Assembly: GCA_014802015.1 (NCBI GenBank)
Contig: JAAVDB010000036.1
Coordinates: forward strand, 1 to 61,030
From: Bacteroides sp.
GTDB lineage: Bacteria > Bacteroidota > Bacteroidia > Bacteroidales > Muribaculaceae
DNA length: 61,030 nt
Direction of reading: 5' to 3'
The stretch's first letter is position 1. Each line of letters opens with the position of its first letter. Position numbers and translations under genes: made by a program. The notes beneath the pieces are model-generated. The model was not told where the DNA came from. It searched no databases and saw only the letters and a program-made list of their open reading frames with translations. This document shows positions 1 through 61,030 of the stretch, piece after piece.

Positions 1-422
1 GTAAGGCTAAATGTCTCGAATCCATCTTTACTACCCACAATTATATATCCGTGACAGATGACGTTCCGATGTTGCGAAAAGGAGCAATCGATGCCTCCGA
101 GTATCGAAAAATGGCGATCCCGTTCAACATGCGCGACGGCGTTGCTATCTGCATCGGAAAAGGAAATGCGCAGTGGCTCAACACTGCGCCACATGGCGCC
201 GGACGCATCATGAGCCGAGCACAAGCAAAGAAACAAATATTGTTGAGTGAATTTGAAAACTCAATGACGGGCATCTATTCATCATCTGTATGCACCGGTA
301 CTCTTGATGAATCTCCGATGGCATACAAACGAACTGATGAAATTCTCGAACTTATCCGACCGACAGTTGAAGTTATCGCTATGATAAAGCCCAGACTCAA
401 TATTAAAGACAACGGAGAATGA
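1..422 (+). CDS. rtcB: RNA-splicing ligase RtcB, 3' part only
   Basis: RtcB joins RNA 2',3'-cyclic phosphate or 3'-phosphate ends to 5'-OH ends, using GTP and a divalent metal. Only the last 139 codons are in the window; reading starts at base 3 and runs in from the left edge, so the first GTG (51) is internal and not the start. Family hallmarks are visible: HNYI, then RKGA (about 81-92), and the APHGAGR motif whose histidine (codon 192-194) is the residue guanylylated in characterised RtcB proteins, followed by MSR. The stop overlaps the prfH start by four bases (ATGA), implying coupled translation. RtcB encoded next to PrfH forms the branch that repairs cleaved 16S rRNA, rather than the tRNA-splicing type. 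Identification is firm; the N-terminal half cannot be judged. Confidence 0.95.
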   Translation, partial: KAKCLESIFTTHNYISVTDDVPMLRKGAIDASEYRKMAIPFNMRDGVAICIGKGNAQWLNTAPHGAGRIMSRAQAKKQILLSEFENSMTGIYSSSVCTGTLDESPMAYKRTDEILELIRPTVEVIAMIKPRLNIKDNGE

Positions 423-1024
423 AACACTATATACAAATCACTGCCGGTCGAGGTCCGGTGGAATGTGCCAGAGCAGTAACACTCGTTGCCCGCGAACTGC
501 TAAAGGCAATCCCATCTATACAACTCGCTGATTGTGAACCACACAATCAGGTAGATGGATGCTTCATGTCAATGACATTCACCACGACAGAACCAATACC
601 TCAGTCGATTGTAAATGACTGGCAAGGCACAATACTTTGGCGGTCAACCAAGAATCCTTATCGTCCGGGGCACAAACGTAGCAACTGGTTTGTCGGTATC
701 AACTTTTTTGAAGAGGTTGAACTACTGAGGATAGAGGAATCAGAAATTGTTTATGAGACCTGCCGATCCGGAGGCAAAGGCGGTCAGAACGTCAACAAGG
801 TAGAGACAGCAGTGCGGGCAATTCATACCCCAACCGGACTATCAGTAAAATGCTCTGATGAACGCTCCCAATCGCAGAATAAGTCTCTTGCGAAAGAACG
901 ACTGTTAATAAAACTTCGGCAACATAACGACAAAAAAATCGCAGATTCACAAGTCGTGCAATGGTGCAATCACGATAATTTGGAGCGTGGCAACCCCGTC
1001 AAAAAATTTTGCGGATCATTATAA
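419..1024 (+). CDS. prfH: Peptide chain release factor homolog PrfH
   Basis: This class I release-factor-like protein is 201 aa, much shorter than RF1/RF2 and lacking their codon-recognition domain. It carries the catalytic GGQ at residues 121-123 within SGGKGGQNVNKVETAV, so it should hydrolyse peptidyl-tRNA. Published work on PrfH/RtcB pairs shows PrfH releasing the nascent chain from ribosomes cut in the decoding centre, after which RtcB religates the 16S rRNA. The start codon overlaps the rtcB stop by four bases, so the two are one transcriptional and translational unit. The gene looks intact. RF-like rescue factors such as ArfB also carry GGQ, but the length, the N-terminal domain and the rtcB linkage point to PrfH. 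Confidence 0.93.
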   Translation: MKHYIQITAGRGPVECARAVTLVARELLKAIPSIQLADCEPHNQVDGCFMSMTFTTTEPIPQSIVNDWQGTILWRSTKNPYRPGHKRSNWFVGINFFEEVELLRIEESEIVYETCRSGGKGGQNVNKVETAVRAIHTPTGLSVKCSDERSQSQNKSLAKERLLIKLRQHNDKKIADSQVVQWCNHDNLERGNPVKKFCGSL

Positions 1025-1033
1025 ATACATAAT

Positions 1034-1070
1034 GTGTATCGCCTTTTGATACACCACATCTTTAATTTTG
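1034..1070 (+). promoter_or_regulatory. Hairpin plus -7-like box between prfH and the AAA+ gene
   Basis: A perfect 7-bp inverted repeat (GTGTATC/GATACAC, 7-nt loop, 1034-1054) follows the prfH stop. It is followed at 1063-1070 by TAATTTTG, which fits the Bacteroidota -7 consensus TAnnTTTG. No TTG-type -33 box lies at the usual 19-21 bp. The ATPase gene starts 26 bp further on, so it may have its own weak promoter, with the hairpin acting as attenuator or operator. Confidence 0.35.
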
Positions 1071-1096
1071 CGGCATAAACCGAAACAGCGTAAGCT

Positions 1097-2782
1097 ATGA
1101 GAGAATTAGATCTTAAAAAATCCAAATCAGTTGACAGTTCAAAACAGAAAAATGATCCCAAAACTAAAAAAAACAAAAGCATTCTTGAAGCTTTTGAGTA
1201 CATCGTTGAACTTGCCGAAGATTCAAATCTCGACAATGACTTTCTTGATAAGGCTTCGACATATATAAAATACGCGGCGAGCAGACTGAAACTCTCGGCT
1301 ATGCAGGTGGTATTGCTTGCTATGTTTGTGGATAGGAGTGAGGATTGCCGCATTATGATTTCTGAAATAGCCAAGTTCGCAGGATGTCGTACTACCAAGA
1401 TCCTACGGCTCTCGGACGATATAGATATCCTCGAATCTAAGCACTATCTCCGTGCATCGCGTAGTCATAAATCGTTGAGTTATCGAGTGCCGGGCACCGT
1501 ATTGAAATCACTGAGAAAAAATCAGCCATACGTACATGAGGTTGAACTTGTATCTGATACTCAAGCTTTCTTCGACAGATTCGACAAACTGATGATCGAG
1601 AAAAACGATGATGAATTGACCCATGATTCTTTGATGGAACAGACAATAGATATGCTTGAGGATATCAAGGATACGAAGTTTGCAAAGGAGATACGTCGTT
1701 GTGGTTTCGGTGATGAAGACACTCTGCTGTTTATCTTTATGGCTCATCTGTACGTTGAAAATAATGACGATAATATCGGGTTCCACGACATTGATGACAT
1801 ATTTGATGACAGTGAACTTCCACGCTGGGTGAAGCGGGATTTCCGCAACCGTGACTCTGCTCTTTTTGTAAAAGAGTTGATTGAGAATGTAAACGAGGAT
1901 GGTATGGCACGTTCGGATGCTTTCAAACTGACGGATAAAGCAAAAGAAGAACTGCTTTGTGAACTTAATCTGAATAAAGTCGGAAAATCTGATAAAGGGC
2001 TTATCAAAGCGGATACTCTTGCAAAAAAGGATCTCGTCTACAATACCTCCGAATGTAACCAAATAACCGAACTATCGTCCATCCTTTCAGAAAATCGCTT
2101 CAATGAAGTTCAGAGTCATCTGCGTTTGGCCGGTATGAGACCGGGATTCTGTTGCATTTTTTATGGAGCTCCCGGTACGGGTAAAACTGAAACTGTCTAT
2201 CAGCTTGCCCGACAGACCGGTCGGGATATCATGCGCGTCGATGTTGATAAAATCAAGAGCTGCTGGGTAGGCGAAAGCGAGAAAAACATAAAGGCTCTCT
2301 TTGACCGTTACCGTAACATATGCAAGAACTCGAAGCTTGCACCAATTCTTCTTTTCAATGAGGCAGATGCTGTGTTAGGTGTCAGAATGGAAGGGGCTGC
2401 GCGTGCTGTTGATAAAATGGAGAACTCCATCCAAAATATAATTCTTCAGGAAATGGAAACTCTTGAAGGCATTATGATAGCCACTACAAATCTTACCACA
2501 AATCTGGACAAAGCATTCGAGCGGCGTTTCCTCTACAAAATTCGCTTCGACAAGCCAACCATTGAATCACGTAGCCGGATATGGCAGACAATGCTCGTCG
2601 GGCTTTCCGACAAAGATGCTCAAATACTTGCTGCACAATTTGACCTCTCTGGGGGTGAAATTGAGAATATCGCACGCAAACATACAGTCAATGCCATTCT
2701 AACAGGCAAAGAGAGCGTTGATATTCAAGAAATAATCAATTCTTGTAACCACGAGAAAATATCTCAAAGCACCCGTCAGTGA
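1097..2782 (+). CDS. AAA+ ATPase with N-terminal winged-helix-like region, linked to rtcB-prfH
   Basis: This 561-aa protein has a C-terminal AAA+ module: Walker A GAPGTGKT at 357-364, a Walker B-type strand ILLFNEAD at 417-424 (Asn where Asp is usual, the Glu kept), a sensor-1-like TTN, and an arginine-containing AFERRF before the lid. The N-terminus is lysine-rich and charged. Around residues 70-140 the pattern resembles a winged helix-turn-helix (helices around SEIAKFAGCRTTKILRLSDD, then a basic wing). The middle third is acidic and helical. Gene order suggests it works with the RtcB/PrfH ribosome-repair pair, perhaps as a sensor or remodeller of damaged ribosomes or as a regulator, but that is inference. 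No signal peptide or membrane segment is visible. The next gene on this strand is kilobases away. Confidence 0.75.
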   Translation: MRELDLKKSKSVDSSKQKNDPKTKKNKSILEAFEYIVELAEDSNLDNDFLDKASTYIKYAASRLKLSAMQVVLLAMFVDRSEDCRIMISEIAKFAGCRTTKILRLSDDIDILESKHYLRASRSHKSLSYRVPGTVLKSLRKNQPYVHEVELVSDTQAFFDRFDKLMIEKNDDELTHDSLMEQTIDMLEDIKDTKFAKEIRRCGFGDEDTLLFIFMAHLYVENNDDNIGFHDIDDIFDDSELPRWVKRDFRNRDSALFVKELIENVNEDGMARSDAFKLTDKAKEELLCELNLNKVGKSDKGLIKADTLAKKDLVYNTSECNQITELSSILSENRFNEVQSHLRLAGMRPGFCCIFYGAPGTGKTETVYQLARQTGRDIMRVDVDKIKSCWVGESEKNIKALFDRYRNICKNSKLAPILLFNEADAVLGVRMEGAARAVDKMENSIQNIILQEMETLEGIMIATTNLTTNLDKAFERRFLYKIRFDKPTIESRSRIWQTMLVGLSDKDAQILAAQFDLSGGEIENIARKHTVNAILTGKESVDIQEIINSCNHEKISQSTRQ

Positions 2783-2992
2783 ATAGGATTCTAATAAAAT
2801 TTCCTAAATTAAATGGGAATCTAAATGTTGTGATCCATATATGAGCGTATTCAATGCCATAATAGTAGACTAATTACCGCATACTATGCAAGTGCGAACT
2901 ATCTTGGCTTTACTTTCGGCATATCTATTTTATATTATCACGTTATCGCCAATTTAGTGTCATAAGTATACTTCATCGTCAAAATAAAAGTC

Positions 2993-3016
2993 GGTACAAT
3001 TATGGTACAAGTACAA
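2993..3016 (+). repeat. Three short direct repeats in a 337-bp gene-free stretch
   Basis: The interval from the ATPase stop to the dnaK stop (2783-3119) holds no credible gene. Near its right end GGTACAA occurs at 2993-2999 and 3004-3010, and GTACAA at 3011-3016. The remainder is AT-rich and unremarkable up to the dnaK terminator hairpin. Such small repeats beside a terminator could mark an integration junction between the rtcB-prfH region and the core chromosome, but no integrase or second copy of an att core is present here. Confidence 0.35.
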
Positions 3017-3061
3017 GCTAAGAATTGATATAAAACAAGTATCCGCTAAAAAATTGGCAAA

Positions 3062-3100
3062 TAAAATGGAGTATAACTCGTTGAGTTACACTCCATTTTA
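3062..3100 (-). terminator. Intrinsic terminator after dnaK
   Basis: An 18-bp inverted repeat with a 3-nt loop lies 20 bases past the dnaK stop. Read as minus-strand RNA every position pairs, one as G-U; read as plus-strand RNA there is an A-C mismatch. This asymmetry, plus a T-rich run immediately after on the minus strand, indicates it terminates dnaK transcription. It may also stop readthrough from the ATPase side less efficiently. Confidence 0.85.
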
Positions 3101-3119
3101 TTTTGGATTTTTATGTTGC

Positions 3120-5033
3120 TTACTTCACTTCCTCAAAGTCTACGTCGTCGACGTGGCCGTCGCTGCTGCCTGCTCCAGGCTGAGGACCGTAAGATGCTCC
3201 GGCACCGGGGGCTCCTGCTCCGGCTGATGCCTGCTGTGCGTTGAGTATCTCCTGCTGGATAGCGCCAAATGTATTCTGGATAGAAGTGATTGCGCTGTCA
3301 ATAGCTGCGAGATCCTGGGCCTTATGAGCTTCTTTCAGCTTGTTGAGGTCGTTCTCGATCGCTGCCTTCTTGTCTGCGGGGATCTTGTCGCCAAGCTCCT
3401 GTATCTGCTTCTCTGTCTGGAAGATGACAGTATCGGCATGGTTGAGCTTGTCGATCTTTTCCTTCTCCTTGGCATCAGCGGCTGCATTGGCTTCGGCTTC
3501 TTTCTTCATACGCTCGATTTCGGCGTCTGTAAGACCGCTTGATGCTTCGATACGGATGCTCTGCTCCTTACCGGTAGCTTTATCCTTGGCTGATACGTTA
3601 AGGATACCGTTTGCGTCAACCTCGAATGTAACTTCGATCTGAGGTATGCCACGGGGAGCGGGTGCGATGCCGTCGAGGTGGAATTTACCCAGAGTCTTGT
3701 CATCCTTGGCCATAGGACGCTCACCCTGAAGAACGTGGATCTCAACAGAAGGCTGGTTGTCAGCTGCGGTCGAGAATGTCTCGCTCTTACGGGTAGGAAT
3801 AGTGGTGTTGGCCTCGATCATCTTGGTCATCACTCCGCCGAGGGTCTCAATACCGATTGACAGAGGTACGACATCAAGAAGAAGTACGTCCTTAACATCG
3901 CCTGAGAGCACACCGCCCTGGATGGCTGCACCTACGGCTACAACTTCATCGGGGTTAACACCCTTTGAGGGAGCCTTACCGAAGAATTTCTCTACGATCT
4001 GCTGGATGGCAGGAATACGTGTCGAACCACCTACGAGGATTACTTCATCAATATCCTTGGGTGACAGACCTGCATCTTTAAGTGCCTGCTCACAGGGCTT
4101 GATGGTTGCCTGAATGAGCTTGTCGGCAAGTTGCTCGAACTGAGCACGGGTAAGTGTCTTTACGAGGTGCTTGGGACCTGAGGCGGTAGCAGTGATGTAG
4201 GGGAGGTTGATCTCGGTCGAGGTGGTCGACGAGAGTTCGATCTTTGCCTTCTCGGCTGCTTCCTTGAGGCGCTGGAGAGCCATAGGATCCTTACGGAGAT
4301 CGATGCCCTCTTCTTTCTCAAACTCATCAGCGAGCCAGTCGATGATCACGTGGTCAAAGTCATCACCACCGAGGTGGGTATCACCGTTGGTTGACTTAAC
4401 CTCAAATACGCCGTCGCCGAGCTCAAGGATGGAGATATCGAATGTACCGCCACCGAGGTCAAACACGGCGATCTTCTGATCCTTGTCGCTCTTGTCAAGT
4501 CCGTAAGCAAGAGCAGCTGCAGTAGGCTCGTTCACGATACGCTGCACCTTGAGGCCTGCGATCTCACCGGCTTCTTTGGTGGCCTGACGCTGAGAGTCGT
4601 TAAAGTATGCAGGAACGGTGATGACAGCCTCGGTAACAGGCTGGCCGAGATAATCCTCGGCGGTTTTCTTCATCTTCTGAAGGATCATCGCTGAGATCTC
4701 CTGCGGAGTATATTCACGTCCGTCGATGTCGACACGGGGTGTATTATTGTCACTGCGCACCACCTTGTAGGGGACACGCTCGATTTCCTTACCTACCTGA
4801 TCGTATGTCTCACCCATGAAACGCTTGATCGAGTTGATGGTACGTTTAGGGTTTGTGATGGCCTGACGTTTGGCAGGATCACCTACCTTACGCTCGCCAC
4901 CGTCTACGAATGCTACGATAGAAGGTGTGGTGTTGCGACCTTCGCTGTTAGGAATTACGACAGGGTCGTTGCCTTCAAGAACTGACACACATGAGTTGGT
5001 TGTGCCAAGGTCAATACCGATAATTTTTCCCAT
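3120..5033 (-). CDS. dnaK: Chaperone DnaK (Hsp70)
   Basis: DnaK is the ATP-dependent Hsp70 chaperone that, with DnaJ and GrpE, folds and protects cytoplasmic proteins. At 637 aa it is the normal bacterial length. Visible landmarks are the phosphate-1 motif GIDLGTTNS near the N-terminus, [13 protein letters not shown] (phosphate 2), the interdomain linker [19 protein letters not shown], the substrate-binding domain, a helical lid, a Gly/Ala-rich tail and a terminal acidic DVDFEEVK. No grpE or dnaJ lies next to it, so it is a single-gene unit as often in this phylum. A sigma-54-like sequence lies about 90-105 bp upstream and a strong hairpin terminator lies downstream. Identification is certain. 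Confidence 0.99.
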
Positions 5034-5121
5034 AGTTGATAGTGTATTATATTTGTTTTTTAATTATTAATATTTATGACCGCCCTCGGTGACATCCTGT
5101 GTCCCTCGGACGTTCAATTAT

Positions 5122-5140
5122 GAAACAAATATCGTGCCAA
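5122..5140 (-). promoter_or_regulatory. dnaK: Sigma-54-like -24/-12 promoter upstream of dnaK
   Basis: On the minus strand the sequence TTGGCACG-ATAT-TTGT matches the RpoN consensus (TGGCACG, 4 nt, TTGC) at every defined position except the last C, with the correct 10-bp GG-to-GC spacing. It would give a leader of about 80 nt for dnaK. No TAnnTTTG box with a properly spaced -33 box is evident in the same interval. The match is by eye; RpoN dependence is inferred. Confidence 0.5.
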
Positions 5141-5203
5141 AAAGGTTGACGTGGTATTTAAATCATGTCTGATTTTTTTAGATACACATTATTATAAATA
5201 AAA

Positions 5204-5234
5204 AGTCGGTCATATCGTGACAATATGACCGACT
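5204..5234 (-). terminator. Intrinsic terminator after asnA
   Basis: A perfect 12-bp stem (AGTCGGTCATAT and its complement) with a 7-nt loop lies about 50 bp past the asnA stop. It is followed on the minus strand by a T-rich run (TTTTATTTATAAT), as expected for Rho-independent termination of asnA before the dnaK promoter. Confidence 0.85.
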
Positions 5235-5287
5235 GATGCTGACAAAATATGTCGCATTATGTCGTTATGAATTATGCAGCGTCAGTG

Positions 5288-6322
5288 TCAGAGCAGTTCA
5301 ATACCGGCTCGGGCGCACTCTGCTATCTGCTCTTCGGGCCATATTGAGGCCTGTACCTCTCCGATATGTGCCTTCTGGAGGAGGAACATGCATAGGCGGC
5401 TCTGACCGATGCCTCCGCCGATGGAGTAAGGCAGTTCGCCGTTCAGGAGCATACGGTGGAATGTCAGTGATGCCTTCTCGGGACAGCCGCGCAGTTCGAG
5501 CTGACGTGTGAGTGATTCAGGGCTGACACGAATGCCCATGGATGAAATCTCAAAGGGTATCTCAAGTACAGGGTTCCAGAGGATGATGTCACCGTTGAGT
5601 CCTGCATAGCCGGCCTCGTTCACGGTGCTCCAGTCGTCATAATCGGGCGCACGTCCGTCATGCGGCTTACCGTCACACAGATCGCCGCCGATGCCTATCA
5701 GGAAGATGGCTCCGTACTTTTTAGCCATGACGGCCTCACGTTCTTTCGGAGTCAGGTCAGGATATTCGCGTGCGAGGTCTTCGGCATATATGAATGTTAT
5801 GTCTTCCGGCAGAGTGGGGGTGATGTGGGGGAAACGTTCGTATACGAGATGCTCGACTTTACGGAGGGCACTGTAAATCTTTCTGACTGTCGCTTTGAGA
5901 TATTCTATGTTACGATCTTCTTCACGTATGGTCTTTTCCCAATCCCACTGGTCTACGTAGAGCGAATGCAGATTGTCAAGGTCCTCAAATGTACGTATTG
6001 CGTTCATGTCCGTGTACAGACCATATCCGGCCGGGATGCCATAGGCTCCGAGCTTGTAGCGTTTCCATTTGGCGAGAGAATGCACCACTTCAGCCGGACG
6101 TGAGTCCATCGCGTCGATGGTAAATGACACAGCATGCTCGACACCGTTCAGATCGTCGTTAAGGCCTGTTCCTGTCAGAAGGAAGAGCGGTGCAGTGACG
6201 CGACGAAGGTTCAGCTCCTGCGCGAGTGTGGCCTGAAAGGAGTCTTTAATCATTTTGATCGCTACTTCCGTAGTCTCGGGCAGGAGTTTTCTGCGGTACT
6301 TTTTGGGTAAAATAAGTGACAT
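5288..6322 (-). CDS. asnA: Aspartate--ammonia ligase AsnA
   Basis: AsnA makes asparagine from aspartate, ammonia and ATP (AMP-forming). The protein is 344 aa, close to the usual 330-345, and is a class II tRNA-synthetase-like fold. Characteristic stretches include LFLLTGTGLNDDLNG, VVHSLAKWKRYKL, GIGGDLCDGKPHDGRAPDYDDW, and SIGGGIGQSRLCMFLL near the C-terminus. It stands alone between its own promoter (TTG, 20 bp, TACTTTTG) and terminator and is divergent from tsaC. Being ammonia-dependent rather than glutamine-dependent, it fits a gut bacterium with ample ammonium. Confidence 0.98.
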   Translation of the reverse strand: MSLILPKKYRRKLLPETTEVAIKMIKDSFQATLAQELNLRRVTAPLFLLTGTGLNDDLNGVEHAVSFTIDAMDSRPAEVVHSLAKWKRYKLGAYGIPAGYGLYTDMNAIRTFEDLDNLHSLYVDQWDWEKTIREEDRNIEYLKATVRKIYSALRKVEHLVYERFPHITPTLPEDITFIYAEDLAREYPDLTPKEREAVMAKKYGAIFLIGIGGDLCDGKPHDGRAPDYDDWSTVNEAGYAGLNGDIILWNPVLEIPFEISSMGIRVSPESLTRQLELRGCPEKASLTFHRMLLNGELPYSIGGGIGQSRLCMFLLQKAHIGEVQASIWPEEQIAECARAGIELL

Positions 6323-6374
6323 AAAAGTATTTTTTATAACGGCAGCTGTGCTGTCAGATTTGATGTTTATGTTG

Positions 6375-6405
6375 CAAAAGTACGGTGATTATTTTGAATG
6401 TGCAA
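6375..6405 (-). promoter_or_regulatory. asnA: Promoter of asnA (Bacteroidota type)
   Basis: On the minus strand a TTG box (6403-6405) is followed by 20 bp and then TACTTTTG (6375-6382), matching the Bacteroidota -33/-7 pattern. Transcription would start near 6368, about 45 nt before the asnA start. Confidence 0.6.
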
Positions 6406-6532
6406 GCATATTGATAAAAATATTTTTAAAATTATAGCAAATTGTAATGTGTGTAGGGTCGTTCCCTGACATAATGGCGTGCCAAATGCCGTGATGCTGA
6501 CATAATTCCTGAGAAATTATCAATCCGCTATA

Positions 6533-6564
6533 TATTGTAGATTCATTTAAAAAGATTAAATTTG
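6533..6564 (+). promoter_or_regulatory. tsaC: Promoter of tsaC, implying a leaderless message
   Basis: ATTG at 6533-6536, a 20-bp spacer and TAAATTTG at 6557-6564 fit the Bacteroidota promoter. The -7 box ends only seven bases before the ATG at 6572, so the transcript would begin at or within a couple of bases of the start codon. Confidence 0.6.
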
Positions 6565-6571
6565 CAGTGCT

Positions 6572-7156
6572 ATGAATAATGAATGCGCATATAATAGTGA
6601 TGTCGAACGGGCGGTCGCCACGATGCGTGCCGGAGGTGTGATAGCATATCCTACTGATACAGTGTGGGGTATAGGTTGTGATGCCTCATGCAGTGATGCA
6701 GTGCGTAGAGTGTTTGAGATCAAACGCCGGGCTGACTCCAAGGCTCTGATTACTCTCGTGTCAGACGAACAGATGCTTGAACGGTATATCTCACACCGCG
6801 TGTCTGACAGGTGTCGTGACATAGTCGCTGACAGTAGCCGTCCTGTGACAGTCGTATATCCCGGAGGTGTCAATGTAGCACGCGAATTGTTGGCGGACGA
6901 CGGCAGTATCGGTATCCGTATTGTCCGCAACGGGTTTGCCTCCGATCTATGCCGTGTGCTTGGCGGAGCGGTGGTGTCGACATCAGCCAATCTGAGTGGC
7001 TCACCGACACCGGCGGTGTATGCTGAGATTCAGGACGAGATACTCTCGGCGGTCGATTATGTCGCTCTGACCGGACGTGACGGATGCGCACCGTCCCGGC
7101 CATCTAAAGTCGTAAAACTTCTTCCCGACGGGCAGATACAAATATTACGTGACTGA
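6572..7156 (+). CDS. tsaC: Threonylcarbamoyl-AMP synthase (TsaC/Sua5/YrdC family)
   Basis: This enzyme makes threonylcarbamoyl-AMP from threonine, bicarbonate and ATP, the first step of t6A37 modification in tRNAs reading ANN codons. The 194-aa protein is a single YrdC domain without the extra SUA5 domain. It shows VIAYPTDTVWGIGCDA near residues 19-35, the FEIKRRADSKAL segment with binding lysines and arginines, and GGAVVSTSANLSGSPTP towards the C-terminus. It heads a plus-strand run with the sugar transferase six bases downstream and the ClC gene after that. The three genes share a promoter rather than an obvious pathway. tRNA modification recurs nearby with miaA and later tilS. Confidence 0.95.
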   Translation: MNNECAYNSDVERAVATMRAGGVIAYPTDTVWGIGCDASCSDAVRRVFEIKRRADSKALITLVSDEQMLERYISHRVSDRCRDIVADSSRPVTVVYPGGVNVARELLADDGSIGIRIVRNGFASDLCRVLGGAVVSTSANLSGSPTPAVYAEIQDEILSAVDYVALTGRDGCAPSRPSKVVKLLPDGQIQILRD

Positions 7157-7162
7157 CGGCCT

Positions 7163-8581
7163 ATGCAGGAGGGACGAATGCGTGCATCATACGTCGTGAC
7201 CGACTATTTCACTACGCTTCTCAGCGTGGTGCTCTTCAGTGTGGCACGCTATTATTTTGTCCCGACCCTTCCTGTCCGAATCGGTTCATTATGCGGATTC
7301 TTCGCTACTCCGGGAGTTATAAGGACTTTAGCGATATTTCCGCCATTTATGTTGCTGATATATTATCTCACCGGCTATTATGTCAAGGTGTATAATAAGT
7401 CGCGTATACAAGAATTTGTCAGGACACTCGTATCATCAGCCATAGGTGCGATATTGTTCTTTCTTGTGGTTCTGCTCAATGATGTACTGCCGCGACGCAC
7501 ATTCAATTATGAGATAATCCTCATAATGGCGTGCATATTGCTCGTATGTGTATACGCAGGCCGTGTCATCCTGACCACACATTATTTATATAAGCAGCAT
7601 AGACCGGGAGGAGGGAGGCAGGCAGTTCTGATTACGGATGATGTCGTCTCGGCCGAACGGATAATGCATCTGTGTGAAGTCGGCCGTCAGCATGGTATAA
7701 GTGTGGCATATATCGCTTTGACATCACATGATGAACCTCACGATATGAGCGTCGACAATCTGCCTGTTGTAGCATTTGATGATGTGCCGGCGATATGTGC
7801 CGGCGATGACACATGTATATTGCTGGACGCGGAATCTCTGTCGAGACGCAACGCGCTGGATATGCTGAACCGTCTGTTCAGCCTCAACAAGCCGGTGTTC
7901 GTGTCCCCCGACACTCGGATCATGCTTATGGGTACAGTCAGATATAATGAAGTGATGACGGACCCGCTGGTTGATATATCAAGTTCGGAATTGCCTGATA
8001 ATACGGTAGCCATCAAGCGTTTCATGGATATAGTCATATCTGGTGCCGCGATGATTATTGCGGTCCCGGTCATGGCCGTTCTTGGAGCGATAATAAGATT
8101 TCAGTCACCCGGACCTGTAATATACTCGCAGGAGAGGATAGGCTATCGTAAAATGCCGTTCATGATATATAAATTACGTTCGATGCAAGTCCACTCCGAG
8201 CCTGATGGTCCGAGGTTGTCATCCGAACATGACGAACGCATTACTCCGATAGGTCGGTTTATCCGCAAATATCGTCTTGACGAACTCCCCAACTTGTGGA
8301 ATGTGTTCAAGGGTGATATGTCGATCGTCGGGCCCAGACCCGAGCGGCAGTATTACATAGATCAGATACTCCGTAAAGCCCCACATTACACTCTCATACA
8401 TCAGGTGCGCCCCGGTCTTACATCATGGGGCATGGTAAGGTACGGATATGCGAGTAATGTAGATGCTATGGTAGAGAGACTCAAGTATGATATGCTCTAT
8501 CTACACAACATGTCATTATCTCTTGACCTGAGGATACTGTATCACACAGTTTTTACCGTAATGCGTGGTGAGGGGAAATAA
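7163..8581 (+). CDS. Polyprenyl-phosphate sugar-1-phosphate transferase (WcaJ/WbaP type)
   Basis: This is predicted to start a lipid-linked glycan by moving a sugar-1-phosphate from a nucleotide sugar to undecaprenyl phosphate at the inner membrane. The 472-aa protein has four N-terminal membrane segments (about 15-33, 53-72, 87-106, 117-137), a cytoplasmic Rossmann-like middle part, then a membrane hairpin and the PF02397 catalytic domain from about 285. That domain shows SPGPVIYSQERIGY, YKLRSM, the acidic RKYRLDELPNLWNVFKGDMS and VGPRPE. The start at 7163 is preferred because it follows the tsaC stop by 6 bp; ATG at 7178 is an alternative. The sugar cannot be told from sequence. It may serve the export operon at 12.6-17 kb, which is separate. 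Confidence 0.9.
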   Translation: MQEGRMRASYVVTDYFTTLLSVVLFSVARYYFVPTLPVRIGSLCGFFATPGVIRTLAIFPPFMLLIYYLTGYYVKVYNKSRIQEFVRTLVSSAIGAILFFLVVLLNDVLPRRTFNYEIILIMACILLVCVYAGRVILTTHYLYKQHRPGGGRQAVLITDDVVSAERIMHLCEVGRQHGISVAYIALTSHDEPHDMSVDNLPVVAFDDVPAICAGDDTCILLDAESLSRRNALDMLNRLFSLNKPVFVSPDTRIMLMGTVRYNEVMTDPLVDISSSELPDNTVAIKRFMDIVISGAAMIIAVPVMAVLGAIIRFQSPGPVIYSQERIGYRKMPFMIYKLRSMQVHSEPDGPRLSSEHDERITPIGRFIRKYRLDELPNLWNVFKGDMSIVGPRPERQYYIDQILRKAPHYTLIHQVRPGLTSWGMVRYGYASNVDAMVERLKYDMLYLHNMSLSLDLRILYHTVFTVMRGEGK

Positions 8582-8615
8582 CCATCTGCAACACATATAT
8601 ATAATATATTAGTAC

Positions 8616-10430
8616 ATGCATATAGTGTTACATCATATCGCCCGGATCGGCGAATCATTTGAATCGGCATTTATGAGACTCCTTGTGTGGCGTGAACGTC
8701 ACATCAAGGAAAAGACTTTTGTCAGTATACTCGCGTTGGCGGTCGGTATCATGGGTGGCCTTGCAGCGCTTATCCTGAAGTGGCTCATCCATACAATATC
8801 CGGATTTCTTACGGCACACATGTCTATCTCCGAGGGTAATTATATGTATCTTCTTTATCCGTTGGCCGGTATTCTGATAACGAGTCTTTACGTCAAGTAT
8901 GTAGTCAGGGACAATATTTCGCATGGAGTGACAAGAGTGCTATACTCGCTATCGCAGAACAAGTCGCGGTTGAAAAAGCATAATATGTACACCTCTCTCA
9001 TTGCATCGTCCATAACGATCGGATTCGGCGGCTCGGTCGGAGCTGAGGGCCCGATCGTATATACCGGTGCGGCGATCGGCAGTAATCTCGGCCGAGTGTT
9101 CAGGATGTCGCCGCGTATCCTGATGATTCTTGTAGGATGTGGTGCGGCGGCCGGTATAGCGGGTATATTCAAGGCTCCCATAGCCGGCATGCTGTTTACA
9201 CTTGAAGTGCTGATGATCGATCTGACCACCGTATCGGTGATGCCCCTGCTGATAGCATCGATCACAGCGGCCACGGTGGCGTATGTATTCACCGGTTACG
9301 ATGTGGAGTTTTTCTTTGTGCAGAGTGAGCCGTTCCAGACCTGGAAGATTCCATACGTAATAATCATGGGTGTGTTCCTCGGATTCGTATCGCTCTACTT
9401 CACACGCACGATGAATATGATGGAGAAGATGTTCCGTCGTCTCAGTTCCCCGTGGATTAAGGTTGCCGTAGGTGGTACAATTCTTGCACTATTAGTATTC
9501 CTTTTCCCCCCGCTTTACGGTGAGGGTTACGGTTCCATTACACATCTGCTTGGCGATGACGCATCGACAATTGTAAATAATTCAATTTTCTATAACGACC
9601 GAACCAATGTGTGGTGGATACTTGGATTTATTGCCGCATTGATACTGTTTAAATCATTCGCGACTTCTGCCACCAATGGCGGAGGTGGAGTCGGCGGTAC
9701 GTTCGCACCATCATTGTTTGTCGGTTGTATGGCCGGATACTTCTTCGCATTCGGACTTAATACGATATTCGGTCTCGACCTCCCGCCGCGCAACTTTGCG
9801 CTTATGGGTATGGCAGGAGTCATGTCGGGAGTAATGCATGCGCCGCTCATGGGCATCTTCCTTACGGCTGAATTGACCGGAGGTTACGAGTTATTCCTTC
9901 CGTTGCTGATGGCATCGACCATATCATACGGCACAATCAAGATGTTTGAACCGTACAGCATTTACACCATGCGTCTGGCCCGTGAAGGTAAACTGCTTAC
10001 ACATCACAAGGACAGGGTAGTGCTCACGCTTCTCAAGATGGATAATGTCATTGAGACGGATTTTGTATCAGTGAGTCCGGGGATGAACCTCAAGGAGATG
10101 GTCGATGCGATCTCGCGCTCTTCACGCAATCTGTTTCCTGTGATTGATGACGAGGGTAAACTGCTCGGAGTCGTTCTTCTTGATGAGATACGCAACATCA
10201 TGTTCCGCCCCAATCTGTACCGGCGTATGTACGTCAATCAGTTTATGTCCATGCCGCCGGCGCGTGTGTGCATAGGCGATAATATGGAGACGGTGATGAA
10301 AACATTCGATGATACGGCCGCATGGAACCTTCCTGTCGTGGATCAGAATGGAAAATATGTCGGCTTTGTATCCAAGTCAAAGATATTCAACTCTTATCGT
10401 CGCGTGTTGAGGCACTATTCCGAGGATTGA
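8616..10430 (+). CDS. ClC-family chloride channel/transporter with C-terminal CBS pair
   Basis: This is an inner-membrane anion-conducting ClC protein of 604 aa. The membrane domain holds the selectivity motif GAEGP at 142-146, including the gating glutamate E144, and the GGGGVGGTFAPSLF motif in the second half. Two CBS domains follow from about residue 470, likely binding nucleotides or sensing ionic strength. Where E. coli ClC-ec1 has Glu-Glu (202-203) in the FNAPLAGILF region, this protein has E197-V198, so the internal proton glutamate is replaced by valine, as in ClC channels. The anion-binding GSGIP loop is replaced by ISHGV, a variant common in CBS-containing bacterial ClCs. Its last 44 bases overlap convergent miaA. 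Confidence 0.93.
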   Translation: MHIVLHHIARIGESFESAFMRLLVWRERHIKEKTFVSILALAVGIMGGLAALILKWLIHTISGFLTAHMSISEGNYMYLLYPLAGILITSLYVKYVVRDNISHGVTRVLYSLSQNKSRLKKHNMYTSLIASSITIGFGGSVGAEGPIVYTGAAIGSNLGRVFRMSPRILMILVGCGAAAGIAGIFKAPIAGMLFTLEVLMIDLTTVSVMPLLIASITAATVAYVFTGYDVEFFFVQSEPFQTWKIPYVIIMGVFLGFVSLYFTRTMNMMEKMFRRLSSPWIKVAVGGTILALLVFLFPPLYGEGYGSITHLLGDDASTIVNNSIFYNDRTNVWWILGFIAALILFKSFATSATNGGGGVGGTFAPSLFVGCMAGYFFAFGLNTIFGLDLPPRNFALMGMAGVMSGVMHAPLMGIFLTAELTGGYELFLPLLMASTISYGTIKMFEPYSIYTMRLAREGKLLTHHKDRVVLTLLKMDNVIETDFVSVSPGMNLKEMVDAISRSSRNLFPVIDDEGKLLGVVLLDEIRNIMFRPNLYRRMYVNQFMSMPPARVCIGDNMETVMKTFDDTAAWNLPVVDQNGKYVGFVSKSKIFNSYRRVLRHYSED

Positions 10431-11316
10431 TTGCATCAAGAGCCTGCTGTAATAATGGCCTCTGCGGGTCAAGCATTATTACCGTTGGGTCTTTGGATAG
10501 CCAGAGCAACTGCTTTTTTGCATAGACTCTCGTATTTTTTGCAATGCGAGGTATAGCGATGTCGCGTGTCATGGTGCCGTCTATGACCGCGAACAGTTCC
10601 TTGTAGCCTACGGTATTAAGTGAATTCAGATGACGTAGCGGATATACCCTTGCCGCCTCGGCTTCGAGTCCGGCCGAGATCATCGTGTCCACACGACGGT
10701 TGATACGGTCAAACAGCACTTCGCGCGGATGATCAATTGCCATCTTTATTATACGGAACGGACGTTCCTTTTTTGCACCACTTCTCAGGGATGAGTATGG
10801 CACACCGGCTTGTAGCGAGATCTCCACAGCATGTATGAGTCGTCGGTGATTATTGATGTCGCACGATGCGAGATAGTCAGGATCAAGATTGCTCAGAGTG
10901 GCACGGATGGCTTCAATGCCTCCTGATTCGTATATTCCCAGCGCCCGTTCGCGAATGTCGGGACGTATGGTAGGCAATGGGTCTATACCGTTGGTTACGG
11001 CATCGATATACATCATCGAACCGCCGCACATAACGGCATAGTCACGTGTGTGCCAGATGTTGTCAAGCACCTCAAGAGCCTGCTCCTCATACATGGCGGC
11101 ACTGTAGTATTCGTCGAGATTAAGAGTCTCGATGAAATGATGTTTTACCCGAGCCAGCTGAGTGCTGTCCGGCACAGCCGTACCGATAGGAATGCCACGA
11201 AAAATTTGCCGAGAGTCGGCAGACACAATCTCTGTGTCAAGGCTCTCGGCAATATCTATGGCAAGGTCCGTCTTACCGCTTCCGGTCGGACCAGTGACTA
11301 CGATCAGTGTCTTCAT
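10387..11316 (-). CDS. miaA: tRNA dimethylallyltransferase MiaA
   Basis: MiaA adds a dimethylallyl group to A37 of tRNAs reading UNN codons. At 309 aa it has the normal length. The P-loop [11 protein letters not shown] lies at residues 8-18, followed by SADSRQIF and IGTAVP. Also present are [13 protein letters not shown], the [14 protein letters not shown] region, LNTVGYKEL, and the C-terminal [14 protein letters not shown] basic segment that contacts tRNA. The start shares four bases with the pepT stop (ATGA), so miaA is the second gene of a pepT-miaA unit. Its 3' end overlaps the ClC coding sequence by 44 bp on the opposite strand. Confidence 0.97.
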
Positions 11317-12536
11317 GCCTTAGCGGCGGTGAGACGTGCGATTGCTACGATTACATCAGTAGCTTTTTCCATCGACGGGATGGGTACGAACTCGTAACGT
11401 CCGTGGAAGTTAAGACCGCCTGCGAAAATATTCGGGCAGGGGAGACCTTTGAAAGACAACTGTGCACCATCAGTGCCACCACGTATAGGCTGAACCTTGG
11501 GAGTGACACCGGCTTCTTTCATTGCCTCGACAGCGATGTCGATTATGTGCATGACAGGTTCGATTTTCTCGCGCATATTGAAATACTGGTCCTTCAGTTC
11601 GAGTGATGCACAGTCGGGAAATTCGTTGTTGATCTTACGTGTGAGGTGTTCGAACTCTTTCTTTCTGCGTTCAAAACGGTCGCGGTCATGGTCGCGGATG
11701 ATGTAGGTGAGGACAGTCTTCTCGACAGTACCCTCGATGGAAACAAGATGGTAGAATCCCTCGTAACCTTCGGTGTGCTCGGGTGTCTCCCAGCGCGGCA
11801 GCATTATGGCAAACTGGTTGGCTACACGCAGTGAGTTAAGCATCTTATGCTTGGCATATCCGGGGTGAACGTTACAGCCTTTGAAGGTCACTTTAGCCAC
11901 AGCGGCGTTGAAATTTTCATATTCGAGTTCGCCGATGGCACCTCCGTCCATTGTATATGCCCATTCGGCACCGAAACGGTCTACGTCAAACTTGTGTGCG
12001 CCCAGACCGATCTCCTCATCAGGATTAAACGCTATGCGGATGTCGCCATGCTTGATCTCGGGATGATTCTGGAGATACTCGATTGCGGTGATTATCTCTG
12101 CTATTCCGGCCTTATCATCCGCTCCCAGCAGAGTCTTTCCATCAGTGACGATGAGATCCTGACCTACATAGTCAAGCAATTCGGGAAATTGTGAGGGTGA
12201 GAGTATTACACCGTCCTCGGCATTGAGTGTGATGTCCTTGCCGTCATAATCCTTGACAATGCGCGGATTGACGTGGCGTCCGCTCATGTCGGGCGATGTG
12301 TCAAGATGGGCTATGAATCCGATAGTGGGAATATCGGCGCCTGCATTTGACGGCAGTGTAGCCATCAGATAGCTGTTTTCATCAAGGGTTATATCTTTAA
12401 GCCCCATGGCCTTGAGTTCCTCCTCAAGTGCCCGGGCAAATATCATCTGACCGGGGGTGGATGGAGTCATGTTGGTCAGTTCGTCACTCTGGGTGTCGAA
12501 TTTGACATATTTCAGAAATCTATCTGTGACTGTCAT
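11313..12536 (-). CDS. pepT: Peptidase T (tripeptidase, M20B)
   Basis: PepT is a cytoplasmic dizinc aminopeptidase that removes the N-terminal residue from tripeptides. The 407-aa length matches the family. Metal-binding and catalytic landmarks are visible in order: [31 protein letters not shown] (general-base Glu), YTMDGG and [11 protein letters not shown] near the C-terminus. A dimerisation lid lies in the middle. It has its own promoter and overlaps miaA by four bases downstream. The pairing with miaA appears to be positional rather than functional. Confidence 0.97.
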
Positions 12537-12582
12537 GATATAGGATTAGAAATAGGTGGAAATGAGTTTTATTATTATAGTG

Positions 12583-12614
12583 CAAAAGTACGAATTTATC
12601 ACACAAAATACAAA
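12583..12614 (-). promoter_or_regulatory. pepT: Promoter of pepT-miaA
   Basis: On the minus strand TTTG (12611-12614) is followed by a 20-bp spacer and TACTTTTG (12583-12590). This is a full match to the Bacteroidota promoter. Transcription would start about 40 nt before the pepT ATG. Confidence 0.65.
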
Positions 12615-12621
12615 TCAGGTA

Positions 12622-13407
12622 TTATGGTTTTAGCCCGTTGTTCTGTCCGAAATTATAAATGCTTCTCGGGTCAACCGCTTTGCCCATATATCTGAACTCA
12701 AAATGCAGGTGTGGTCCCGTAGAGTTTCCTGAGCTGCCTCCGAGAGCTATCGGTTGACCTGCCGTTACCTGATCACCTGCTTTGGCTATTGAAGATTGGA
12801 GATGTGCATATCGTGTCTCGACTCCGTTAGAGTGAGCGATGATGACAAAATGTCCGTACCCTCCACGCTCATAACCTGTCCGGGTGACCCGACCCGGCAG
12901 AGATGCTCTGATCGTATCACCGGGACACAGATGAAGATCTATGCCTTTATGGAAACGCTGGAATTTCTCTCTGTATCCGAAGTCGGATGTGACATAGCCT
13001 GATACCGGCGTGACAAAATCTTCAAGTCCGCATGATGGGAGAGGTCCGTAATATACGATCTGTTCAAGCGGTAAGTCCGGCAGGCCCCAATATCCGGATT
13101 CGTAATAGTCATTATCTTCGTAAACCGTGGACAGATAGTCAAGTGCACCGAGTGTATTCTTATCTGTGGGCCGGAATGTCTCCGGAATGGTGTCACCAGG
13201 AAAAACTACATACCGTCCGCGGGGTGTCATAGTTACGGATGGTGTAGTAATGTCATTATTCGTCACTTTACCCACTGCGCGTATCATCTCTATAAAAGCA
13301 TCATTCCCGGTCACGGTATCGGTCACGGATGCATTAATTGAGGCAGAAGCCCCGGCAGACGCCGGGGCTTCCAATAATATAGAGAGTATAACTGTAGTCA
13401 GAGTCAC
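12622..13407 (-). CDS. M23 (LytM-type) metallopeptidase, exported, in polysaccharide export operon
   Basis: This 261-aa protein begins with a short hydrophobic stretch ending in alanine-rich sequence, consistent with a signal peptide. A LytM/M23 domain spans about 130-250. Zinc-ligand motifs are intact: HKGID at 153-157 and HLH at 233-235, with AHSNGVETRYAHL between them. It should therefore be an active endopeptidase on peptidoglycan cross-bridges in the periplasm. It is the last gene of the SLBB-Wzz operon and its start overlaps the wzz stop by four bases (ATGA), so it is probably translated with Wzz. A plausible role is opening peptidoglycan for the export channel. Confidence 0.9.
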   Translation of the reverse strand: MTLTTVILSILLEAPASAGASASINASVTDTVTGNDAFIEMIRAVGKVTNNDITTPSVTMTPRGRYVVFPGDTIPETFRPTDKNTLGALDYLSTVYEDNDYYESGYWGLPDLPLEQIVYYGPLPSCGLEDFVTPVSGYVTSDFGYREKFQRFHKGIDLHLCPGDTIRASLPGRVTRTGYERGGYGHFVIIAHSNGVETRYAHLQSSIAKAGDQVTAGQPIALGGSSGNSTGPHLHFEFRYMGKAVDPRSIYNFGQNNGLKP

Positions 13408-14534
13408 TGTTTTCTATTATCAGTGTCAGCGTTACTTTCGTTCGCTAACCTTTTGGCTTTAATTTCGCTTAATGTCGGCTGTACAAATAGAATCCATGCG
13501 GAACAAGAGGCAAATGCGAGAAATACGAAGCCGACAAGAATCATACCTTTGCGGGGGGATGCGGGCCTGATAGGTACGGTGGGAGGTATCACTATTGCAT
13601 ATACAGGTGTTGTCTCCTGCACCTTTGCTTTTGCCTGCTGTACCTGCTGGGCCGTCTGATTGTATAGATTGAATGCAAGATTGGCCTCGTTTGTCAGACG
13701 ATCCTGAGTGATGCGTGCCGATTGAGTGGCGATGCCTTGGTTACGGTCGGTATAGTCAGCCAGTTTTTGCTGGGCCTTATAGTATTCCTGCTGTGCCTCT
13801 GCATTGAGTTTTTCGGCATACTCCAGATCTTTGCGGGCCTTGTTGGTGCGGTAATCTGTCACATATTCCTGAAGTCTTGACACGACAGTGTCGGCAAGTA
13901 TGGCCGAGACCAGCGGATCCTGCATAGTGACATCTATGCTCACCACCATAGTTTTTTGATCGACACTGGCCTTGATACGATTTGACAAGACCTGTACAAG
14001 CAGGTTCTCATCACCTGTAAGTTGGAAATTATCAAGAGTATGATCGGCCGGTTCGTCGTCCTTTGATAACAGCATTCCTAACACCGCTCTCGGGAACCCG
14101 ATTATCGTTGACCACCACGGAGAGCGAGTCTCTTCTTCAAGATACTGTTTTACCGTAAACTTCTCATCCTTTTTCGTCTCGACTTCTACATTGAAGAGGC
14201 TTGTCAGAAACGGCACAGAACTGACTACATCGGGATATAGCTGCGGATACACGGCATCGCGACCGCCACTGGACCCGAATGATAGTCCGGCCATGGACGC
14301 GAGAGCGCCGAGACTTGCGGATGACGATTTACCATCGGTCGATTCAGGTGCGAGTTTGACCGCGGTCTGATACTCGCGTGGTATGCTGAATGCGACTACA
14401 AGGCCGATCAGCGCTCCGGCGGCACACCATGTAAGTATCTTCTTACGATTATTCCACAGTTTGATGCCGAGTTCAAGAAGATCGATTTCCTCTTCGTCGC
14501 TGTTATAATCCTTTATGTCCTTGTCTTCCTGCAT
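13404..14534 (-). CDS. Wzz-family polysaccharide chain-length determinant / co-polymerase
   Basis: This is an inner-membrane protein of 376 aa with Wzz topology. After an acidic cytoplasmic N-terminus comes a first membrane segment (around residues 34-52) and a large periplasmic domain with coiled-coil character (residues ~230-300, rich in AQQEYYKAQQKL-like heptads). The proline-rich PPTVPIRPASPRKG motif leads into a second membrane segment near 330-350. There is no C-terminal tyrosine kinase domain, so it is not a Wzc-type fusion. It sets chain length or couples synthesis to export of a surface polysaccharide. It lies six bases downstream of the SLBB export gene and overlaps the M23 gene. 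Confidence 0.9.
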   Translation of the reverse strand: MQEDKDIKDYNSDEEEIDLLELGIKLWNNRKKILTWCAAGALIGLVVAFSIPREYQTAVKLAPESTDGKSSSASLGALASMAGLSFGSSGGRDAVYPQLYPDVVSSVPFLTSLFNVEVETKKDEKFTVKQYLEEETRSPWWSTIIGFPRAVLGMLLSKDDEPADHTLDNFQLTGDENLLVQVLSNRIKASVDQKTMVVSIDVTMQDPLVSAILADTVVSRLQEYVTDYRTNKARKDLEYAEKLNAEAQQEYYKAQQKLADYTDRNQGIATQSARITQDRLTNEANLAFNLYNQTAQQVQQAKAKVQETTPVYAIVIPPTVPIRPASPRKGMILVGFVFLAFASCSAWILFVQPTLSEIKAKRLANESNADTDNRKQ

Positions 14535-14540
14535 GACAGA

Positions 14541-16955
14541 TTATTTTTTGAAGATATTAGTGATAGTCGCAGCCATAGTTGCAACTGACGAGAAGCTGGT
14601 GGCGAATGCCAGAATCTTAGTCCAGTCAGTACCGTCGGATGCCGGTTTGGCCGGGATAATAATCTGACAACCGGGTTCGATCGGAGTATTCTTCTTGGCC
14701 TTGGCTACCGTACCGTTCATGTATACGATGTAAGCCTTGCCTTTCTTGGCCTGATGGCCATATCCTCCTGCCTGATCGATATAATAGCTCAGTTTCTTGT
14801 CCGGCTCATAGATTACGGTGTTGGGAAACATTACCTCGCCCATGATCTTGACAGTGCTCTGCTCCTCGGGGACGAAAAGTGCGTCACCGGGTTTCAGGAT
14901 AAGGTCGTAATGTGATCCGGGATTATCAAGTGCCTTCTGTAGGTCGATACCTACATTATATTTGCGTGACACCTCAATTTTGCTAAGTGCGATTGAGTCA
15001 CTTCCGCCGGTCTGATTGCTCATCGCCAGTTGCAGTGATTGCTGACGTGCAAGATACTCGTCATCTGTGAGCTGACGCGACAGCTGCGCACCCTTGACGT
15101 ATGCCTGATCCAGAATACCACCGGCTCGCTTGACAATGTCTGAAAGACGTTCGTTACGTTTTTCAAGTACAAAGTCGCCTGTAAAGAGCAGTTCGCCTGA
15201 CACGTTGACAAATTTCTGATCCTCATATCCGGGACTGCTGCGCACCTGTACCACATCGTAAGGTTTGAGACGGAAGCCTTTTCCGTTACCTACGGCAAGT
15301 CCGTTTTCGATTGATACACTGAACAGCTCGGACAGCTGCTGAGTCTGTTTGGTCGATGTAGGGTCAACCACACGACGAGCGATGTCAACGCGAGCGGTCG
15401 ACGCGCCTTCGAGTAGACCTCCGGCTTGAAAGATCAGGTCTTCGAGAGTGGTATTCTCTGCATAGGGGAATGTGCCGGGACGTGCCACCATACCGTTGAT
15501 AGTGAGCTCGCCACGTTCCTCAAGCTCATGTATGCTTGAGATGATGAGCATATCGTTACGCTTGAGCGTGACGTCCTGAGCTGTACCGGCGAGTATCTTG
15601 CCAAGGTCAAGAGCCATGACTTCGAGTTGCAGATCGGGACCTTCACGGTAGAGGAGCACTCGATCGGTGTAGGCATCTTCTGTGAGACCGTCGGCCTTAC
15701 GGATCAGCTGCGATACTGTCGACAGATTGTCACTGATGGCAAACATACCGGGACGGTACACGGCGCCTTTGAGTTCTACACGGTTGGCATAGCGGTCAAG
15801 AATTGTGCCGACCGATATGATGTCTCCATCCTTGAGCTGATATTTGGCAAAATCAGCCTGTTCGATGTTATAGAGTTCGTTTTCTGTACCTGACTGACGT
15901 TCCAGACGTACCATCTCGGTGTAAGCGTCACCTTTGAATCCTCCGGCAAAGTCAAGGATATTCTTGACAGTTTCACCCGGCTTGAGTTCATAATACATCG
16001 GGCGCTTAACATTTCCGTCAATGTTAACCAGTTGGTCGTATGGAGGAACGATAATGACATCACCCTCCTGAAGACGGACATTACCGCCGGATTTTCCGTT
16101 GAAAAGGTATTCGTAAATATCTATGCCTGCAATCTTGCGACCGTTACGGAGCACCTGTATGTTACGCAACGAACCGATGTCGTTGATGCCGCCCGCACGG
16201 TAGAGCGCATGGAATACTGACGAGAATGGTGACATGCGGTATGTGCCGGGCGTCTGGACCTCACCCATGAGATCCACTTGGATGGTACGTACCTGACCGA
16301 GTGTGACCTGAATGTCTGTCTCGGCTTCATTCATGCCTGCATATTTGCTTGAGAAAGCGTTTTTAATATGTTTGCTGGCTTCCTGTATAGTCTTACCGTT
16401 GAGATAGACCGGGCCAAGCTGTGTGATCATGATGCTGCCTTCAGGCGAGATTGTCTGGCGCAGGTGATCCTCCGAGTTACCCCAGATGTCAATGATGACC
16501 TCATCGCCGGGTCCGAGACGATAGTTCTGAGGTGTGGCAAGATTGTCACTCGGTTCAAATGTCAGGGCTTCGGAATTGAATACGGCATGACCGTATATCT
16601 CACGAGTTGGAGTATTCTTGTCATTCTCGTCGGGATTAAGCTCACGGCCGATAGCGTCAAACGAAGTTGTGGAAATGTCAGTTGACGGATCATGCCGGCG
16701 TTCGTTACGAGTGTCATTTACGGTCAGGGTTGTGACATTGGTCTCGCTTATCTGAGAGGCTTCGTAATCCGCCTTGATGCGTTTGGCCTGTTCAGGTGTG
16801 ACACCCATTGCCAATAGCTCTTTGCCTATCTGCTGTTCGGTCTTACCGGCTGCTGTCTGTTTTTTTATGTAGTCTATAACCTGCTGATCGGTCATAGCGA
16901 AAACTGATAGCGTCCCGAGGACTAATAGCGACATTAGTAAGCGCCTGGTTTTCAT
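14541..16955 (-). CDS. Wza-type polysaccharide export protein with multiple SLBB domains
   Basis: This 804-aa exported protein forms the outer-membrane or periplasmic conduit for polysaccharide. It begins with a cleavable signal sequence (basic MKTRR, hydrophobic core, FAM). A helical segment follows, then the PF02563 export domain (LGPGDEVIIDIWGNSEDHLR, SPEGSIMITQLGPVYLNG, around 145-215). After that come about six SLBB repeats recognisable by recurring GxV.RPGxF/Y and ADGL/AGG patterns up to about residue 770. It ends with a hydrophobic helix and FKK. It is much longer than E. coli Wza, the usual form in Bacteroidales. It is first in the operon with Wzz and M23, with its promoter about 90 bp upstream. 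Confidence 0.93.
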   Translation of the reverse strand: MKTRRLLMSLLVLGTLSVFAMTDQQVIDYIKKQTAAGKTEQQIGKELLAMGVTPEQAKRIKADYEASQISETNVTTLTVNDTRNERRHDPSTDISTTSFDAIGRELNPDENDKNTPTREIYGHAVFNSEALTFEPSDNLATPQNYRLGPGDEVIIDIWGNSEDHLRQTISPEGSIMITQLGPVYLNGKTIQEASKHIKNAFSSKYAGMNEAETDIQVTLGQVRTIQVDLMGEVQTPGTYRMSPFSSVFHALYRAGGINDIGSLRNIQVLRNGRKIAGIDIYEYLFNGKSGGNVRLQEGDVIIVPPYDQLVNIDGNVKRPMYYELKPGETVKNILDFAGGFKGDAYTEMVRLERQSGTENELYNIEQADFAKYQLKDGDIISVGTILDRYANRVELKGAVYRPGMFAISDNLSTVSQLIRKADGLTEDAYTDRVLLYREGPDLQLEVMALDLGKILAGTAQDVTLKRNDMLIISSIHELEERGELTINGMVARPGTFPYAENTTLEDLIFQAGGLLEGASTARVDIARRVVDPTSTKQTQQLSELFSVSIENGLAVGNGKGFRLKPYDVVQVRSSPGYEDQKFVNVSGELLFTGDFVLEKRNERLSDIVKRAGGILDQAYVKGAQLSRQLTDDEYLARQQSLQLAMSNQTGGSDSIALSKIEVSRKYNVGIDLQKALDNPGSHYDLILKPGDALFVPEEQSTVKIMGEVMFPNTVIYEPDKKLSYYIDQAGGYGHQAKKGKAYIVYMNGTVAKAKKNTPIEPGCQIIIPAKPASDGTDWTKILAFATSFSSVATMAATITNIFKK

Positions 16956-17044
16956 ATTCTATATGGTTAATAATGCGAATAATTTAGTGATAATGCGATG
17001 ATATGATATTGATTTTAGGTGGAGAATACCTGGTCAATCTGATG

Positions 17045-17076
17045 CAAAGTTAATGAAAAAACGTGAAAGCATCAAT
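17045..17076 (-). promoter_or_regulatory. Promoter of the polysaccharide export operon
   Basis: On the minus strand ATTG (17073-17076), a 20-bp spacer and TAACTTTG (17045-17052) match the Bacteroidota consensus. It sits just beyond the menD stop and gives an 80-90 nt leader before the SLBB gene. It separates menD from the export operon transcriptionally. Confidence 0.65.
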
Positions 17077-17086
17077 GTGTATGCAA

Positions 17087-18769
17087 TCAAATTTCAAAAT
17101 ACCCCTTCAGCACTTCAGCCGACACCTGGGGCGGAGTGTGAATGGCGAGCAGGGCAGGGTGTTCATGCTCCGTGATAAATTTTCCGAACGATGATTTGAG
17201 TGAGGCCTCGTCTGTGGCTTCATAATATTCAATCCCGTATCCGTCACATAATTGGCGTAGCGGCAGATTTGTCCCTACCGCGAAGAACTGTTCGGTCTCG
17301 GGAAGGGCGGATGTCGCGCCTATGAAACGGAATATGCCACCACCTCCGTTGCACATCACGATCATTTTAAATCTCGGTGTCATCAATCGGCTTGAAAGTG
17401 CGCTGATATCATACTGAAAACTCATGTCGCCTGAGATCAAAACAGTCATACCGTTATACATTGCAGACGCGCCGAGAGCCGTAGATGTGCAGCCGTCAAT
17501 ACCGCTCACTCCGCGGTTGCATTCGCTGCGGTGCACATGTCCGCACTCCATCAACTGCGCATAGCGTATAGCCGTGCCGTTGGACAGATGCAGATTACAT
17601 CTCCGAGGTATATGTGCGAATACATAACTCAATGCCTTGAGATCACTCCACGGGGCATTGCAGACATACGTGTCATGTATATCCTTTGCACGTAATGCCG
17701 CTTCATGCCATTGACAGGCATACTCACACTGTGCCCTGTGCGGCTGCATTGCCGCGGCCAGCTGGGTCATGAAAATAGTCTCGTCGATCTCAACACGTTT
17801 TGTCAGATGCTTGAAGCAGTCTATAGTCGTATGACTTATGCCGATATGCCAGTGTTCGAGGTCAGGCAGACTTCTCAGCCACTCTTTGATGTGGCGCGAT
17901 ACGATCGCTCCGCCGATAGTTATTACCGTATCGGGGCGCATGGCTCTCTTTTCATCTTCAGATAACCTACATAGTGTTGAGTCGATACGGCTTATGAATG
18001 AGGGGGAATGCAGATTGGATATACTTTCTGTCATTACGACGACGTTGGGAAGAGAGGCGAGCCGTATGAGCGCACGGTTCAGTTTCTCGTCAGGGGCATG
18101 AAATCCGGCTATGATTAGCAAGCGTGCCGGCGATGCAAGCGGCATAGCCATCGCACGAATGTCGCTAACCGGTAGAGAAGCCCGTGGCGATACCATCTCG
18201 ATGACTCTTGCCGAGTCTTTATGATATTCAGTCTGTGTATTGAGTGGGGCATCAAGCCTGACATTGATATGGACCGGTGCACGGCGCCCATTGAGAGCTT
18301 CGAGCAGAGTGTCGTTAATCATTCTGTCAGTCCACCACGGGCCGTTCGGAAAGTCGATGCGCGCACTGATGTCACAGCTGCGTTTCACGTACGGAGCCAA
18401 TGCGTCCTGTTGCCATAGCGTCTGCGAATCATCCTGATCTATCCACTCTTCCGGTCGGTCCGCAGATATTACCACGAGCGGAATATGCCTGTAAAATGCC
18501 TCGGCGACGGCCGGTGCATAGTTGAGCAGGGCGGTTCCGCTTGTGCACACCAACGCTATCGGAGCGCCTGACTGGACACCCATACCGAGAGCGATGAATG
18601 CGGCTGAACGTTCGTCGATCACTACGTGACAAGTTATCTCCTCCCTACGGCTGAGGGCGATTATCAGAGGTGTGTTACGGCTACCTGGTGAGATGACGGC
18701 ATGACGTACGCCATGAGCTATCAGCAGGTCGGTGAGTATATTACAGGACAGATGTGCGGTAGAAAGCAT
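17087..18769 (-). CDS. menD: MenD, SEPHCHC synthase (menaquinone pathway)
   Basis: MenD is a thiamin-diphosphate enzyme joining 2-oxoglutarate-derived succinic semialdehyde to isochorismate in menaquinone synthesis. At 560 aa it has the usual length. The N-terminal part shows HAVISPGSRNTPLI, the ThDP-activating glutamate region IDERSAAFIALGMG, and CTSGTALLNYAPAVAEA. The C-terminal ThDP-binding part shows SGDMSFQYDISAL followed by VMCNGGGGIFRFI. No other men gene is adjacent. The gene is divergent from the DUF4924 gene, with a TAACTTTG box at 18792-18799 just upstream of its start but no clear -33 box. Confidence 0.97.
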   Translation of the reverse strand: MLSTAHLSCNILTDLLIAHGVRHAVISPGSRNTPLIIALSRREEITCHVVIDERSAAFIALGMGVQSGAPIALVCTSGTALLNYAPAVAEAFYRHIPLVVISADRPEEWIDQDDSQTLWQQDALAPYVKRSCDISARIDFPNGPWWTDRMINDTLLEALNGRRAPVHINVRLDAPLNTQTEYHKDSARVIEMVSPRASLPVSDIRAMAMPLASPARLLIIAGFHAPDEKLNRALIRLASLPNVVVMTESISNLHSPSFISRIDSTLCRLSEDEKRAMRPDTVITIGGAIVSRHIKEWLRSLPDLEHWHIGISHTTIDCFKHLTKRVEIDETIFMTQLAAAMQPHRAQCEYACQWHEAALRAKDIHDTYVCNAPWSDLKALSYVFAHIPRRCNLHLSNGTAIRYAQLMECGHVHRSECNRGVSGIDGCTSTALGASAMYNGMTVLISGDMSFQYDISALSSRLMTPRFKMIVMCNGGGGIFRFIGATSALPETEQFFAVGTNLPLRQLCDGYGIEYYEATDEASLKSSFGKFITEHEHPALLAIHTPPQVSAEVLKGYFEI

Positions 18770-18855
18770 CGTACGGATAATATTTTTATGACAAAGTTAA
18801 CAATTTGCGCACGAATTTCGTTAATTTTGTATAACTAAATCAAGTAACGACAATT

Positions 18856-19410
18856 ATGATTATTGCCTCTCAGAAACATAAGGAAAACATTGCGGAGTAT
18901 CTGCTGTACATGTGGCAGATTGAAGATATAATCAGAGCCAATGGCCTTGACATTGACAAAATAAAGGCCAACGTTATTGACCGATTTGAACTCACCGATG
19001 CGCAGCGCAAGGAGATGGTCGAGTGGTATGAATCACTGATTGACATGATGCGCCGTGAGGGTGTAGAGAAATCAGGTCACCTGCAGCTCAATAAGAATGT
19101 GATCATCCAGCTTACCGATCTGCATCTCGCTCTGCTTAAAGATCCTCGCTTCCCTGAATATACCGCAGAGTTTTATAAGACACTTCCTTATATCGTTGAA
19201 CTCCGGGCAAAAGCCGGTGACGCTCCGGCCGGAGAGATTGAGACATGCTTCAACGCACTCTACGGAATGTTGATGCTGCGTCTTCAGAGCAAGGAAATCA
19301 CCCCCGATACGCGTGATGCTGTCGCTCAGATCTCAAAGTTTCTCGCTATCCTCGCCCGCGATTACAATCTTGACCGCGAAGACAAACTCTTCCCCCACGA
19401 TGAGGAGTGA
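18856..19410 (+). CDS. DUF4924 family protein
   Basis: This 184-aa soluble, mostly helical protein has no signal peptide. The start ENIAEYLLYMWQIEDIIRA and the overall length match the Bacteroidales family I know as DUF4924; its function is unknown. Charged and aliphatic residues alternate as in a helical bundle, and no catalytic motif is apparent. It stands alone, divergent from menD, with a TAATTTTG box 26 bp upstream, and ends at a strong bidirectional terminator. The family assignment comes from memory of its sequence pattern. Confidence 0.8.
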   Translation: MIIASQKHKENIAEYLLYMWQIEDIIRANGLDIDKIKANVIDRFELTDAQRKEMVEWYESLIDMMRREGVEKSGHLQLNKNVIIQLTDLHLALLKDPRFPEYTAEFYKTLPYIVELRAKAGDAPAGEIETCFNALYGMLMLRLQSKEITPDTRDAVAQISKFLAILARDYNLDREDKLFPHDEE

Positions 19411-19430
19411 GTATATCCACACATGACAAA

Positions 19431-19471
19431 AAATAACCCGGAAGGCTAATTGATAGCCTTCCGGGTTATTT
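19431..19471. terminator. Bidirectional intrinsic terminator
   Basis: A perfect 18-bp inverted repeat with a 5-nt loop, AT-rich at the base and GC-rich at the top, lies between the convergent DUF4924 and S9 peptidase genes. A-runs precede it and T-runs follow it on both strands, so it can end transcription from either side. Confidence 0.92.
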
Positions 19472-19493
19472 TTGTTATGTATGGGTTTCGATT

Positions 19494-21614
19494 TTATTCT
19501 TCAGTAGCATTTGCTTCTGCTTCAGGCTGGGGTTTGAGCCAGCGGTCAAACCAGCGGAAGAAGAGGCGCTGCCACATCACGGCATTCTGCGGTTTAAGTA
19601 TCCAGTGGTTCTCGTCGGGGAAGATTACCATCTCGGCAGGGATGCCGCGGAGCTTGGCGGCATTGAATGCCATCTCGCCCTGTGATGAGAGGATGCGGTA
19701 GTCATACTCGCCGTGTGAGATCATAATAGGGGTGTCCCAGTTGTCAACATATCTGTGGGGAGAGGTTGCAAATGTGCGCTGTGCGGTTGCATTATCTTTC
19801 TCCCAGAATGCGCCGCCCATATCCCAGTTGGCAAACCACATCTCCTCGGTCTCAAGATACTGAGCCTCCATATTGAAGATACCGGCATGAGCGAGAAGTG
19901 CGGCGAAACGGTGATTGTGGTTACCCGCCAGCCAATATACTGAGAATCCGCCATAGCTTGCACCTGTGGCACCGATATGCTTTCCGTCAACGTAAGGATA
20001 CTGCTTCATGTGGTCGACTGCTGCCAGATAGTCGCGCATGTTCTGGCCGCCGTAGTCACCTGAGATCTGAGCGTTCCACTCAGTGCCGAAGCCGGGCAGT
20101 CCTCGGCGGTTGGGGGCAATAACGATATAACCGTTGGCAGCCATGAGGGCGAGATTCCAGCGTGTGCTCCAGAACTGGCTGACAGCCTGCTGCGGGCCAC
20201 CCTGACAGTAAAGAAGTGCGGGATAAGTCTTGGTGGAATCAAACTCGGCTGGATATACCACCCATACTGTCATCTCCTTGCCATCGGTTGTGGGCACGAG
20301 TTCCTTCTTGACAGTCGGCATCTTGAGTGATGCGAGAAGTTCGGTGTTGACGTTGGTCAGCTGCTTAACCTCGCCGTTGGCCACGCTGAATATTTCATTG
20401 GGGTAGACCATTGAGTGACGGCGTGTGTAGAGTGTACCGTCGGCAGCAACGTTAAGACCGGCATAATCGCATACGCCACCGGCTATCTCCTTGACCTCAT
20501 GTGTAGCCACATCGATAGTGAATATCGGTGTTACACCACCCTTGGCAGCGATGAAGAAAAGTGACTTGCCGTCGGGAGCCCATGCGATGTTGTCTGCGGT
20601 ATAATCCCACTCGGCTGTAAGGTCAGTCTTTTCACCCGAAGCCATATCGAGGGTGAAGATTCGGTTCTTGTCGCTCTCATATCCGTCATGCTCCATCGAG
20701 AGCCATGCGAGCTTAGTACCGTCGGGTGAGAATACGGGATTTGTATCATAACCCATCATGCCTTCGGTAAGATTACGAGTCGAGCCGTCCTCTATATTAT
20801 AAAGGTAAAGGTCAGAGTTGGTCGAGATCGCATACTCCTTACCCTCCTTTTTGCGCGAGGTGTACACTACGCTCTTTGAGTCGGGTGTCCATGCAAATGA
20901 TTCGATGCCTCCGAATGGCAGCATAGGAGATTCGTAGCGGGGCTCGTCAGCCATGATGTCGGTTACGTTAGTAGTCTTCACGCCGTCAAAATCGGCAATG
21001 AAAGGATGAGGTATTTCGGTCACCCACTGATCCCAATGTTTGTACATCATGTCGTCGATAACGCGTCCGGTAGCCTTGGGCAGGTCGGGATATACATCTT
21101 TGGCCTCGCGTGAATACTTGATGTTTGAGACGAGGAGCATCTTGCTCTCGTCGGGCGACAGCAGGAATCCGCTCACACCCTTTTCGAGATCGGTCACCTG
21201 TTTGCGACCGGAACCGTCGGCGTTCATTACCCATACCTGAGCCACTCCGTCGGGCGCATATATGAAGGCGATTTTCTTACCGCCGTCGATCCAACAGTAC
21301 GAACTCTCACTGCCTGATGTGCGAGTGATGCGCTTTACGTCCGATCCATCGGGGTTCATTACATAGAGATCCATGTTGCTCCTGTTCTCCTCAACACTCT
21401 CGTACGAGATTCCGAAGAGAACTTTTGAACCGTCAGGTGAAACGACAGGTTCACCTACCGAACCGAGCGCCTCAAGTGCGTCGATGTCAAAAACTCCGGT
21501 AGCCGAAGTAAACTCCGGCTTGTCGATGATGTTGCCGTCATCTCCGGCTGAGGGCGAGCATCCTGCTATGAGAGATGCAACAGCGGCTGAAGCCATAACG
21601 TGTTTAAGATTCAT
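19494..21614 (-). CDS. S9 prolyl oligopeptidase-family lipoprotein peptidase
   Basis: This 706-aa lipoprotein has the lipobox LIAGC with Cys19 as the predicted acylated residue. The N-terminal two-thirds is a beta-propeller built of WD40-like/TolB-like blades (repeated SPDGxK and APDGK patterns). The C-terminal third is an alpha/beta hydrolase. The catalytic triad is complete: Ser553 in GASYGG, Asp638 in EYDYR, His670 in ENHW. It should cleave short peptides in the periplasm or at the cell surface, in the manner of dipeptidyl peptidases of asaccharolytic and gut Bacteroidales. Substrate preference (DPP IV-like or acyl-peptide hydrolase-like) is not decidable by eye. It lies downstream of prs with a structured spacer between. 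Confidence 0.95.
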   Translation of the reverse strand: MNLKHVMASAAVASLIAGCSPSAGDDGNIIDKPEFTSATGVFDIDALEALGSVGEPVVSPDGSKVLFGISYESVEENRSNMDLYVMNPDGSDVKRITRTSGSESSYCWIDGGKKIAFIYAPDGVAQVWVMNADGSGRKQVTDLEKGVSGFLLSPDESKMLLVSNIKYSREAKDVYPDLPKATGRVIDDMMYKHWDQWVTEIPHPFIADFDGVKTTNVTDIMADEPRYESPMLPFGGIESFAWTPDSKSVVYTSRKKEGKEYAISTNSDLYLYNIEDGSTRNLTEGMMGYDTNPVFSPDGTKLAWLSMEHDGYESDKNRIFTLDMASGEKTDLTAEWDYTADNIAWAPDGKSLFFIAAKGGVTPIFTIDVATHEVKEIAGGVCDYAGLNVAADGTLYTRRHSMVYPNEIFSVANGEVKQLTNVNTELLASLKMPTVKKELVPTTDGKEMTVWVVYPAEFDSTKTYPALLYCQGGPQQAVSQFWSTRWNLALMAANGYIVIAPNRRGLPGFGTEWNAQISGDYGGQNMRDYLAAVDHMKQYPYVDGKHIGATGASYGGFSVYWLAGNHNHRFAALLAHAGIFNMEAQYLETEEMWFANWDMGGAFWEKDNATAQRTFATSPHRYVDNWDTPIMISHGEYDYRILSSQGEMAFNAAKLRGIPAEMVIFPDENHWILKPQNAVMWQRLFFRWFDRWLKPQPEAEANATEE

Positions 21615-21652
21615 GATTATAGATTTGATTCGTACAGGAGGGAGATAAAGTA

Positions 21653-21716
21653 CAAGGGGCTTATAAGTTTTACCCGGTGAGCGGTCATTGACCTCCCGGA
21701 GCTTATAATCCCCTTG
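21653..21716 (-). other. Nested stem-loop between prs and the S9 peptidase gene
   Basis: A 15-bp outer stem with one mismatch (CAAGGGG.TTATAAG and its complement) encloses a GC-rich inner region containing further short pairings (CCGG/CCGG and GGTC/GACC). It lies about 30 bp past the prs stop and about 40 bp before the S9 gene start. It could be the prs terminator or a structured 5' leader for the peptidase gene. No clear T-tract follows. Confidence 0.5.
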
Positions 21717-21744
21717 GGCTTCAACTTCCTGCTGCGAAAGTTGA

Positions 21745-22689
21745 TTATTTTATAAGATATTGTGACGATATCGACTCGTGAGTGTGGACGCGTCGGATAG
21801 TGTCGGCAAACAGACGTGCCACCGAGAGAATAGTCACCTTATGACAATTCTTGGTGAACGGAATTGAGTTGGTAAACATAATCTCGACAAGAGCAGAGTT
21901 ATCCACGCGCTCCGATGCGGGATCGCTCATGATCGCATGCGAGCAGAGTGCGCGTACACTGCGTGCGCCCTCTTTCTTCATGAGGTCGGCTGCCTTGGTG
22001 ATAGTACCTGCGGTATCCACCATGTCATCAACGATGATCACGTCCTTGTCCTTGACGTCACCGATGACTGTCATTGAGGCCACGACGTTAGCCTTGGCGC
22101 GCTGTTTGTGACAGAGCACGAGGGGCACGTTGAGATACTTTGAGTAGCTGTTGGCTCGCTTGGCACCACCTACGTCGGGCGAGGCGATGACGAGATTCTC
22201 AAGTTTGAGCGATTGGATGTAGGGGATGAATACCGATGATGCATACAGGTGATCCACCGGGATATCAAAGAAGCCCTGAATCTGATCAGCATGGAGGTCC
22301 ATTGTGATGACGCGATCCACTCCGGCGGTAGTGAGCAGGTCTGCTACAAGCTTGGCCGCGATCGATACACGGGGCTTGTCCTTACGGTCCTGACGTGCCC
22401 ATCCGAAGTAAGGCATCACGGCGATGATGGAGTCGGCCGATGCACGCTTGGCTGCGTCGATCATGAGCAGCAGCTCCATAAGATTGTCAGAGTTGGGGAA
22501 TGTAGACTGTACGAGATATACCTCGCAGCCTCGGATTGATTCCTCGAATGAGACCTCAAACTCGCCGTCGGCAAAATACTGGATGTTCATCTTGCCCAGC
22601 TCTACGCCGAGGTCACGACAAATTTCCTCAGCCATGTACTGTGATTTGGTACCGGCAAAAACTTTGATAGGTGGAAGATTGTCAATCAT
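21745..22689 (-). CDS. prs: Ribose-phosphate pyrophosphokinase (PRPP synthetase)
   Basis: This enzyme makes PRPP from ribose 5-phosphate and ATP, for nucleotide, histidine and NAD synthesis. The 314-aa class I enzyme shows the ATP-binding flexible-loop region YFGWARQDRKDKPR, the metal-binding MDLHADQIQGFFDIPVDHL, and the PRPP loop VIIVDDMVDTAGTI. It is followed by the structured spacer and the S9 gene. Upstream a TAATTTTG box lies at 22751-22758 on the minus strand, about 60 bp before the start, without a well-placed -33 box. Confidence 0.98.
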   Translation of the reverse strand: MIDNLPPIKVFAGTKSQYMAEEICRDLGVELGKMNIQYFADGEFEVSFEESIRGCEVYLVQSTFPNSDNLMELLLMIDAAKRASADSIIAVMPYFGWARQDRKDKPRVSIAAKLVADLLTTAGVDRVITMDLHADQIQGFFDIPVDHLYASSVFIPYIQSLKLENLVIASPDVGGAKRANSYSKYLNVPLVLCHKQRAKANVVASMTVIGDVKDKDVIIVDDMVDTAGTITKAADLMKKEGARSVRALCSHAIMSDPASERVDNSALVEIMFTNSIPFTKNCHKVTILSVARLFADTIRRVHTHESISSQYLIK

Positions 22690-22816
22690 ATATATATGAG
22701 ATAATGAAGATTTTAGCTTATCCTACTCGGGTAGGAGCGTTTTCCGTGTGCAAAATTACGAAAAATACAATTTAAAATAGCGTTTGCGGAGCACAAATTT
22801 TTCTCATCAGATGCGA

Positions 22817-23896
22817 TTATGTGCGGCTTTGTGCGTACGAACGCCATTTATCGATGAGTGCGGTCATGTCGGCGGGCACGGGTGCTGTAAAAAACATCTC
22901 TTCGCCGGTGACAGGATGCACAAACCCGAGTGTCCGGGCATGCAGGGCCTGACGCGGACACAGTTCAAAACAGTTTGCGATGAATTTCTGGTACGAACCC
23001 GAACGTTCTCCACGTAATATCTTGTCGCCGCCATATCGTGCATCGCTGAACAGCGGATGGCCTGTGTGTGTCATGTGTACACGTATCTGGTGTGTACGCC
23101 CGGTCTCAAGCACACATTTTACCAATGCCACATGTCCGAAATCCTCAAGGACCTCGTAATGGGTCACTGCGTGTTTGCCTGTAGGATCATCGGGGGGGAG
23201 AACGGCCATCTGGAGCCTGTCTTTGGGATTACGACCGATATTACCCTCGATACGTCCTATGGCCGGTGACGGCACACCCCATACGAGCGCGTTATACTCT
23301 CGTTTGGTAGTTTTGTTGAAAAACTGTTTGCCCAGATGTGTCTTGGCATCCGGAGTCTTGGCCACGACGAGCAGACCTGACGTGTCTTTGTCGATTCTGT
23401 GTACGAGTCCGAGTCGAGGGTCTGATACGTCATAGTCGGGATTGTCGCGGAAATGCCAGGCCAACGCATTGACCAGCGTGCCCGAATAGTTACCGTGTCC
23501 GGGATGTACCACGAGTCCCGCAGGCTTGTTGACCACGAGCACTGTGTCATCCTCATACACAATATCAAGAGGTATATCCTCTGCGATTATCTCGAACTCG
23601 TAGCGCGGACGATCCATCACTACTTGTACCACATCTAACGGTTTTACACGATAATTTGACTTTACCGGTTTGCCGTTGACCAGAATACAGCCGGCTTCGG
23701 CCGCCTGTTGCACACGATTACGGGATGAGTGTTCGAGTCGGGCTACAAGAAATTTGTCCACCCGCAGCAACTGCTGTCCCTTGTCGGCCACAAATCTGAA
23801 ATGTTCATACATCTCGCCCTGACCTTCTGTGTCGGCAGACGACTCTATGACATCATCGGATATGTCGAAATCCTGTTCCTCAATATCGTTGCTCAT
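22817..23896 (-). CDS. rluD: 23S rRNA pseudouridine synthase, RluD type
   Basis: This RluA-family pseudouridine synthase is probably responsible for positions 1911/1915/1917 of helix 69. The 359-aa protein has an acidic N-terminal extension of about 40 residues. An S4 RNA-binding domain follows (LLRVDKFLVARLEHSSRNRVQQ), then the catalytic domain with the active-site Asp in GLVHRIDKDTSGLLVVAKT and later TGRTHQIRVHM. It is third in the lon-PASTA-rluD minus-strand unit, 20 bp after the PASTA gene. RluA and RluC share the catalytic motif; the S4 domain and length favour RluD. Confidence 0.93.
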   Translation of the reverse strand: MSNDIEEQDFDISDDVIESSADTEGQGEMYEHFRFVADKGQQLLRVDKFLVARLEHSSRNRVQQAAEAGCILVNGKPVKSNYRVKPLDVVQVVMDRPRYEFEIIAEDIPLDIVYEDDTVLVVNKPAGLVVHPGHGNYSGTLVNALAWHFRDNPDYDVSDPRLGLVHRIDKDTSGLLVVAKTPDAKTHLGKQFFNKTTKREYNALVWGVPSPAIGRIEGNIGRNPKDRLQMAVLPPDDPTGKHAVTHYEVLEDFGHVALVKCVLETGRTHQIRVHMTHTGHPLFSDARYGGDKILRGERSGSYQKFIANCFELCPRQALHARTLGFVHPVTGEEMFFTAPVPADMTALIDKWRSYAQSRT

Positions 23897-23916
23897 ACAT
23901 TCTGTGATAGCGTTTG

Positions 23917-24495
23917 TCAGAAGAGGTCAAGCCTCTCATCATCAGTCTCCGCGATAGTGTCCGGCATAAGCTCGGGTGCGCCTTCGCCTACTTCAAGCTC
24001 GATTGTGGCGTTTACGGGAACACGTGCACCCGGCATCAGACGCACACCTTTGTAACGCACCCCGAGCACGAGATCCTTGTAGTCGCTCGGCACACGGCGC
24101 TCTATTATATTATGTATGTCAAGACCCTCGATAATCGAGCGCGCCTGACGCAGAGATATGTCGGTTAGGGTAGGGAGTGTTACCATCTTCGGCGAGAACG
24201 CATTGATGGTAAGATAAATCTCGCGACCCTCTTTGACTATCGTTCCACCCTTGGGGTTCTGTTCGATCACGGTCCCGGGTTTCGTGCTGTTGTCAAACAC
24301 AGAGTCGGCTACAATCCCTTTCAGTCCCTCGCCGGCAAGCAGACTCACGGCACTGTCGTAAGCGAGAGATTTCACAGTCGGCACGGTGATTGTGTCTCCG
24401 TGACGTGTCCATTTGTCGAGCCATATCATCGCTATCCATCCTATGATGAACGCCGCGACTATCATCAGGCCTATGTGTATGAGTATCTTTTTCAT
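23917..24495 (-). CDS. Membrane-anchored protein with two PASTA domains
   Basis: This 192-aa protein has one N-terminal membrane helix (about 5-26) and two PASTA repeats in the periplasm (about 35-105 and 106-172, each with VP-type start, a G-rich turn and a final I.L.V strand). A charged tail follows. PASTA domains bind muropeptide-like ligands in Gram-positive Ser/Thr kinases and PBPs, but here no kinase or transpeptidase domain is attached. The start overlaps the lon stop by four bases (ATGA), so its translation is tied to Lon. The lon-PASTA-rluD order recurs in Bacteroidales as far as I recall. Function is unknown; a role in envelope sensing is a guess. Confidence 0.88.
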   Translation of the reverse strand: MKKILIHIGLMIVAAFIIGWIAMIWLDKWTRHGDTITVPTVKSLAYDSAVSLLAGEGLKGIVADSVFDNSTKPGTVIEQNPKGGTIVKEGREIYLTINAFSPKMVTLPTLTDISLRQARSIIEGLDIHNIIERRVPSDYKDLVLGVRYKGVRLMPGARVPVNATIELEVGEGAPELMPDTIAETDDERLDLF

Positions 24496-26879
24496 ATCTG
24501 TTTTATGGCGATGTCAAACACTTCGTCGATCGTCCTTACATAATGGAATGTCAGTCCTTCGAGATATATAGGACGTATATCCTCTATGTCCTTGCGGTTG
24601 TCGGCACAGAGCACTATGTCCGTGATACCCGCACGCTTGGCTGCAAGGATCTTTTCCTTAATGCCGCCTACAGGCAGTACCTTACCGCGCAGTGTGATCT
24701 CGCCTGTCATTGCGAGACGGTCACGTACAGGCCGGCCGGTCAGAGCCGAGAGTATGGAGGTGCTGATGGTGATACCGGCCGACGGCCCATCCTTGGGTAT
24801 AGCTCCCTCAGGCACATGTATGTGCAGCGAATGTGTGTCAAACCAGTTGCTGTCCACGCCGTAACGTCCGCTGCGCGAGCGCACGATCTGTGACGCGATT
24901 ACGGCCGACTCCTTCATTACGTCACCGAGATTGCCGGTCAGGGTGAGTTTGTCGCTCTTGCCTTCGGTGAACGATGATTCGATAAACAGGATCTCGCCGC
25001 CTACTGCTGTCCATGCCAGACCTACTGCCACACCGGGTATATCACTCACCTCGTAACGCTCGGGAGTGAAACGTTCTACACCGAGGTATTCGTGGAGCAG
25101 TTCGGGAGTAACGGTCAGAGTGTATTCCTCGCCGCGCATCTTGCGCAAGACGATCTTGCGTATCACCTTCGCGATCTGTTTTTCAAGCTGGCGTACGCCA
25201 CTCTCGCTCGTATAGCTTTCGACAATGCGTGTGATGGCTTCAGGGGTGAACTGAACTTCATCTTCGCCAAATCCGTTCTCTTTGGCCACACGGGGTATGA
25301 GATGACGACGTGCAATCTCGATTTTCTCCTCTATAAGATAGCCGGATATGTCGATGATCTCCATTCGGTCCAGCAACGGTTGAGGAATGGTCGACAGGGT
25401 ATTGGCTGTGGCGATGAAAAGTACCTTTGACAGGTCGTAATCCACATCCACATAATTGTCATGGAAGTGGCTGTTCTGCTCGGGGTCAAGCACTTCGAGC
25501 AGTGCTGATGAAGGATCGCCCTTGAAATCATTGCCGGTCTTGTCTATCTCATCGAGCAGCAGCACGGGGTTGGAGCTGCCGGCCCGTTTGATGGCATCTA
25601 TGATGCGTCCCGGCATCGCACCGATGTATGTGCGCCGGTGACCTCTTATCTCTGCCTCATCGTGAAGACCGCCGAGCGACACGCGCTGATATTTCCGGTT
25701 GAGCGCACGGGCTATCGACTGCCCGAGCGATGTCTTGCCGACACCGGGTGCTCCGACGAGACAGATTATCGGAGAACGTCCGTCAGGCGTGTTCATCATC
25801 ACGGCAAGCTGTTCGAGTATGCGTTCCTTGACCTTTTCGAGTCCGTAATGGTCGCGGTCAAGTGTCTTTTCGGCCTCGGTGAAATCAGAGTTGACAGTGT
25901 CGGTCACACCCCAGGGCAGATCGGTGAGCAGCTGCAGATAGCTGTATTGCACCGAGTAGTCTGGACTTTGAGGATTGAGACGGCGCAGCTTTTCAATCTC
26001 TTTTTCAAAAGTCTTGCGCACCGCCTCGGGCATCTTCAGGCTCTCGGCTTTCTTCTCGAACATAACACTGTCGTCATCATTGCCGTAAAGCTGTTCACGC
26101 AACACTTCAAACTCATGTTGCAGATAATGATTACGCTGCTGCTCGTCGATATTTTTCATCGCTTTACGACGTATCTCCGAACGGATTTCAAAAAATTGTT
26201 CCTGACGAGCTATGAGCGCCATCAGATGCATTGCGCGGTCTTTGAGACGCGACAGTCTCAGGAGCTCTTTCTTGTCATTGAGGTCAAATCCCGCGTGAGT
26301 GGCTATGAGATTGACCATTAGTTCAGGTGAATTGAGGTCCTTGATATTGACCATCAGCTCGCTCGTGTTCTCGCCGTTCTGGCCGAGTATACGCATTGTT
26401 GTCGAACGTATATCCTCGATGAGTACGGCAAACTCCTTGTCGGTGGGACGAGGTTTTGTCTCCTTGCACTCCTTGACTGCGACTGACAGGGCGCCCGGTA
26501 TGGTCAGGCCTTCACCCTCGCCGGTGATTTTCACCTTGCCGCGGGCATTGAGTATCGCTGTGTGTGAGCCGTCCGGGAGTTCGATCACCTTGACGATGTC
26601 AGCAATGACACCATAGCAGTGCAGATCATTGACTCCGGGATTCTCAATGGTCGCGTCAACCTGACAGAACACGCCGACGGGTATCCCCTTGGCTACAGCC
26701 GCATTGACAGTGTGAATGGTCTGCTCACGTCCCATCATTATCGGGAATGTCACGTGAGGAAACAGCACCATGTCGCGCAACGGCACTACAGGCAGGTCTT
26801 CAAGAGCAGGTTCTGCCTGATGTAAGTCTGACGAAAGGTCGATCTGTCCGATCGAGATTATCTTAGTATTATCCTTCAT
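24492..26879 (-). CDS. lon: ATP-dependent protease Lon
   Basis: Lon degrades misfolded and specific regulatory proteins in the cytoplasm. The 795-aa protein has the LonA layout. An N-terminal substrate-binding domain ([14 protein letters not shown] at the start) and a coiled-coil region around 200-300 come first. The AAA+ module follows with Walker A GAPGVGKT at 376-383 and the Walker B LLLDEIDK. The C-terminal protease domain has the catalytic dyad Ser700 (DGPSAG) and Lys743 (GGIKEK). It is preceded by a full Bacteroidota promoter and leads the lon-PASTA-rluD operon. It may take part in heat response, but no heat-shock element is recognisable. Confidence 0.98.
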
Positions 26880-26904
26880 TTACTATATTGGCATTTTGCG
26901 ACCC

Positions 26905-26935
26905 CAAAGATACAAAAAATCACCCACCTGACAAA
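26905..26935 (-). promoter_or_regulatory. lon: Promoter of the lon operon
   Basis: On the minus strand TTTG (26932-26935), a 19-bp spacer and TATCTTTG (26905-26912) match the Bacteroidota promoter. The start site would fall about 20 nt before the lon ATG. It lies between the thiH stop and lon, separating the two operons. Confidence 0.65.
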
Positions 26936-26968
26936 ATCGGCGGGTGATACGGTTGCGGTAGTCTTTTC

Positions 26969-28078
26969 CTAATCGAATATCTTGTCCCAGTCTTTCCACA
27001 CGGCCTCATATCCGAGACGTCTGATCTCTTCGGTCACGGCTTTAGGCGAGCGTGGGTCGGAGACCTCGAACTGTTCGAGCGCGTCGGGTGTCGAACGGTA
27101 ACCTCCCGGCTCGGTCTTGCTGCCTGCACTCATGGAGGTGACTCCGAGTTTCATCATGTTGGCACGGAACGTCGGATTCTCACGCGTTGAGTAGGAGATG
27201 TCCACATCATGATCAAAGATGCGGAAGGTGAATGTCACCTGTGCGAGCTCGCGGTCGCTCATCACCACCTTGGGTTGATAGCCTCCCTCGGCGGGACACA
27301 TGCGCGGGAAGTTGACGCTGTATTTTGTCTTCCAGTAATTCTTGCGCAGGTATCTCAGATGACGGGCGAGCATGGTCAGATCGGTACGCCAGTCCTCAAG
27401 ACCGATGAGCACACCCATACCTATCTTATGCACTCCGGCCTGACCCATGCGGTCAAATCCGTTGACACGCCAGTCGAATATCGACTTCATGCCCTTGGGA
27501 TGATAGTCACGATAGTTTTTCTTGTGGTAGGTTTCCTGAAAACAGACCACACCGTTGAGTCCGGCATGAGTCAGCCGCTCATACTGTTCGGCACTCATGG
27601 GACCTACCTCGATAGTTAGATTATTGAAGTAGGGTCGGGCGGTCCTGAGAACCTCTTCTATATAATCCGCACCGTTGATACGCGGATGTTCGCCTGACAC
27701 GATCAGCAGATTCTCGAACGGTCCGAGTTCACGGATAGCCTCACACTCGGCACGTACCTGATCCATCGTCAGCGTGACGCGTTTGAGAGGATTGTTATGA
27801 TTGAATCCGCAGTACACGCAGCAGTTGGCGCACGCATTCGACACATACATGGGTATGTACATCGATATGGTCTTGCCGAAACGTTCCAGCGTGTATCGGT
27901 GACTCAACTGAGCCATCTCCTCAAGAAACGGTTCGGCTGCGGGCGAGACCAGCGCCATGAAATCCTCAACGGTCAGATGCTCTTTGCGCAGGGCTACGCG
28001 CACGTCAGCAGCTGTACGTGATGCTATGAAACGCGTGGTCTCGTCCCAGTCATATTTTTCTAATTCGTCTGAAAACAT
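26969..28078 (-). CDS. thiH: 2-iminoacetate synthase ThiH
   Basis: ThiH is a radical-SAM enzyme that cleaves tyrosine to dehydroglycine (2-iminoacetate) and p-cresol, supplying the nitrogen and carbon for the thiazole ring. The 369-aa protein has the CX3CX2C cluster motif in SNACANCCVYCGFNH and the ThiH-typical C-terminal region with SAGSKTEPGGY. It is the last gene of the riboswitch-controlled thiamin operon, ten bases after thiC. Using ThiH rather than glycine oxidase ThiO fits an anaerobe. Confidence 0.97.
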   Translation of the reverse strand: MFSDELEKYDWDETTRFIASRTAADVRVALRKEHLTVEDFMALVSPAAEPFLEEMAQLSHRYTLERFGKTISMYIPMYVSNACANCCVYCGFNHNNPLKRVTLTMDQVRAECEAIRELGPFENLLIVSGEHPRINGADYIEEVLRTARPYFNNLTIEVGPMSAEQYERLTHAGLNGVVCFQETYHKKNYRDYHPKGMKSIFDWRVNGFDRMGQAGVHKIGMGVLIGLEDWRTDLTMLARHLRYLRKNYWKTKYSVNFPRMCPAEGGYQPKVVMSDRELAQVTFTFRIFDHDVDISYSTRENPTFRANMMKLGVTSMSAGSKTEPGGYRSTPDALEQFEVSDPRSPKAVTEEIRRLGYEAVWKDWDKIFD

Positions 28079-28087
28079 GTCCGGACT

Positions 28088-30582
<2,495 letters not shown>

Positions 30583-30631
30583 ATAAAAAGATATTATAGC
30601 CTGTGCTTAACAAATAGTAGGGAACAGACTT

Positions 30632-31258
30632 TTAGTTATGTGATGTATTAAGTGCAGAGATGAGCATACGTGTGTATTCGACAGGATCGGACGCATTAAT
30701 TATGGCTCCGCTTACCGCTACTCCATTGACTCCTGTGGCCATGATGCCGGGTATATCCTCAAGTGTGATTCCTCCGATGGCAACTATCGGCAATGTCACT
30801 CCGGCTTCTCTTACGGATTTTACGATCTCACGGTAACCTTCAAGTCCGAGTACAGGTGAGAGTTTTGCTTTGGTCGTCGTGAATCTGAACGGTCCGAGAC
30901 CGACATAATCCACATCCATGGTTTTATAAGGCAGTATGCCGTCGGCGGTGTTGGCGGTCACTCCGATTATGGCCTCGGCACCCATGACGTCGCGGGCCTC
31001 GCGGGGATTCATGTCATCCTTGCCTAAATGTACGCCGTGCACGCCCATTTCCATTGCCAGCTCCACACGGTCATCGAATACGAGAAAGGCCTCTTGCTCC
31101 TTGCACATAGGTATGATCTCAAGCGCTGTCTGGCGAAACTCTTCGTCTGTGACATCTTTAAGCCTGAGCTGAATCCATTTGCAGCCCCCTTCGAGGGCCA
31201 TCTGTACCTCCTCAGCGATGCTGTAACGATCGCTGGGATGTGTGATAAACATTAACAT
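30632..31258 (-). CDS. thiE: Thiamin-phosphate synthase ThiE
   Basis: ThiE joins HMP pyrophosphate to thiazole phosphate to give thiamin phosphate. The 208-aa TIM barrel shows GGCKWIQLRLKD, the pyrophosphate-binding region VFDDRVELAMEMGVHGVHLGKDDM, YVGLGPFRFTTTK and the phosphate loop VAIGGITLEDIPGIMATGVNGVAVSGAI. All key regions look intact, so this is the likely true ThiE, in contrast to the TenI-like paralog just upstream. Confidence 0.96.
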   Translation of the reverse strand: MLMFITHPSDRYSIAEEVQMALEGGCKWIQLRLKDVTDEEFRQTALEIIPMCKEQEAFLVFDDRVELAMEMGVHGVHLGKDDMNPREARDVMGAEAIIGVTANTADGILPYKTMDVDYVGLGPFRFTTTKAKLSPVLGLEGYREIVKSVREAGVTLPIVAIGGITLEDIPGIMATGVNGVAVSGAIINASDPVEYTRMLISALNTSHN

Positions 31259-31290
31259 ATATATTCAGTTTTGTTTTTTATATCAGTTAT

Positions 31291-31830
31291 TTATTGCCAA
31301 CCGACGGCTCCCAGCATTGCATAGCCTGAGAAGTTATATCCATCAAGTTGCGTTATGCGGTCGTGAGTTATGCCTCCCAATGCGATGACCGGGACTGTGG
31401 CGTCGGTAAGTCTCAATAGATCTTCGTGTGTGAAAGCGGCTTTATATCCGTGTTTTGATATGCTGTCGAATATCGGACTGAGGGTGACGTATGACATGTG
31501 AGCCGACTGTAAAACTTCATCTACGGTATGACAAGAACGGCTGAGAGCCCCCCTGTAGAATGACGGTGGCACGGGACAGCGATGGTTGAGATGCAGCCCT
31601 CCGAGATTAAATTCGGCCGTGAGGTCAAAATGTCCGTGTAGGACAATCCTGTTATGTAATTCCGGTGAGACGGTTTCGATTATCGACCTTATCTCACGCA
31701 GCGATGCCTGTGGATGACGCAGATGTACGCGATGCCAACCGTCACGCAGCAAGGCTGTGATCTGACGGCCTTCATCGTCAACAGGCTGTTCAGGAGTAAT
31801 GGCTATCAGCCACTTGTCGGTCACGGTCAT
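31291..31830 (-). CDS. ThiE/TenI-like protein (possible thiazole tautomerase)
   Basis: This second, shorter ThiE-superfamily member has 179 aa. It keeps the barrel pattern (VHLRHPQASLREI, RIVLHGHFDLTAEFNLGGLHLN, VTLSPIFDSISKHGY, VIALGGITHDRI). It lacks the lysine/arginine-rich pyrophosphate contacts of real ThiE and the DDR..D-type sequence. Such copies in thi operons are often annotated thiamin phosphate synthase, but this one resembles TenI, which speeds aromatisation of the thiazole product. It lies between thiS and thiE with short gaps, so it is co-expressed under the riboswitch. Activity is inferred. Confidence 0.8.
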   Translation of the reverse strand: MTVTDKWLIAITPEQPVDDEGRQITALLRDGWHRVHLRHPQASLREIRSIIETVSPELHNRIVLHGHFDLTAEFNLGGLHLNHRCPVPPSFYRGALSRSCHTVDEVLQSAHMSYVTLSPIFDSISKHGYKAAFTHEDLLRLTDATVPVIALGGITHDRITQLDGYNFSGYAMLGAVGWQ

Positions 31831-31843
31831 TATGTCACTATGT

Positions 31844-32044
31844 TTAGCCCCCGTAGAAGGCTTTGATTATGACTATTTTATCTCCGTCTGACAATGCCGT
31901 CTCGTTGCGTCTGACAGCCGGTATGACACATCCGTTCAGGGCGGTTGCTATCCCCTGAGGCTTGATTTCCTTGATGTCGAGAGCATCCTTGAGAGTGGCA
32001 CCCTCGGGGAGTGTCAGGCTTACATCGTTGATGGTTATATTCAT
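31844..32044 (-). CDS. thiS: Sulfur carrier protein ThiS
   Basis: ThiS is a ubiquitin-fold carrier whose C-terminal glycine is thiocarboxylated and donates sulfur to ThiG. The 66-aa protein ends in KAFYGG, giving the required Gly-Gly terminus, and has the family pattern ITINDVSLTLPEGATLKDAL and VIPAVRRNETALSDGDKIVI. It is the second gene of the operon, after thiD. Activation normally needs the adenylyltransferase ThiF, which is not in this operon. Confidence 0.96.
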   Translation of the reverse strand: MNITINDVSLTLPEGATLKDALDIKEIKPQGIATALNGCVIPAVRRNETALSDGDKIVIIKAFYGG

Positions 32045-32065
32045 GCAAATATCGGTGTTTTACTG

Positions 32066-32887
32066 TTATCGGTCAGGATTGAAATTCTTGAGCGGATGCG
32101 GAGCATAGAAATGATTGACAGGACCATGTCCATGACCTGTAGTTATGGTTGCACCGGCCCTGAGCGCTTCTGTAATATAAAGTTTTGCCGCATTTATAGC
32201 ATCGGCCATGCCATAGCCGAGCGCGAGATAAGATGCTATTGCAGAGGATAGGGTACAACCTGTGCCGTGGGTGTTGGATGTATCGACTGCGTCCGCCCGC
32301 AGTTCGATTCGTTGCGTCCCGCGATCCAGATACAGTATATCGGTTTTGACATTGTTATCTTCACTGTCACCCCCCTTCAGCAGAACATTACGGCAACCGA
32401 GATCAAACAGCATCCTGGCCTGAAGGTCAGGAGCGCTCTCTCCGGTAAGTGTGCGTGCTTCATAAATATTGGGTGTGACGAGTGCTGACAACGGAAAGAT
32501 ACGTCTGACTATCAGATCTACGGCTTCATCATCGAGCAATCTTGCTCCGGAAGTCGACACCATTACGGGATCGACGACAAGGTTCGGACACCTGTGATGT
32601 TCCAACCGTCCGGCAACAGCATCGGCAACTTCAGCATTACACAGCATCCCCGTCTTGACAGCCATCGGAGGAATATCCTCCATTATCATATCTATCTGAT
32701 CGATAACTATCCGTGGAGATGCGGCCATCACTGCCCGTACACCTGTAGTGTTCTGGGCTGTAAGGGATGTTATAGCGGCCATCGCATAACACCCTATGGC
32801 CGAAATCGTCTTGATGTCGGCCTGAATGCCTGCGCCACCCGAAGGATCGCTGCCTGCTATGGATAGTACGGTGAAATATCTTCTCAT
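32066..32887 (-). CDS. thiD: Hydroxymethylpyrimidine/phosphomethylpyrimidine kinase ThiD
   Basis: ThiD phosphorylates HMP and HMP phosphate to HMP pyrophosphate. The 273-aa ribokinase-fold protein has the N-terminal SIAGSDPSGGAGIQADIKTI, the VVDPVMVSTSGARLL region, LLKGGDSE, and the anion-hole motif NTHGTGCTLSSAIASYLALG near the C-terminus. It is the first gene of the thiamin operon, 76 nt after the TPP riboswitch aptamer. Confidence 0.97.
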   Translation of the reverse strand: MRRYFTVLSIAGSDPSGGAGIQADIKTISAIGCYAMAAITSLTAQNTTGVRAVMAASPRIVIDQIDMIMEDIPPMAVKTGMLCNAEVADAVAGRLEHHRCPNLVVDPVMVSTSGARLLDDEAVDLIVRRIFPLSALVTPNIYEARTLTGESAPDLQARMLFDLGCRNVLLKGGDSEDNNVKTDILYLDRGTQRIELRADAVDTSNTHGTGCTLSSAIASYLALGYGMADAINAAKLYITEALRAGATITTGHGHGPVNHFYAPHPLKNFNPDR

Positions 32888-32963
32888 CGCCGTGTCTGTA
32901 ATTTATAGTTTGTGACAAAGAGCGATGCACGGGCATATATCAGCCACGGAGAAGACTTTTGAG

Positions 32964-33043
32964 CAAATCCCTTCGGCGGTACTAACCGCATCAGGTTCTG
33001 AGGGTATTATCTCAGCCATCGGCATTTGCCGGGCACCCCTTTG
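32964..33043 (-). ncRNA. TPP riboswitch (THI element)
   Basis: On the minus strand the conserved THI-box blocks occur in order: GGGGTGC (33033-33039), CTGAGA with ATACCC, GAACCTGATGCGGTTAGTAC, and GAAGGGA. A short closing helix CAAA/TTTG joins 33040-33043 to 32964-32967. The aptamer should bind thiamin pyrophosphate and shut off the thiD-thiH operon. The 76-nt stretch between aptamer and the thiD ATG (32888-32963) is the expression platform. I see no strong terminator with a T-tract there, so control of translation is the likelier mode. Confidence 0.97.
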
Positions 33044-33049
33044 TCGCTA

Positions 33050-33081
33050 CAAAGGTAATTGTTTATATCTATTTATCCAAA
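33050..33081 (-). promoter_or_regulatory. Promoter of the thiamin operon, inside the 3' end of the MATE gene
   Basis: On the minus strand TTTG (33078-33081), a 20-bp spacer and TACCTTTG (33050-33057) match the Bacteroidota promoter. Transcription would begin near 33043, exactly at the 5' end of the riboswitch. The -33 box lies within the last codons of the MATE gene. Confidence 0.75.
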
Positions 33082-34379
33082 AAAATCTTCTTCTCGACAC
33101 GTTTACTAAGTACATGCAGTACGATCCCGCGTGTCAGCAGGTAGCTTAGAAACGCTATCCACAGACCATGGTTGCCGAGGTGGGGATACAGAGTCGCATA
33201 GAGGATAAAATAGATTGCCGTAGAGAATAACATCGACATCAGCATCTCACGCGTACGGGTGATACCTATATACACTCCGTCCCATGTGAATGCAAGAAAT
33301 CCTACAGCCGGTATGAGCAATACCCAATTGAAATACTCCTTGGATGCATCGATGACATTATTGTCACTGCTCAGTAGTTGCATTATCCACTCACCACATA
33401 TATAATATATGGTGGTGAAGATTACGGCTACACCTGCTCCCCAGCCGATGAGTGCGCGTATACATCTGTGCAATTGCGGCCGGTCGGCGGCTCCGAGACA
33501 GTTGCCGCATAACGATTCACCGGCAAAGGCGAATCCATCCATAAAGTATGAGAACAGGATGAAAAATTGCATGAGCAGAGTGTTGACGGCGAGCACCGTG
33601 ACACCTTGTCCCGACCCTACGCGTGTGAACCATACGGTCACAGCTATCAGACAGCATGTGCGCAGGAATATGTCAGCATTCACTGAAAAGAATCTGCGTA
33701 TGGCCCGGGATTGCAATATCTCGCCAAGAGCAGGAATTTCAGGCCTGTATCTGTGTACAACTATTATTATAAATGACAACGCCCCGAGCCATTGTGAAGA
33801 TAAAGTCCCGACAGCTACCCCTTCGATTTTCATGCCGAAGCCGTACACTAACAGTAGACTGACGAGAATATTGCCGATATTGATGATGAATGACACCCAC
33901 ATCGGAGCCTTTGGATTCTTGCGCCCCAGTGTCCATCCTGACAGGGTATATGTGGAAAGAACTGCCGGTGCACCCCATACAAGTATCGAGAAATACTTTC
34001 CGGCCATCACAGCGACATCTCCGCTCACATCCATTATCGAAAATGCGATCCTACCGATCAGTGGAGATAATACGATGATAAGTAATGATGCTGACAGTGC
34101 GACGAGCATGCCGCGTGTGAGTACGAGGTCAAGCTCATGCCCGTCATCCGCACCGTGAGCCTGTGCCGACATACCGCTTGTGCCCATCCGCAGAAATGCG
34201 AAGAGCCAGTATATCATGTTGAAAACCGTCCCACCGATTGCGATTGCAGCTATATATGAGGCATCGCCCATGTGACCGACTATGGCCACATCCATAAGCG
34301 CAAGGAGCGGGGTAGTGATATTGGTGATAATCGAGGGAACGGCTAACGACAGTATTTCTCTATTGATTCGGGATGACAT
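33069..34379 (-). CDS. MATE-family multidrug/Na+ antiporter
   Basis: This is an inner-membrane efflux protein of 436 aa with about twelve membrane helices in two MatE halves. It opens with MSSRINREILSLAVPSIITN and shows the DVAIVGHMGDA region in helix 1-2. A longer in-frame ATG exists at 34439 but lies inside a perfect 16-bp hairpin, and the extra 20 residues do not resemble the family, so the start at 34379 is preferred. The resemblance is to the DinF-like branch. It sits directly upstream of the thiamin operon, whose promoter overlaps its end. A link with thiamin transport is possible but not shown. Confidence 0.92.
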   Translation of the reverse strand: MSSRINREILSLAVPSIITNITTPLLALMDVAIVGHMGDASYIAAIAIGGTVFNMIYWLFAFLRMGTSGMSAQAHGADDGHELDLVLTRGMLVALSASLLIIVLSPLIGRIAFSIMDVSGDVAVMAGKYFSILVWGAPAVLSTYTLSGWTLGRKNPKAPMWVSFIINIGNILVSLLLVYGFGMKIEGVAVGTLSSQWLGALSFIIIVVHRYRPEIPALGEILQSRAIRRFFSVNADIFLRTCCLIAVTVWFTRVGSGQGVTVLAVNTLLMQFFILFSYFMDGFAFAGESLCGNCLGAADRPQLHRCIRALIGWGAGVAVIFTTIYYICGEWIMQLLSSDNNVIDASKEYFNWVLLIPAVGFLAFTWDGVYIGITRTREMLMSMLFSTAIYFILYATLYPHLGNHGLWIAFLSYLLTRGIVLHVLSKRVEKKIFLDK

Positions 34380-34396
34380 GTCATTGCAAGATTGAA

Positions 34397-34448
34397 GATG
34401 GGAAATTGAAAATCGACAGGCTGACCCGTCAGTTTTCAATTTCCCATC
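34397..34448 (-). terminator. Long perfect hairpin between the OPT and MATE genes
   Basis: GATGGGAAATTGAAAA at 34397-34412 and its exact complement at 34433-34448 form a 16-bp stem. The 20-nt loop has further small pairing (CTGAC/GTCAG). It starts 30 bp past the OPT stop, so it probably terminates OPT transcription or marks 3'-end processing. There is no clean T-tract, so an intergenic repeat element is an alternative. Confidence 0.5.
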
Positions 34449-34477
34449 GTGAAATTTTTATCTGATATAACAGAGGT

Positions 34478-36463
34478 TTAGATCCTCTTGGCTCTCATTG
34501 AATCCCAGATGAGATAAATGATGAGTAATGCGTACACCGCCAGTCCGCTCCACTGTGTCGCTATTGCGGTCATAGTATTTTCATACTCGAATCCGAGGAA
34601 TCTGGTCAGTGCAGCAAACACTCCGAACAGTGCACCGCCGGCGATGAGACCTGATGAGATGAGAGTACCGCGGTCAGCACGTGCGCTGTTGACAGCCTTG
34701 TCCTTGGAGCGGCTACCGATAAACCATGCTACGAAACCGCCAACGAGCAGAGGTGTGTTGAGCTGGAGAGGGATAAACATACCGAGGCAGAATGCGAGCG
34801 CAGGAACACCGAGCCAGTTGAGCAGCAGTGCGAGGATTGCACCTACCATGTAAAGAATCCAAGGTGTGTCGCCACCCATCATAAGGGGTTCGATTACCTT
34901 GGCCATGGCATTAGCCTGAGGTGCTACGAGTGCATTCTCTCCCGTGAATCCGTACACCTGATTGAGGAGGAGTATCACGCCGCCGACAGTAGCCGCCGAC
35001 ACGAGTGTACCGAGGAATTTCCATGACTCCTGCTTTTTGGGTGTCGATCCGAGCCAGTAGCCGACCTTGAGGTCTGTAACAAAGCCGCCGGCCATAGAGA
35101 GTGCTGTACAAACCACACCGCCGATTACCATTGATGCCACGATGCCTGAAGTGCCGTTAAGACCGATGGCCACGAAGATGGCTGACGCGATGATAAGTGT
35201 CATAAGAGTCATGCCTGACACGGGGTTGGAGCCGACGATAGCGATAGCGTTTGCTGCAACGGTAGTGAAGAGGAATGCGATGACAGTAACGACAACCCAT
35301 GCCACGAGTGCCTGCCAGAATGTGTGGATGACACCGAGCCAGAAGAAGAGGAATACAACGACAAGCGCGATAGACACGAAGAATACGATGTGTTTCATCG
35401 AGATGTCTGTCTGCCAGCGGATAGTCTTGGTGTCAGTGGCATTACCCTTGAGTTCGCGTGATGCCAGACCGACAGCCTCACGGATGATGCCCCACGACTT
35501 GACGATGCCGATGATGCCGGCCATTGCGATACCGCCGATACCGATGAGGCGTGCATAGTCGCTGAATATTTCTGACGGAGCCATGGCCGCTATCTCTGCA
35601 GCACCGTATGTGCCGATGAGGGGGATGAGTACCCACCACACGAATACCGAGCCGGCAAATATGATGAATGCATAGCGCAGACCGATGATATAGCCGAGAC
35701 CGAGTACGGCAGCTGTAGTGTTGCAGCTGAGTACGAGTTTTGTCTTTGCTGCGAGTGTCTGACCCCACGAGGTAGCCATTGTGTTGAGCGTATCGGCCCA
35801 CCATCCGAACGTCTCCACGATATAGTCGTACAGACCGCCGATGAGTGAGGATATGACCAGAGTCTTGGCCTGACCGTCATTGGCTTTATCCTTGCCGAGT
35901 CCGCTTGCCAGCACCTGAGTGGTGGCAGTAGCCTCGGGGAAGGGATACTTGCCGTGCATATCCTTTACGAAATATTTACGGAAAGGAATGAAGAAGAGTA
36001 TGCCGAGTACACCACCCAGCAGTGAGCTGAGGAATATCTGTAGGAAGTTGACAGTAATCTCGGGATATTTTGCCTGAAGGATGTAGAGTGCAGGGAGCGT
36101 GAAGATGGCACCGGCTACGATCACACCCGAGCATGCGCCTATCGACTGGATAATCACATTCTGGCCCAGAGGATTCTGTTTTTTGAGAGCGCCTGACAGT
36201 CCGACCGCGATGATGGCGATAGGGATGGCGGCCTCAAACACCTGTCCTACCTTGAGTCCGAGATAAGCTGCAGCCGCGCTGAAAATTACAGCGAGCAGTA
36301 GGCCCATACCGACGGAGTAGGGGGTCACTTCGGGATAATCGTGAGCCGGGTGCATTATCGGCCGATAATGCTCATTGTCACCGAGTTCGCGAAACGCGTT
36401 CTCGGGCATTTCGGTAGGATCAGCATCCTGATACACCGGTTCGTCAATTTGATTTTTAGACAT
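34478..36463 (-). CDS. OPT-family oligopeptide transporter
   Basis: This is a polytopic inner-membrane transporter of 661 aa with roughly fourteen to sixteen hydrophobic helices, beginning after a charged 40-residue N-terminus at PYSVGMGLLLAVIFSAAAAY. Blocks such as SIGACSGVIVAGAIFTLPALY and YPFPEATATTQVLASG match the bacterial OPT/YSL-like family, which imports oligopeptides (and metal chelates in some members) with protons. It lies 17 bp downstream of lysA and is probably co-transcribed with aspartokinase and lysA, ending at the hairpin before MATE. Peptide uptake alongside lysine/DAP synthesis is a reasonable but unproven link. Confidence 0.93.
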   Translation of the reverse strand: MSKNQIDEPVYQDADPTEMPENAFRELGDNEHYRPIMHPAHDYPEVTPYSVGMGLLLAVIFSAAAAYLGLKVGQVFEAAIPIAIIAVGLSGALKKQNPLGQNVIIQSIGACSGVIVAGAIFTLPALYILQAKYPEITVNFLQIFLSSLLGGVLGILFFIPFRKYFVKDMHGKYPFPEATATTQVLASGLGKDKANDGQAKTLVISSLIGGLYDYIVETFGWWADTLNTMATSWGQTLAAKTKLVLSCNTTAAVLGLGYIIGLRYAFIIFAGSVFVWWVLIPLIGTYGAAEIAAMAPSEIFSDYARLIGIGGIAMAGIIGIVKSWGIIREAVGLASRELKGNATDTKTIRWQTDISMKHIVFFVSIALVVVFLFFWLGVIHTFWQALVAWVVVTVIAFLFTTVAANAIAIVGSNPVSGMTLMTLIIASAIFVAIGLNGTSGIVASMVIGGVVCTALSMAGGFVTDLKVGYWLGSTPKKQESWKFLGTLVSAATVGGVILLLNQVYGFTGENALVAPQANAMAKVIEPLMMGGDTPWILYMVGAILALLLNWLGVPALAFCLGMFIPLQLNTPLLVGGFVAWFIGSRSKDKAVNSARADRGTLISSGLIAGGALFGVFAALTRFLGFEYENTMTAIATQWSGLAVYALLIIYLIWDSMRAKRI

Positions 36464-36480
36464 GATATTAAGGATTTAGG

Positions 36481-37632
36481 TTATTTCTCGAAGAAATATG
36501 AGCCGGGCAACTGGCGACAGTTATAATGCGACGCCATTATCTCGCCATACGCTCCGGCTGAACGGAGAGCAAGGAAATCACCGCGTCGTATAGACGGGAG
36601 TAACTCATCCTTACCGAAACAGTCTGACGACTCGCAGATAGGGCCGACCACATCGTAATGATGCAATTCGCCATTGGGTGACGATATATTCTCAATGCGG
36701 TGATGCGCATTGTAGAGGGCCGGGCGTATCAGATCGGTCATGCCGGCATCAACGATGGCAAAGCGCTTGGATTCACCCTCCTTGACATACAATACCCGTG
36801 TGATAAGACTGCCGCACTGTGCCACGACCGAACGTCCCAGCTCAAAGTGCAGTTCCTGATCTGCACGGAGGTGCAGATGATTACGGAACACTTTGAAATA
36901 GTTCTCGAAATCGGGGATAGGATGGCGGTCGGGATCGGCATAATCGATTCCGAGTCCACCACCAACGTTGATGGTCTTGAAGGTGATGCCGTTTTCCGCG
37001 TATTGTTCCTGAAGCTTGTTGATGGTCTCGCAGAGCATTATGAACGGCTCGGTCTCGGTGATCTGCGAGCCTATGTGAAAGTGCAGACCCGAGAGGTTGA
37101 CATGCTCCAGTTCCTGAGCAAGCCGGATCATATCAGGAAGTTGTCCGAGATTGATACCAAACTTGTTTTCAGCGAGTCCGGTGGTTATATACTCGTGAGT
37201 ATGGGCATCGATATTCGGATTCACACGCAATGCGATGTTGGCCTTTTTGCGCATACGTCCGGCTATCTCGTCAATTATCTCAAGTTCGGGCGCAGACTCG
37301 ACGTTGAAACAGCTGACGCCATTCCTGATAGCCAGCTCGATCTCAGCATCGGTCTTGCCGACACCTGCATAGACAATCTGCGAGCCTCTGAATCCGGCTT
37401 CAATCGCTGCCGCAATCTCGCCACCGCTCACAGCATCAATGCCGAGTCCGGCCGCCTGAATGCGACGCAATATGCCGGGATTGGCATTGGCCTTGACGGC
37501 ATAGTGCACCTTGAACCGCTCGTCGCGCGATGTGCGCTTTATCTCGGCCAGCGTGCGGTCGAGCAGGGCCAGGTCATAGAAGTAAAAAGGAGTGCCGAGA
37601 TCCTTAAATTCTGCAATAGGAAATCTTGCCAT
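36481..37632 (-). CDS. lysA: Diaminopimelate decarboxylase LysA
   Basis: This PLP enzyme converts meso-diaminopimelate to lysine. With the start at 37632 (MARFPIAEF) it has 383 aa and lies 10 bp after the aspartokinase stop. The upstream ATG at 37677 would overlap that gene by 35 bp and add non-conserved residues. Visible motifs are the PLP lysine in VHYAVKANAN, HFHIGSQI, the phosphate-binding NVGGGLGID, and the catalytic ICESSDCFGKDE near the C-terminus. It is the second gene of an aspartokinase-lysA-OPT run, so the first and last steps of lysine synthesis are co-expressed. Confidence 0.97.
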   Translation of the reverse strand: MARFPIAEFKDLGTPFYFYDLALLDRTLAEIKRTSRDERFKVHYAVKANANPGILRRIQAAGLGIDAVSGGEIAAAIEAGFRGSQIVYAGVGKTDAEIELAIRNGVSCFNVESAPELEIIDEIAGRMRKKANIALRVNPNIDAHTHEYITTGLAENKFGINLGQLPDMIRLAQELEHVNLSGLHFHIGSQITETEPFIMLCETINKLQEQYAENGITFKTINVGGGLGIDYADPDRHPIPDFENYFKVFRNHLHLRADQELHFELGRSVVAQCGSLITRVLYVKEGESKRFAIVDAGMTDLIRPALYNAHHRIENISSPNGELHHYDVVGPICESSDCFGKDELLPSIRRGDFLALRSAGAYGEIMASHYNCRQLPGSYFFEK

Positions 37633-37642
37633 ATCTGTACTC

Positions 37643-38974
37643 TTACTCAGCTGATTTGTTGCTAAACAACTTTTCACTCAACAGGTTCAGAGCCTTGACC
37701 TTGTCCTCCTTACGTATGAGGAACGAGATATTATAGTTCGATCCACCGTATGAAATCATACGTACGGGTATCTCTGACAGGGCCTCTACGGCACGTGCTT
37801 CATAGCCGGTGTTGTTCCAGTCCATATTACCGACCACACAGACGATCACCATATCCTTGTCGACCGTAACAGTGCCGAACTTCTGGAGCTCGTCAACGAT
37901 CTCGGGGAGGAAGCGCTCTGAATCGATGGTCAGCGACACGCCTACCTCGCTTGTAGCGATCATGTCAATAGGGGTCTTGTATTTCTCGAATGTCTCGAAC
38001 ACCTTGGTAAGGAATCCGTAGGCGAGAAGCATACGTGAGCTCTTGATCTTGATGGCCACAACGTTGTCTTTGGCAGCCACAGCCTTGATGCAAGGATCAG
38101 AGATATTGTTATATATAAGTGTTCCGTGTGCCTCCGGCTCCATGGTGTTGAGCAGACGCACGGGGATATTGTTGACCTTGGCAGGAAGCACGCAGGTGGG
38201 GTGGAGAATCTTGGCACCGAAATAAGCCAGCTCGGCAGCCTCCTCGTAATGCAGCTCACCTACAGGTGATGTGTTGTCGACGTAGCGCGGGTCATTGTTG
38301 TGCATACCGTCGATGTCAGTCCATATCTCGATCTCCTCTGCCTCGATGGCTGCTCCGATGAGCGATGCTGTATAGTCACTGCCGCCACGTTGCAGATTGT
38401 CGACTTCGCCTGACGAGTTGCGGCATATAAAGCCTTGTGTCACAAATATGTCTGCATCCATGTATTTATCCAGAAGGGGCTGGAGGTGGAGCTGAATGTG
38501 CTGCATGTCAGGCTCGGAGTTGGTCCCGGTCTTCATAAAGTCAAGTGCGGGAAGCGCCTCGGCATACAGACCACGCTCGTTGAGCAGAATGGTCATCATG
38601 GCCACGCTCATGATCTCGCCCTGAGCGAGGATGATCTTCTCTTCGGTCTCGCCGAATGTCTCACGCTGGGTGAAAGAACGTATGTAGTTGAAGCAGGCCT
38701 TTATTTCCTTAAGCGCGCGTTCGCGGCTCTCGTGTTTGTCGTAAAGTGATGAGAGAGTTTTGAGGTACTTTGATTCGAGCAGATTGATGGTCTCCTTGGC
38801 ACCGTTGATGTTGCGCTTATAGAGATAGCCGGCTATCTCTACGAGAGTGTTGGTCGTGCCGGACATAGCCGACAGTACGATGATGTTACGTCCTCTTGCG
38901 CTAACAAGGTCTGCTACGTGACGGATTCTTTCTGCCGAACCTACAGATGTTCCGCCAAATTTTAATACTTTCAT
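37643..38974 (-). CDS. lysC: Aspartate kinase (monofunctional, LysC type)
   Basis: This enzyme phosphorylates aspartate, the first step to lysine, threonine, methionine and DAP. It starts at 38974 with MKVLKFGGTSVG, the kinase motif; an upstream in-frame ATG at 39031 is rejected because a TAACTTTG promoter box lies between them. The 443-aa protein has the amino-acid kinase domain, including GRGGSDYTASLIG-like sequence (QRGGSDYTASLIGAA) and WTDIDGMHNNDPRYV, followed by tandem ACT domains. No homoserine dehydrogenase is fused. Pairing with lysA suggests the lysine-directed isozyme, so I use lysC; inhibition by lysine is inferred. Confidence 0.93.
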   Translation of the reverse strand: MKVLKFGGTSVGSAERIRHVADLVSARGRNIIVLSAMSGTTNTLVEIAGYLYKRNINGAKETINLLESKYLKTLSSLYDKHESRERALKEIKACFNYIRSFTQRETFGETEEKIILAQGEIMSVAMMTILLNERGLYAEALPALDFMKTGTNSEPDMQHIQLHLQPLLDKYMDADIFVTQGFICRNSSGEVDNLQRGGSDYTASLIGAAIEAEEIEIWTDIDGMHNNDPRYVDNTSPVGELHYEEAAELAYFGAKILHPTCVLPAKVNNIPVRLLNTMEPEAHGTLIYNNISDPCIKAVAAKDNVVAIKIKSSRMLLAYGFLTKVFETFEKYKTPIDMIATSEVGVSLTIDSERFLPEIVDELQKFGTVTVDKDMVIVCVVGNMDWNNTGYEARAVEALSEIPVRMISYGGSNYNISFLIRKEDKVKALNLLSEKLFSNKSAE

Positions 38975-39018
38975 CCTTTTTGCAATAAAATTAATTGTGT
39001 TTTCTTGGAAATGCGTGC

Positions 39019-39026
39019 CAAAGTTA
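39019..39026 (-). promoter_or_regulatory. lysC: -7 box upstream of the aspartokinase gene
   Basis: TAACTTTG on the minus strand, about 45 bp before the start at 38974, matches the Bacteroidota -7 element. No TTG/TTTG box is found at 19-21 bp upstream, so the promoter call is weak. It supports the shorter start chosen for the gene. Confidence 0.4.
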
Positions 39027-39061
39027 CGCAAAAATGTTGATATTTGAGAATTATGCCACTC

Positions 39062-41104
39062 TTATTTTGCCGACATACGTTTGAGAAGATTGTAAGAGGG
39101 CACGATGCCAAGGCCACCGGCTCGGCTCAGATCGGAGAATGCAGCATCACGGTTGCCGAGTGACAGATACACATATCCACGGTTATAATATGCCTCTCCG
39201 AAGTCGGGCCGCAGCTCTATCGCTTTGTTGAAGCATGCGAGCGCCGAGGTCAGATCTCCCTCTCCGGCCAGTATGACACCTTTATTATAATAGGCTATAG
39301 GCATTGCCGGAGATAGTTTGATGACGCTGTCAAGATCAGCGATGGCGGTGCGTATCATTCCTGACCGGGATACACTCACCGGCATCACCGCCGTCTGTGA
39401 TGGCTGAGGATCATCATGTGTGCCGTTGGCCACGCGTGTATTCATATATCGGGCGTTGGCCCTGATGAGATATGCCAGTGTGAAATCAGGTGTCAGTTCG
39501 ATAGCACGGTCAAGATCGGCTATTGCATGATCATAATCGCGAAGAGTCATGTAGTCCATAGCCCGACCGAGATAGTCGATGGCTCGCGGTTTATGGTCGG
39601 CAAGATATGATGTATAGTAGTTTATAGAGTTGAAGTGTGTCGCCGCTGTCTCTTCGTCAGTCATGGCGGGTTCGTGATTGGTCACCTGAAGGAGGAAGCG
39701 CAGAGTGCGCGTCTGGTTTATATCCTCGACCTCACGCAGATAATCACCGCTCATCTTCAGCTCTGTAGGTGATGTGTAATAAGATATGGCAAATATAGGT
39801 TCAAGCTCTATGTTGAAATTCCTGTCCTGAACCTTGCCGCGTATATCCTTGTTGTTGAACACCTGTTCTGGTGATGAATTGTCGGCAATGGTGGTAAGGG
39901 TGGTGAATCGGCGCTTCACCTGATCCTGTGAATATGTAGTCTGCTCCTCATCTCCGTCCGTCTGCTCGGCATCCACATCGCCGAATAAGGGAGATGATGT
40001 CTGCACGCGGGTCTTGGCAAGTGCCAGTGACTTGTCATAATCTGACTGAGCGGCACGCATATCACCCTTGCGGCGCAGTATGTCATAACGCAGGAAGTAA
40101 GCCGCGGCAAAGTCCGGGAAGGCATTGATGACCTTGTTCATGTCTGCGATAGCTCCGTCAAAATCACCGATTTCAGCCAATAGCATTGCGCGGTTGTAGA
40201 GAGCCTTGTAATCGTCCTCATCCAGCTCAAGCACTGTCGAGAAGTCAGCGATAGCCTTGTTAGTGTCGTGCACCTCGGCACGCAGCAGGCCGCGGTTGAA
40301 CAGTGCTACGGTATTCTGCGGTTCCATCTGCAGGGCATAGTCATAATCGGCAAACGCGCCCTGAAAATCATCCGTCATGTAACGCAGATAGGCGCGGTTG
40401 ATGAAATATCCTGCATATTTAGGCTGTAGCTTTATCGCGCTGTTCATATCCTCAAGCGCGGATGCATAGTCCTTATCGGAATTGATGGCTATGTCAGCGC
40501 GCATCAGGTAGCCGTTGACTGCGTTTTTGTTGATTGACAGTGCTTTCTCGATATCTTCAAGTGCTCCTACTGTATCCTTCTGCTCCAGACGCAGATGTGC
40601 GCGGCCGAGGTAGCCGCCGTCGAATGACGGAAAGCGTTTCAGCAATGTGACGTATGTCGTGGCAGCGCCGTCCAGATCCTTGATGTTCTGCTGCGCCATA
40701 GCTTTGTTATATAGCAGACCACGGTTGTCCGGCAGGAGTTCGAGTGCATGATTGTAGTCTTCGATGGCCTCGCGGTCTCGCCCCATATTCTGACGGGCCA
40801 CACCGCGCACTTCCCACGCATCGACGATAAACGGGTTGCGCTCCAGTGCCAATGATGCATCCTGCTCCGCTCCGAGAAAGTCATCGAGATTAAGTTTGGC
40901 GATGGCTCTGAGAAAGTAAGGTCTTGCAAGATGGGGTTTTACGTCGATTACCTGATTGAAATACTGGATTGACAGCACATAATCTTCCAGAAACATGTTG
41001 TTCTGGCCAATACGCAACACCTGATCGGTGTTAATCTGAGCCGATGCCGCAAGGGCAAATAGTGAAAATATGATTGACGGAATGATCCGTTGTAGTCGTG
41101 TCAT
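39062..41104 (-). CDS. Large TPR-repeat protein, exported
   Basis: This 680-aa protein has a cleavable N-terminal signal (MTRLQRIIPSIIFSLFALAASA). About a dozen tetratricopeptide repeats follow, recognisable by recurring A-x-x-D-x-x-x-A-I and YNRG/YFLRA patterns, first as a run of eight or nine. A low-complexity acidic linker lies near residues 380-400 (QTDGDEEQTTYSQ), then a unique region, then a second group of repeats up to the C-terminus. It probably acts as a periplasmic scaffold for protein assembly. Bacteroidales have many such proteins; I know of no specific role. A TATTTTTG box lies at 41128-41135, and the gene is divergent from the VanX-like gene. Confidence 0.88.
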   Translation of the reverse strand: MTRLQRIIPSIIFSLFALAASAQINTDQVLRIGQNNMFLEDYVLSIQYFNQVIDVKPHLARPYFLRAIAKLNLDDFLGAEQDASLALERNPFIVDAWEVRGVARQNMGRDREAIEDYNHALELLPDNRGLLYNKAMAQQNIKDLDGAATTYVTLLKRFPSFDGGYLGRAHLRLEQKDTVGALEDIEKALSINKNAVNGYLMRADIAINSDKDYASALEDMNSAIKLQPKYAGYFINRAYLRYMTDDFQGAFADYDYALQMEPQNTVALFNRGLLRAEVHDTNKAIADFSTVLELDEDDYKALYNRAMLLAEIGDFDGAIADMNKVINAFPDFAAAYFLRYDILRRKGDMRAAQSDYDKSLALAKTRVQTSSPLFGDVDAEQTDGDEEQTTYSQDQVKRRFTTLTTIADNSSPEQVFNNKDIRGKVQDRNFNIELEPIFAISYYTSPTELKMSGDYLREVEDINQTRTLRFLLQVTNHEPAMTDEETAATHFNSINYYTSYLADHKPRAIDYLGRAMDYMTLRDYDHAIADLDRAIELTPDFTLAYLIRANARYMNTRVANGTHDDPQPSQTAVMPVSVSRSGMIRTAIADLDSVIKLSPAMPIAYYNKGVILAGEGDLTSALACFNKAIELRPDFGEAYYNRGYVYLSLGNRDAAFSDLSRAGGLGIVPSYNLLKRMSAK

Positions 41105-41177
41105 TTTATAAGTAATTGTAATGAGTACAAAAATACAATTTTAGGATCAAAATTCGCCTTGTTTTAAGCTTTTTTCA

Positions 41178-41185
41178 TACTTTTG
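41178..41185 (+). promoter_or_regulatory. -7 box directly before the VanX-like gene
   Basis: TACTTTTG ends four bases before the ATG at 41190. If functional, transcription starts at or just inside the start codon, giving a leaderless message. A TTG at 41159-41161 is closer (16 bp) than the normal 19-21 bp, so confidence is limited. Confidence 0.4.
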
Positions 41186-41189
41186 TCGT

Positions 41190-41870
41190 ATGAAAAAGTC
41201 ATTATCTTGTATTTTTATCATAATGTGTCTGTCATTAACCTGTAGCAGTATGCTCTCGGCAGCAACGCTTGAGGAGACGTTTGTCAAGCGTGGATATGTC
41301 GATGTCACCACTATCAGCTCTGATATACTGGTGTCGCTGATGTATGCCCGTGATGATAATTTTACCGGGACGGTTCTGTATGACGGACTTGACAAGGCTT
41401 GGTTACATCCTGATGCGGCTAAAGCCGTTGCAGATGCTCAGAGAAGATTGTCGGAATATAAACCCGGTTATCGTCTGCTGATCAAGGATGCCGCACGGCC
41501 CATGAGTGTGCAGCGACGTATGTTTAATGCGGTAAAAGGTACACCTAAAGCTAATTATGTCGCTAATCCGGCCAAGGGTGGCGGTCTGCATAATTATGGT
41601 GTGGCCGTCGATATAACCATTGCTGATGCTGAGGGTAATGAGCTGGATATGGGTACGCCTGTCGATCATCTCGGAGTGGAAGCCAATATTGACCGCGAGG
41701 CGGAGCTGGTGAGACGTGGTGTGATGAGCGAGAATGCGCGTCAGAATCGTCTACTGTTGCGTCGTGTGATGAAAGAGGCGGGATTTTCCACCATACGCAC
41801 CGAGTGGTGGCATTTCAATCTCGTCAGCAAGGCCCGGGCTCGTGAGAAATACCGTCTGCTTGATTTCTGA
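41190..41870 (+). CDS. D-Ala-D-Ala dipeptidase (VanX/DdpX, M15D)
   Basis: This zinc dipeptidase cleaves D-Ala-D-Ala. The 226-aa protein has an N-terminal signal peptide of about 24 residues ending in LSAA, so it is periplasmic, unlike cytoplasmic VanX of resistant enterococci. Active-site residues are present: zinc ligands His134 and Asp141 (HNYGVAVD) and His208, catalytic Glu205 (EWWH), and the conserved Arg103 in AARPMS. A role in peptidoglycan turnover and D-Ala recovery is more likely than vancomycin resistance, which is irrelevant in Gram-negatives and lacks vanH/vanA here. The carbonic anhydrase gene follows 23 bp later. Confidence 0.93.
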   Translation: MKKSLSCIFIIMCLSLTCSSMLSAATLEETFVKRGYVDVTTISSDILVSLMYARDDNFTGTVLYDGLDKAWLHPDAAKAVADAQRRLSEYKPGYRLLIKDAARPMSVQRRMFNAVKGTPKANYVANPAKGGGLHNYGVAVDITIADAEGNELDMGTPVDHLGVEANIDREAELVRRGVMSENARQNRLLLRRVMKEAGFSTIRTEWWHFNLVSKARAREKYRLLDF

Positions 41871-41893
41871 AACAATCCAAAATCAATAATATC

Positions 41894-42436
41894 ATGATAG
41901 AAGAAATTCTCCGTCACAATCGTGAATTTGTCGAGAAGCGTGATTACGAACGCTTTGCCACTTCAAAATATCCTGATAAGCGCATTGCCATCGTCACATG
42001 TATGGATACACGCCTTGTCGAGCTCCTTCCTGCCGCACTCGGCATCCGCAATGGTGATGTCAAGATGATTAAAAATGCAGGCGGTGTGATTACCAATCCG
42101 TTTGACTCGACCATGCGCTCGATACTTATTGCAGTCTATGAGTTGGGTGTCAATGAGATAATGGTAATAGGACACACCGGCTGCGGCGTTCAGGGTATGG
42201 ATGCCAAGGAGATGCTTCATTTGATGCAGGAGCGCGGTGTAGATGAAGAGCATATCTCGCTCATGCGCCATTGCGGCATTGATCTTGATAGCTGGCTGCA
42301 CGGATTTGACGAGGCTCCCGCAGCTGTCAGCGAGACAGTTGATCTCATCTCACATCATCCGCTTATGCCTACTGACGTTCGTGTTGCCGGATACATCATG
42401 GATTCCGTGACGGGCGAACTGACAAAAATTGATTAG
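41894..42436 (+). CDS. Beta-class carbonic anhydrase
   Basis: This enzyme interconverts CO2 and bicarbonate in the cytoplasm. The 180-aa protein shows the zinc ligands Cys36 (VTCMDTR), His94 and Cys97 (GHTGCG), and the Asp38-Arg40 dyad that gates the site. It belongs to the small clade of beta enzymes with the TCMDTR signature, common in Firmicutes and Bacteroidota. It is probably co-transcribed with the preceding VanX-like gene. Supplying bicarbonate for carboxylations is the general role in capnophilic gut bacteria. Confidence 0.95.
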   Translation: MIEEILRHNREFVEKRDYERFATSKYPDKRIAIVTCMDTRLVELLPAALGIRNGDVKMIKNAGGVITNPFDSTMRSILIAVYELGVNEIMVIGHTGCGVQGMDAKEMLHLMQERGVDEEHISLMRHCGIDLDSWLHGFDEAPAAVSETVDLISHHPLMPTDVRVAGYIMDSVTGELTKID

Positions 42437-42493
42437 TCCGCGACATTATCACACCTTTTGGTCCGTTTGATGTCCAGACTTTGTATTGACTCA

Positions 42494-42537
42494 AGAGCCC
42501 TTTTTCCGACGTTAGAACGTATTGGAAAACGGGCTCT
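42494..42537 (+). terminator. Nested inverted repeat after the carbonic anhydrase gene
   Basis: AGAGCCC at 42494-42500 pairs with GGGCTCT at 42531-42537. Inside it TTTTCC pairs with GGAAAA and ACGTT with AACGT, making an interrupted hairpin of about 18 bp. It lies 57 bp past the carbonic anhydrase stop and just before the glycosidase promoter, so it is probably a terminator, although no T-run follows. Confidence 0.5.
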
Positions 42538-42542
42538 AACAG

Positions 42543-42573
42543 TTGTGTATACGAAATAATTTGATTAATTTTG
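42543..42573 (+). promoter_or_regulatory. Promoter of the GH95-like glycosidase gene
   Basis: TTG at 42543-42545, a 20-bp spacer and TAATTTTG at 42566-42573 match the Bacteroidota promoter. The start site would be near 42580, leaving a leader of about 65 nt to the ATG at 42646. Confidence 0.6.
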
Positions 42574-42645
42574 CTTTCAGACGATGGGATTATATTTAAG
42601 ATCTGAGTTCCATTGTCAGGGATGTATATATTAACAAGTTATAAT

Positions 42646-45021
42646 ATGGGAATGAAGATGTTACTATCAGTGTTGGGGCTGCTGTTCTGTGTGTCTGTTT
42701 CGGCCGGTAATGGAGTCGGTCAGGCGCATCCTTCGGCACGAGGAGTGTCATATACTTATCCGCAGAGTTATGAGCAGTGGCAACATTCGTTTTTCGCGGG
42801 AAACGGCAAGACCGGAATCATACTGTTCGGTGACCCTATCTCCGAGAGCGTGGTTTTCACTTCAAGAATGTTTAATTTCCCATCGGCCGTAGAGCGGTCA
42901 TTTGCTGTAGTGCCGAAGGATACCGTTGAAAAAATCAGTGCTCTCTGTGCTCAGGGTCTGTTCAGTGAGGCAAACAGTCTTGCTGTAAGTTCTTCGCAAT
43001 GGAAAGATGGTGGCGAAGGGGGCAGACATCCGGGATTTATGATGAAGATAGATATGCCGGTCGTAGGCCAAGTGCGTGATTATTCACGTGAATGCGATTA
43101 TTCTACCGGCGAGATCTCAGTGAAATGGAGTGACGACTGCGGCAAGTGGGAACGTAAATGTTTTGTGTCACGAGATGAGGATGTCATGGTAATGAAGATT
43201 ACACATGACGGGGAGCATTTCGACTGCAAGGTGAGTATGTCGCTCCCCGCAGGAGCACATTTTCCCGACGGCATGACCGTCATCGGCCGTCATCCGGGCA
43301 AAAGCATGTCAGGTATCGATGTCAGATATGCCCGGCCGTTTGACTCTCAGGGATTCTCAGGCTTGGTCAAGGCTGAATCCGAAGGTGGATCCATCGGATT
43401 AAGGAATGATACATTAATGGCCGCGGGAGTTAAGGAATTGACCCTTGTCGCGAAGGTTGGCAAGTTTAAAGACTCTGAGACCGGTATGGATTCACTCGTT
43501 GACGAACTGGCCGGTGTCAATAACGATTATGACAGACTCTTCTCGCATCACAGTGACATTCATTCGGATATATATAATCGTGTTACCGTCGATTTCGGCG
43601 CAGATGATGCATCGCGCGCATTGCCGAACGAAGTGCTGCTGAAGATGCAGAAGGAATCTGATACACCCGTGCCTGCATTATGGGAACGGCTGTTTTATGC
43701 CGGACGTTATCACTTTCTGTCGTCGGGTAATGAGATTACTCCGCCCGATCTGCTCGGTATATGGACCGGTGACTGCAATGTCGGGTGGGGTGGATATTAT
43801 CATCTCGATGCAAATCTCAATCTTCAGGTGTCATCGGGAAATGTCTGCAATATGCCCGAGGTTATGGAGGGATATTTTAATCTTAACGAGGTGTGGGCTA
43901 AGGATTTTGAACGTAACGCGCGCGATCTGCTCGGATGCCGTGGCATGGTGGCGTGCGGCAACACACCCGGTCTATCGTCCGGATTGATGGCCTCCATCAA
44001 TGAGTATTATCCATACCATTATGCTACAGGTGAGGAGGGCTGGCTGCTATACCCGTTCTGGGAGTATTATCAGACCACTGGTGATAAATTGTTTCTTCAA
44101 GACAGACTCTTGCCCCTTCTGGAGAAAATGGGTGACTTTTATGAAGACTTCCTGAGACATAAGGACGCAGATGGCAAGTATATACTTACAGGATCAGTAT
44201 CACCTGAGAATCGACCTTCTAATCTTCCGGTCTCGTTGCTGAATAATTCAGCATTTGATGTGGCCGGTGCACGGTGGTGTCTTTCAACCCTTGTGAAGAC
44301 TTGCGACATACTCGGCGTATATCAGGAACCGGGTGGTCGGAGGGCTAAATGGCAGGAACTGTATGTCTCACTGCCTGATTACCGCATTAATGCTGACGGT
44401 GCGGTCAGCGAATGGGGTTGGGTGGGTCTTGAGGATCATTACCATCATCGTCATTCAAGCCATCTGATGATGGTGTGGCCCTACAGGGAGGTCTCGCCTT
44501 TGAGGTATCCCGACTGGTATGTCGCGGCAGGCAATGCTCTTGATATGCGTGATCGATATGATTATGAAAATGCGGGTCACGGCTATCTTCACGCGGCCTT
44601 GATCGCGGCCGTGCTCGGTAACCGTGCGTCTTTTGCGTCAAAGATGGATAATCTTACTCGCAGAGACTTCTTTTACGACGGACTTGTGTCCGCCCATTAT
44701 CCTGATTACGGGGTATTCTGTACGGATGTGTGTAATTCGTTGCCCGGATTGGTAGCTGAAATGCTTGTCGGATCGGACGAAGACGGCATACATCTGTTGC
44801 CGGCTTTGGTGGAAGGTTTGCCTAAAGGTAGTGTCACCGGGCTTAAGACCCGCTGCGGAGTGACGGTCGAGCGAATGGATTGGGACGTGGATGCCGGCAC
44901 TGTAACTGTGACAATGAGGTCACTGTCACCGCGTACAGTAAGGCTCAGCGTCGGTGATAATGCGCCTGAGATTGTAACGGTGCCTGACACAACGGTTGTA
45001 AAAACATACAGGATGAAGTAA
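42646..45021 (+). CDS. GH95-like glycoside hydrolase, exported
   Basis: This is a 791-aa secreted carbohydrate-active enzyme. The chosen ATG (42646) begins a typical signal peptide (MGMKMLLSVLGLLFCVSVSAG); an ATG at 42622 is the alternative. The layout matches GH95-type six-hairpin glycosidases. An N-terminal beta domain contains FFAGNGKTGIILFGDP. The catalytic (alpha/alpha)6 barrel contains LLGIWTGDCNVGWGGYYHLD, a SPENRPS motif and HHHRHSSHLMMVWPYR. A C-terminal beta domain follows. GH95 members are alpha-L-fucosidases and alpha-L-galactosidases, but this one diverges in the N-terminal motif, so the exact sugar is uncertain. No SusC/SusD pair is adjacent. It has its own promoter and terminator. 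Confidence 0.8.
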   Translation: MGMKMLLSVLGLLFCVSVSAGNGVGQAHPSARGVSYTYPQSYEQWQHSFFAGNGKTGIILFGDPISESVVFTSRMFNFPSAVERSFAVVPKDTVEKISALCAQGLFSEANSLAVSSSQWKDGGEGGRHPGFMMKIDMPVVGQVRDYSRECDYSTGEISVKWSDDCGKWERKCFVSRDEDVMVMKITHDGEHFDCKVSMSLPAGAHFPDGMTVIGRHPGKSMSGIDVRYARPFDSQGFSGLVKAESEGGSIGLRNDTLMAAGVKELTLVAKVGKFKDSETGMDSLVDELAGVNNDYDRLFSHHSDIHSDIYNRVTVDFGADDASRALPNEVLLKMQKESDTPVPALWERLFYAGRYHFLSSGNEITPPDLLGIWTGDCNVGWGGYYHLDANLNLQVSSGNVCNMPEVMEGYFNLNEVWAKDFERNARDLLGCRGMVACGNTPGLSSGLMASINEYYPYHYATGEEGWLLYPFWEYYQTTGDKLFLQDRLLPLLEKMGDFYEDFLRHKDADGKYILTGSVSPENRPSNLPVSLLNNSAFDVAGARWCLSTLVKTCDILGVYQEPGGRRAKWQELYVSLPDYRINADGAVSEWGWVGLEDHYHHRHSSHLMMVWPYREVSPLRYPDWYVAAGNALDMRDRYDYENAGHGYLHAALIAAVLGNRASFASKMDNLTRRDFFYDGLVSAHYPDYGVFCTDVCNSLPGLVAEMLVGSDEDGIHLLPALVEGLPKGSVTGLKTRCGVTVERMDWDVDAGTVTVTMRSLSPRTVRLSVGDNAPEIVTVPDTTVVKTYRMK

Positions 45022-45054
45022 GGTCACGCATGCGATATAGCGGGCACGTATATA

Positions 45055-45101
45055 AGAGCCGGTTCGACACTGCATTTAACATTCATTGTCGAACCGGCTC
45101 T
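45055..45101 (+). terminator. Intrinsic terminator after the glycosidase gene
   Basis: A perfect 15-bp stem (AGAGCCGGTTCGACA and its complement) with a 17-nt loop lies 34 bp past the stop. A run of six T follows about 17 bp downstream. It separates the gene from prfC. Confidence 0.8.
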
Positions 45102-45124
45102 TAGGATTATTGCAGTCTTTTTTG

Positions 45125-45132
45125 TACCTTTG
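45125..45132 (+). promoter_or_regulatory. prfC: -7 box upstream of prfC
   Basis: TACCTTTG lies 30 bp before the prfC ATG. A TTG at the expected -33 distance is missing because the terminator stem of the preceding gene occupies that place. The call rests on one box. Confidence 0.4.
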
Positions 45133-45162
45133 TGCCCGAAAAAATCCAGAATTAGTTGCAAT

Positions 45163-46740
45163 ATGTCCCTAAAAGATGAAATAGCACGCCGGCGCACGTT
45201 TGCCATCATTTCTCACCCTGATGCCGGTAAAACCACTCTTACTGAAAAACTGCTGCTGTTCGGCGGAGCCATACATGTGGCGGGAGCCGTTAAGTCAAAC
45301 AAGATCAAGAAGACTGCAACGTCCGACTGGATGGAGATTGAGAAGCAGCGCGGTATCTCGGTGGCGACATCTGTGATGGGATTCAATTACGGTGACTATA
45401 AGATCAATATTCTCGACACTCCCGGTCACCAGGATTTTGCTGAGGATACCTATCGTACGCTTACAGCTGTCGACAGTGTAATTATCGTAGTCGATGTGGC
45501 CAAGGGTGTTGAGCGACAGACCCGTAAACTCATGGAAGTGTGCCGTATGCGCAACACTCCCGTGATTATATTTGTCAATAAGCTTGACCGCGAGGGTCGC
45601 GATCCGTTTGATATTCTCGATGAACTTGAGAGCGAGCTTAAGATCAAAGTGCGTCCGCTGTCATGGCCTATAAATATAGGTGAGAAGTTCAAGGGTGTAT
45701 ATAATATCTTCGAGCATTCACTTGATCTCTTTACCCCTGACAAACAGCGTGTCAGCGAACGTGTGGAGATTGATTCGGTCGATGACCCGCGTATTGATGA
45801 AGCGGTGGGGGAGACCGATGCATCCAAACTCCGTGAAGACCTTGAGCTTATCGAGGGCGTATATCCTGAATTTAATGTCGATGAGTATCTCAAGGGTCAG
45901 GTAGCACCCGTGTTTTTCGGATCGGCACTCAATACTTTCGGTGTCAAGGAGCTGCTTGACTGCTTTGTGAAAATCGCACCGGCGCCGCGCCCGACTCAGT
46001 CGGAGGAGCGTATCATCAATCCAGATGAGGACGGATTCTCAGGCTTTGTGTTCAAGATTCATGCCAATATGGATCCTAATCATCGCTCGTGTATAGCATT
46101 TGTCAAAATATGTTCGGGTAAGTTTGAGCGTAATGCTCCTTACAAACAGATACGTACGGGCAAGACTCTGAAATTTGCAGCTCCGACGGCATTCATGGCT
46201 CAGAAAAAGAATGTGGTTGATGAGGCATATCCCGGTGATATTGTCGGTATTCCCGATACAGGTAACTTTAAGATCGGCGACACGCTCACCTCAGGCGAAA
46301 ATCTTCACTTCAAGGGACTTCCGTCATTCTCGCCCGAGATGTTCAAGTACATCGAGAATGCTGATCCCATGAAGTCGAAGCAGCTCGATAAAGGTATTCA
46401 GCAGCTGATGGATGAGGGTGTGGCTCAGTTGTTTACGAATCAGTTTAACGGACGTCGCATTATCGGTACAGTAGGACAGCTGCAATTTGAAGTGATACAG
46501 TATCGTCTTGAGCACGAATATGGTGCACAGTGTCGTTGGGAGCCGATCTCGCTCTACAAGGCTTGCTGGATAGAGAGTGACGATGCCGAGGCTCTGGCTG
46601 CATTCAAGAAAAGAAAATTTCAATTCATGGCCACTGACCGTGAGGGGCGTGACGTATTCCTTGCTGACTCAGGATACGTGTTGCAGATGGCGCAGAACGA
46701 TTTCCCGAAAATACGTTTCCACTTCACATCGGAATTTTAA
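45163..46740 (+). CDS. prfC: Peptide chain release factor 3 (RF3)
   Basis: RF3 is a GTPase that removes RF1/RF2 from the ribosome after termination. From ATG 45163 ([16 protein letters not shown]) it has 525 aa, close to E. coli RF3 (529). A TTG start upstream at 45130 would fall in the promoter box. GTPase motifs are present: [12 protein letters not shown] (G1), the [10 protein letters not shown] switch I area, DTPGHQDF (G3) and [12 protein letters not shown] (G4). The C-terminal domain contains [15 protein letters not shown]. It is monocistronic. With prfH at the start of the window, two release-factor-type genes occur here, of quite different kinds. Confidence 0.97.
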
Positions 46741-46792
46741 GATATAGGTAGATTATTTACAGATACTGTTTTTCCCGCTCTTGGCGAGGTTA

Positions 46793-48040
46793 TCACTCAT
46801 AGTTGATGGCCCGCGAGGGCGGGATTGTTGCTATTATAGCTGATGGCAGGAGCAGTACGGCCAGCGACAACAGGATTATTCCCGCGTTGAGTGAGGCTAT
46901 CGTACCCCAGTCTATTACCACGGGTACATGATTTAGATAGTATGCCTCAGGGTTGAGCGGAACGATGTGTGTCGACTTCTGGAGATACAATAGCCCGATA
47001 CCTATGAGATTGCCGGTAATGAGGCCGCGGGTGAGTATCCTCACTGACATTATGATGAAAGTGGTGCGGATCTGGCGGTTGGATGCACCGAGGGCTTTGA
47101 GTATGCCGATTGTATTGACTCGCCTGAGTATCAGGATGAATAGTGATGATACAAGTGTCAGGACAGTGAGTAATGACATGAGCGAGAGTATAACTTTGAC
47201 ATTCGTGTCGAGAAGTGCGAGCCAGTTGAAATACAGCGCGGCTAACCGATGGATACTTACTACATTATAGTGGCGCTCTGTTCGTCCTGAATAAATCTCG
47301 TCAAGAAATGCTCCCGAAATGGCTTCTTCTGTTCTGTCGATGGATTCGTCATCGGGCAGGCCGTTGATTTCCGCTATAGTGGCGCAGCTGTCAGGCACAT
47401 CTGCGATACGGCGGAGCATCTGTAATGAGCCGAATATCGTATTGCGGTCATATTCGTCAAAATGTGTGTCGTATATGCCTGCTATCTTCAGACGGCGCAC
47501 TTTGTAGGCTCCCGATCCGAGGAAATAGGTGTCAATCTTTTCACCTGTGCTGAGTGACAACGATTCGGCAATGGCCCGCGACAGGACTATGTGATAGATC
47601 GTTGAATCTGAGTTGTAGTCCGGTATAGTTCCGTCTACGAGATTGGACTTTATGAATGTCCAGTCATAATCTTTGTCAACACCTTTGATTATGGAGCCGG
47701 TAAAATTGTCAGGAGTCTTTAATATAGCGGGCTGGCGTGCCGTAAGTGTGTATCCTGCCGATTCGGGCAGAATACTGTCGATAGGAGCGAGGTCGGCACG
47801 TGACAAGAGGATGGATGCCGCGGTATTGTCAGTAGCTTTCGGCGCGATGGAGATCTGCGAATCGAAACCTATGACTTTATTGCGGATCTCGTCACGAAAT
47901 CCTGTCATCACGGCAACCGACACAATCATCACTACCACTGACAGTGTTATGCCTGTCACGGCCACGATCAGGCCGGTCGATCCTCCGCGTTGTGAGGTGC
48001 GGAGTGACATGCGCCGTGCAATGAAAAAAGGTACTGACAT
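46793..48040 (-). CDS. FtsX/LolC-E-type ABC transporter permease
   Basis: This 415-aa inner-membrane permease has the LolC/LolE plan. An N-terminal helix (about 22-48) is followed by a MacB-like periplasmic domain of about 220 residues and three C-terminal helices, with the FtsX-domain sequence NTIGILKALGASNRQIR near residue 310. It probably works with a LolD-type ATPase encoded elsewhere to extract lipoproteins or drive another envelope process. It is the third gene after tilS and the HMA-AraC gene, 13 bp downstream. The closing LLLPSAIIATIPPSRAINYE is typical of the LolC/E group. Confidence 0.88.
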   Translation of the reverse strand: MSVPFFIARRMSLRTSQRGGSTGLIVAVTGITLSVVVMIVSVAVMTGFRDEIRNKVIGFDSQISIAPKATDNTAASILLSRADLAPIDSILPESAGYTLTARQPAILKTPDNFTGSIIKGVDKDYDWTFIKSNLVDGTIPDYNSDSTIYHIVLSRAIAESLSLSTGEKIDTYFLGSGAYKVRRLKIAGIYDTHFDEYDRNTIFGSLQMLRRIADVPDSCATIAEINGLPDDESIDRTEEAISGAFLDEIYSGRTERHYNVVSIHRLAALYFNWLALLDTNVKVILSLMSLLTVLTLVSSLFILILRRVNTIGILKALGASNRQIRTTFIIMSVRILTRGLITGNLIGIGLLYLQKSTHIVPLNPEAYYLNHVPVVIDWGTIASLNAGIILLSLAVLLLPSAIIATIPPSRAINYE

Positions 48041-48053
48041 GATTATATGTTGA

Positions 48054-48608
48054 TTATACTTCGTTTAGGCCGGTACGTGGCATTGAGGTGTTAAGATACT
48101 CGGTCGGAGTCATCCCGGTAAGGTTCTTGAACTGGCGTGACAGATGTGCGGTGCTCGAATAGCCTGTCATGTCAGCGATCTCACTGACAGTATACTGGCC
48201 GTACCCGAGCAGCTCCTTGACCCACTCCACGCGCTGGGCCATCTGGTATTTCTCGATAGTGCGCCCTTCGTGAGATGAGAAGACGCGGCTCATAGTGTCG
48301 TAATTGACTCCGAGATGGTCCTCAAGACATGCAGAAAGATTGAGGCGGCACTCGCCCGGGCGGCGTACATGGTCGATTACGGCTCGTTTTATTCGTTCCA
48401 CGAGGCTCGTGTCGGCATCAATAATGCGTGTGAAGCCTTCGTTTTCAAGCAGATTGTCAAGTATCTGCAAGGCGGAATCGTCAAGAGTCTCACTGATCTC
48501 CGCCCGACCGAGTGTCACGGACACAGGTGTCAGTCCGGCCGAACGCAATACGCGGTCGACAGCCTCGACACAGTGATGACACACCATTCCTTTGATTATT
48601 ATCTCCAT
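48054..48608 (-). CDS. AraC-type regulator with N-terminal heavy-metal-associated domain
   Basis: This 184-aa protein joins two parts. Residues 1-65 resemble a heavy-metal-associated (HMA) ferredoxin-like domain with CHHC at 10-13, the CXXC pair typical of copper chaperones. Residues ~85-182 form an AraC/XylS DNA-binding domain with two helix-turn-helix units (VSEIADMTGYSSTAHLSRQFKNLTGMTPTEYL). It could therefore sense a metal directly. It starts 1 bp after the tilS stop and precedes the permease gene, so it is probably co-transcribed with both. No copper ATPase is nearby. Confidence 0.88.
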   Translation of the reverse strand: MEIIIKGMVCHHCVEAVDRVLRSAGLTPVSVTLGRAEISETLDDSALQILDNLLENEGFTRIIDADTSLVERIKRAVIDHVRRPGECRLNLSACLEDHLGVNYDTMSRVFSSHEGRTIEKYQMAQRVEWVKELLGYGQYTVSEIADMTGYSSTAHLSRQFKNLTGMTPTEYLNTSMPRTGLNEV

Positions 48609-48609
48609 A

Positions 48610-49965
48610 TCAGCGAGTTTGGTCTGCGATAGTTATGCGTATGATTTCGGTGGTTGACGATGTGACTGCAAAGTGGCGTGATGCGCGCAGTCCGATGACC
48701 CATATCAGAACTCCGTCACGCAGCAGCAGGCGGGTGGAGCGTTTCTGTGCATTGGTAAGTTTTGCATCCGAATAGATGTCACTCACGAGACGTGTGCCTT
48801 TCATGCCGAATGGAGCGAGGCGGTCTCCTTGGCGCCATGTGCGGATTGTCCATTGTGGATTCCCGGCTAACGCTGCGGAATCGAGATAGATGCTTCTGCT
48901 GTCAAACGCACATGCCCGTCGGATAGCTTCAAATTCCTGCGGTGTAAGCCGTGTGACGGTAAATGGTCCGGCGTTTATATCGATAGTCTCTTCATTGGCC
49001 TCTTCTTCTGTCTGAAAAAAGCCGGTCAGGACTCCACGTTCGAATATATATGATGCATTGGGCGTCACAAATGTCTGACCTGATGATGCATTCGCGTTCA
49101 TGCCTGATGCGCAGTTATATATGTCATCAATTTGTGAATGGGTGAAACCGAATGGTGACAGGAGCTCATGCAGGATGGCGTGTGAGGCCGGTTGCTCCGC
49201 GATAAGGCCGGAGATATTGATGTAGACCTTATGCTCGGCTTCGTCTCGTATGATATATAAGTCGGTATATTGGCGGACAGCATTGGTGTACAGATCATAG
49301 TTGTCGCGCAACACGGCGAGACTTCTGACGATTGAGTTTACGGCTCCCGGAAACTCTGCTTCAAGCATTGGCAACACTATGTTGCGGAGTCGATTACGAG
49401 TGTACACATTCTCCAGATTAGTCCTGTCGGTGACCCATGAATATCCGCGTGATTTCACATAGTATTCAATCTCCTGACGTGACACGTCGAGTAGCGGACG
49501 TATGATGGTGCCGTTGACAGGAAGCATCGCTTTCAACCCTGCGATACCACCCCCGCGCATGAGGTTGAGAAAGAATGTCTCCACATTATCCTCCTTATGA
49601 TGTCCGACGGCAATAAAGTCGGCCTTCCCACCGGTTATCAGGTCGTTCCACCATTCGTAACGCAAGGATCTACAAGCCATTTCAACGGATTCGGATGTGT
49701 GTGCACGTCGCTCATCGACATCGAAATCCATTATAAGTAATGGAACACTGAGTGCGTCGCACAGCTCCTCGCAATGGCGGCGGTCACGATTGCTCTCGTC
49801 GCCGCGCAGATGAAAATTACAGTGTGCGGCCACGCATTCCGCTCCGGCGGCATGGAGTGACAGCAGTAATGCTACAGAGTCGGCACCTCCGCTCAGTCCC
49901 ACGAGTATTCGCGGGGACTGAGGGAGATGCCGGCTCAGAAATTCTGTGACTCTTTTTTCAAGCAT
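48610..49965 (-). CDS. tilS: tRNA(Ile)-lysidine synthase TilS
   Basis: TilS attaches lysine to C34 of tRNA-Ile(CAU) so that it reads AUA. The 451-aa protein has the PP-loop SGGADS at 25-30, HCNFHLRGDESNRD, VGHHKEDNVETFFLNLMRGGGIAGLKAM and RPLLDVSRQEIEYY in the N-terminal catalytic domain. A C-terminal substrate-binding domain (WRQGDRLAPFGMKGTRLVSD) follows. This is the normal long form. It lies 28 bp after the CE12-type esterase gene and may start its own unit or continue that one. Confidence 0.96.
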   Translation of the reverse strand: MLEKRVTEFLSRHLPQSPRILVGLSGGADSVALLLSLHAAGAECVAAHCNFHLRGDESNRDRRHCEELCDALSVPLLIMDFDVDERRAHTSESVEMACRSLRYEWWNDLITGGKADFIAVGHHKEDNVETFFLNLMRGGGIAGLKAMLPVNGTIIRPLLDVSRQEIEYYVKSRGYSWVTDRTNLENVYTRNRLRNIVLPMLEAEFPGAVNSIVRSLAVLRDNYDLYTNAVRQYTDLYIIRDEAEHKVYINISGLIAEQPASHAILHELLSPFGFTHSQIDDIYNCASGMNANASSGQTFVTPNASYIFERGVLTGFFQTEEEANEETIDINAGPFTVTRLTPQEFEAIRRACAFDSRSIYLDSAALAGNPQWTIRTWRQGDRLAPFGMKGTRLVSDIYSDAKLTNAQKRSTRLLLRDGVLIWVIGLRASRHFAVTSSTTEIIRITIADQTR

Positions 49966-49993
49966 ATTATGCTGCCATTCACATTCGGTTTGA

Positions 49994-50833
49994 TCAGTTG
50001 AGATTATATATCTCGGGGCGGATATATTGACGGAGTTCAGGCATCTGCTTGGCGAGAGCGTTGACTGCCAGACGCGACACGATGAGTGCTCCGTGAACGT
50101 TCAGGTGTGTGTTGTCGATTTTGCCTTTGGGGCAGAACTCGTAAGTATTGGGTGAGATCCACATGAACAGGTCACGTGAATTGTTGGCACCGAGCGTCTG
50201 CACGAGTTCATGTGTGAGTTTGTTCATGTCGACGAATGTGACTCCTGTCTCGGTGGCGACGTTGCGGGGCGAGTCGAGATATGCACCGTGAGTGTCCACG
50301 AGGATGACGCCCTCGTTGGGATACATTCCTTTCCAGTCCTTTTGTTTATCATCACTTTCAGATGCTATGTCCTGGCCGGCCATCGGGGGGAAGTTGCGGC
50401 GTACAATCGAGTTCATGAGAATGGGGGTAGCACCCTTGCTTTTAGTATCGTTGACAAAACGGCGGAGGTTTTCATCAAATGTGCTGCCCGGATCAGTGTG
50501 ACGGTCGTTCTTGGGCTTCTCATCGTTGTGTCCGAACTGTATTATAACATAGTCGCCCGGACGGATGAGTGACATGACCTTATCCCAGCGGCCTTCGTTG
50601 ATAAAGCTTTTTGAAGAACGGCCGTTTACGGCATGATTGTCGACCTTGATATTGCCCTGAAGATATACGGGGAGCATCTGTCCCCATCCGCGTTCCTGAT
50701 TCTCTTTGGCAAGAGGTTTATTGGCCATAGTCGAATCGCCGATCATAAATACGGTGACAGTGTCGGTGGGTTCGGCGGCCTGCATCATAAACGGGAGGCC
50801 GGCGGCTAAGAGTAATGTGCTGAATAGTTTCAT
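49994..50833 (-). CDS. SGNH hydrolase, rhamnogalacturonan acetylesterase-like (CE12)
   Basis: This 279-aa secreted esterase has a signal peptide ending around residue 20 (MQAA). The SGNH blocks are visible: GDST with Ser34, a Gly in GRSS, QFGHNDEKP (Asn block) and DNTHLNVHGA with the Asp-His pair. The pattern fits carbohydrate esterase family 12, which removes acetyl groups from rhamnogalacturonan. It lies 15 bp after a DUF4861 gene, a family often seen in pectin-utilisation loci, so the two probably act on acetylated pectic fragments. Confidence 0.9.
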   Translation of the reverse strand: MKLFSTLLLAAGLPFMMQAAEPTDTVTVFMIGDSTMANKPLAKENQERGWGQMLPVYLQGNIKVDNHAVNGRSSKSFINEGRWDKVMSLIRPGDYVIIQFGHNDEKPKNDRHTDPGSTFDENLRRFVNDTKSKGATPILMNSIVRRNFPPMAGQDIASESDDKQKDWKGMYPNEGVILVDTHGAYLDSPRNVATETGVTFVDMNKLTHELVQTLGANNSRDLFMWISPNTYEFCPKGKIDNTHLNVHGALIVSRLAVNALAKQMPELRQYIRPEIYNLN

Positions 50834-50848
50834 GGTTTATTATTTGGT

Positions 50849-52057
50849 TTATTTTCTTGATTTTTTACTTCCTGATTTTCCAGCCTTATTCGTGCTTACT
50901 TTTACGGGATTTGCCACCTGACGGCGCCATGCTTTCAGTTGGTCAAACCATTCCTTGGCCGAGCGGGGAGAGGTCTCGTCACGCAGAGCTGCGGCCGTAA
51001 TATGATATTTAATACGTCCGTTGGCATCGGGAGTGACGAGTGTGAGATAGTTGACATCGTCTTCAAGTGTCTTGTGAAGGTAGGGTGCGGTGACACAGAT
51101 GCCGAGACCGAGCGTATCGGTTACGGCCGGCATGGATTTGTCGGGCAGATTCCATCCCCAGCTTCCTGCAAGACCGTCTGGGTTGATGAAGCCCTCATTG
51201 TCATTCATAATCTTCTGTATGCCTGTGGCGAATACCGAGCCTTTGGGGGCACCTTTGAGGGTGACTTCCACCTCATAATCGCGATGACCTTTGTACATAG
51301 TATAACGCTGGGTCATGTCGACGGGTGTGCCGTCGCAGTCCCATTCGCGGTCGATAACCTCGATTACCGAACGCAATGGACCTGTAGTGACTACGCGCTG
51401 TCCACGTGTGCGCACTGAGTCAATGGTCACGGGTGCATTATCCTTCCATCCGCGGAACGAGCCCATGGCGACTGATGTTCCGGCCCAAAGGATGTCGCGT
51501 CCGTATCCTTGCCCAAGCTGTTCGGAGGTGGTGTAGAAACCGGTCGTTTCCAGTTCGAGCTGCGGACGGTTTTTGGCATAGAGGTCTACGCTCTGGCGGT
51601 TGTCCATGTATACTCGGATGGCGTTATATAGGCCTTCGAGCACAGCTCCGTGACCGTAGATGCTGTTGTACATCTGACGGTTGTCGACATCTCCGGGATA
51701 TGTTATGGCTGTTATCTGAGGATATTTCTTGTTCTTGTCATTAAGCTTGATGTATGCGTTCGTGCCGGCTTCGACAGGAGAGGGTGTGCCGTCGGTCGAG
51801 AGTGAGACATTGAGTGTACGGGTCTCGCCGGGCTTCATGTCGATAAGCATCACGAGTTCATCGGCGATGCCGTCGGCATTCATGTCGTCGAGCTGACATG
51901 GTACGGATGGGGCATTTGTCACGCGGGCAGATGTCACACTGCCGGCCGAGGCGGGGATGCTGACAACTACCGGCACGTCCGAGCGCGATTCCTGTAACGG
52001 ATTGCTGACCGTGACGGCAAGCGATGACAGTAGGGCTGTGATGAGTGTTAGTGTCAT
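50849..52057 (-). CDS. DUF4861 family protein, exported
   Basis: This 402-aa protein has an N-terminal hydrophobic segment (MTLTLITALLSSLAVTVS) consistent with a signal peptide. A beta-rich body with the DUF4861 pattern follows: VDLYAKNRPQLELETTGFY, GYGRDILWAGTSVAMGSFRGW and AGSWGWNLPDKSM. It ends in a basic serine/lysine tail. The family is found in pectin and plant-glycan utilisation loci, but to my knowledge the reaction is not settled. It is the first of two genes with the CE12-type esterase and is preceded by a long inverted repeat. Confidence 0.85.
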   Translation of the reverse strand: MTLTLITALLSSLAVTVSNPLQESRSDVPVVVSIPASAGSVTSARVTNAPSVPCQLDDMNADGIADELVMLIDMKPGETRTLNVSLSTDGTPSPVEAGTNAYIKLNDKNKKYPQITAITYPGDVDNRQMYNSIYGHGAVLEGLYNAIRVYMDNRQSVDLYAKNRPQLELETTGFYTTSEQLGQGYGRDILWAGTSVAMGSFRGWKDNAPVTIDSVRTRGQRVVTTGPLRSVIEVIDREWDCDGTPVDMTQRYTMYKGHRDYEVEVTLKGAPKGSVFATGIQKIMNDNEGFINPDGLAGSWGWNLPDKSMPAVTDTLGLGICVTAPYLHKTLEDDVNYLTLVTPDANGRIKYHITAAALRDETSPRSAKEWFDQLKAWRRQVANPVKVSTNKAGKSGSKKSRK

Positions 52058-52106
52058 GGTAATAAGGGTGTTTTTAACAAAGAGTGGGGGATTAGGCTCT
52101 TAATAT

Positions 52107-52167
52107 AAAAGGTACAAAGACCAATAACTCCTCGTATGTAAGGAAACCATTGATGTTTGTACCTTTT
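52107..52167 (-). promoter_or_regulatory. 12-bp perfect inverted repeat between rpoD and the DUF4861 gene
   Basis: AAAAGGTACAAA at 52107-52118 and TTTGTACCTTTT at 52156-52167 are exact complements separated by 37 bp. It lies about 60 bp past the rpoD stop and 50 bp before the DUF4861 start. It may form the rpoD terminator (the right arm on the minus strand is T-rich) or an operator. The arm read on the minus strand contains TACCTTTT, close to a -7 box. Confidence 0.5.
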
Positions 52168-52227
52168 GGGGTTCAGTTTCTTGAAAATGTCCCACTTAAC
52201 AGATGTGGGAAGATAGTCTCGCGACTG

Positions 52228-53088
52228 TTACTGGCCGAGGTAGGCCTGAAGCAGATGGCTTTTCTGTCCTTTCAGACGGCGGATAGCTTTCTCCTTGATC
52301 TGACGCACACGTTCGCGGGTCAGATCAAATTTGGCACCGATCTCCTCAAGGGTCATTTCCTGACATCCGATGCCGAAGAACATCTTGAGTATTTCCCTCT
52401 CGCGGTCATGCAACTGCTTGAGGGCACGGTCAACCTCCTTGGCGAGTGATTCCTGTGTGAGGGTTGCATCGGCCATGGGGGAGTCGTCGTTGGTCAGGAC
52501 GTCGAGCAGACTGTTGTCCTCGCCCTCGACAAAGGGAGCGTCCACCGAGATGTGGCGGCCGGATACCTTGAGTGTATCGGCAATTTTGTCAACGGGGACA
52601 TCGAGGCGTTCGGCCAGCTCCTCGGGTGAGGGGCGGCGTTCGTTTTCCTGCTCGAATTTTGAAAGAGCCTTACTGATTTTGTTGAGCGAGCCTACCTGAT
52701 TGAGCGGGAGTCGCACGATGCGGCTCTGCTCGGCAAGTGCCTGGAGGATAGACTGACGTATCCACCACACTGCGTAGGAAATGAATTTGAAGCCGCGCGT
52801 CTCGTCAAACTTCTGTGCTGCTTTAATCAAGCCGAGATTGCCTTCGTTGATAAGGTCGGGAAGACTGAGTCCCTGATTCTGATACTGTTTTGCTACTGAT
52901 ACAACGAAGCGAAGATTGGCACGAACGAGTTTGTCGAGCGCACGCTGGTCACCCTGATGGATACGCTGTGCGAGTTCGACCTCTTCTTCTACGGAAATGA
53001 GTTCCTCACGGCCTATCTCCTGAAGGAATTTGTCGAGCGATGCGCTCTCACGATTGGTGATTGATTTGGTGATTTTTAATTGTCTCAT
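52228..53088 (-). CDS. rpoD: Primary sigma factor RpoD (sigma-ABfr type)
   Basis: This housekeeping sigma factor has 286 aa, the short Bacteroidota form without region 1.1 and the long non-conserved segment. Region 1.2 ([14 protein letters not shown]) is followed by region 2 ([52 protein letters not shown]), region 3 and region 4 with the -33-binding helix-turn-helix ([28 protein letters not shown]). It recognises the TTTG/TAnnTTTG promoters seen across this window. It is divergent from the GT5-like gene and monocistronic. Confidence 0.98.
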
Positions 53089-53227
53089 GTCTTACTTAAC
53101 GCACAATTAACGCGCGAAGTTACTAAAAAATTGTGGATTTTAAGTAATTTTCAAGGATTAAAATTCCAAAAATACAATTTTTAGTGATTATCTCATCCAT
53201 TATGATGGTCATTTAGTAAAAAAATCG

Positions 53228-53235
53228 TAACTTTG
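53228..53235 (+). promoter_or_regulatory. -7 box upstream of the GT5-like gene
   Basis: TAACTTTG lies 48 bp before the ATG at 53284 and matches the Bacteroidota -7 consensus. No good -33 box is visible at 19-21 bp. The call is supportive only. Confidence 0.4.
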
Positions 53236-53283
53236 CGAGGCGGAATACTATGTTTCGCAATGAAATAACCGACCATAACATAA

Positions 53284-54114
53284 ATGGAGTCAAAGAAAGT
53301 TCTATTCATCTCACAGGAGGTCTCACCTTACGTACCTGAAACGCCGATGTCGAAACTCGGATGTGAAATCCCGCAGTCGATTCATGGCAGGGAATTTGAA
53401 GTGAGAATTTTTACGCCGAAATACGGGTGTATCAACGAGCGTCGTAATCAACTTCATGAGGTGATACGCCTGTCGGGGCTCAATCTGATGATTGACGATA
53501 ACGATCACCCCCTTATAATAAAGGTGGCAACACTGTTGCCGTCGCGTATGCAGGTCTACTTTATCGACAACGATGATTATTTTCATCAGTTGCCTGACAA
53601 GGGGCTTGAAACGGAGGTAATACCTGAGGATAATGACGAAAGGCTGATGTTCTTTACGGCCGGAGTCCTTGAGACGGTTAAGAAGCTCCGTTGGCAGCCG
53701 GCTATCATACACTGCAGCGGATGGGTGTCGGCTCTGTCTCCGATGTATCTGCGTGCAAAGTATAATGATGATCCGACATTCCGATCGTCCAAGATTGTAT
53801 ATGCTCTCCAGCCTGAGAGATTTGACGGGACGCTTGACGCACGATTCGTCGAGAAACTCGGCATGAACGAGTTTACTGCCGATGACCTCGCGGCCATCGC
53901 CGGAGGTCCGGTGGATTATGTCGCACTCAATAAGCTTGCGATAGATTACTCGGATGCGATTATGCAGATTACCGAGGATGTCGACCCCGAGATACTCGAT
54001 TATGCCGTGAAGTCGGGTAAGCCTTTCCTGCCGTTTACACCTCAGGAGGCACGAAAAGAATCACACATTAATTTTTACCGCAGTCTTATTGAGACTGACG
54101 AGGAGGATGACTGA
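53284..54114 (+). CDS. Free-standing GT5 N-terminal domain (glycogen/starch synthase-like)
   Basis: This 276-aa protein matches only the N-terminal half of glycogen synthase: KKVLFISQEVSPYVPETPMSK at the start, VRIFTPKYG, VYFIDNDDYF, PAIIHCSGWVSAL. It lacks the C-terminal GT-B domain that supplies most of the nucleotide-sugar site. The KXGGL motif of real synthases is altered to MSKLGCEIP. It is therefore unlikely to be a full glycosyltransferase. Similar short proteins are conserved in Bacteroidales next to DUF4270 genes, as here, suggesting a retained non-catalytic or regulatory role. It is not a local truncation: the reading frame ends cleanly in an acidic tail. Confidence 0.85.
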   Translation: MESKKVLFISQEVSPYVPETPMSKLGCEIPQSIHGREFEVRIFTPKYGCINERRNQLHEVIRLSGLNLMIDDNDHPLIIKVATLLPSRMQVYFIDNDDYFHQLPDKGLETEVIPEDNDERLMFFTAGVLETVKKLRWQPAIIHCSGWVSALSPMYLRAKYNDDPTFRSSKIVYALQPERFDGTLDARFVEKLGMNEFTADDLAAIAGGPVDYVALNKLAIDYSDAIMQITEDVDPEILDYAVKSGKPFLPFTPQEARKESHINFYRSLIETDEEDD

Positions 54115-54164
54115 TTGCGGATCGTCTCCTGATGTCTCTGTCACATAAGGTTTGCCAACACAAA

Positions 54165-55577
54165 ATGAAACGAATCTTACCATCAATAGCTCTTGTCCTC
54201 GGGACTGTAATGTTGCAGTCATGTGAGGACACAACCTCGCAGGCCGGTAGCTCGCTTGTCGAAGATGAAGTGAAAATCATCGAAGACGATGCGTTTACTG
54301 CCAGCGGAGAGTCTGAACCTAACCGGGCGGTGCGCTCACGCACCATATTACAGTTGCTTGGACGTATTTCGGCAACAGGTTACGGCGATTTCTCGTCTGA
54401 CATCGTGTGTCAGTACATGCCTGCGACCAGTGTGGATACGACCAACACGAATGTGTCCATGATTGACTCGGTAAAACTGCTCCTGACCATGTACAAGGGT
54501 GGATTTGTAGGCGATTCGGTCGTGCCTATGGGTGTGGCTGTCTATCCGCTCAACCGTCAGTTGCCTACCGAGTTGTATTCTGATTTTGATCCGTCCGGAT
54601 ATTATGATCCGACCCCCATCGGTACGGCTACGTATTCTGCTATGCTTGAGGATTCTCCCTATGCAGGTACTGATAGCGAGGGTAGCCAATATAAGCATAT
54701 CGCCGTAGACCTGCCCAAGCAGTTCGGTATTGATCTGTACAACTTATATCAGGACTCTCCGCAGACTGTGGCCACGCCTCAGAATTTTGCCAAATGGTTC
54801 CCCGGACTGTACATCACCACATCGTTCGGTCAGGGACGTGTCACCCGCATCAGTAGCAATTCCATTCAGGTATACTATCATAAGATCGTCCAGGTCGAGA
54901 AGGATGGCGTGACCAAAGACTCTCTCATCAACTATGTCGGCTCGTATCTCGGTGTTACCCCCGAGGTCTATACGAACAATAACATAACGTATAACATGAG
55001 TCAGTCGCTCAGTGGACTTGTTGACAACGGTAAGTCGATAATAGTCGGTCCGCTCGGTTATGACGTGGAATTTAAGTTCCCGGCAGGGGAGATCCTTAGG
55101 AGGTATCAGGAACAGGCCGGTGAATTGGCTATAGTCAACTCTCTGACATTCTCAGTCCCCGCTACTGAAATCGAAAATGATTACGGCATCACACCGCCTC
55201 CCTACGTGCTGATGGTAAAGAAGTCAGAGAAGAATAAATTTTTCTCTGCAATGAACATCAACGACAATATGTCATCATTCTATGCTGCGTATGACTCTAC
55301 CAATAAGGTATACAACTTCTCATCCATGCGCAGTTATATCAATGACATTATAAATAAAGGTGAGGTGACAGCCGAGGACGAGGAGTTTGTGATCTGCCCG
55401 GTGAACGTATCTTTTTATACCAACTCATCATCATCGAGCTATTATTACTATTACGGATATTCGACATCATCGACTACTGTCAGCTCTATCACTCCGTATG
55501 TGACGGAGCCGGTAATGGTTCAGCTTGATTTTGACAAGGCTGAGATTGACTTCTCGTTTACAAAGCAAAGCCTTTGA
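54165..55577 (+). CDS. DUF4270 family lipoprotein
   Basis: This 470-aa lipoprotein starts at ATG 54165 with the lipobox LQSC; the upstream in-frame ATG at 54132 would put extra charged residues before the signal. The body is beta-rich, with repeated D/N-rich segments and tyrosine/serine clusters (SSSSYYYYYGYS near 440). The pattern and the position after the GT5-like gene fit DUF4270, a family of Bacteroidota surface or outer-membrane lipoproteins of unknown function. It ends about 115 bp before tRNA-Thr. Confidence 0.87.
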   Translation: MKRILPSIALVLGTVMLQSCEDTTSQAGSSLVEDEVKIIEDDAFTASGESEPNRAVRSRTILQLLGRISATGYGDFSSDIVCQYMPATSVDTTNTNVSMIDSVKLLLTMYKGGFVGDSVVPMGVAVYPLNRQLPTELYSDFDPSGYYDPTPIGTATYSAMLEDSPYAGTDSEGSQYKHIAVDLPKQFGIDLYNLYQDSPQTVATPQNFAKWFPGLYITTSFGQGRVTRISSNSIQVYYHKIVQVEKDGVTKDSLINYVGSYLGVTPEVYTNNNITYNMSQSLSGLVDNGKSIIVGPLGYDVEFKFPAGEILRRYQEQAGELAIVNSLTFSVPATEIENDYGITPPPYVLMVKKSEKNKFFSAMNINDNMSSFYAAYDSTNKVYNFSSMRSYINDIINKGEVTAEDEEFVICPVNVSFYTNSSSSSYYYYYGYSTSSTTVSSITPYVTEPVMVQLDFDKAEIDFSFTKQSL

Positions 55578-55663
55578 TGTAGCGGACGGCAATATCTTTA
55601 TGATTCTTGCCGACAAATTAAAAAATATACTGCCAAAGTCGATGAAAATTGAGAAATAATTCT

Positions 55664-55671
55664 TAACTTTG
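55664..55671 (+). promoter_or_regulatory. -7 box upstream of tRNA-Thr
   Basis: TAACTTTG lies 20 bp before the tRNA 5' end and fits the Bacteroidota -7 element. The -33 TTG is not at the expected distance. The position is right for a tRNA promoter. Confidence 0.45.
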
Positions 55672-55691
55672 CACCGCAAAAAGCAGTTAAA

Positions 55692-55764
55692 GCCGCAATA
55701 GCTCAGTCGGTAGAGCATTTCATTCGTAACGAAAAGGTCGTGGGTTCGAGTCCCACTCGCGGCT
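55692..55764 (+). tRNA. tRNA-Thr (anticodon CGT)
   Basis: A full cloverleaf can be drawn: acceptor GCCGC/GCGGC, D-stem GCTC/GAGC, anticodon loop TTCGTAA with CGT reading ACG (Thr), variable loop AGGTC, and T-arm GTGGG-TTCGAGT-CCCAC. The discriminator is T and CCA is not encoded. Two A-C mismatches are present, A6-C67 in the acceptor stem and A31-C39 at the base of the anticodon loop. It is followed by a terminator 15 bp downstream. Confidence 0.95.
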
Positions 55765-55779
55765 CAAAAGTAAAATTCT

Positions 55780-55809
55780 AAAAGCCAGTCTGTTGCAGGC
55801 TGGCTTTTA
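55780..55809 (+). terminator. Intrinsic terminator after tRNA-Thr
   Basis: AAAAGCCAG and CTGGCTTTT pair around an inner CTG/CAG with a TTG loop, and the right arm ends in TTTT. It directly follows the tRNA and rules out the upstream ATG (55809) as the nitroreductase start. Confidence 0.85.
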
Positions 55810-55826
55810 TGTTATCACAAGTATAC

Positions 55827-56438
55827 ATGAGCAATAATAAGGATATTGAGTTTGAAAAGTTGCGAGATCTGATGATGGCTAACCGTAGTGTGCGCCGCTT
55901 TCAGGAGGATCGCAAAGTCGGTATAGACACGCTGGAACGGCTTGTAGAGTTGACGCGCTACTGTCCGTCTGGGCGTAATATTCAGCCGTTGCGCTATGTA
56001 TTGGTTAATGAGGATGAACTCAGATGTAAGGTCTTTCCTCTGCTTATGTGGGCCGGATATTTCGAGAATTGGGATGGTCCGGAAGAGGGTGAGCAACCTG
56101 CCGCGTACCTGATACAGTGTCTTGACACGCAATACGGTCGAGACTGTTTGTGTGATGATGGCCTGCAGTTAGAGGCGATTACTTTGGGTATGCACACACT
56201 TGGATTGTCAGGCTGTATCATCAAGGCCTTTAACGGCAAAAAACTCAGTGAAGTGCTTGGACTTGGGGATAGATATGTACCCCGCTATGTTCTTGCCATA
56301 GGTTATCCGGCCGAAGGGGTCGTTATTGAGGAGATGAATCCTGACAAGGAGTATAACTATAAATACTACAGAACTCCCGACGGCATCCACCACGTCCCCA
56401 AACGTCCGCTTGAGGAATTGATAATTGATAAAGCTTGA
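55827..56438 (+). CDS. Nitroreductase-family flavoprotein
   Basis: This is a 203-aa FMN-binding oxidoreductase of the nitroreductase fold. The FMN phosphate-binding start ANRSVRRFQEDRKVG and CPSGRNIQPLRYVLV are clear, and a central helical region and AIGYPAEGV near the C-terminus complete the fold. The chosen ATG (55827) avoids the tRNA terminator. The physiological substrate is unknown; family members reduce nitroaromatics, quinones or enones with NAD(P)H. It is the last gene with core-like base composition before the AT-rich right end. Confidence 0.88.
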   Translation: MSNNKDIEFEKLRDLMMANRSVRRFQEDRKVGIDTLERLVELTRYCPSGRNIQPLRYVLVNEDELRCKVFPLLMWAGYFENWDGPEEGEQPAAYLIQCLDTQYGRDCLCDDGLQLEAITLGMHTLGLSGCIIKAFNGKKLSEVLGLGDRYVPRYVLAIGYPAEGVVIEEMNPDKEYNYKYYRTPDGIHHVPKRPLEELIIDKA

Positions 56439-56453
56439 GACTGTGATTAAAAA

Positions 56454-57335
56454 TTAATACAAATAAAGGCTTTCAAGATATTCGTAAAAAGGTTCGAATA
56501 TAAATTGGTCGATATAGTATCGTTTGGACATATTTGGCATAGTGTTATCAAAAATATCAAATCGCCGAATCTCCATTTCCATGAACCAATTTCCAAGAGT
56601 TGTAATTAGTTGATCTCTTTGCTTGAAGTCATACAGATTAATTTCCATCATTAACACTTTAAGGTCCGAAAGACCTTTACGTATGGTCATCAAAGATGTG
56701 TTTGGATCCGGCAGAGTATGAGGAAGAATATATGAATAAGCATTCACTTGTTCTATTATATTATTAGAAAGAAAGCCATCAGTCAAAATGATGAGGGCAT
56801 TCCGATATCCATTTCTAACACATAGTTTATCAACCTCTCGATTACTGAAGAATCCACATATGTCACTTTCAATACTTTTGCAGTCAGATGTCGCATCGGA
56901 ATATAATTCAGCTAAATTGTTCTGAAATCGCGTCTTCATATTCATAAGCTCCGTCACTTTTTGCTTTTTTGGGATTTTAGATAAGTCAATACTGAGACTA
57001 TCAGCAAATTGAACTATATTCTGACAATTGGGCTTGGGGTATAAAATAACTTGAAATCGGTTGACGTTACAAGGTATACCACTCTCTATGCAATAGTCAA
57101 AAAATGAATCAACTGCATAATTGATTATGCCCATATCTTGTTCTGCCTGAGATGTAGTCAGATTTCTCGTGAGTCGGTCGGATAGGTCAAGATAAATAGA
57201 TAGATTCAGAGGTAAGAAATCATCGTAAGGGTCTTTGCCGCTAAATTTTTGATCATATTCAATGATGTTAATTAAAAATACTAAACCGAAAATAAAGATC
57301 GCTGATAATGAGATATAGGTGACTGCCTTTTTCAT
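56454..57335 (-). CDS. Membrane-anchored vWA-like protein, paralog 2 of the TerB-linked locus
   Basis: I do not recognise this 293-aa family. It has one N-terminal membrane helix (about 5-25) without a lipobox cysteine, then an external domain. The start of that domain, LPLNLSIYLDLSDRLTR (D50-L-S52), and ALIILTDGFL (184-190) follow the von Willebrand A plan, with a strand ending in DXS for metal binding and a later TDG. The usual DXSXS serine is replaced (DLSDR). It is closely similar along its length to the next gene upstream, so the two arose by tandem duplication. It is last in the minus-strand set, 149 bp after its paralog. AT-rich composition suggests recent acquisition. Confidence 0.7.
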   Translation of the reverse strand: MKKAVTYISLSAIFIFGLVFLINIIEYDQKFSGKDPYDDFLPLNLSIYLDLSDRLTRNLTTSQAEQDMGIINYAVDSFFDYCIESGIPCNVNRFQVILYPKPNCQNIVQFADSLSIDLSKIPKKQKVTELMNMKTRFQNNLAELYSDATSDCKSIESDICGFFSNREVDKLCVRNGYRNALIILTDGFLSNNIIEQVNAYSYILPHTLPDPNTSLMTIRKGLSDLKVLMMEINLYDFKQRDQLITTLGNWFMEMEIRRFDIFDNTMPNMSKRYYIDQFIFEPFYEYLESLYLY

Positions 57336-57484
57336 TGGTTTAGATTATATTAGATGGTATTTTCCCCACGACTCGCGTGGATGCAAAATAGATTCCGATG
57401 GGACTACTTGCATCACACGCTTGTGGAGATCAACGTTTCATGTTTTATCTGTTTAATCCATTTAGAGGTCTTTTCAAATACAGA

Positions 57485-58342
57485 TTAGTCATTGATGAAA
57501 CTGTTGATGTATGTGTCAGTATTAACCGGTAATGCGGTTTCGTTCACAATAAATTTTGCTACTTCCATTTCTTTAAACCAATTTTCAAGAATGGTGATCA
57601 ATTGGTCTCGTTGTTTTAGTTCATACGGGTTAACCTCCAGCATCAAAACCTCAAGATCTGATAGCCCTTTGCGTTTTACAATCAATGATGAATTGGGATT
57701 TTGAAGAGTCTGAGGAAGAATATATGAGTATGCATTTCCTTGTTTAATTTTATTATCTACATGGAATAAAAAGCCATCGGTAAGGATGACAAGGATATTG
57801 CGATATCCTTTTCGAATACATAGTTTATCAACCTGATGATTGCTAAAGAATCCCCATACATCACTTCCGACCCACTTGTTTTCATTCATCGTATCGGTGT
57901 ATATCTGCGCTAAATAGGTTTGAAAATGATCTTTCATATTCATTAGTTCCATTTTTTTCTCCTGAATAGGTATTTTTGCGAGATCAATATTCATCCCTTT
58001 TGCGAGTAGGGCGACATTGCTGCTGTTAGGTGTAGGATAGAAAAACACCTGAAAATGATTATTGCTGTTTACTATTTTGCCATTGTTGATACAATCATCA
58101 ATAAATATATCTATAAGATTATTTATTATTGCTGTGTCTCGTTCCATCTGAGAAGGAGTTAGTGCTCTTGTGAGTCGGTCAGAAAGATCCAGATATACGG
58201 ATATGTTGAGAGGTAATACTGTATCAACTTTATCAGTGTCACCTGTATCATCTGTCTTCGGATTTACAGTACAAGAATATAAAATCGAGACAAAACATAG
58301 CGCTATTGCATATAGTACGATATAGACTAATGATTTTTTCAT
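57485..58342 (-). CDS. vWA-like lipoprotein, paralog 1 of the TerB-linked locus
   Basis: This 285-aa predicted lipoprotein has a hydrophobic start ending in LYSC, with Cys24 as the acylated residue. A threonine/aspartate-rich linker leads to the vWA-like domain. That domain shows LPLNISVYLDLSDRLTR (D52-L-S54) and ILVILTDGFL (183-192), as in its paralog, plus the shared FFSN.(Q/E)VDKLC(I/V)R motif before the TDG strand. It lies 8 bp downstream of the four-helix membrane protein gene, so the two should be translated from one message. A periplasmic adhesion or sensing module working with that membrane protein is a plausible reading. The family itself is unknown to me. Confidence 0.72.
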   Translation of the reverse strand: MKKSLVYIVLYAIALCFVSILYSCTVNPKTDDTGDTDKVDTVLPLNISVYLDLSDRLTRALTPSQMERDTAIINNLIDIFIDDCINNGKIVNSNNHFQVFFYPTPNSSNVALLAKGMNIDLAKIPIQEKKMELMNMKDHFQTYLAQIYTDTMNENKWVGSDVWGFFSNHQVDKLCIRKGYRNILVILTDGFLFHVDNKIKQGNAYSYILPQTLQNPNSSLIVKRKGLSDLEVLMLEVNPYELKQRDQLITILENWFKEMEVAKFIVNETALPVNTDTYINSFIND

Positions 58343-58350
58343 GGAAGTTT

Positions 58351-59586
58351 TTAATTAAATAATTGATTGATTGTTGTTTTAAAGATTTGATTTGCCTCAT
58401 CTTGTTCTGCTGCGGGTCGACTCAATCCATTCATCATAGTCATCCATCCAGTAAAGAAGTCAGAAAGAGCTGTATGGATTATCTGTGTGTCATAATGAAT
58501 GGTATTAGAGATCTCTGAGATAAGTGATTTCCGTTTGTTTTCCAGAGATTCAAGTGTGGCATTATTAACAGTGAGGCGTTGTTTCTCCTGAGAAAGAGAA
58601 ATCTTTTGTGCAGAAATACTATCTTCCAATTTCAATATTTCTTTTTTATTGGATCTGATGTCTTCGTATGCGCTAAGAGTCATGTCAAAAACTATCCCCC
58701 ATATAATATATACGATGAATCCGCAAAAGATAACAGCCCATACAGACTCATCATTTATCGCCATTTTGAGACTGTAATCGGGATACTCTCCTAATTTAGT
58801 CAATATTTCAATGAAGTAGATTTTTTTTGCAATTAAATATGCTAAAATGCAGTCAAATATAAACGTAATGGCCAATACACTTCCTGTCTTTACATATTTT
58901 GTCCAAGATTTCTGTTGCATGAAAAAATGCAGACCATATCCGAGTCCCATAAAAATAATCGGCGCACACATGATGAATATGAGTTCGCCTAAACCATCAT
59001 GTAAAGCATGGGGTATTGCTTGAGAATCGAACATGGCTTCGCCGATTGAAACATTAACCCCGAACTGTTTGAAGAAAGCCGAGTAAAAAGTAGAACTATA
59101 AAATATGATGAGATAAAGAGTCAGAATTGTTAATATTACAAGTCCAATAATCATCTTTACTTTAGCCATTTTGTTTACGTCACCATGAATGCTTTTTGCC
59201 TCAATCAATTTTTCTTTGAGATTAGCAATGGAGTCATCAATCGCTTGAATTCTGTGCCCATTTTTGTCTATTTCCGCTTTTATTGTGATTATATCGTTGT
59301 CAGTTTCTTCAAGCCTCTTGGCTAAAAGTTTTATGTGCCTCTGTTGCAATTCTTCGTCAGCAATCTGACGCTGTTTCTCCGTATTAAAAACACGAGGTAA
59401 AAAGGCACTTAATGCCGGCAAGCTTGCGGTTACTTTACCACATATACGGGTTCCGTAGTACACGTATGTTTCATCCTGAAGTTTTGCATCCTCGTTGGTA
59501 CGCATTTGATTTTGCGATGTGGAGGTATAAGTGGGAGCAGCCTGTTTTGTACGGAACAGACTAACCACTCGATCGTTTATATTCAT
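58351..59586 (-). CDS. Four-helix membrane protein with two coiled coils, TerB-linked locus
   Basis: I do not recognise this 411-aa protein. Residues 1-65 are soluble and contain YYGTRICGKV. Residues ~70-132 form a long charged coiled coil. Four membrane helices lie near 143-163, 201-222, 234-257 and 282-302, and a second coiled coil follows at ~308-362. Both ends should face the cytoplasm, so two coiled coils could pair beneath the membrane. The gene lies between the TerB-like gene (14 bp upstream) and the vWA lipoprotein gene (8 bp downstream). A structural or channel-like membrane component of the same complex is the natural inference. No catalytic motif is visible. Confidence 0.7.
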   Translation of the reverse strand: MNINDRVVSLFRTKQAAPTYTSTSQNQMRTNEDAKLQDETYVYYGTRICGKVTASLPALSAFLPRVFNTEKQRQIADEELQQRHIKLLAKRLEETDNDIITIKAEIDKNGHRIQAIDDSIANLKEKLIEAKSIHGDVNKMAKVKMIIGLVILTILTLYLIIFYSSTFYSAFFKQFGVNVSIGEAMFDSQAIPHALHDGLGELIFIMCAPIIFMGLGYGLHFFMQQKSWTKYVKTGSVLAITFIFDCILAYLIAKKIYFIEILTKLGEYPDYSLKMAINDESVWAVIFCGFIVYIIWGIVFDMTLSAYEDIRSNKKEILKLEDSISAQKISLSQEKQRLTVNNATLESLENKRKSLISEISNTIHYDTQIIHTALSDFFTGWMTMMNGLSRPAAEQDEANQIFKTTINQLFN

Positions 59587-59600
59587 GGCTTTATTCTTTA

Positions 59601-59783
59601 TTATTGATTGGTTACGTTACTGATTATTTCATCCACAGAAACACCTTCTTTGACTGAATCAAGAATGAAATCGGCTATCTCTTCGATATTTTCCTCCGCA
59701 AAATTCATTTTTTCAATGTAGCGTTTTAATAATTCACGTTCTGTGATGTCAATTTCGCCATCGGCATATGCAATCTGTCCCAT
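59601..59783 (-). CDS. Short TerB-like protein, possibly 5'-truncated
   Basis: From ATG 59783 the product has 60 aa: GQIAYADGEIDITERELLKRY matches the first helices of TerB/DjlA-like domains (ADGE followed by an acidic helix), and the rest is one or two more helices. TerB domains are usually about 120 aa. The same frame stays open upstream to 59936 (51 more codons, including GTLAGKIRFLFN just before the Met), but no ATG, GTG or TTG occurs there. The gene may therefore use a rare start, have lost its 5' end, or carry a frame error. It lies 14 bp before the membrane protein gene. TerB proteins bind metals and act in stress or phage-response networks. Confidence 0.6.
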   Translation of the reverse strand: MGQIAYADGEIDITERELLKRYIEKMNFAEENIEEIADFILDSVKEGVSVDEIISNVTNQ

Positions 59784-59987
59784 GTTAAACAGAAATCGGA
59801 TTTTGCCAGCCAGTGTGCCAGGTGTTATAAATGAAGATCCGGCATCACGGACAGTCGCGGTAATTTCTGATTTATGGGCGGGTAAACGAAACGTACAAAA
59901 GATTGTAAAGCGATAATTTGTATTGTTTTCAGTGGGTTAGAGCGTGTTTTGATGTAGGTTTTCTGCACTCTGAAAGTGTGATTTTAG

Positions 59988-60081
59988 TTGGATTTGCTTG
60001 GATTTTGCTTGGATTTTGGAGGCCGAAAATGTGATATTTACTTGGATTAAGCCTTTGTTATGTTGGATTTTAGTTGGATTT
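59988..60081. repeat. Six TTGGATT repeats at helical-turn spacing
   Basis: TTGGATT(T/A) begins at 59988, 59998, 60009, 60052, 60063 and 60074. Spacings are 10, 11, 43, 11 and 11 bp, so all six lie near the same face of the helix in two groups of three. They sit in a gene-free interval (59784-60345) upstream of the TerB-like gene. Such phasing is typical of cooperative binding by a regulator or replication initiator. Confidence 0.7.
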
Positions 60082-60183
60082 GTAGAGATATGAGATTTCA
60101 AAATATATCGTCCTTATTGTTTACTCAGGTGGCAAGTGTTGGTAGGTAGCCGGGATTTATGTTGATTTTGGCAAATGGTCGGT

Positions 60184-60230
60184 AGATTGTAAACTAAGGG
60201 TGCCGCCTGTTTATTGAGATTGTAAACTAA
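60184..60230. repeat. Two 14-bp direct repeats AGATTGTAAACTAA
   Basis: Identical copies of AGATTGTAAACTAA lie at 60184-60197 and 60217-60230, exactly 33 bp apart (three helical turns). The core AGATTGTAA also occurs at 59900-59908 and 60293-60301, giving four copies across the same non-coding interval. They may bind the multi-HTH protein encoded just beyond. Confidence 0.65.
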
Positions 60231-60240
60231 CAAAATTAAA

Positions 60241-60267
60241 ATAACACGCTAAATAATAGCGTGTTAT
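60241..60267 (-). terminator. Intrinsic terminator after the multi-HTH gene
   Basis: ATAACACGCTA and its exact complement form an 11-bp stem with a 5-nt loop about 80 bp past the stop of the gene at 60346-60870. On the minus strand a T-rich run (TTTTAATTTTG) follows. This fits Rho-independent termination in that direction. Confidence 0.75.
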
Positions 60268-60345
60268 AAAAATGCACTTTTCGTTTTATGCGAGATTGTA
60301 ACATGGATATAGTGTTGGATGGAGTTTTGCCCGTGGAACAAATTG

Positions 60346-60870
60346 TTAAAATCTATTAATCTCACGTTGTAACACATAATACTGAGCCTCTATTTCATCG
60401 TCAAATATCGAGGCTTTTTTGAGGATCGCTAAGGCTTGTTTCATTTGCTCCCTTATTCCGTCCAGCGTCGGCAGGGCTTCCAACTTCATATCCTTTATTG
60501 TACTTTTCTTTGCTCCGAGTGTGGTTGCGATCTGACCGATAGACATTCCACGCAAATACAGATATTCGGCTAATTTTTGGTTTGCCCCAGTTGATCTTTC
60601 AAACTTGTGTAACCACATACGCGAGCAACCTAACTCGGCGGCTAATTCTTCTTTTGTTCCTTTATTTTTCTTCATTAGCTTGTAGTATTTCTTAGGGGTT
60701 ATCGCTGGCGATTTAGCGGGCGTTTCCGTGGGTCGTGTAACCTCACGGCGAACCCTCTGAATATATTTACTTTTATTGTATATATTCAGCGTCTCGGCTA
60801 TCTCATTGTTATCATAGCCGAGCAATACAAATTCTTTAATCCGTTCAAATAATGTGGGGTTATCTGTCAT
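60346..60870 (-). CDS. Protein with three predicted helix-turn-helix segments
   Basis: I do not recognise this 174-aa basic protein. It contains three stretches with the helix-turn-helix pattern: around 17-42 (LLGYDNNEIAETLNI), 71-92 (GTKEELAAELGCSRMWLHKF) and 106-130 (RGMSIGQIATTLGAKKSTIK). A Thr/Pro-rich linker lies at 46-59. There is no nuclease, recombinase or ligand domain. Proteins of this build occur in plasmids and phage-derived islands as replication, partition or terminase-like DNA-binding proteins, and some are transcription factors. The repeats next door are candidate binding sites. It is followed by a terminator; the upstream gene on the same strand ends 70 bp away. Confidence 0.65.
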   Translation of the reverse strand: MTDNPTLFERIKEFVLLGYDNNEIAETLNIYNKSKYIQRVRREVTRPTETPAKSPAITPKKYYKLMKKNKGTKEELAAELGCSRMWLHKFERSTGANQKLAEYLYLRGMSIGQIATTLGAKKSTIKDMKLEALPTLDGIREQMKQALAILKKASIFDDEIEAQYYVLQREINRF

Positions 60871-60903
60871 TCTGTCTAAAGTGTTGAGATATAAATGTTA
60901 AGT

Positions 60904-60933
60904 GGTGACAGTCACCCGAAAGCGACTGTCACC
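60904..60933 (-). terminator. Hairpin after the partial gene at the right edge
   Basis: GGTGACAGTC and GACTGTCACC form a perfect 10-bp stem with a 10-nt loop, seven bases past the stop of the edge gene. No T-tract follows on the minus strand, so it may be a terminator or an operator for the multi-HTH gene, which starts 33 bp away. Confidence 0.5.
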
Positions 60934-60940
60934 GTATGAT

Positions 60941-61030
60941 TTATTTTTCCATAGTCAGGGAGATAAGCCCCGGAGTTCCTTCATTATCGTCCATTTCGAT
61001 AATGGCTTCAATCAGATTCTGGAGCGTGGA
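60941..61030 (-). CDS. C-terminal end of an unidentified protein, runs off the right edge
   Basis: A minus-strand frame enters from the right edge without a stop and ends at 60941 after 29 codons: a helical, acidic tail (NLIEAIIEMDDNEGTPGL, then ISLTMEK). The position just before the hairpin and the multi-HTH gene suggests it is real and in the same direction. The family cannot be named from so little. Confidence 0.5.
   Translation of the reverse strand, partial: STLQNLIEAIIEMDDNEGTPGLISLTMEK

Follow-up and report, generated by a model that had tools for sequence, protein, structure and literature searches.

At one end of a contig from a Bacteroides genome (45 contigs, 86.95% complete) lies a block of minus-strand genes for a TerB-like protein, a membrane protein (CC) and two vWA-like proteins, which raises the question of which of these genes belong together and whether they serve stress response, defence or another purpose. 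The window analyzed here was the whole contig (C36, 61030 bases), whose end falls inside an inserted element (Table 1). An earlier note on this sequence had described four minus-strand ORFs in an AT-rich block. The coordinates of these ORFs and the gaps of 149, 8 and 14 bp between them were reproduced, and the block proved to be low in G+C (35.7% for 56454-59879 vs 49.7% for bases 1-56000). No partner enzyme adjoined the genes in the window, where the neighbouring gene encoded a nitroreductase on the plus strand.

Table 1. Positions of the module genes and of the adjoining element in the window.
Feature	Position	Strand	Remark
vWA2	56454..57335	-	tandem duplicate of vWA1, 293 aa
vWA1	57485..58342	-	285 aa, lipobox-like N-terminus (by eye), vWA fold
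CC	58351..59586	-	411 aa, four membrane helices between long helices
terB 3' half	59601..59879	-	60-aa ORF = 59601-59783
inserted element, one end	59884..61030	.	terminal motif 59884-59897; repeats 59977-60081; runs beyond contig end
HTH protein gene of inserted element	60346..60870	-	174 aa; outside module

Composition and distribution of the gene set

The conserved unit consisted of three genes, terB, CC and one copy of vWA, and the locus in the window is a damaged copy of this module, which is common to many gut and environmental bacteria. A scan of the genome_contigs collection with a single sequence gave no match; a scan with an alignment found a relative encoded in 391 of 504 pattern stretches, and 79 loci (L109-L187) were kept from these 391 relatives and examined. 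All three genes were found together in 67 of the 79 named loci, and CC and vWA in 75, so that the genes did stay together in other genomes, as the earlier note had required of its proposal. Within the 67 complete loci only 2 of 134 intergenic gaps exceeded 30 bp. A further 27 of 40 unnamed loci carried all three genes, and nine divergent unnamed loci (L080-L084, L090-L093) encoded CC or vWA without TerB. Some of the incomplete unnamed loci ended at contig ends. Some unnamed loci were the same contigs as named ones, and the 118 loci with a vWA hit were reduced to 106 after dropping 12 near-identical ones.

The distribution of the module was patchy. Matches were found in 12 of 198 relatives with the vWA1 query, in 15 of 393 genomes of the order with a vWA alignment and in 23 of 395 genomes of the phylum with a CC alignment, counts that include the window's own genome and a few weak or short matches, those in the order and phylum scans (e.g. 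G378, G538, G655, G823) being counted mostly as scored. Most of the 79 loci belonged to Bacteroidota. Individual MAGs carried other labels (Treponema, Acidobacteria, Elusimicrobiota, Oligoflexales and others), which may be binning errors. The recurrence of the gene set across the phylum exceeds chance. No description of the terB-CC-vWA set was found in the available portions of the literature searched.

The module was AT-rich also elsewhere: its G+C content was lower than that of the distant flanks at 77 of 86 loci, with a mean difference of -7.7 points. The near flanks fell below the distant ones as well (66 of 87, 3.1 points). Several Bacteroidales loci among those listed sat amid housekeeping genes. 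Carriage by phages or plasmids was considered and rejected, the vWA query finding no relative in viral contigs, plasmids or phages.

The split terB and the second vWA gene of the window

The TerB-like protein of the earlier note was upheld as TerB-like sequence but not as a whole gene. Intact TerB measured 130-169 aa in seven relatives, against 60 aa for the window ORF, which aligned solely with the second half of intact TerB. Upstream of the window ATG, TerB-like sequence continued in frame over some 30 residues and ended near 59880, and positions 41-130 of a profile built from intact TerB matched window positions 59610-59879. The 5' half of terB was located on another contig of the same genome (C42:59566-59760, profile positions 2-62), from where it ran, with two stops, into element DNA. 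An identical 14-base motif adjoined both terB pieces, in opposite orientation relative to terB; allowing up to one mismatch it occurred at 9 sites in the genome, its reversed control at 0. A third contig, C17, ended with a 75% identical copy of the flanking 1.15 kb, which joined intergenic DNA and contained, by eye, a homologue of the window HTH gene. Because the two halves of terB on two contigs each abut the same 14-base motif, and because the C17 copy joins intergenic DNA, we concluded that an inserted element splits terB; an intact TerB in the window was thereby ruled out. The HTH protein of the element had no match in plasmids, phages or viral contigs.

The family assignment of TerB came from its intact relatives, all 40 of which matched Pfam TerB (PF05099) at E <= 0.01 (L149 with 30.1 bits vs a cut-off of 24.4). 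The window fragment scored 21.9 bits, under this cut-off. Two conserved D..E pairs were found in intact TerB, D19/E26 and D79/E86, of which the alignment showed only the second in the window fragment. Broken copies were also seen elsewhere, with terB of L074 and CC of L087, L128 and L173 each lying in two ORFs.

The two vWA genes shared 53% identity and their products grouped as sisters (support 100/89) in a tree of 69 rows, with a branch length of 1.04 for vWA2 vs 0.20 for vWA1. The earlier note had taken this pair as part of the system. A single vWA copy was present in 79/79 named and 39/40 unnamed loci, the remaining locus, L094, being without a confirmed hit; the pair was therefore rejected as a conserved feature, and the second gene is a private duplicate of this lineage. 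The vWA2 protein retained the family residues D52, S54, R56, D161 and D189-G190, was altered at two near-invariant positions (159 and 163) and began, by eye, with a hydrophobic anchor without the lipobox Cys. Since terB is split and vWA duplicated in this genome, the module in the window is probably impaired, or only its CC-vWA part is left.

Features of the vWA and CC proteins

Structure prediction for vWA1, the one of the two paralogs that was modelled, gave a clear vWA fold, in agreement with the earlier description of two vWA-like paralogs. The classical MIDAS motif is D-x-S-x-S. This motif was absent from the vWA family of the module, which had D-x-S-x-R instead and a later D-G, each invariant in 65/65 rows. 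The N-terminus was lipobox-like in 81 of 103 vWA relatives with a strict pattern that misses plain lipoproteins; among the other 22 we noted by eye 13 with a Cys at a lipobox-like position and 9 with a hydrophobic segment. These N-termini support a location of the vWA protein outside the cytoplasm, as had been proposed on first reading.

The four membrane helices of CC (residues 139-171, 199-224, 229-262 and 280-311) were flanked by long helices at residues 78-132 and 314-360, matching the coiled coils that had been described on either side. Asp245 in the third membrane helix was invariant in 58/58 rows. Comparison with solved structures returned coiled-coil look-alikes only, and the window sequence of CC was not TerC-like and reached no family at cut-off in Pfam. 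Charge evidence for the predicted topology of CC was modest. Neither CC nor vWA matched an ATPase or helicase family. The Bacteroidota T6SS membrane complex TssNQOPR likewise combines a vWA-domain lipoprotein with a multi-helix inner-membrane protein, but was ruled out by differing protein sizes and helix counts, its TssR having about 790 aa and three domains in the available part of its description (PMC10781749).

Neighbouring genes and possible roles of the module

Since the window copy had no adjoining partner enzyme, candidate partners are those of the other loci. Among the 77 genes just downstream, Pfam families (best 25 of 34) included SNase (6), DUF6804 (5), Endonuclease_NS (4), DUF4236 (3), HSDR_N (3) and Exo_endo_phos (3). 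This set held 76 of 87 listed genes, 11 being omitted by hand (some of them long, e.g. in L169 and L171), and one hand-added third-position gene (L120:4772-5539), which accounts for one of the four Endonuclease_NS proteins. Upstream, 71 of 105 listed genes were used, with mostly short ones omitted by hand, and the families (best 25 of 48) included DUF6804 (11), DUF1508 (6), transglutaminase-like (6), TIR_2 (5) and FGE-sulfatase (5). The control comprised all 86 listed genes at a distance of more than 5.5 kb. Here, among the best 25 of 131 families, just TonB plug and two carboxypeptidase-regulatory domains had at least two members; no nuclease family did.

A distance test over the 106 loci compared 728 kb within 4 kb of the module (near) with 540 kb beyond 5.5 kb (far), leaving matches at 4-5.5 kb uncounted. 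SNase was near in 6 loci, Endonuclease_NS in 4, EEP in 5 and HSDR_N in 11, each with 0 far; combined, these four nuclease families were near in 23/106 loci and far in 0, with none near in 83/106. TIR and caspase were each near in 5 loci, DUF6804 in 19, DUF1508 in 14 and the response regulator in 21, again with 0 far, and the TPR histidine kinase was near in 16/106 loci and far in 3. The partner counts are not independent, because related genomes share neighbourhoods and the queries were drawn from near genes, so that the query loci themselves are counted. A minority of loci thus had exported nucleases, or HSDR_N, TIR and caspase proteins, closely linked to the module.

The SNase, Endonuclease_NS and EEP partners carried, by eye, signal or lipobox-like N-termini in 15/15 cases. 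In L161 a single protein combined TIR and FGE, and Chitinophaga loci among those listed encoded on one strand, in this order, caspase, TIR-FGE, DUF1508, TerB, CC and vWA (Pfam names and homologues). The TerB-less locus L093 encoded CC fused to a PLDc_2 domain, near what we take by eye to be a WYL-like regulator. Another TerB-less locus, L083, adjoined Card1 and Cas_NE0113 genes, with presumable RT-Cas1, Cas2 and Cas6 nearby (by eye). CRISPR-like arrays were present in 2 of 119 loci scanned, L083 (3 units) and L093 (22-23 units). One upstream protein, assigned by eye to L080:2722-3111, matched Csx20 in PADLOC, and small proteins that we presume from inspection to be Cys-rich were seen near module loci. 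PADLOC matched 16 families for the 71 upstream proteins vs 27 for the 86 distant ones (tallies of families, not proteins), so that no clear enrichment over the distant control was seen near the module. The proposal of a Ter-like complex for stress or defence was partly supported, by the TerB domain of the intact relatives and by nuclease, TIR, caspase and CRISPR-linked genes in a minority of loci, and found no backing in PADLOC enrichment or in further Ter families among the neighbour families listed (best 25 of 34 downstream, best 25 of 48 upstream).

We tentatively read the locus as a rearranged version of an envelope module of three genes that would relay an envelope event to lineage-specific enzymes, a reading that seems plausible, if still short of probable. 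CC would span the inner membrane with a coiled-coil stalk in the cytoplasm; the vWA protein, exported and lipid- or membrane-anchored, would sit on the outer face and bind a protein ligand via its MIDAS-like site, and TerB would lie at the inner face of the inner membrane. The trigger at the envelope would most likely be foreign DNA or a phage protein. The signal would then pass to enzymes that vary between lineages, either exported nucleases hitting DNA that crosses the envelope or cytoplasmic TIR and caspase proteins.

As the module adjoins exported DNA-cutting or cell-suicide enzymes in some genomes, it may be an undescribed envelope-based defence. Points against a defence role are the 83/106 loci without any of the four nuclease families near, the PADLOC tallies, the housekeeping surroundings of several Bacteroidales loci and the negative searches of viral contigs, plasmids and phages. 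In a more specific form, which we regard as possible but on balance unlikely, it would be a trans-envelope conflict system whose exported vWA protein senses invaders at the cell surface or within the periplasm; CC and TerB would then license exchangeable effectors on either side of the inner membrane (exported nucleases that attack DNA on its way across the periplasm, or cytoplasmic TIR and caspase). Such a system would be phylum-wide and missing from defence catalogues. Zorya, Kiwa and SNIPE pair membrane proteins with DNA-acting partners, according to the available part of PMC12904381, and the module would similarly pair an envelope-sensing membrane protein with a DNA-acting partner. It would differ in that its candidate sensor is an exported vWA protein and some of its partners are exported nucleases. 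SNIPE is a membrane-bound nuclease that binds phage injection machinery. A PADLOC search at E <= 1 with the proteins of the window and two intact TerB proteins gave no hit to a Zor or Kwa model. Shango, which is cytoplasmic (available text of PMC10250203), shares a TerB-like protein with the module but adds an ATPase and a helicase, which the module's three conserved proteins lack. The MoxR-vWA ternary conflict systems resemble the module in joining a vWA protein to effectors that can be exchanged, among them caspase and FGE-type domains (PMC7159879, available text, in which TerB is absent). The module differs from them in that its effectors are separate genes. No MoxR AAA+ ATPase was among the neighbour families listed (best 25 of 34, best 25 of 48).

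A rather doubtful alternative is an envelope-stress or aerotolerance device, in which vWA and CC would monitor the envelope, TerB would sense a metal or metabolite and the nearby enzymes would be secondary riders. The histidine kinase and response regulator near some loci would fit such a device. So would the Foldseek matches of vWA1, led by BatB of Bacteroides thetaiotaomicron and including a B. fragilis membrane protein related to aerotolerance. These matches, however, show no more than the common vWA fold, and TIR, caspase and nuclease partners would be unexpected of a plain stress device.

The exported starts of the SNase, Endonuclease_NS and EEP partners would also suit a module that organises surface nucleases for scavenging phosphate or nucleosides from extracellular DNA. 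We consider this improbable, as the partners of the HSDR_N, TIR and caspase families seem to be cytoplasmic and most loci have no nuclease near.

It is similarly hard to credit that the module is a branch of the Ter network proper, conferring resistance to tellurite or other xenobiotics. This network comprises TerB, TerC, TerD, TerF and TelA in the available part of PMC7824862, and there too a TerB domain, a vWA domain and a membrane protein share one neighbourhood, much as Pfam TerB and a vWA protein share an operon here. Its vWA protein, TerF, is described as sub-membrane, whereas that of the module is, as judged from its N-terminus, exported rather than on the cytoplasmic side. Further differences are that the membrane protein of the module is not TerC-like by Pfam and that TerB-less relatives exist. 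TerC, TerD, TelA and phosphoribosyltransferases were not among the neighbour families listed (best 25 of 34 and best 25 of 48; near genes scanned).

The gene set recurs together across Bacteroidota although, for two of its three conserved proteins, the window sequences stay below every Pfam and NCBIfam cut-off, and the bacteria that host it are common gut inhabitants. Were it a stress device, the module would still give TerB a fixed and testable pair of partners. Should it protect against foreign DNA at the envelope, the few known membrane-sensing systems would gain a class that uses exported nucleases.

Metal-site motif of the vWA-fold protein

All 65 rows of the vWA alignment carried D-x-S-x-R as the metal-site motif (residues 52-56 of vWA1, one of the two vWA proteins in the window) in place of the classical D-x-S-x-S.

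Genes accompanying the module

Among the 106 distinct loci compared, a small membrane protein with Pfam domain DUF6804 adjoined the module of terB, CC (four-membrane-helix coiled-coil protein) and vWA genes in 19, and was never found far from it (beyond 5.5 kb). A literature search on the name DUF6804 returned no paper. Small proteins with a hydrophobic N-terminal start and the pattern YHxxxCxxL..C..C, which was recognized by eye, were encoded within 4 kb of the module in 20 of the 106 loci and in none of them far from it. The one such protein that was scanned, from locus L178, had no Pfam match.

CRISPR-like arrays were observed close to two module relatives without TerB. Genes for Card1 and Cas_NE0113 adjoined one of these (L083), and the other (L093) showed a PLD-like domain fused to CC.

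Inserted element and damaged module copies

The element splitting terB in the window bears the inverted terminal motif AAACGAAACGTACA, which was counted at 9 sites of the source genome (G000) with at most 1 mismatch, while the reversed control gave 0. The element has repeats close to its end, and it carries an HTH gene.

Locations of the described features (L-numbers, loci in other genomes; C17 and C42, further contigs of G000)
Feature	Location	Coordinates
Element sequence	window	59884-61030
Element sequence	G000 C42	59705-60461
Element sequence	G000 C17	193500-194653
terB in two ORFs	L074	8881-9287
CC in two ORFs	L087	8165-9420
CC in two ORFs	L128	726-1975
CC in two ORFs	L173	8744-9995
Solitary vWA gene	L138	10001-10834
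DUF6804 protein (example)	L118	11429-11803
DUF6804 protein (example)	L110	10729-11031
YHxxxCxxL..C..C protein (example)	L178	10891-11142
YHxxxCxxL..C..C protein (example)	L187	10997-11374
Region of TerB-less relative and CRISPR-like array	L083	13425-17147
Region of TerB-less relative and CRISPR-like array	L093	14080 onward

A vWA gene lacking both CC and TerB was seen in L138, on a contig shared with L020. Since terB or CC was present as two ORFs in four other loci, damage to the module is not peculiar to the window.
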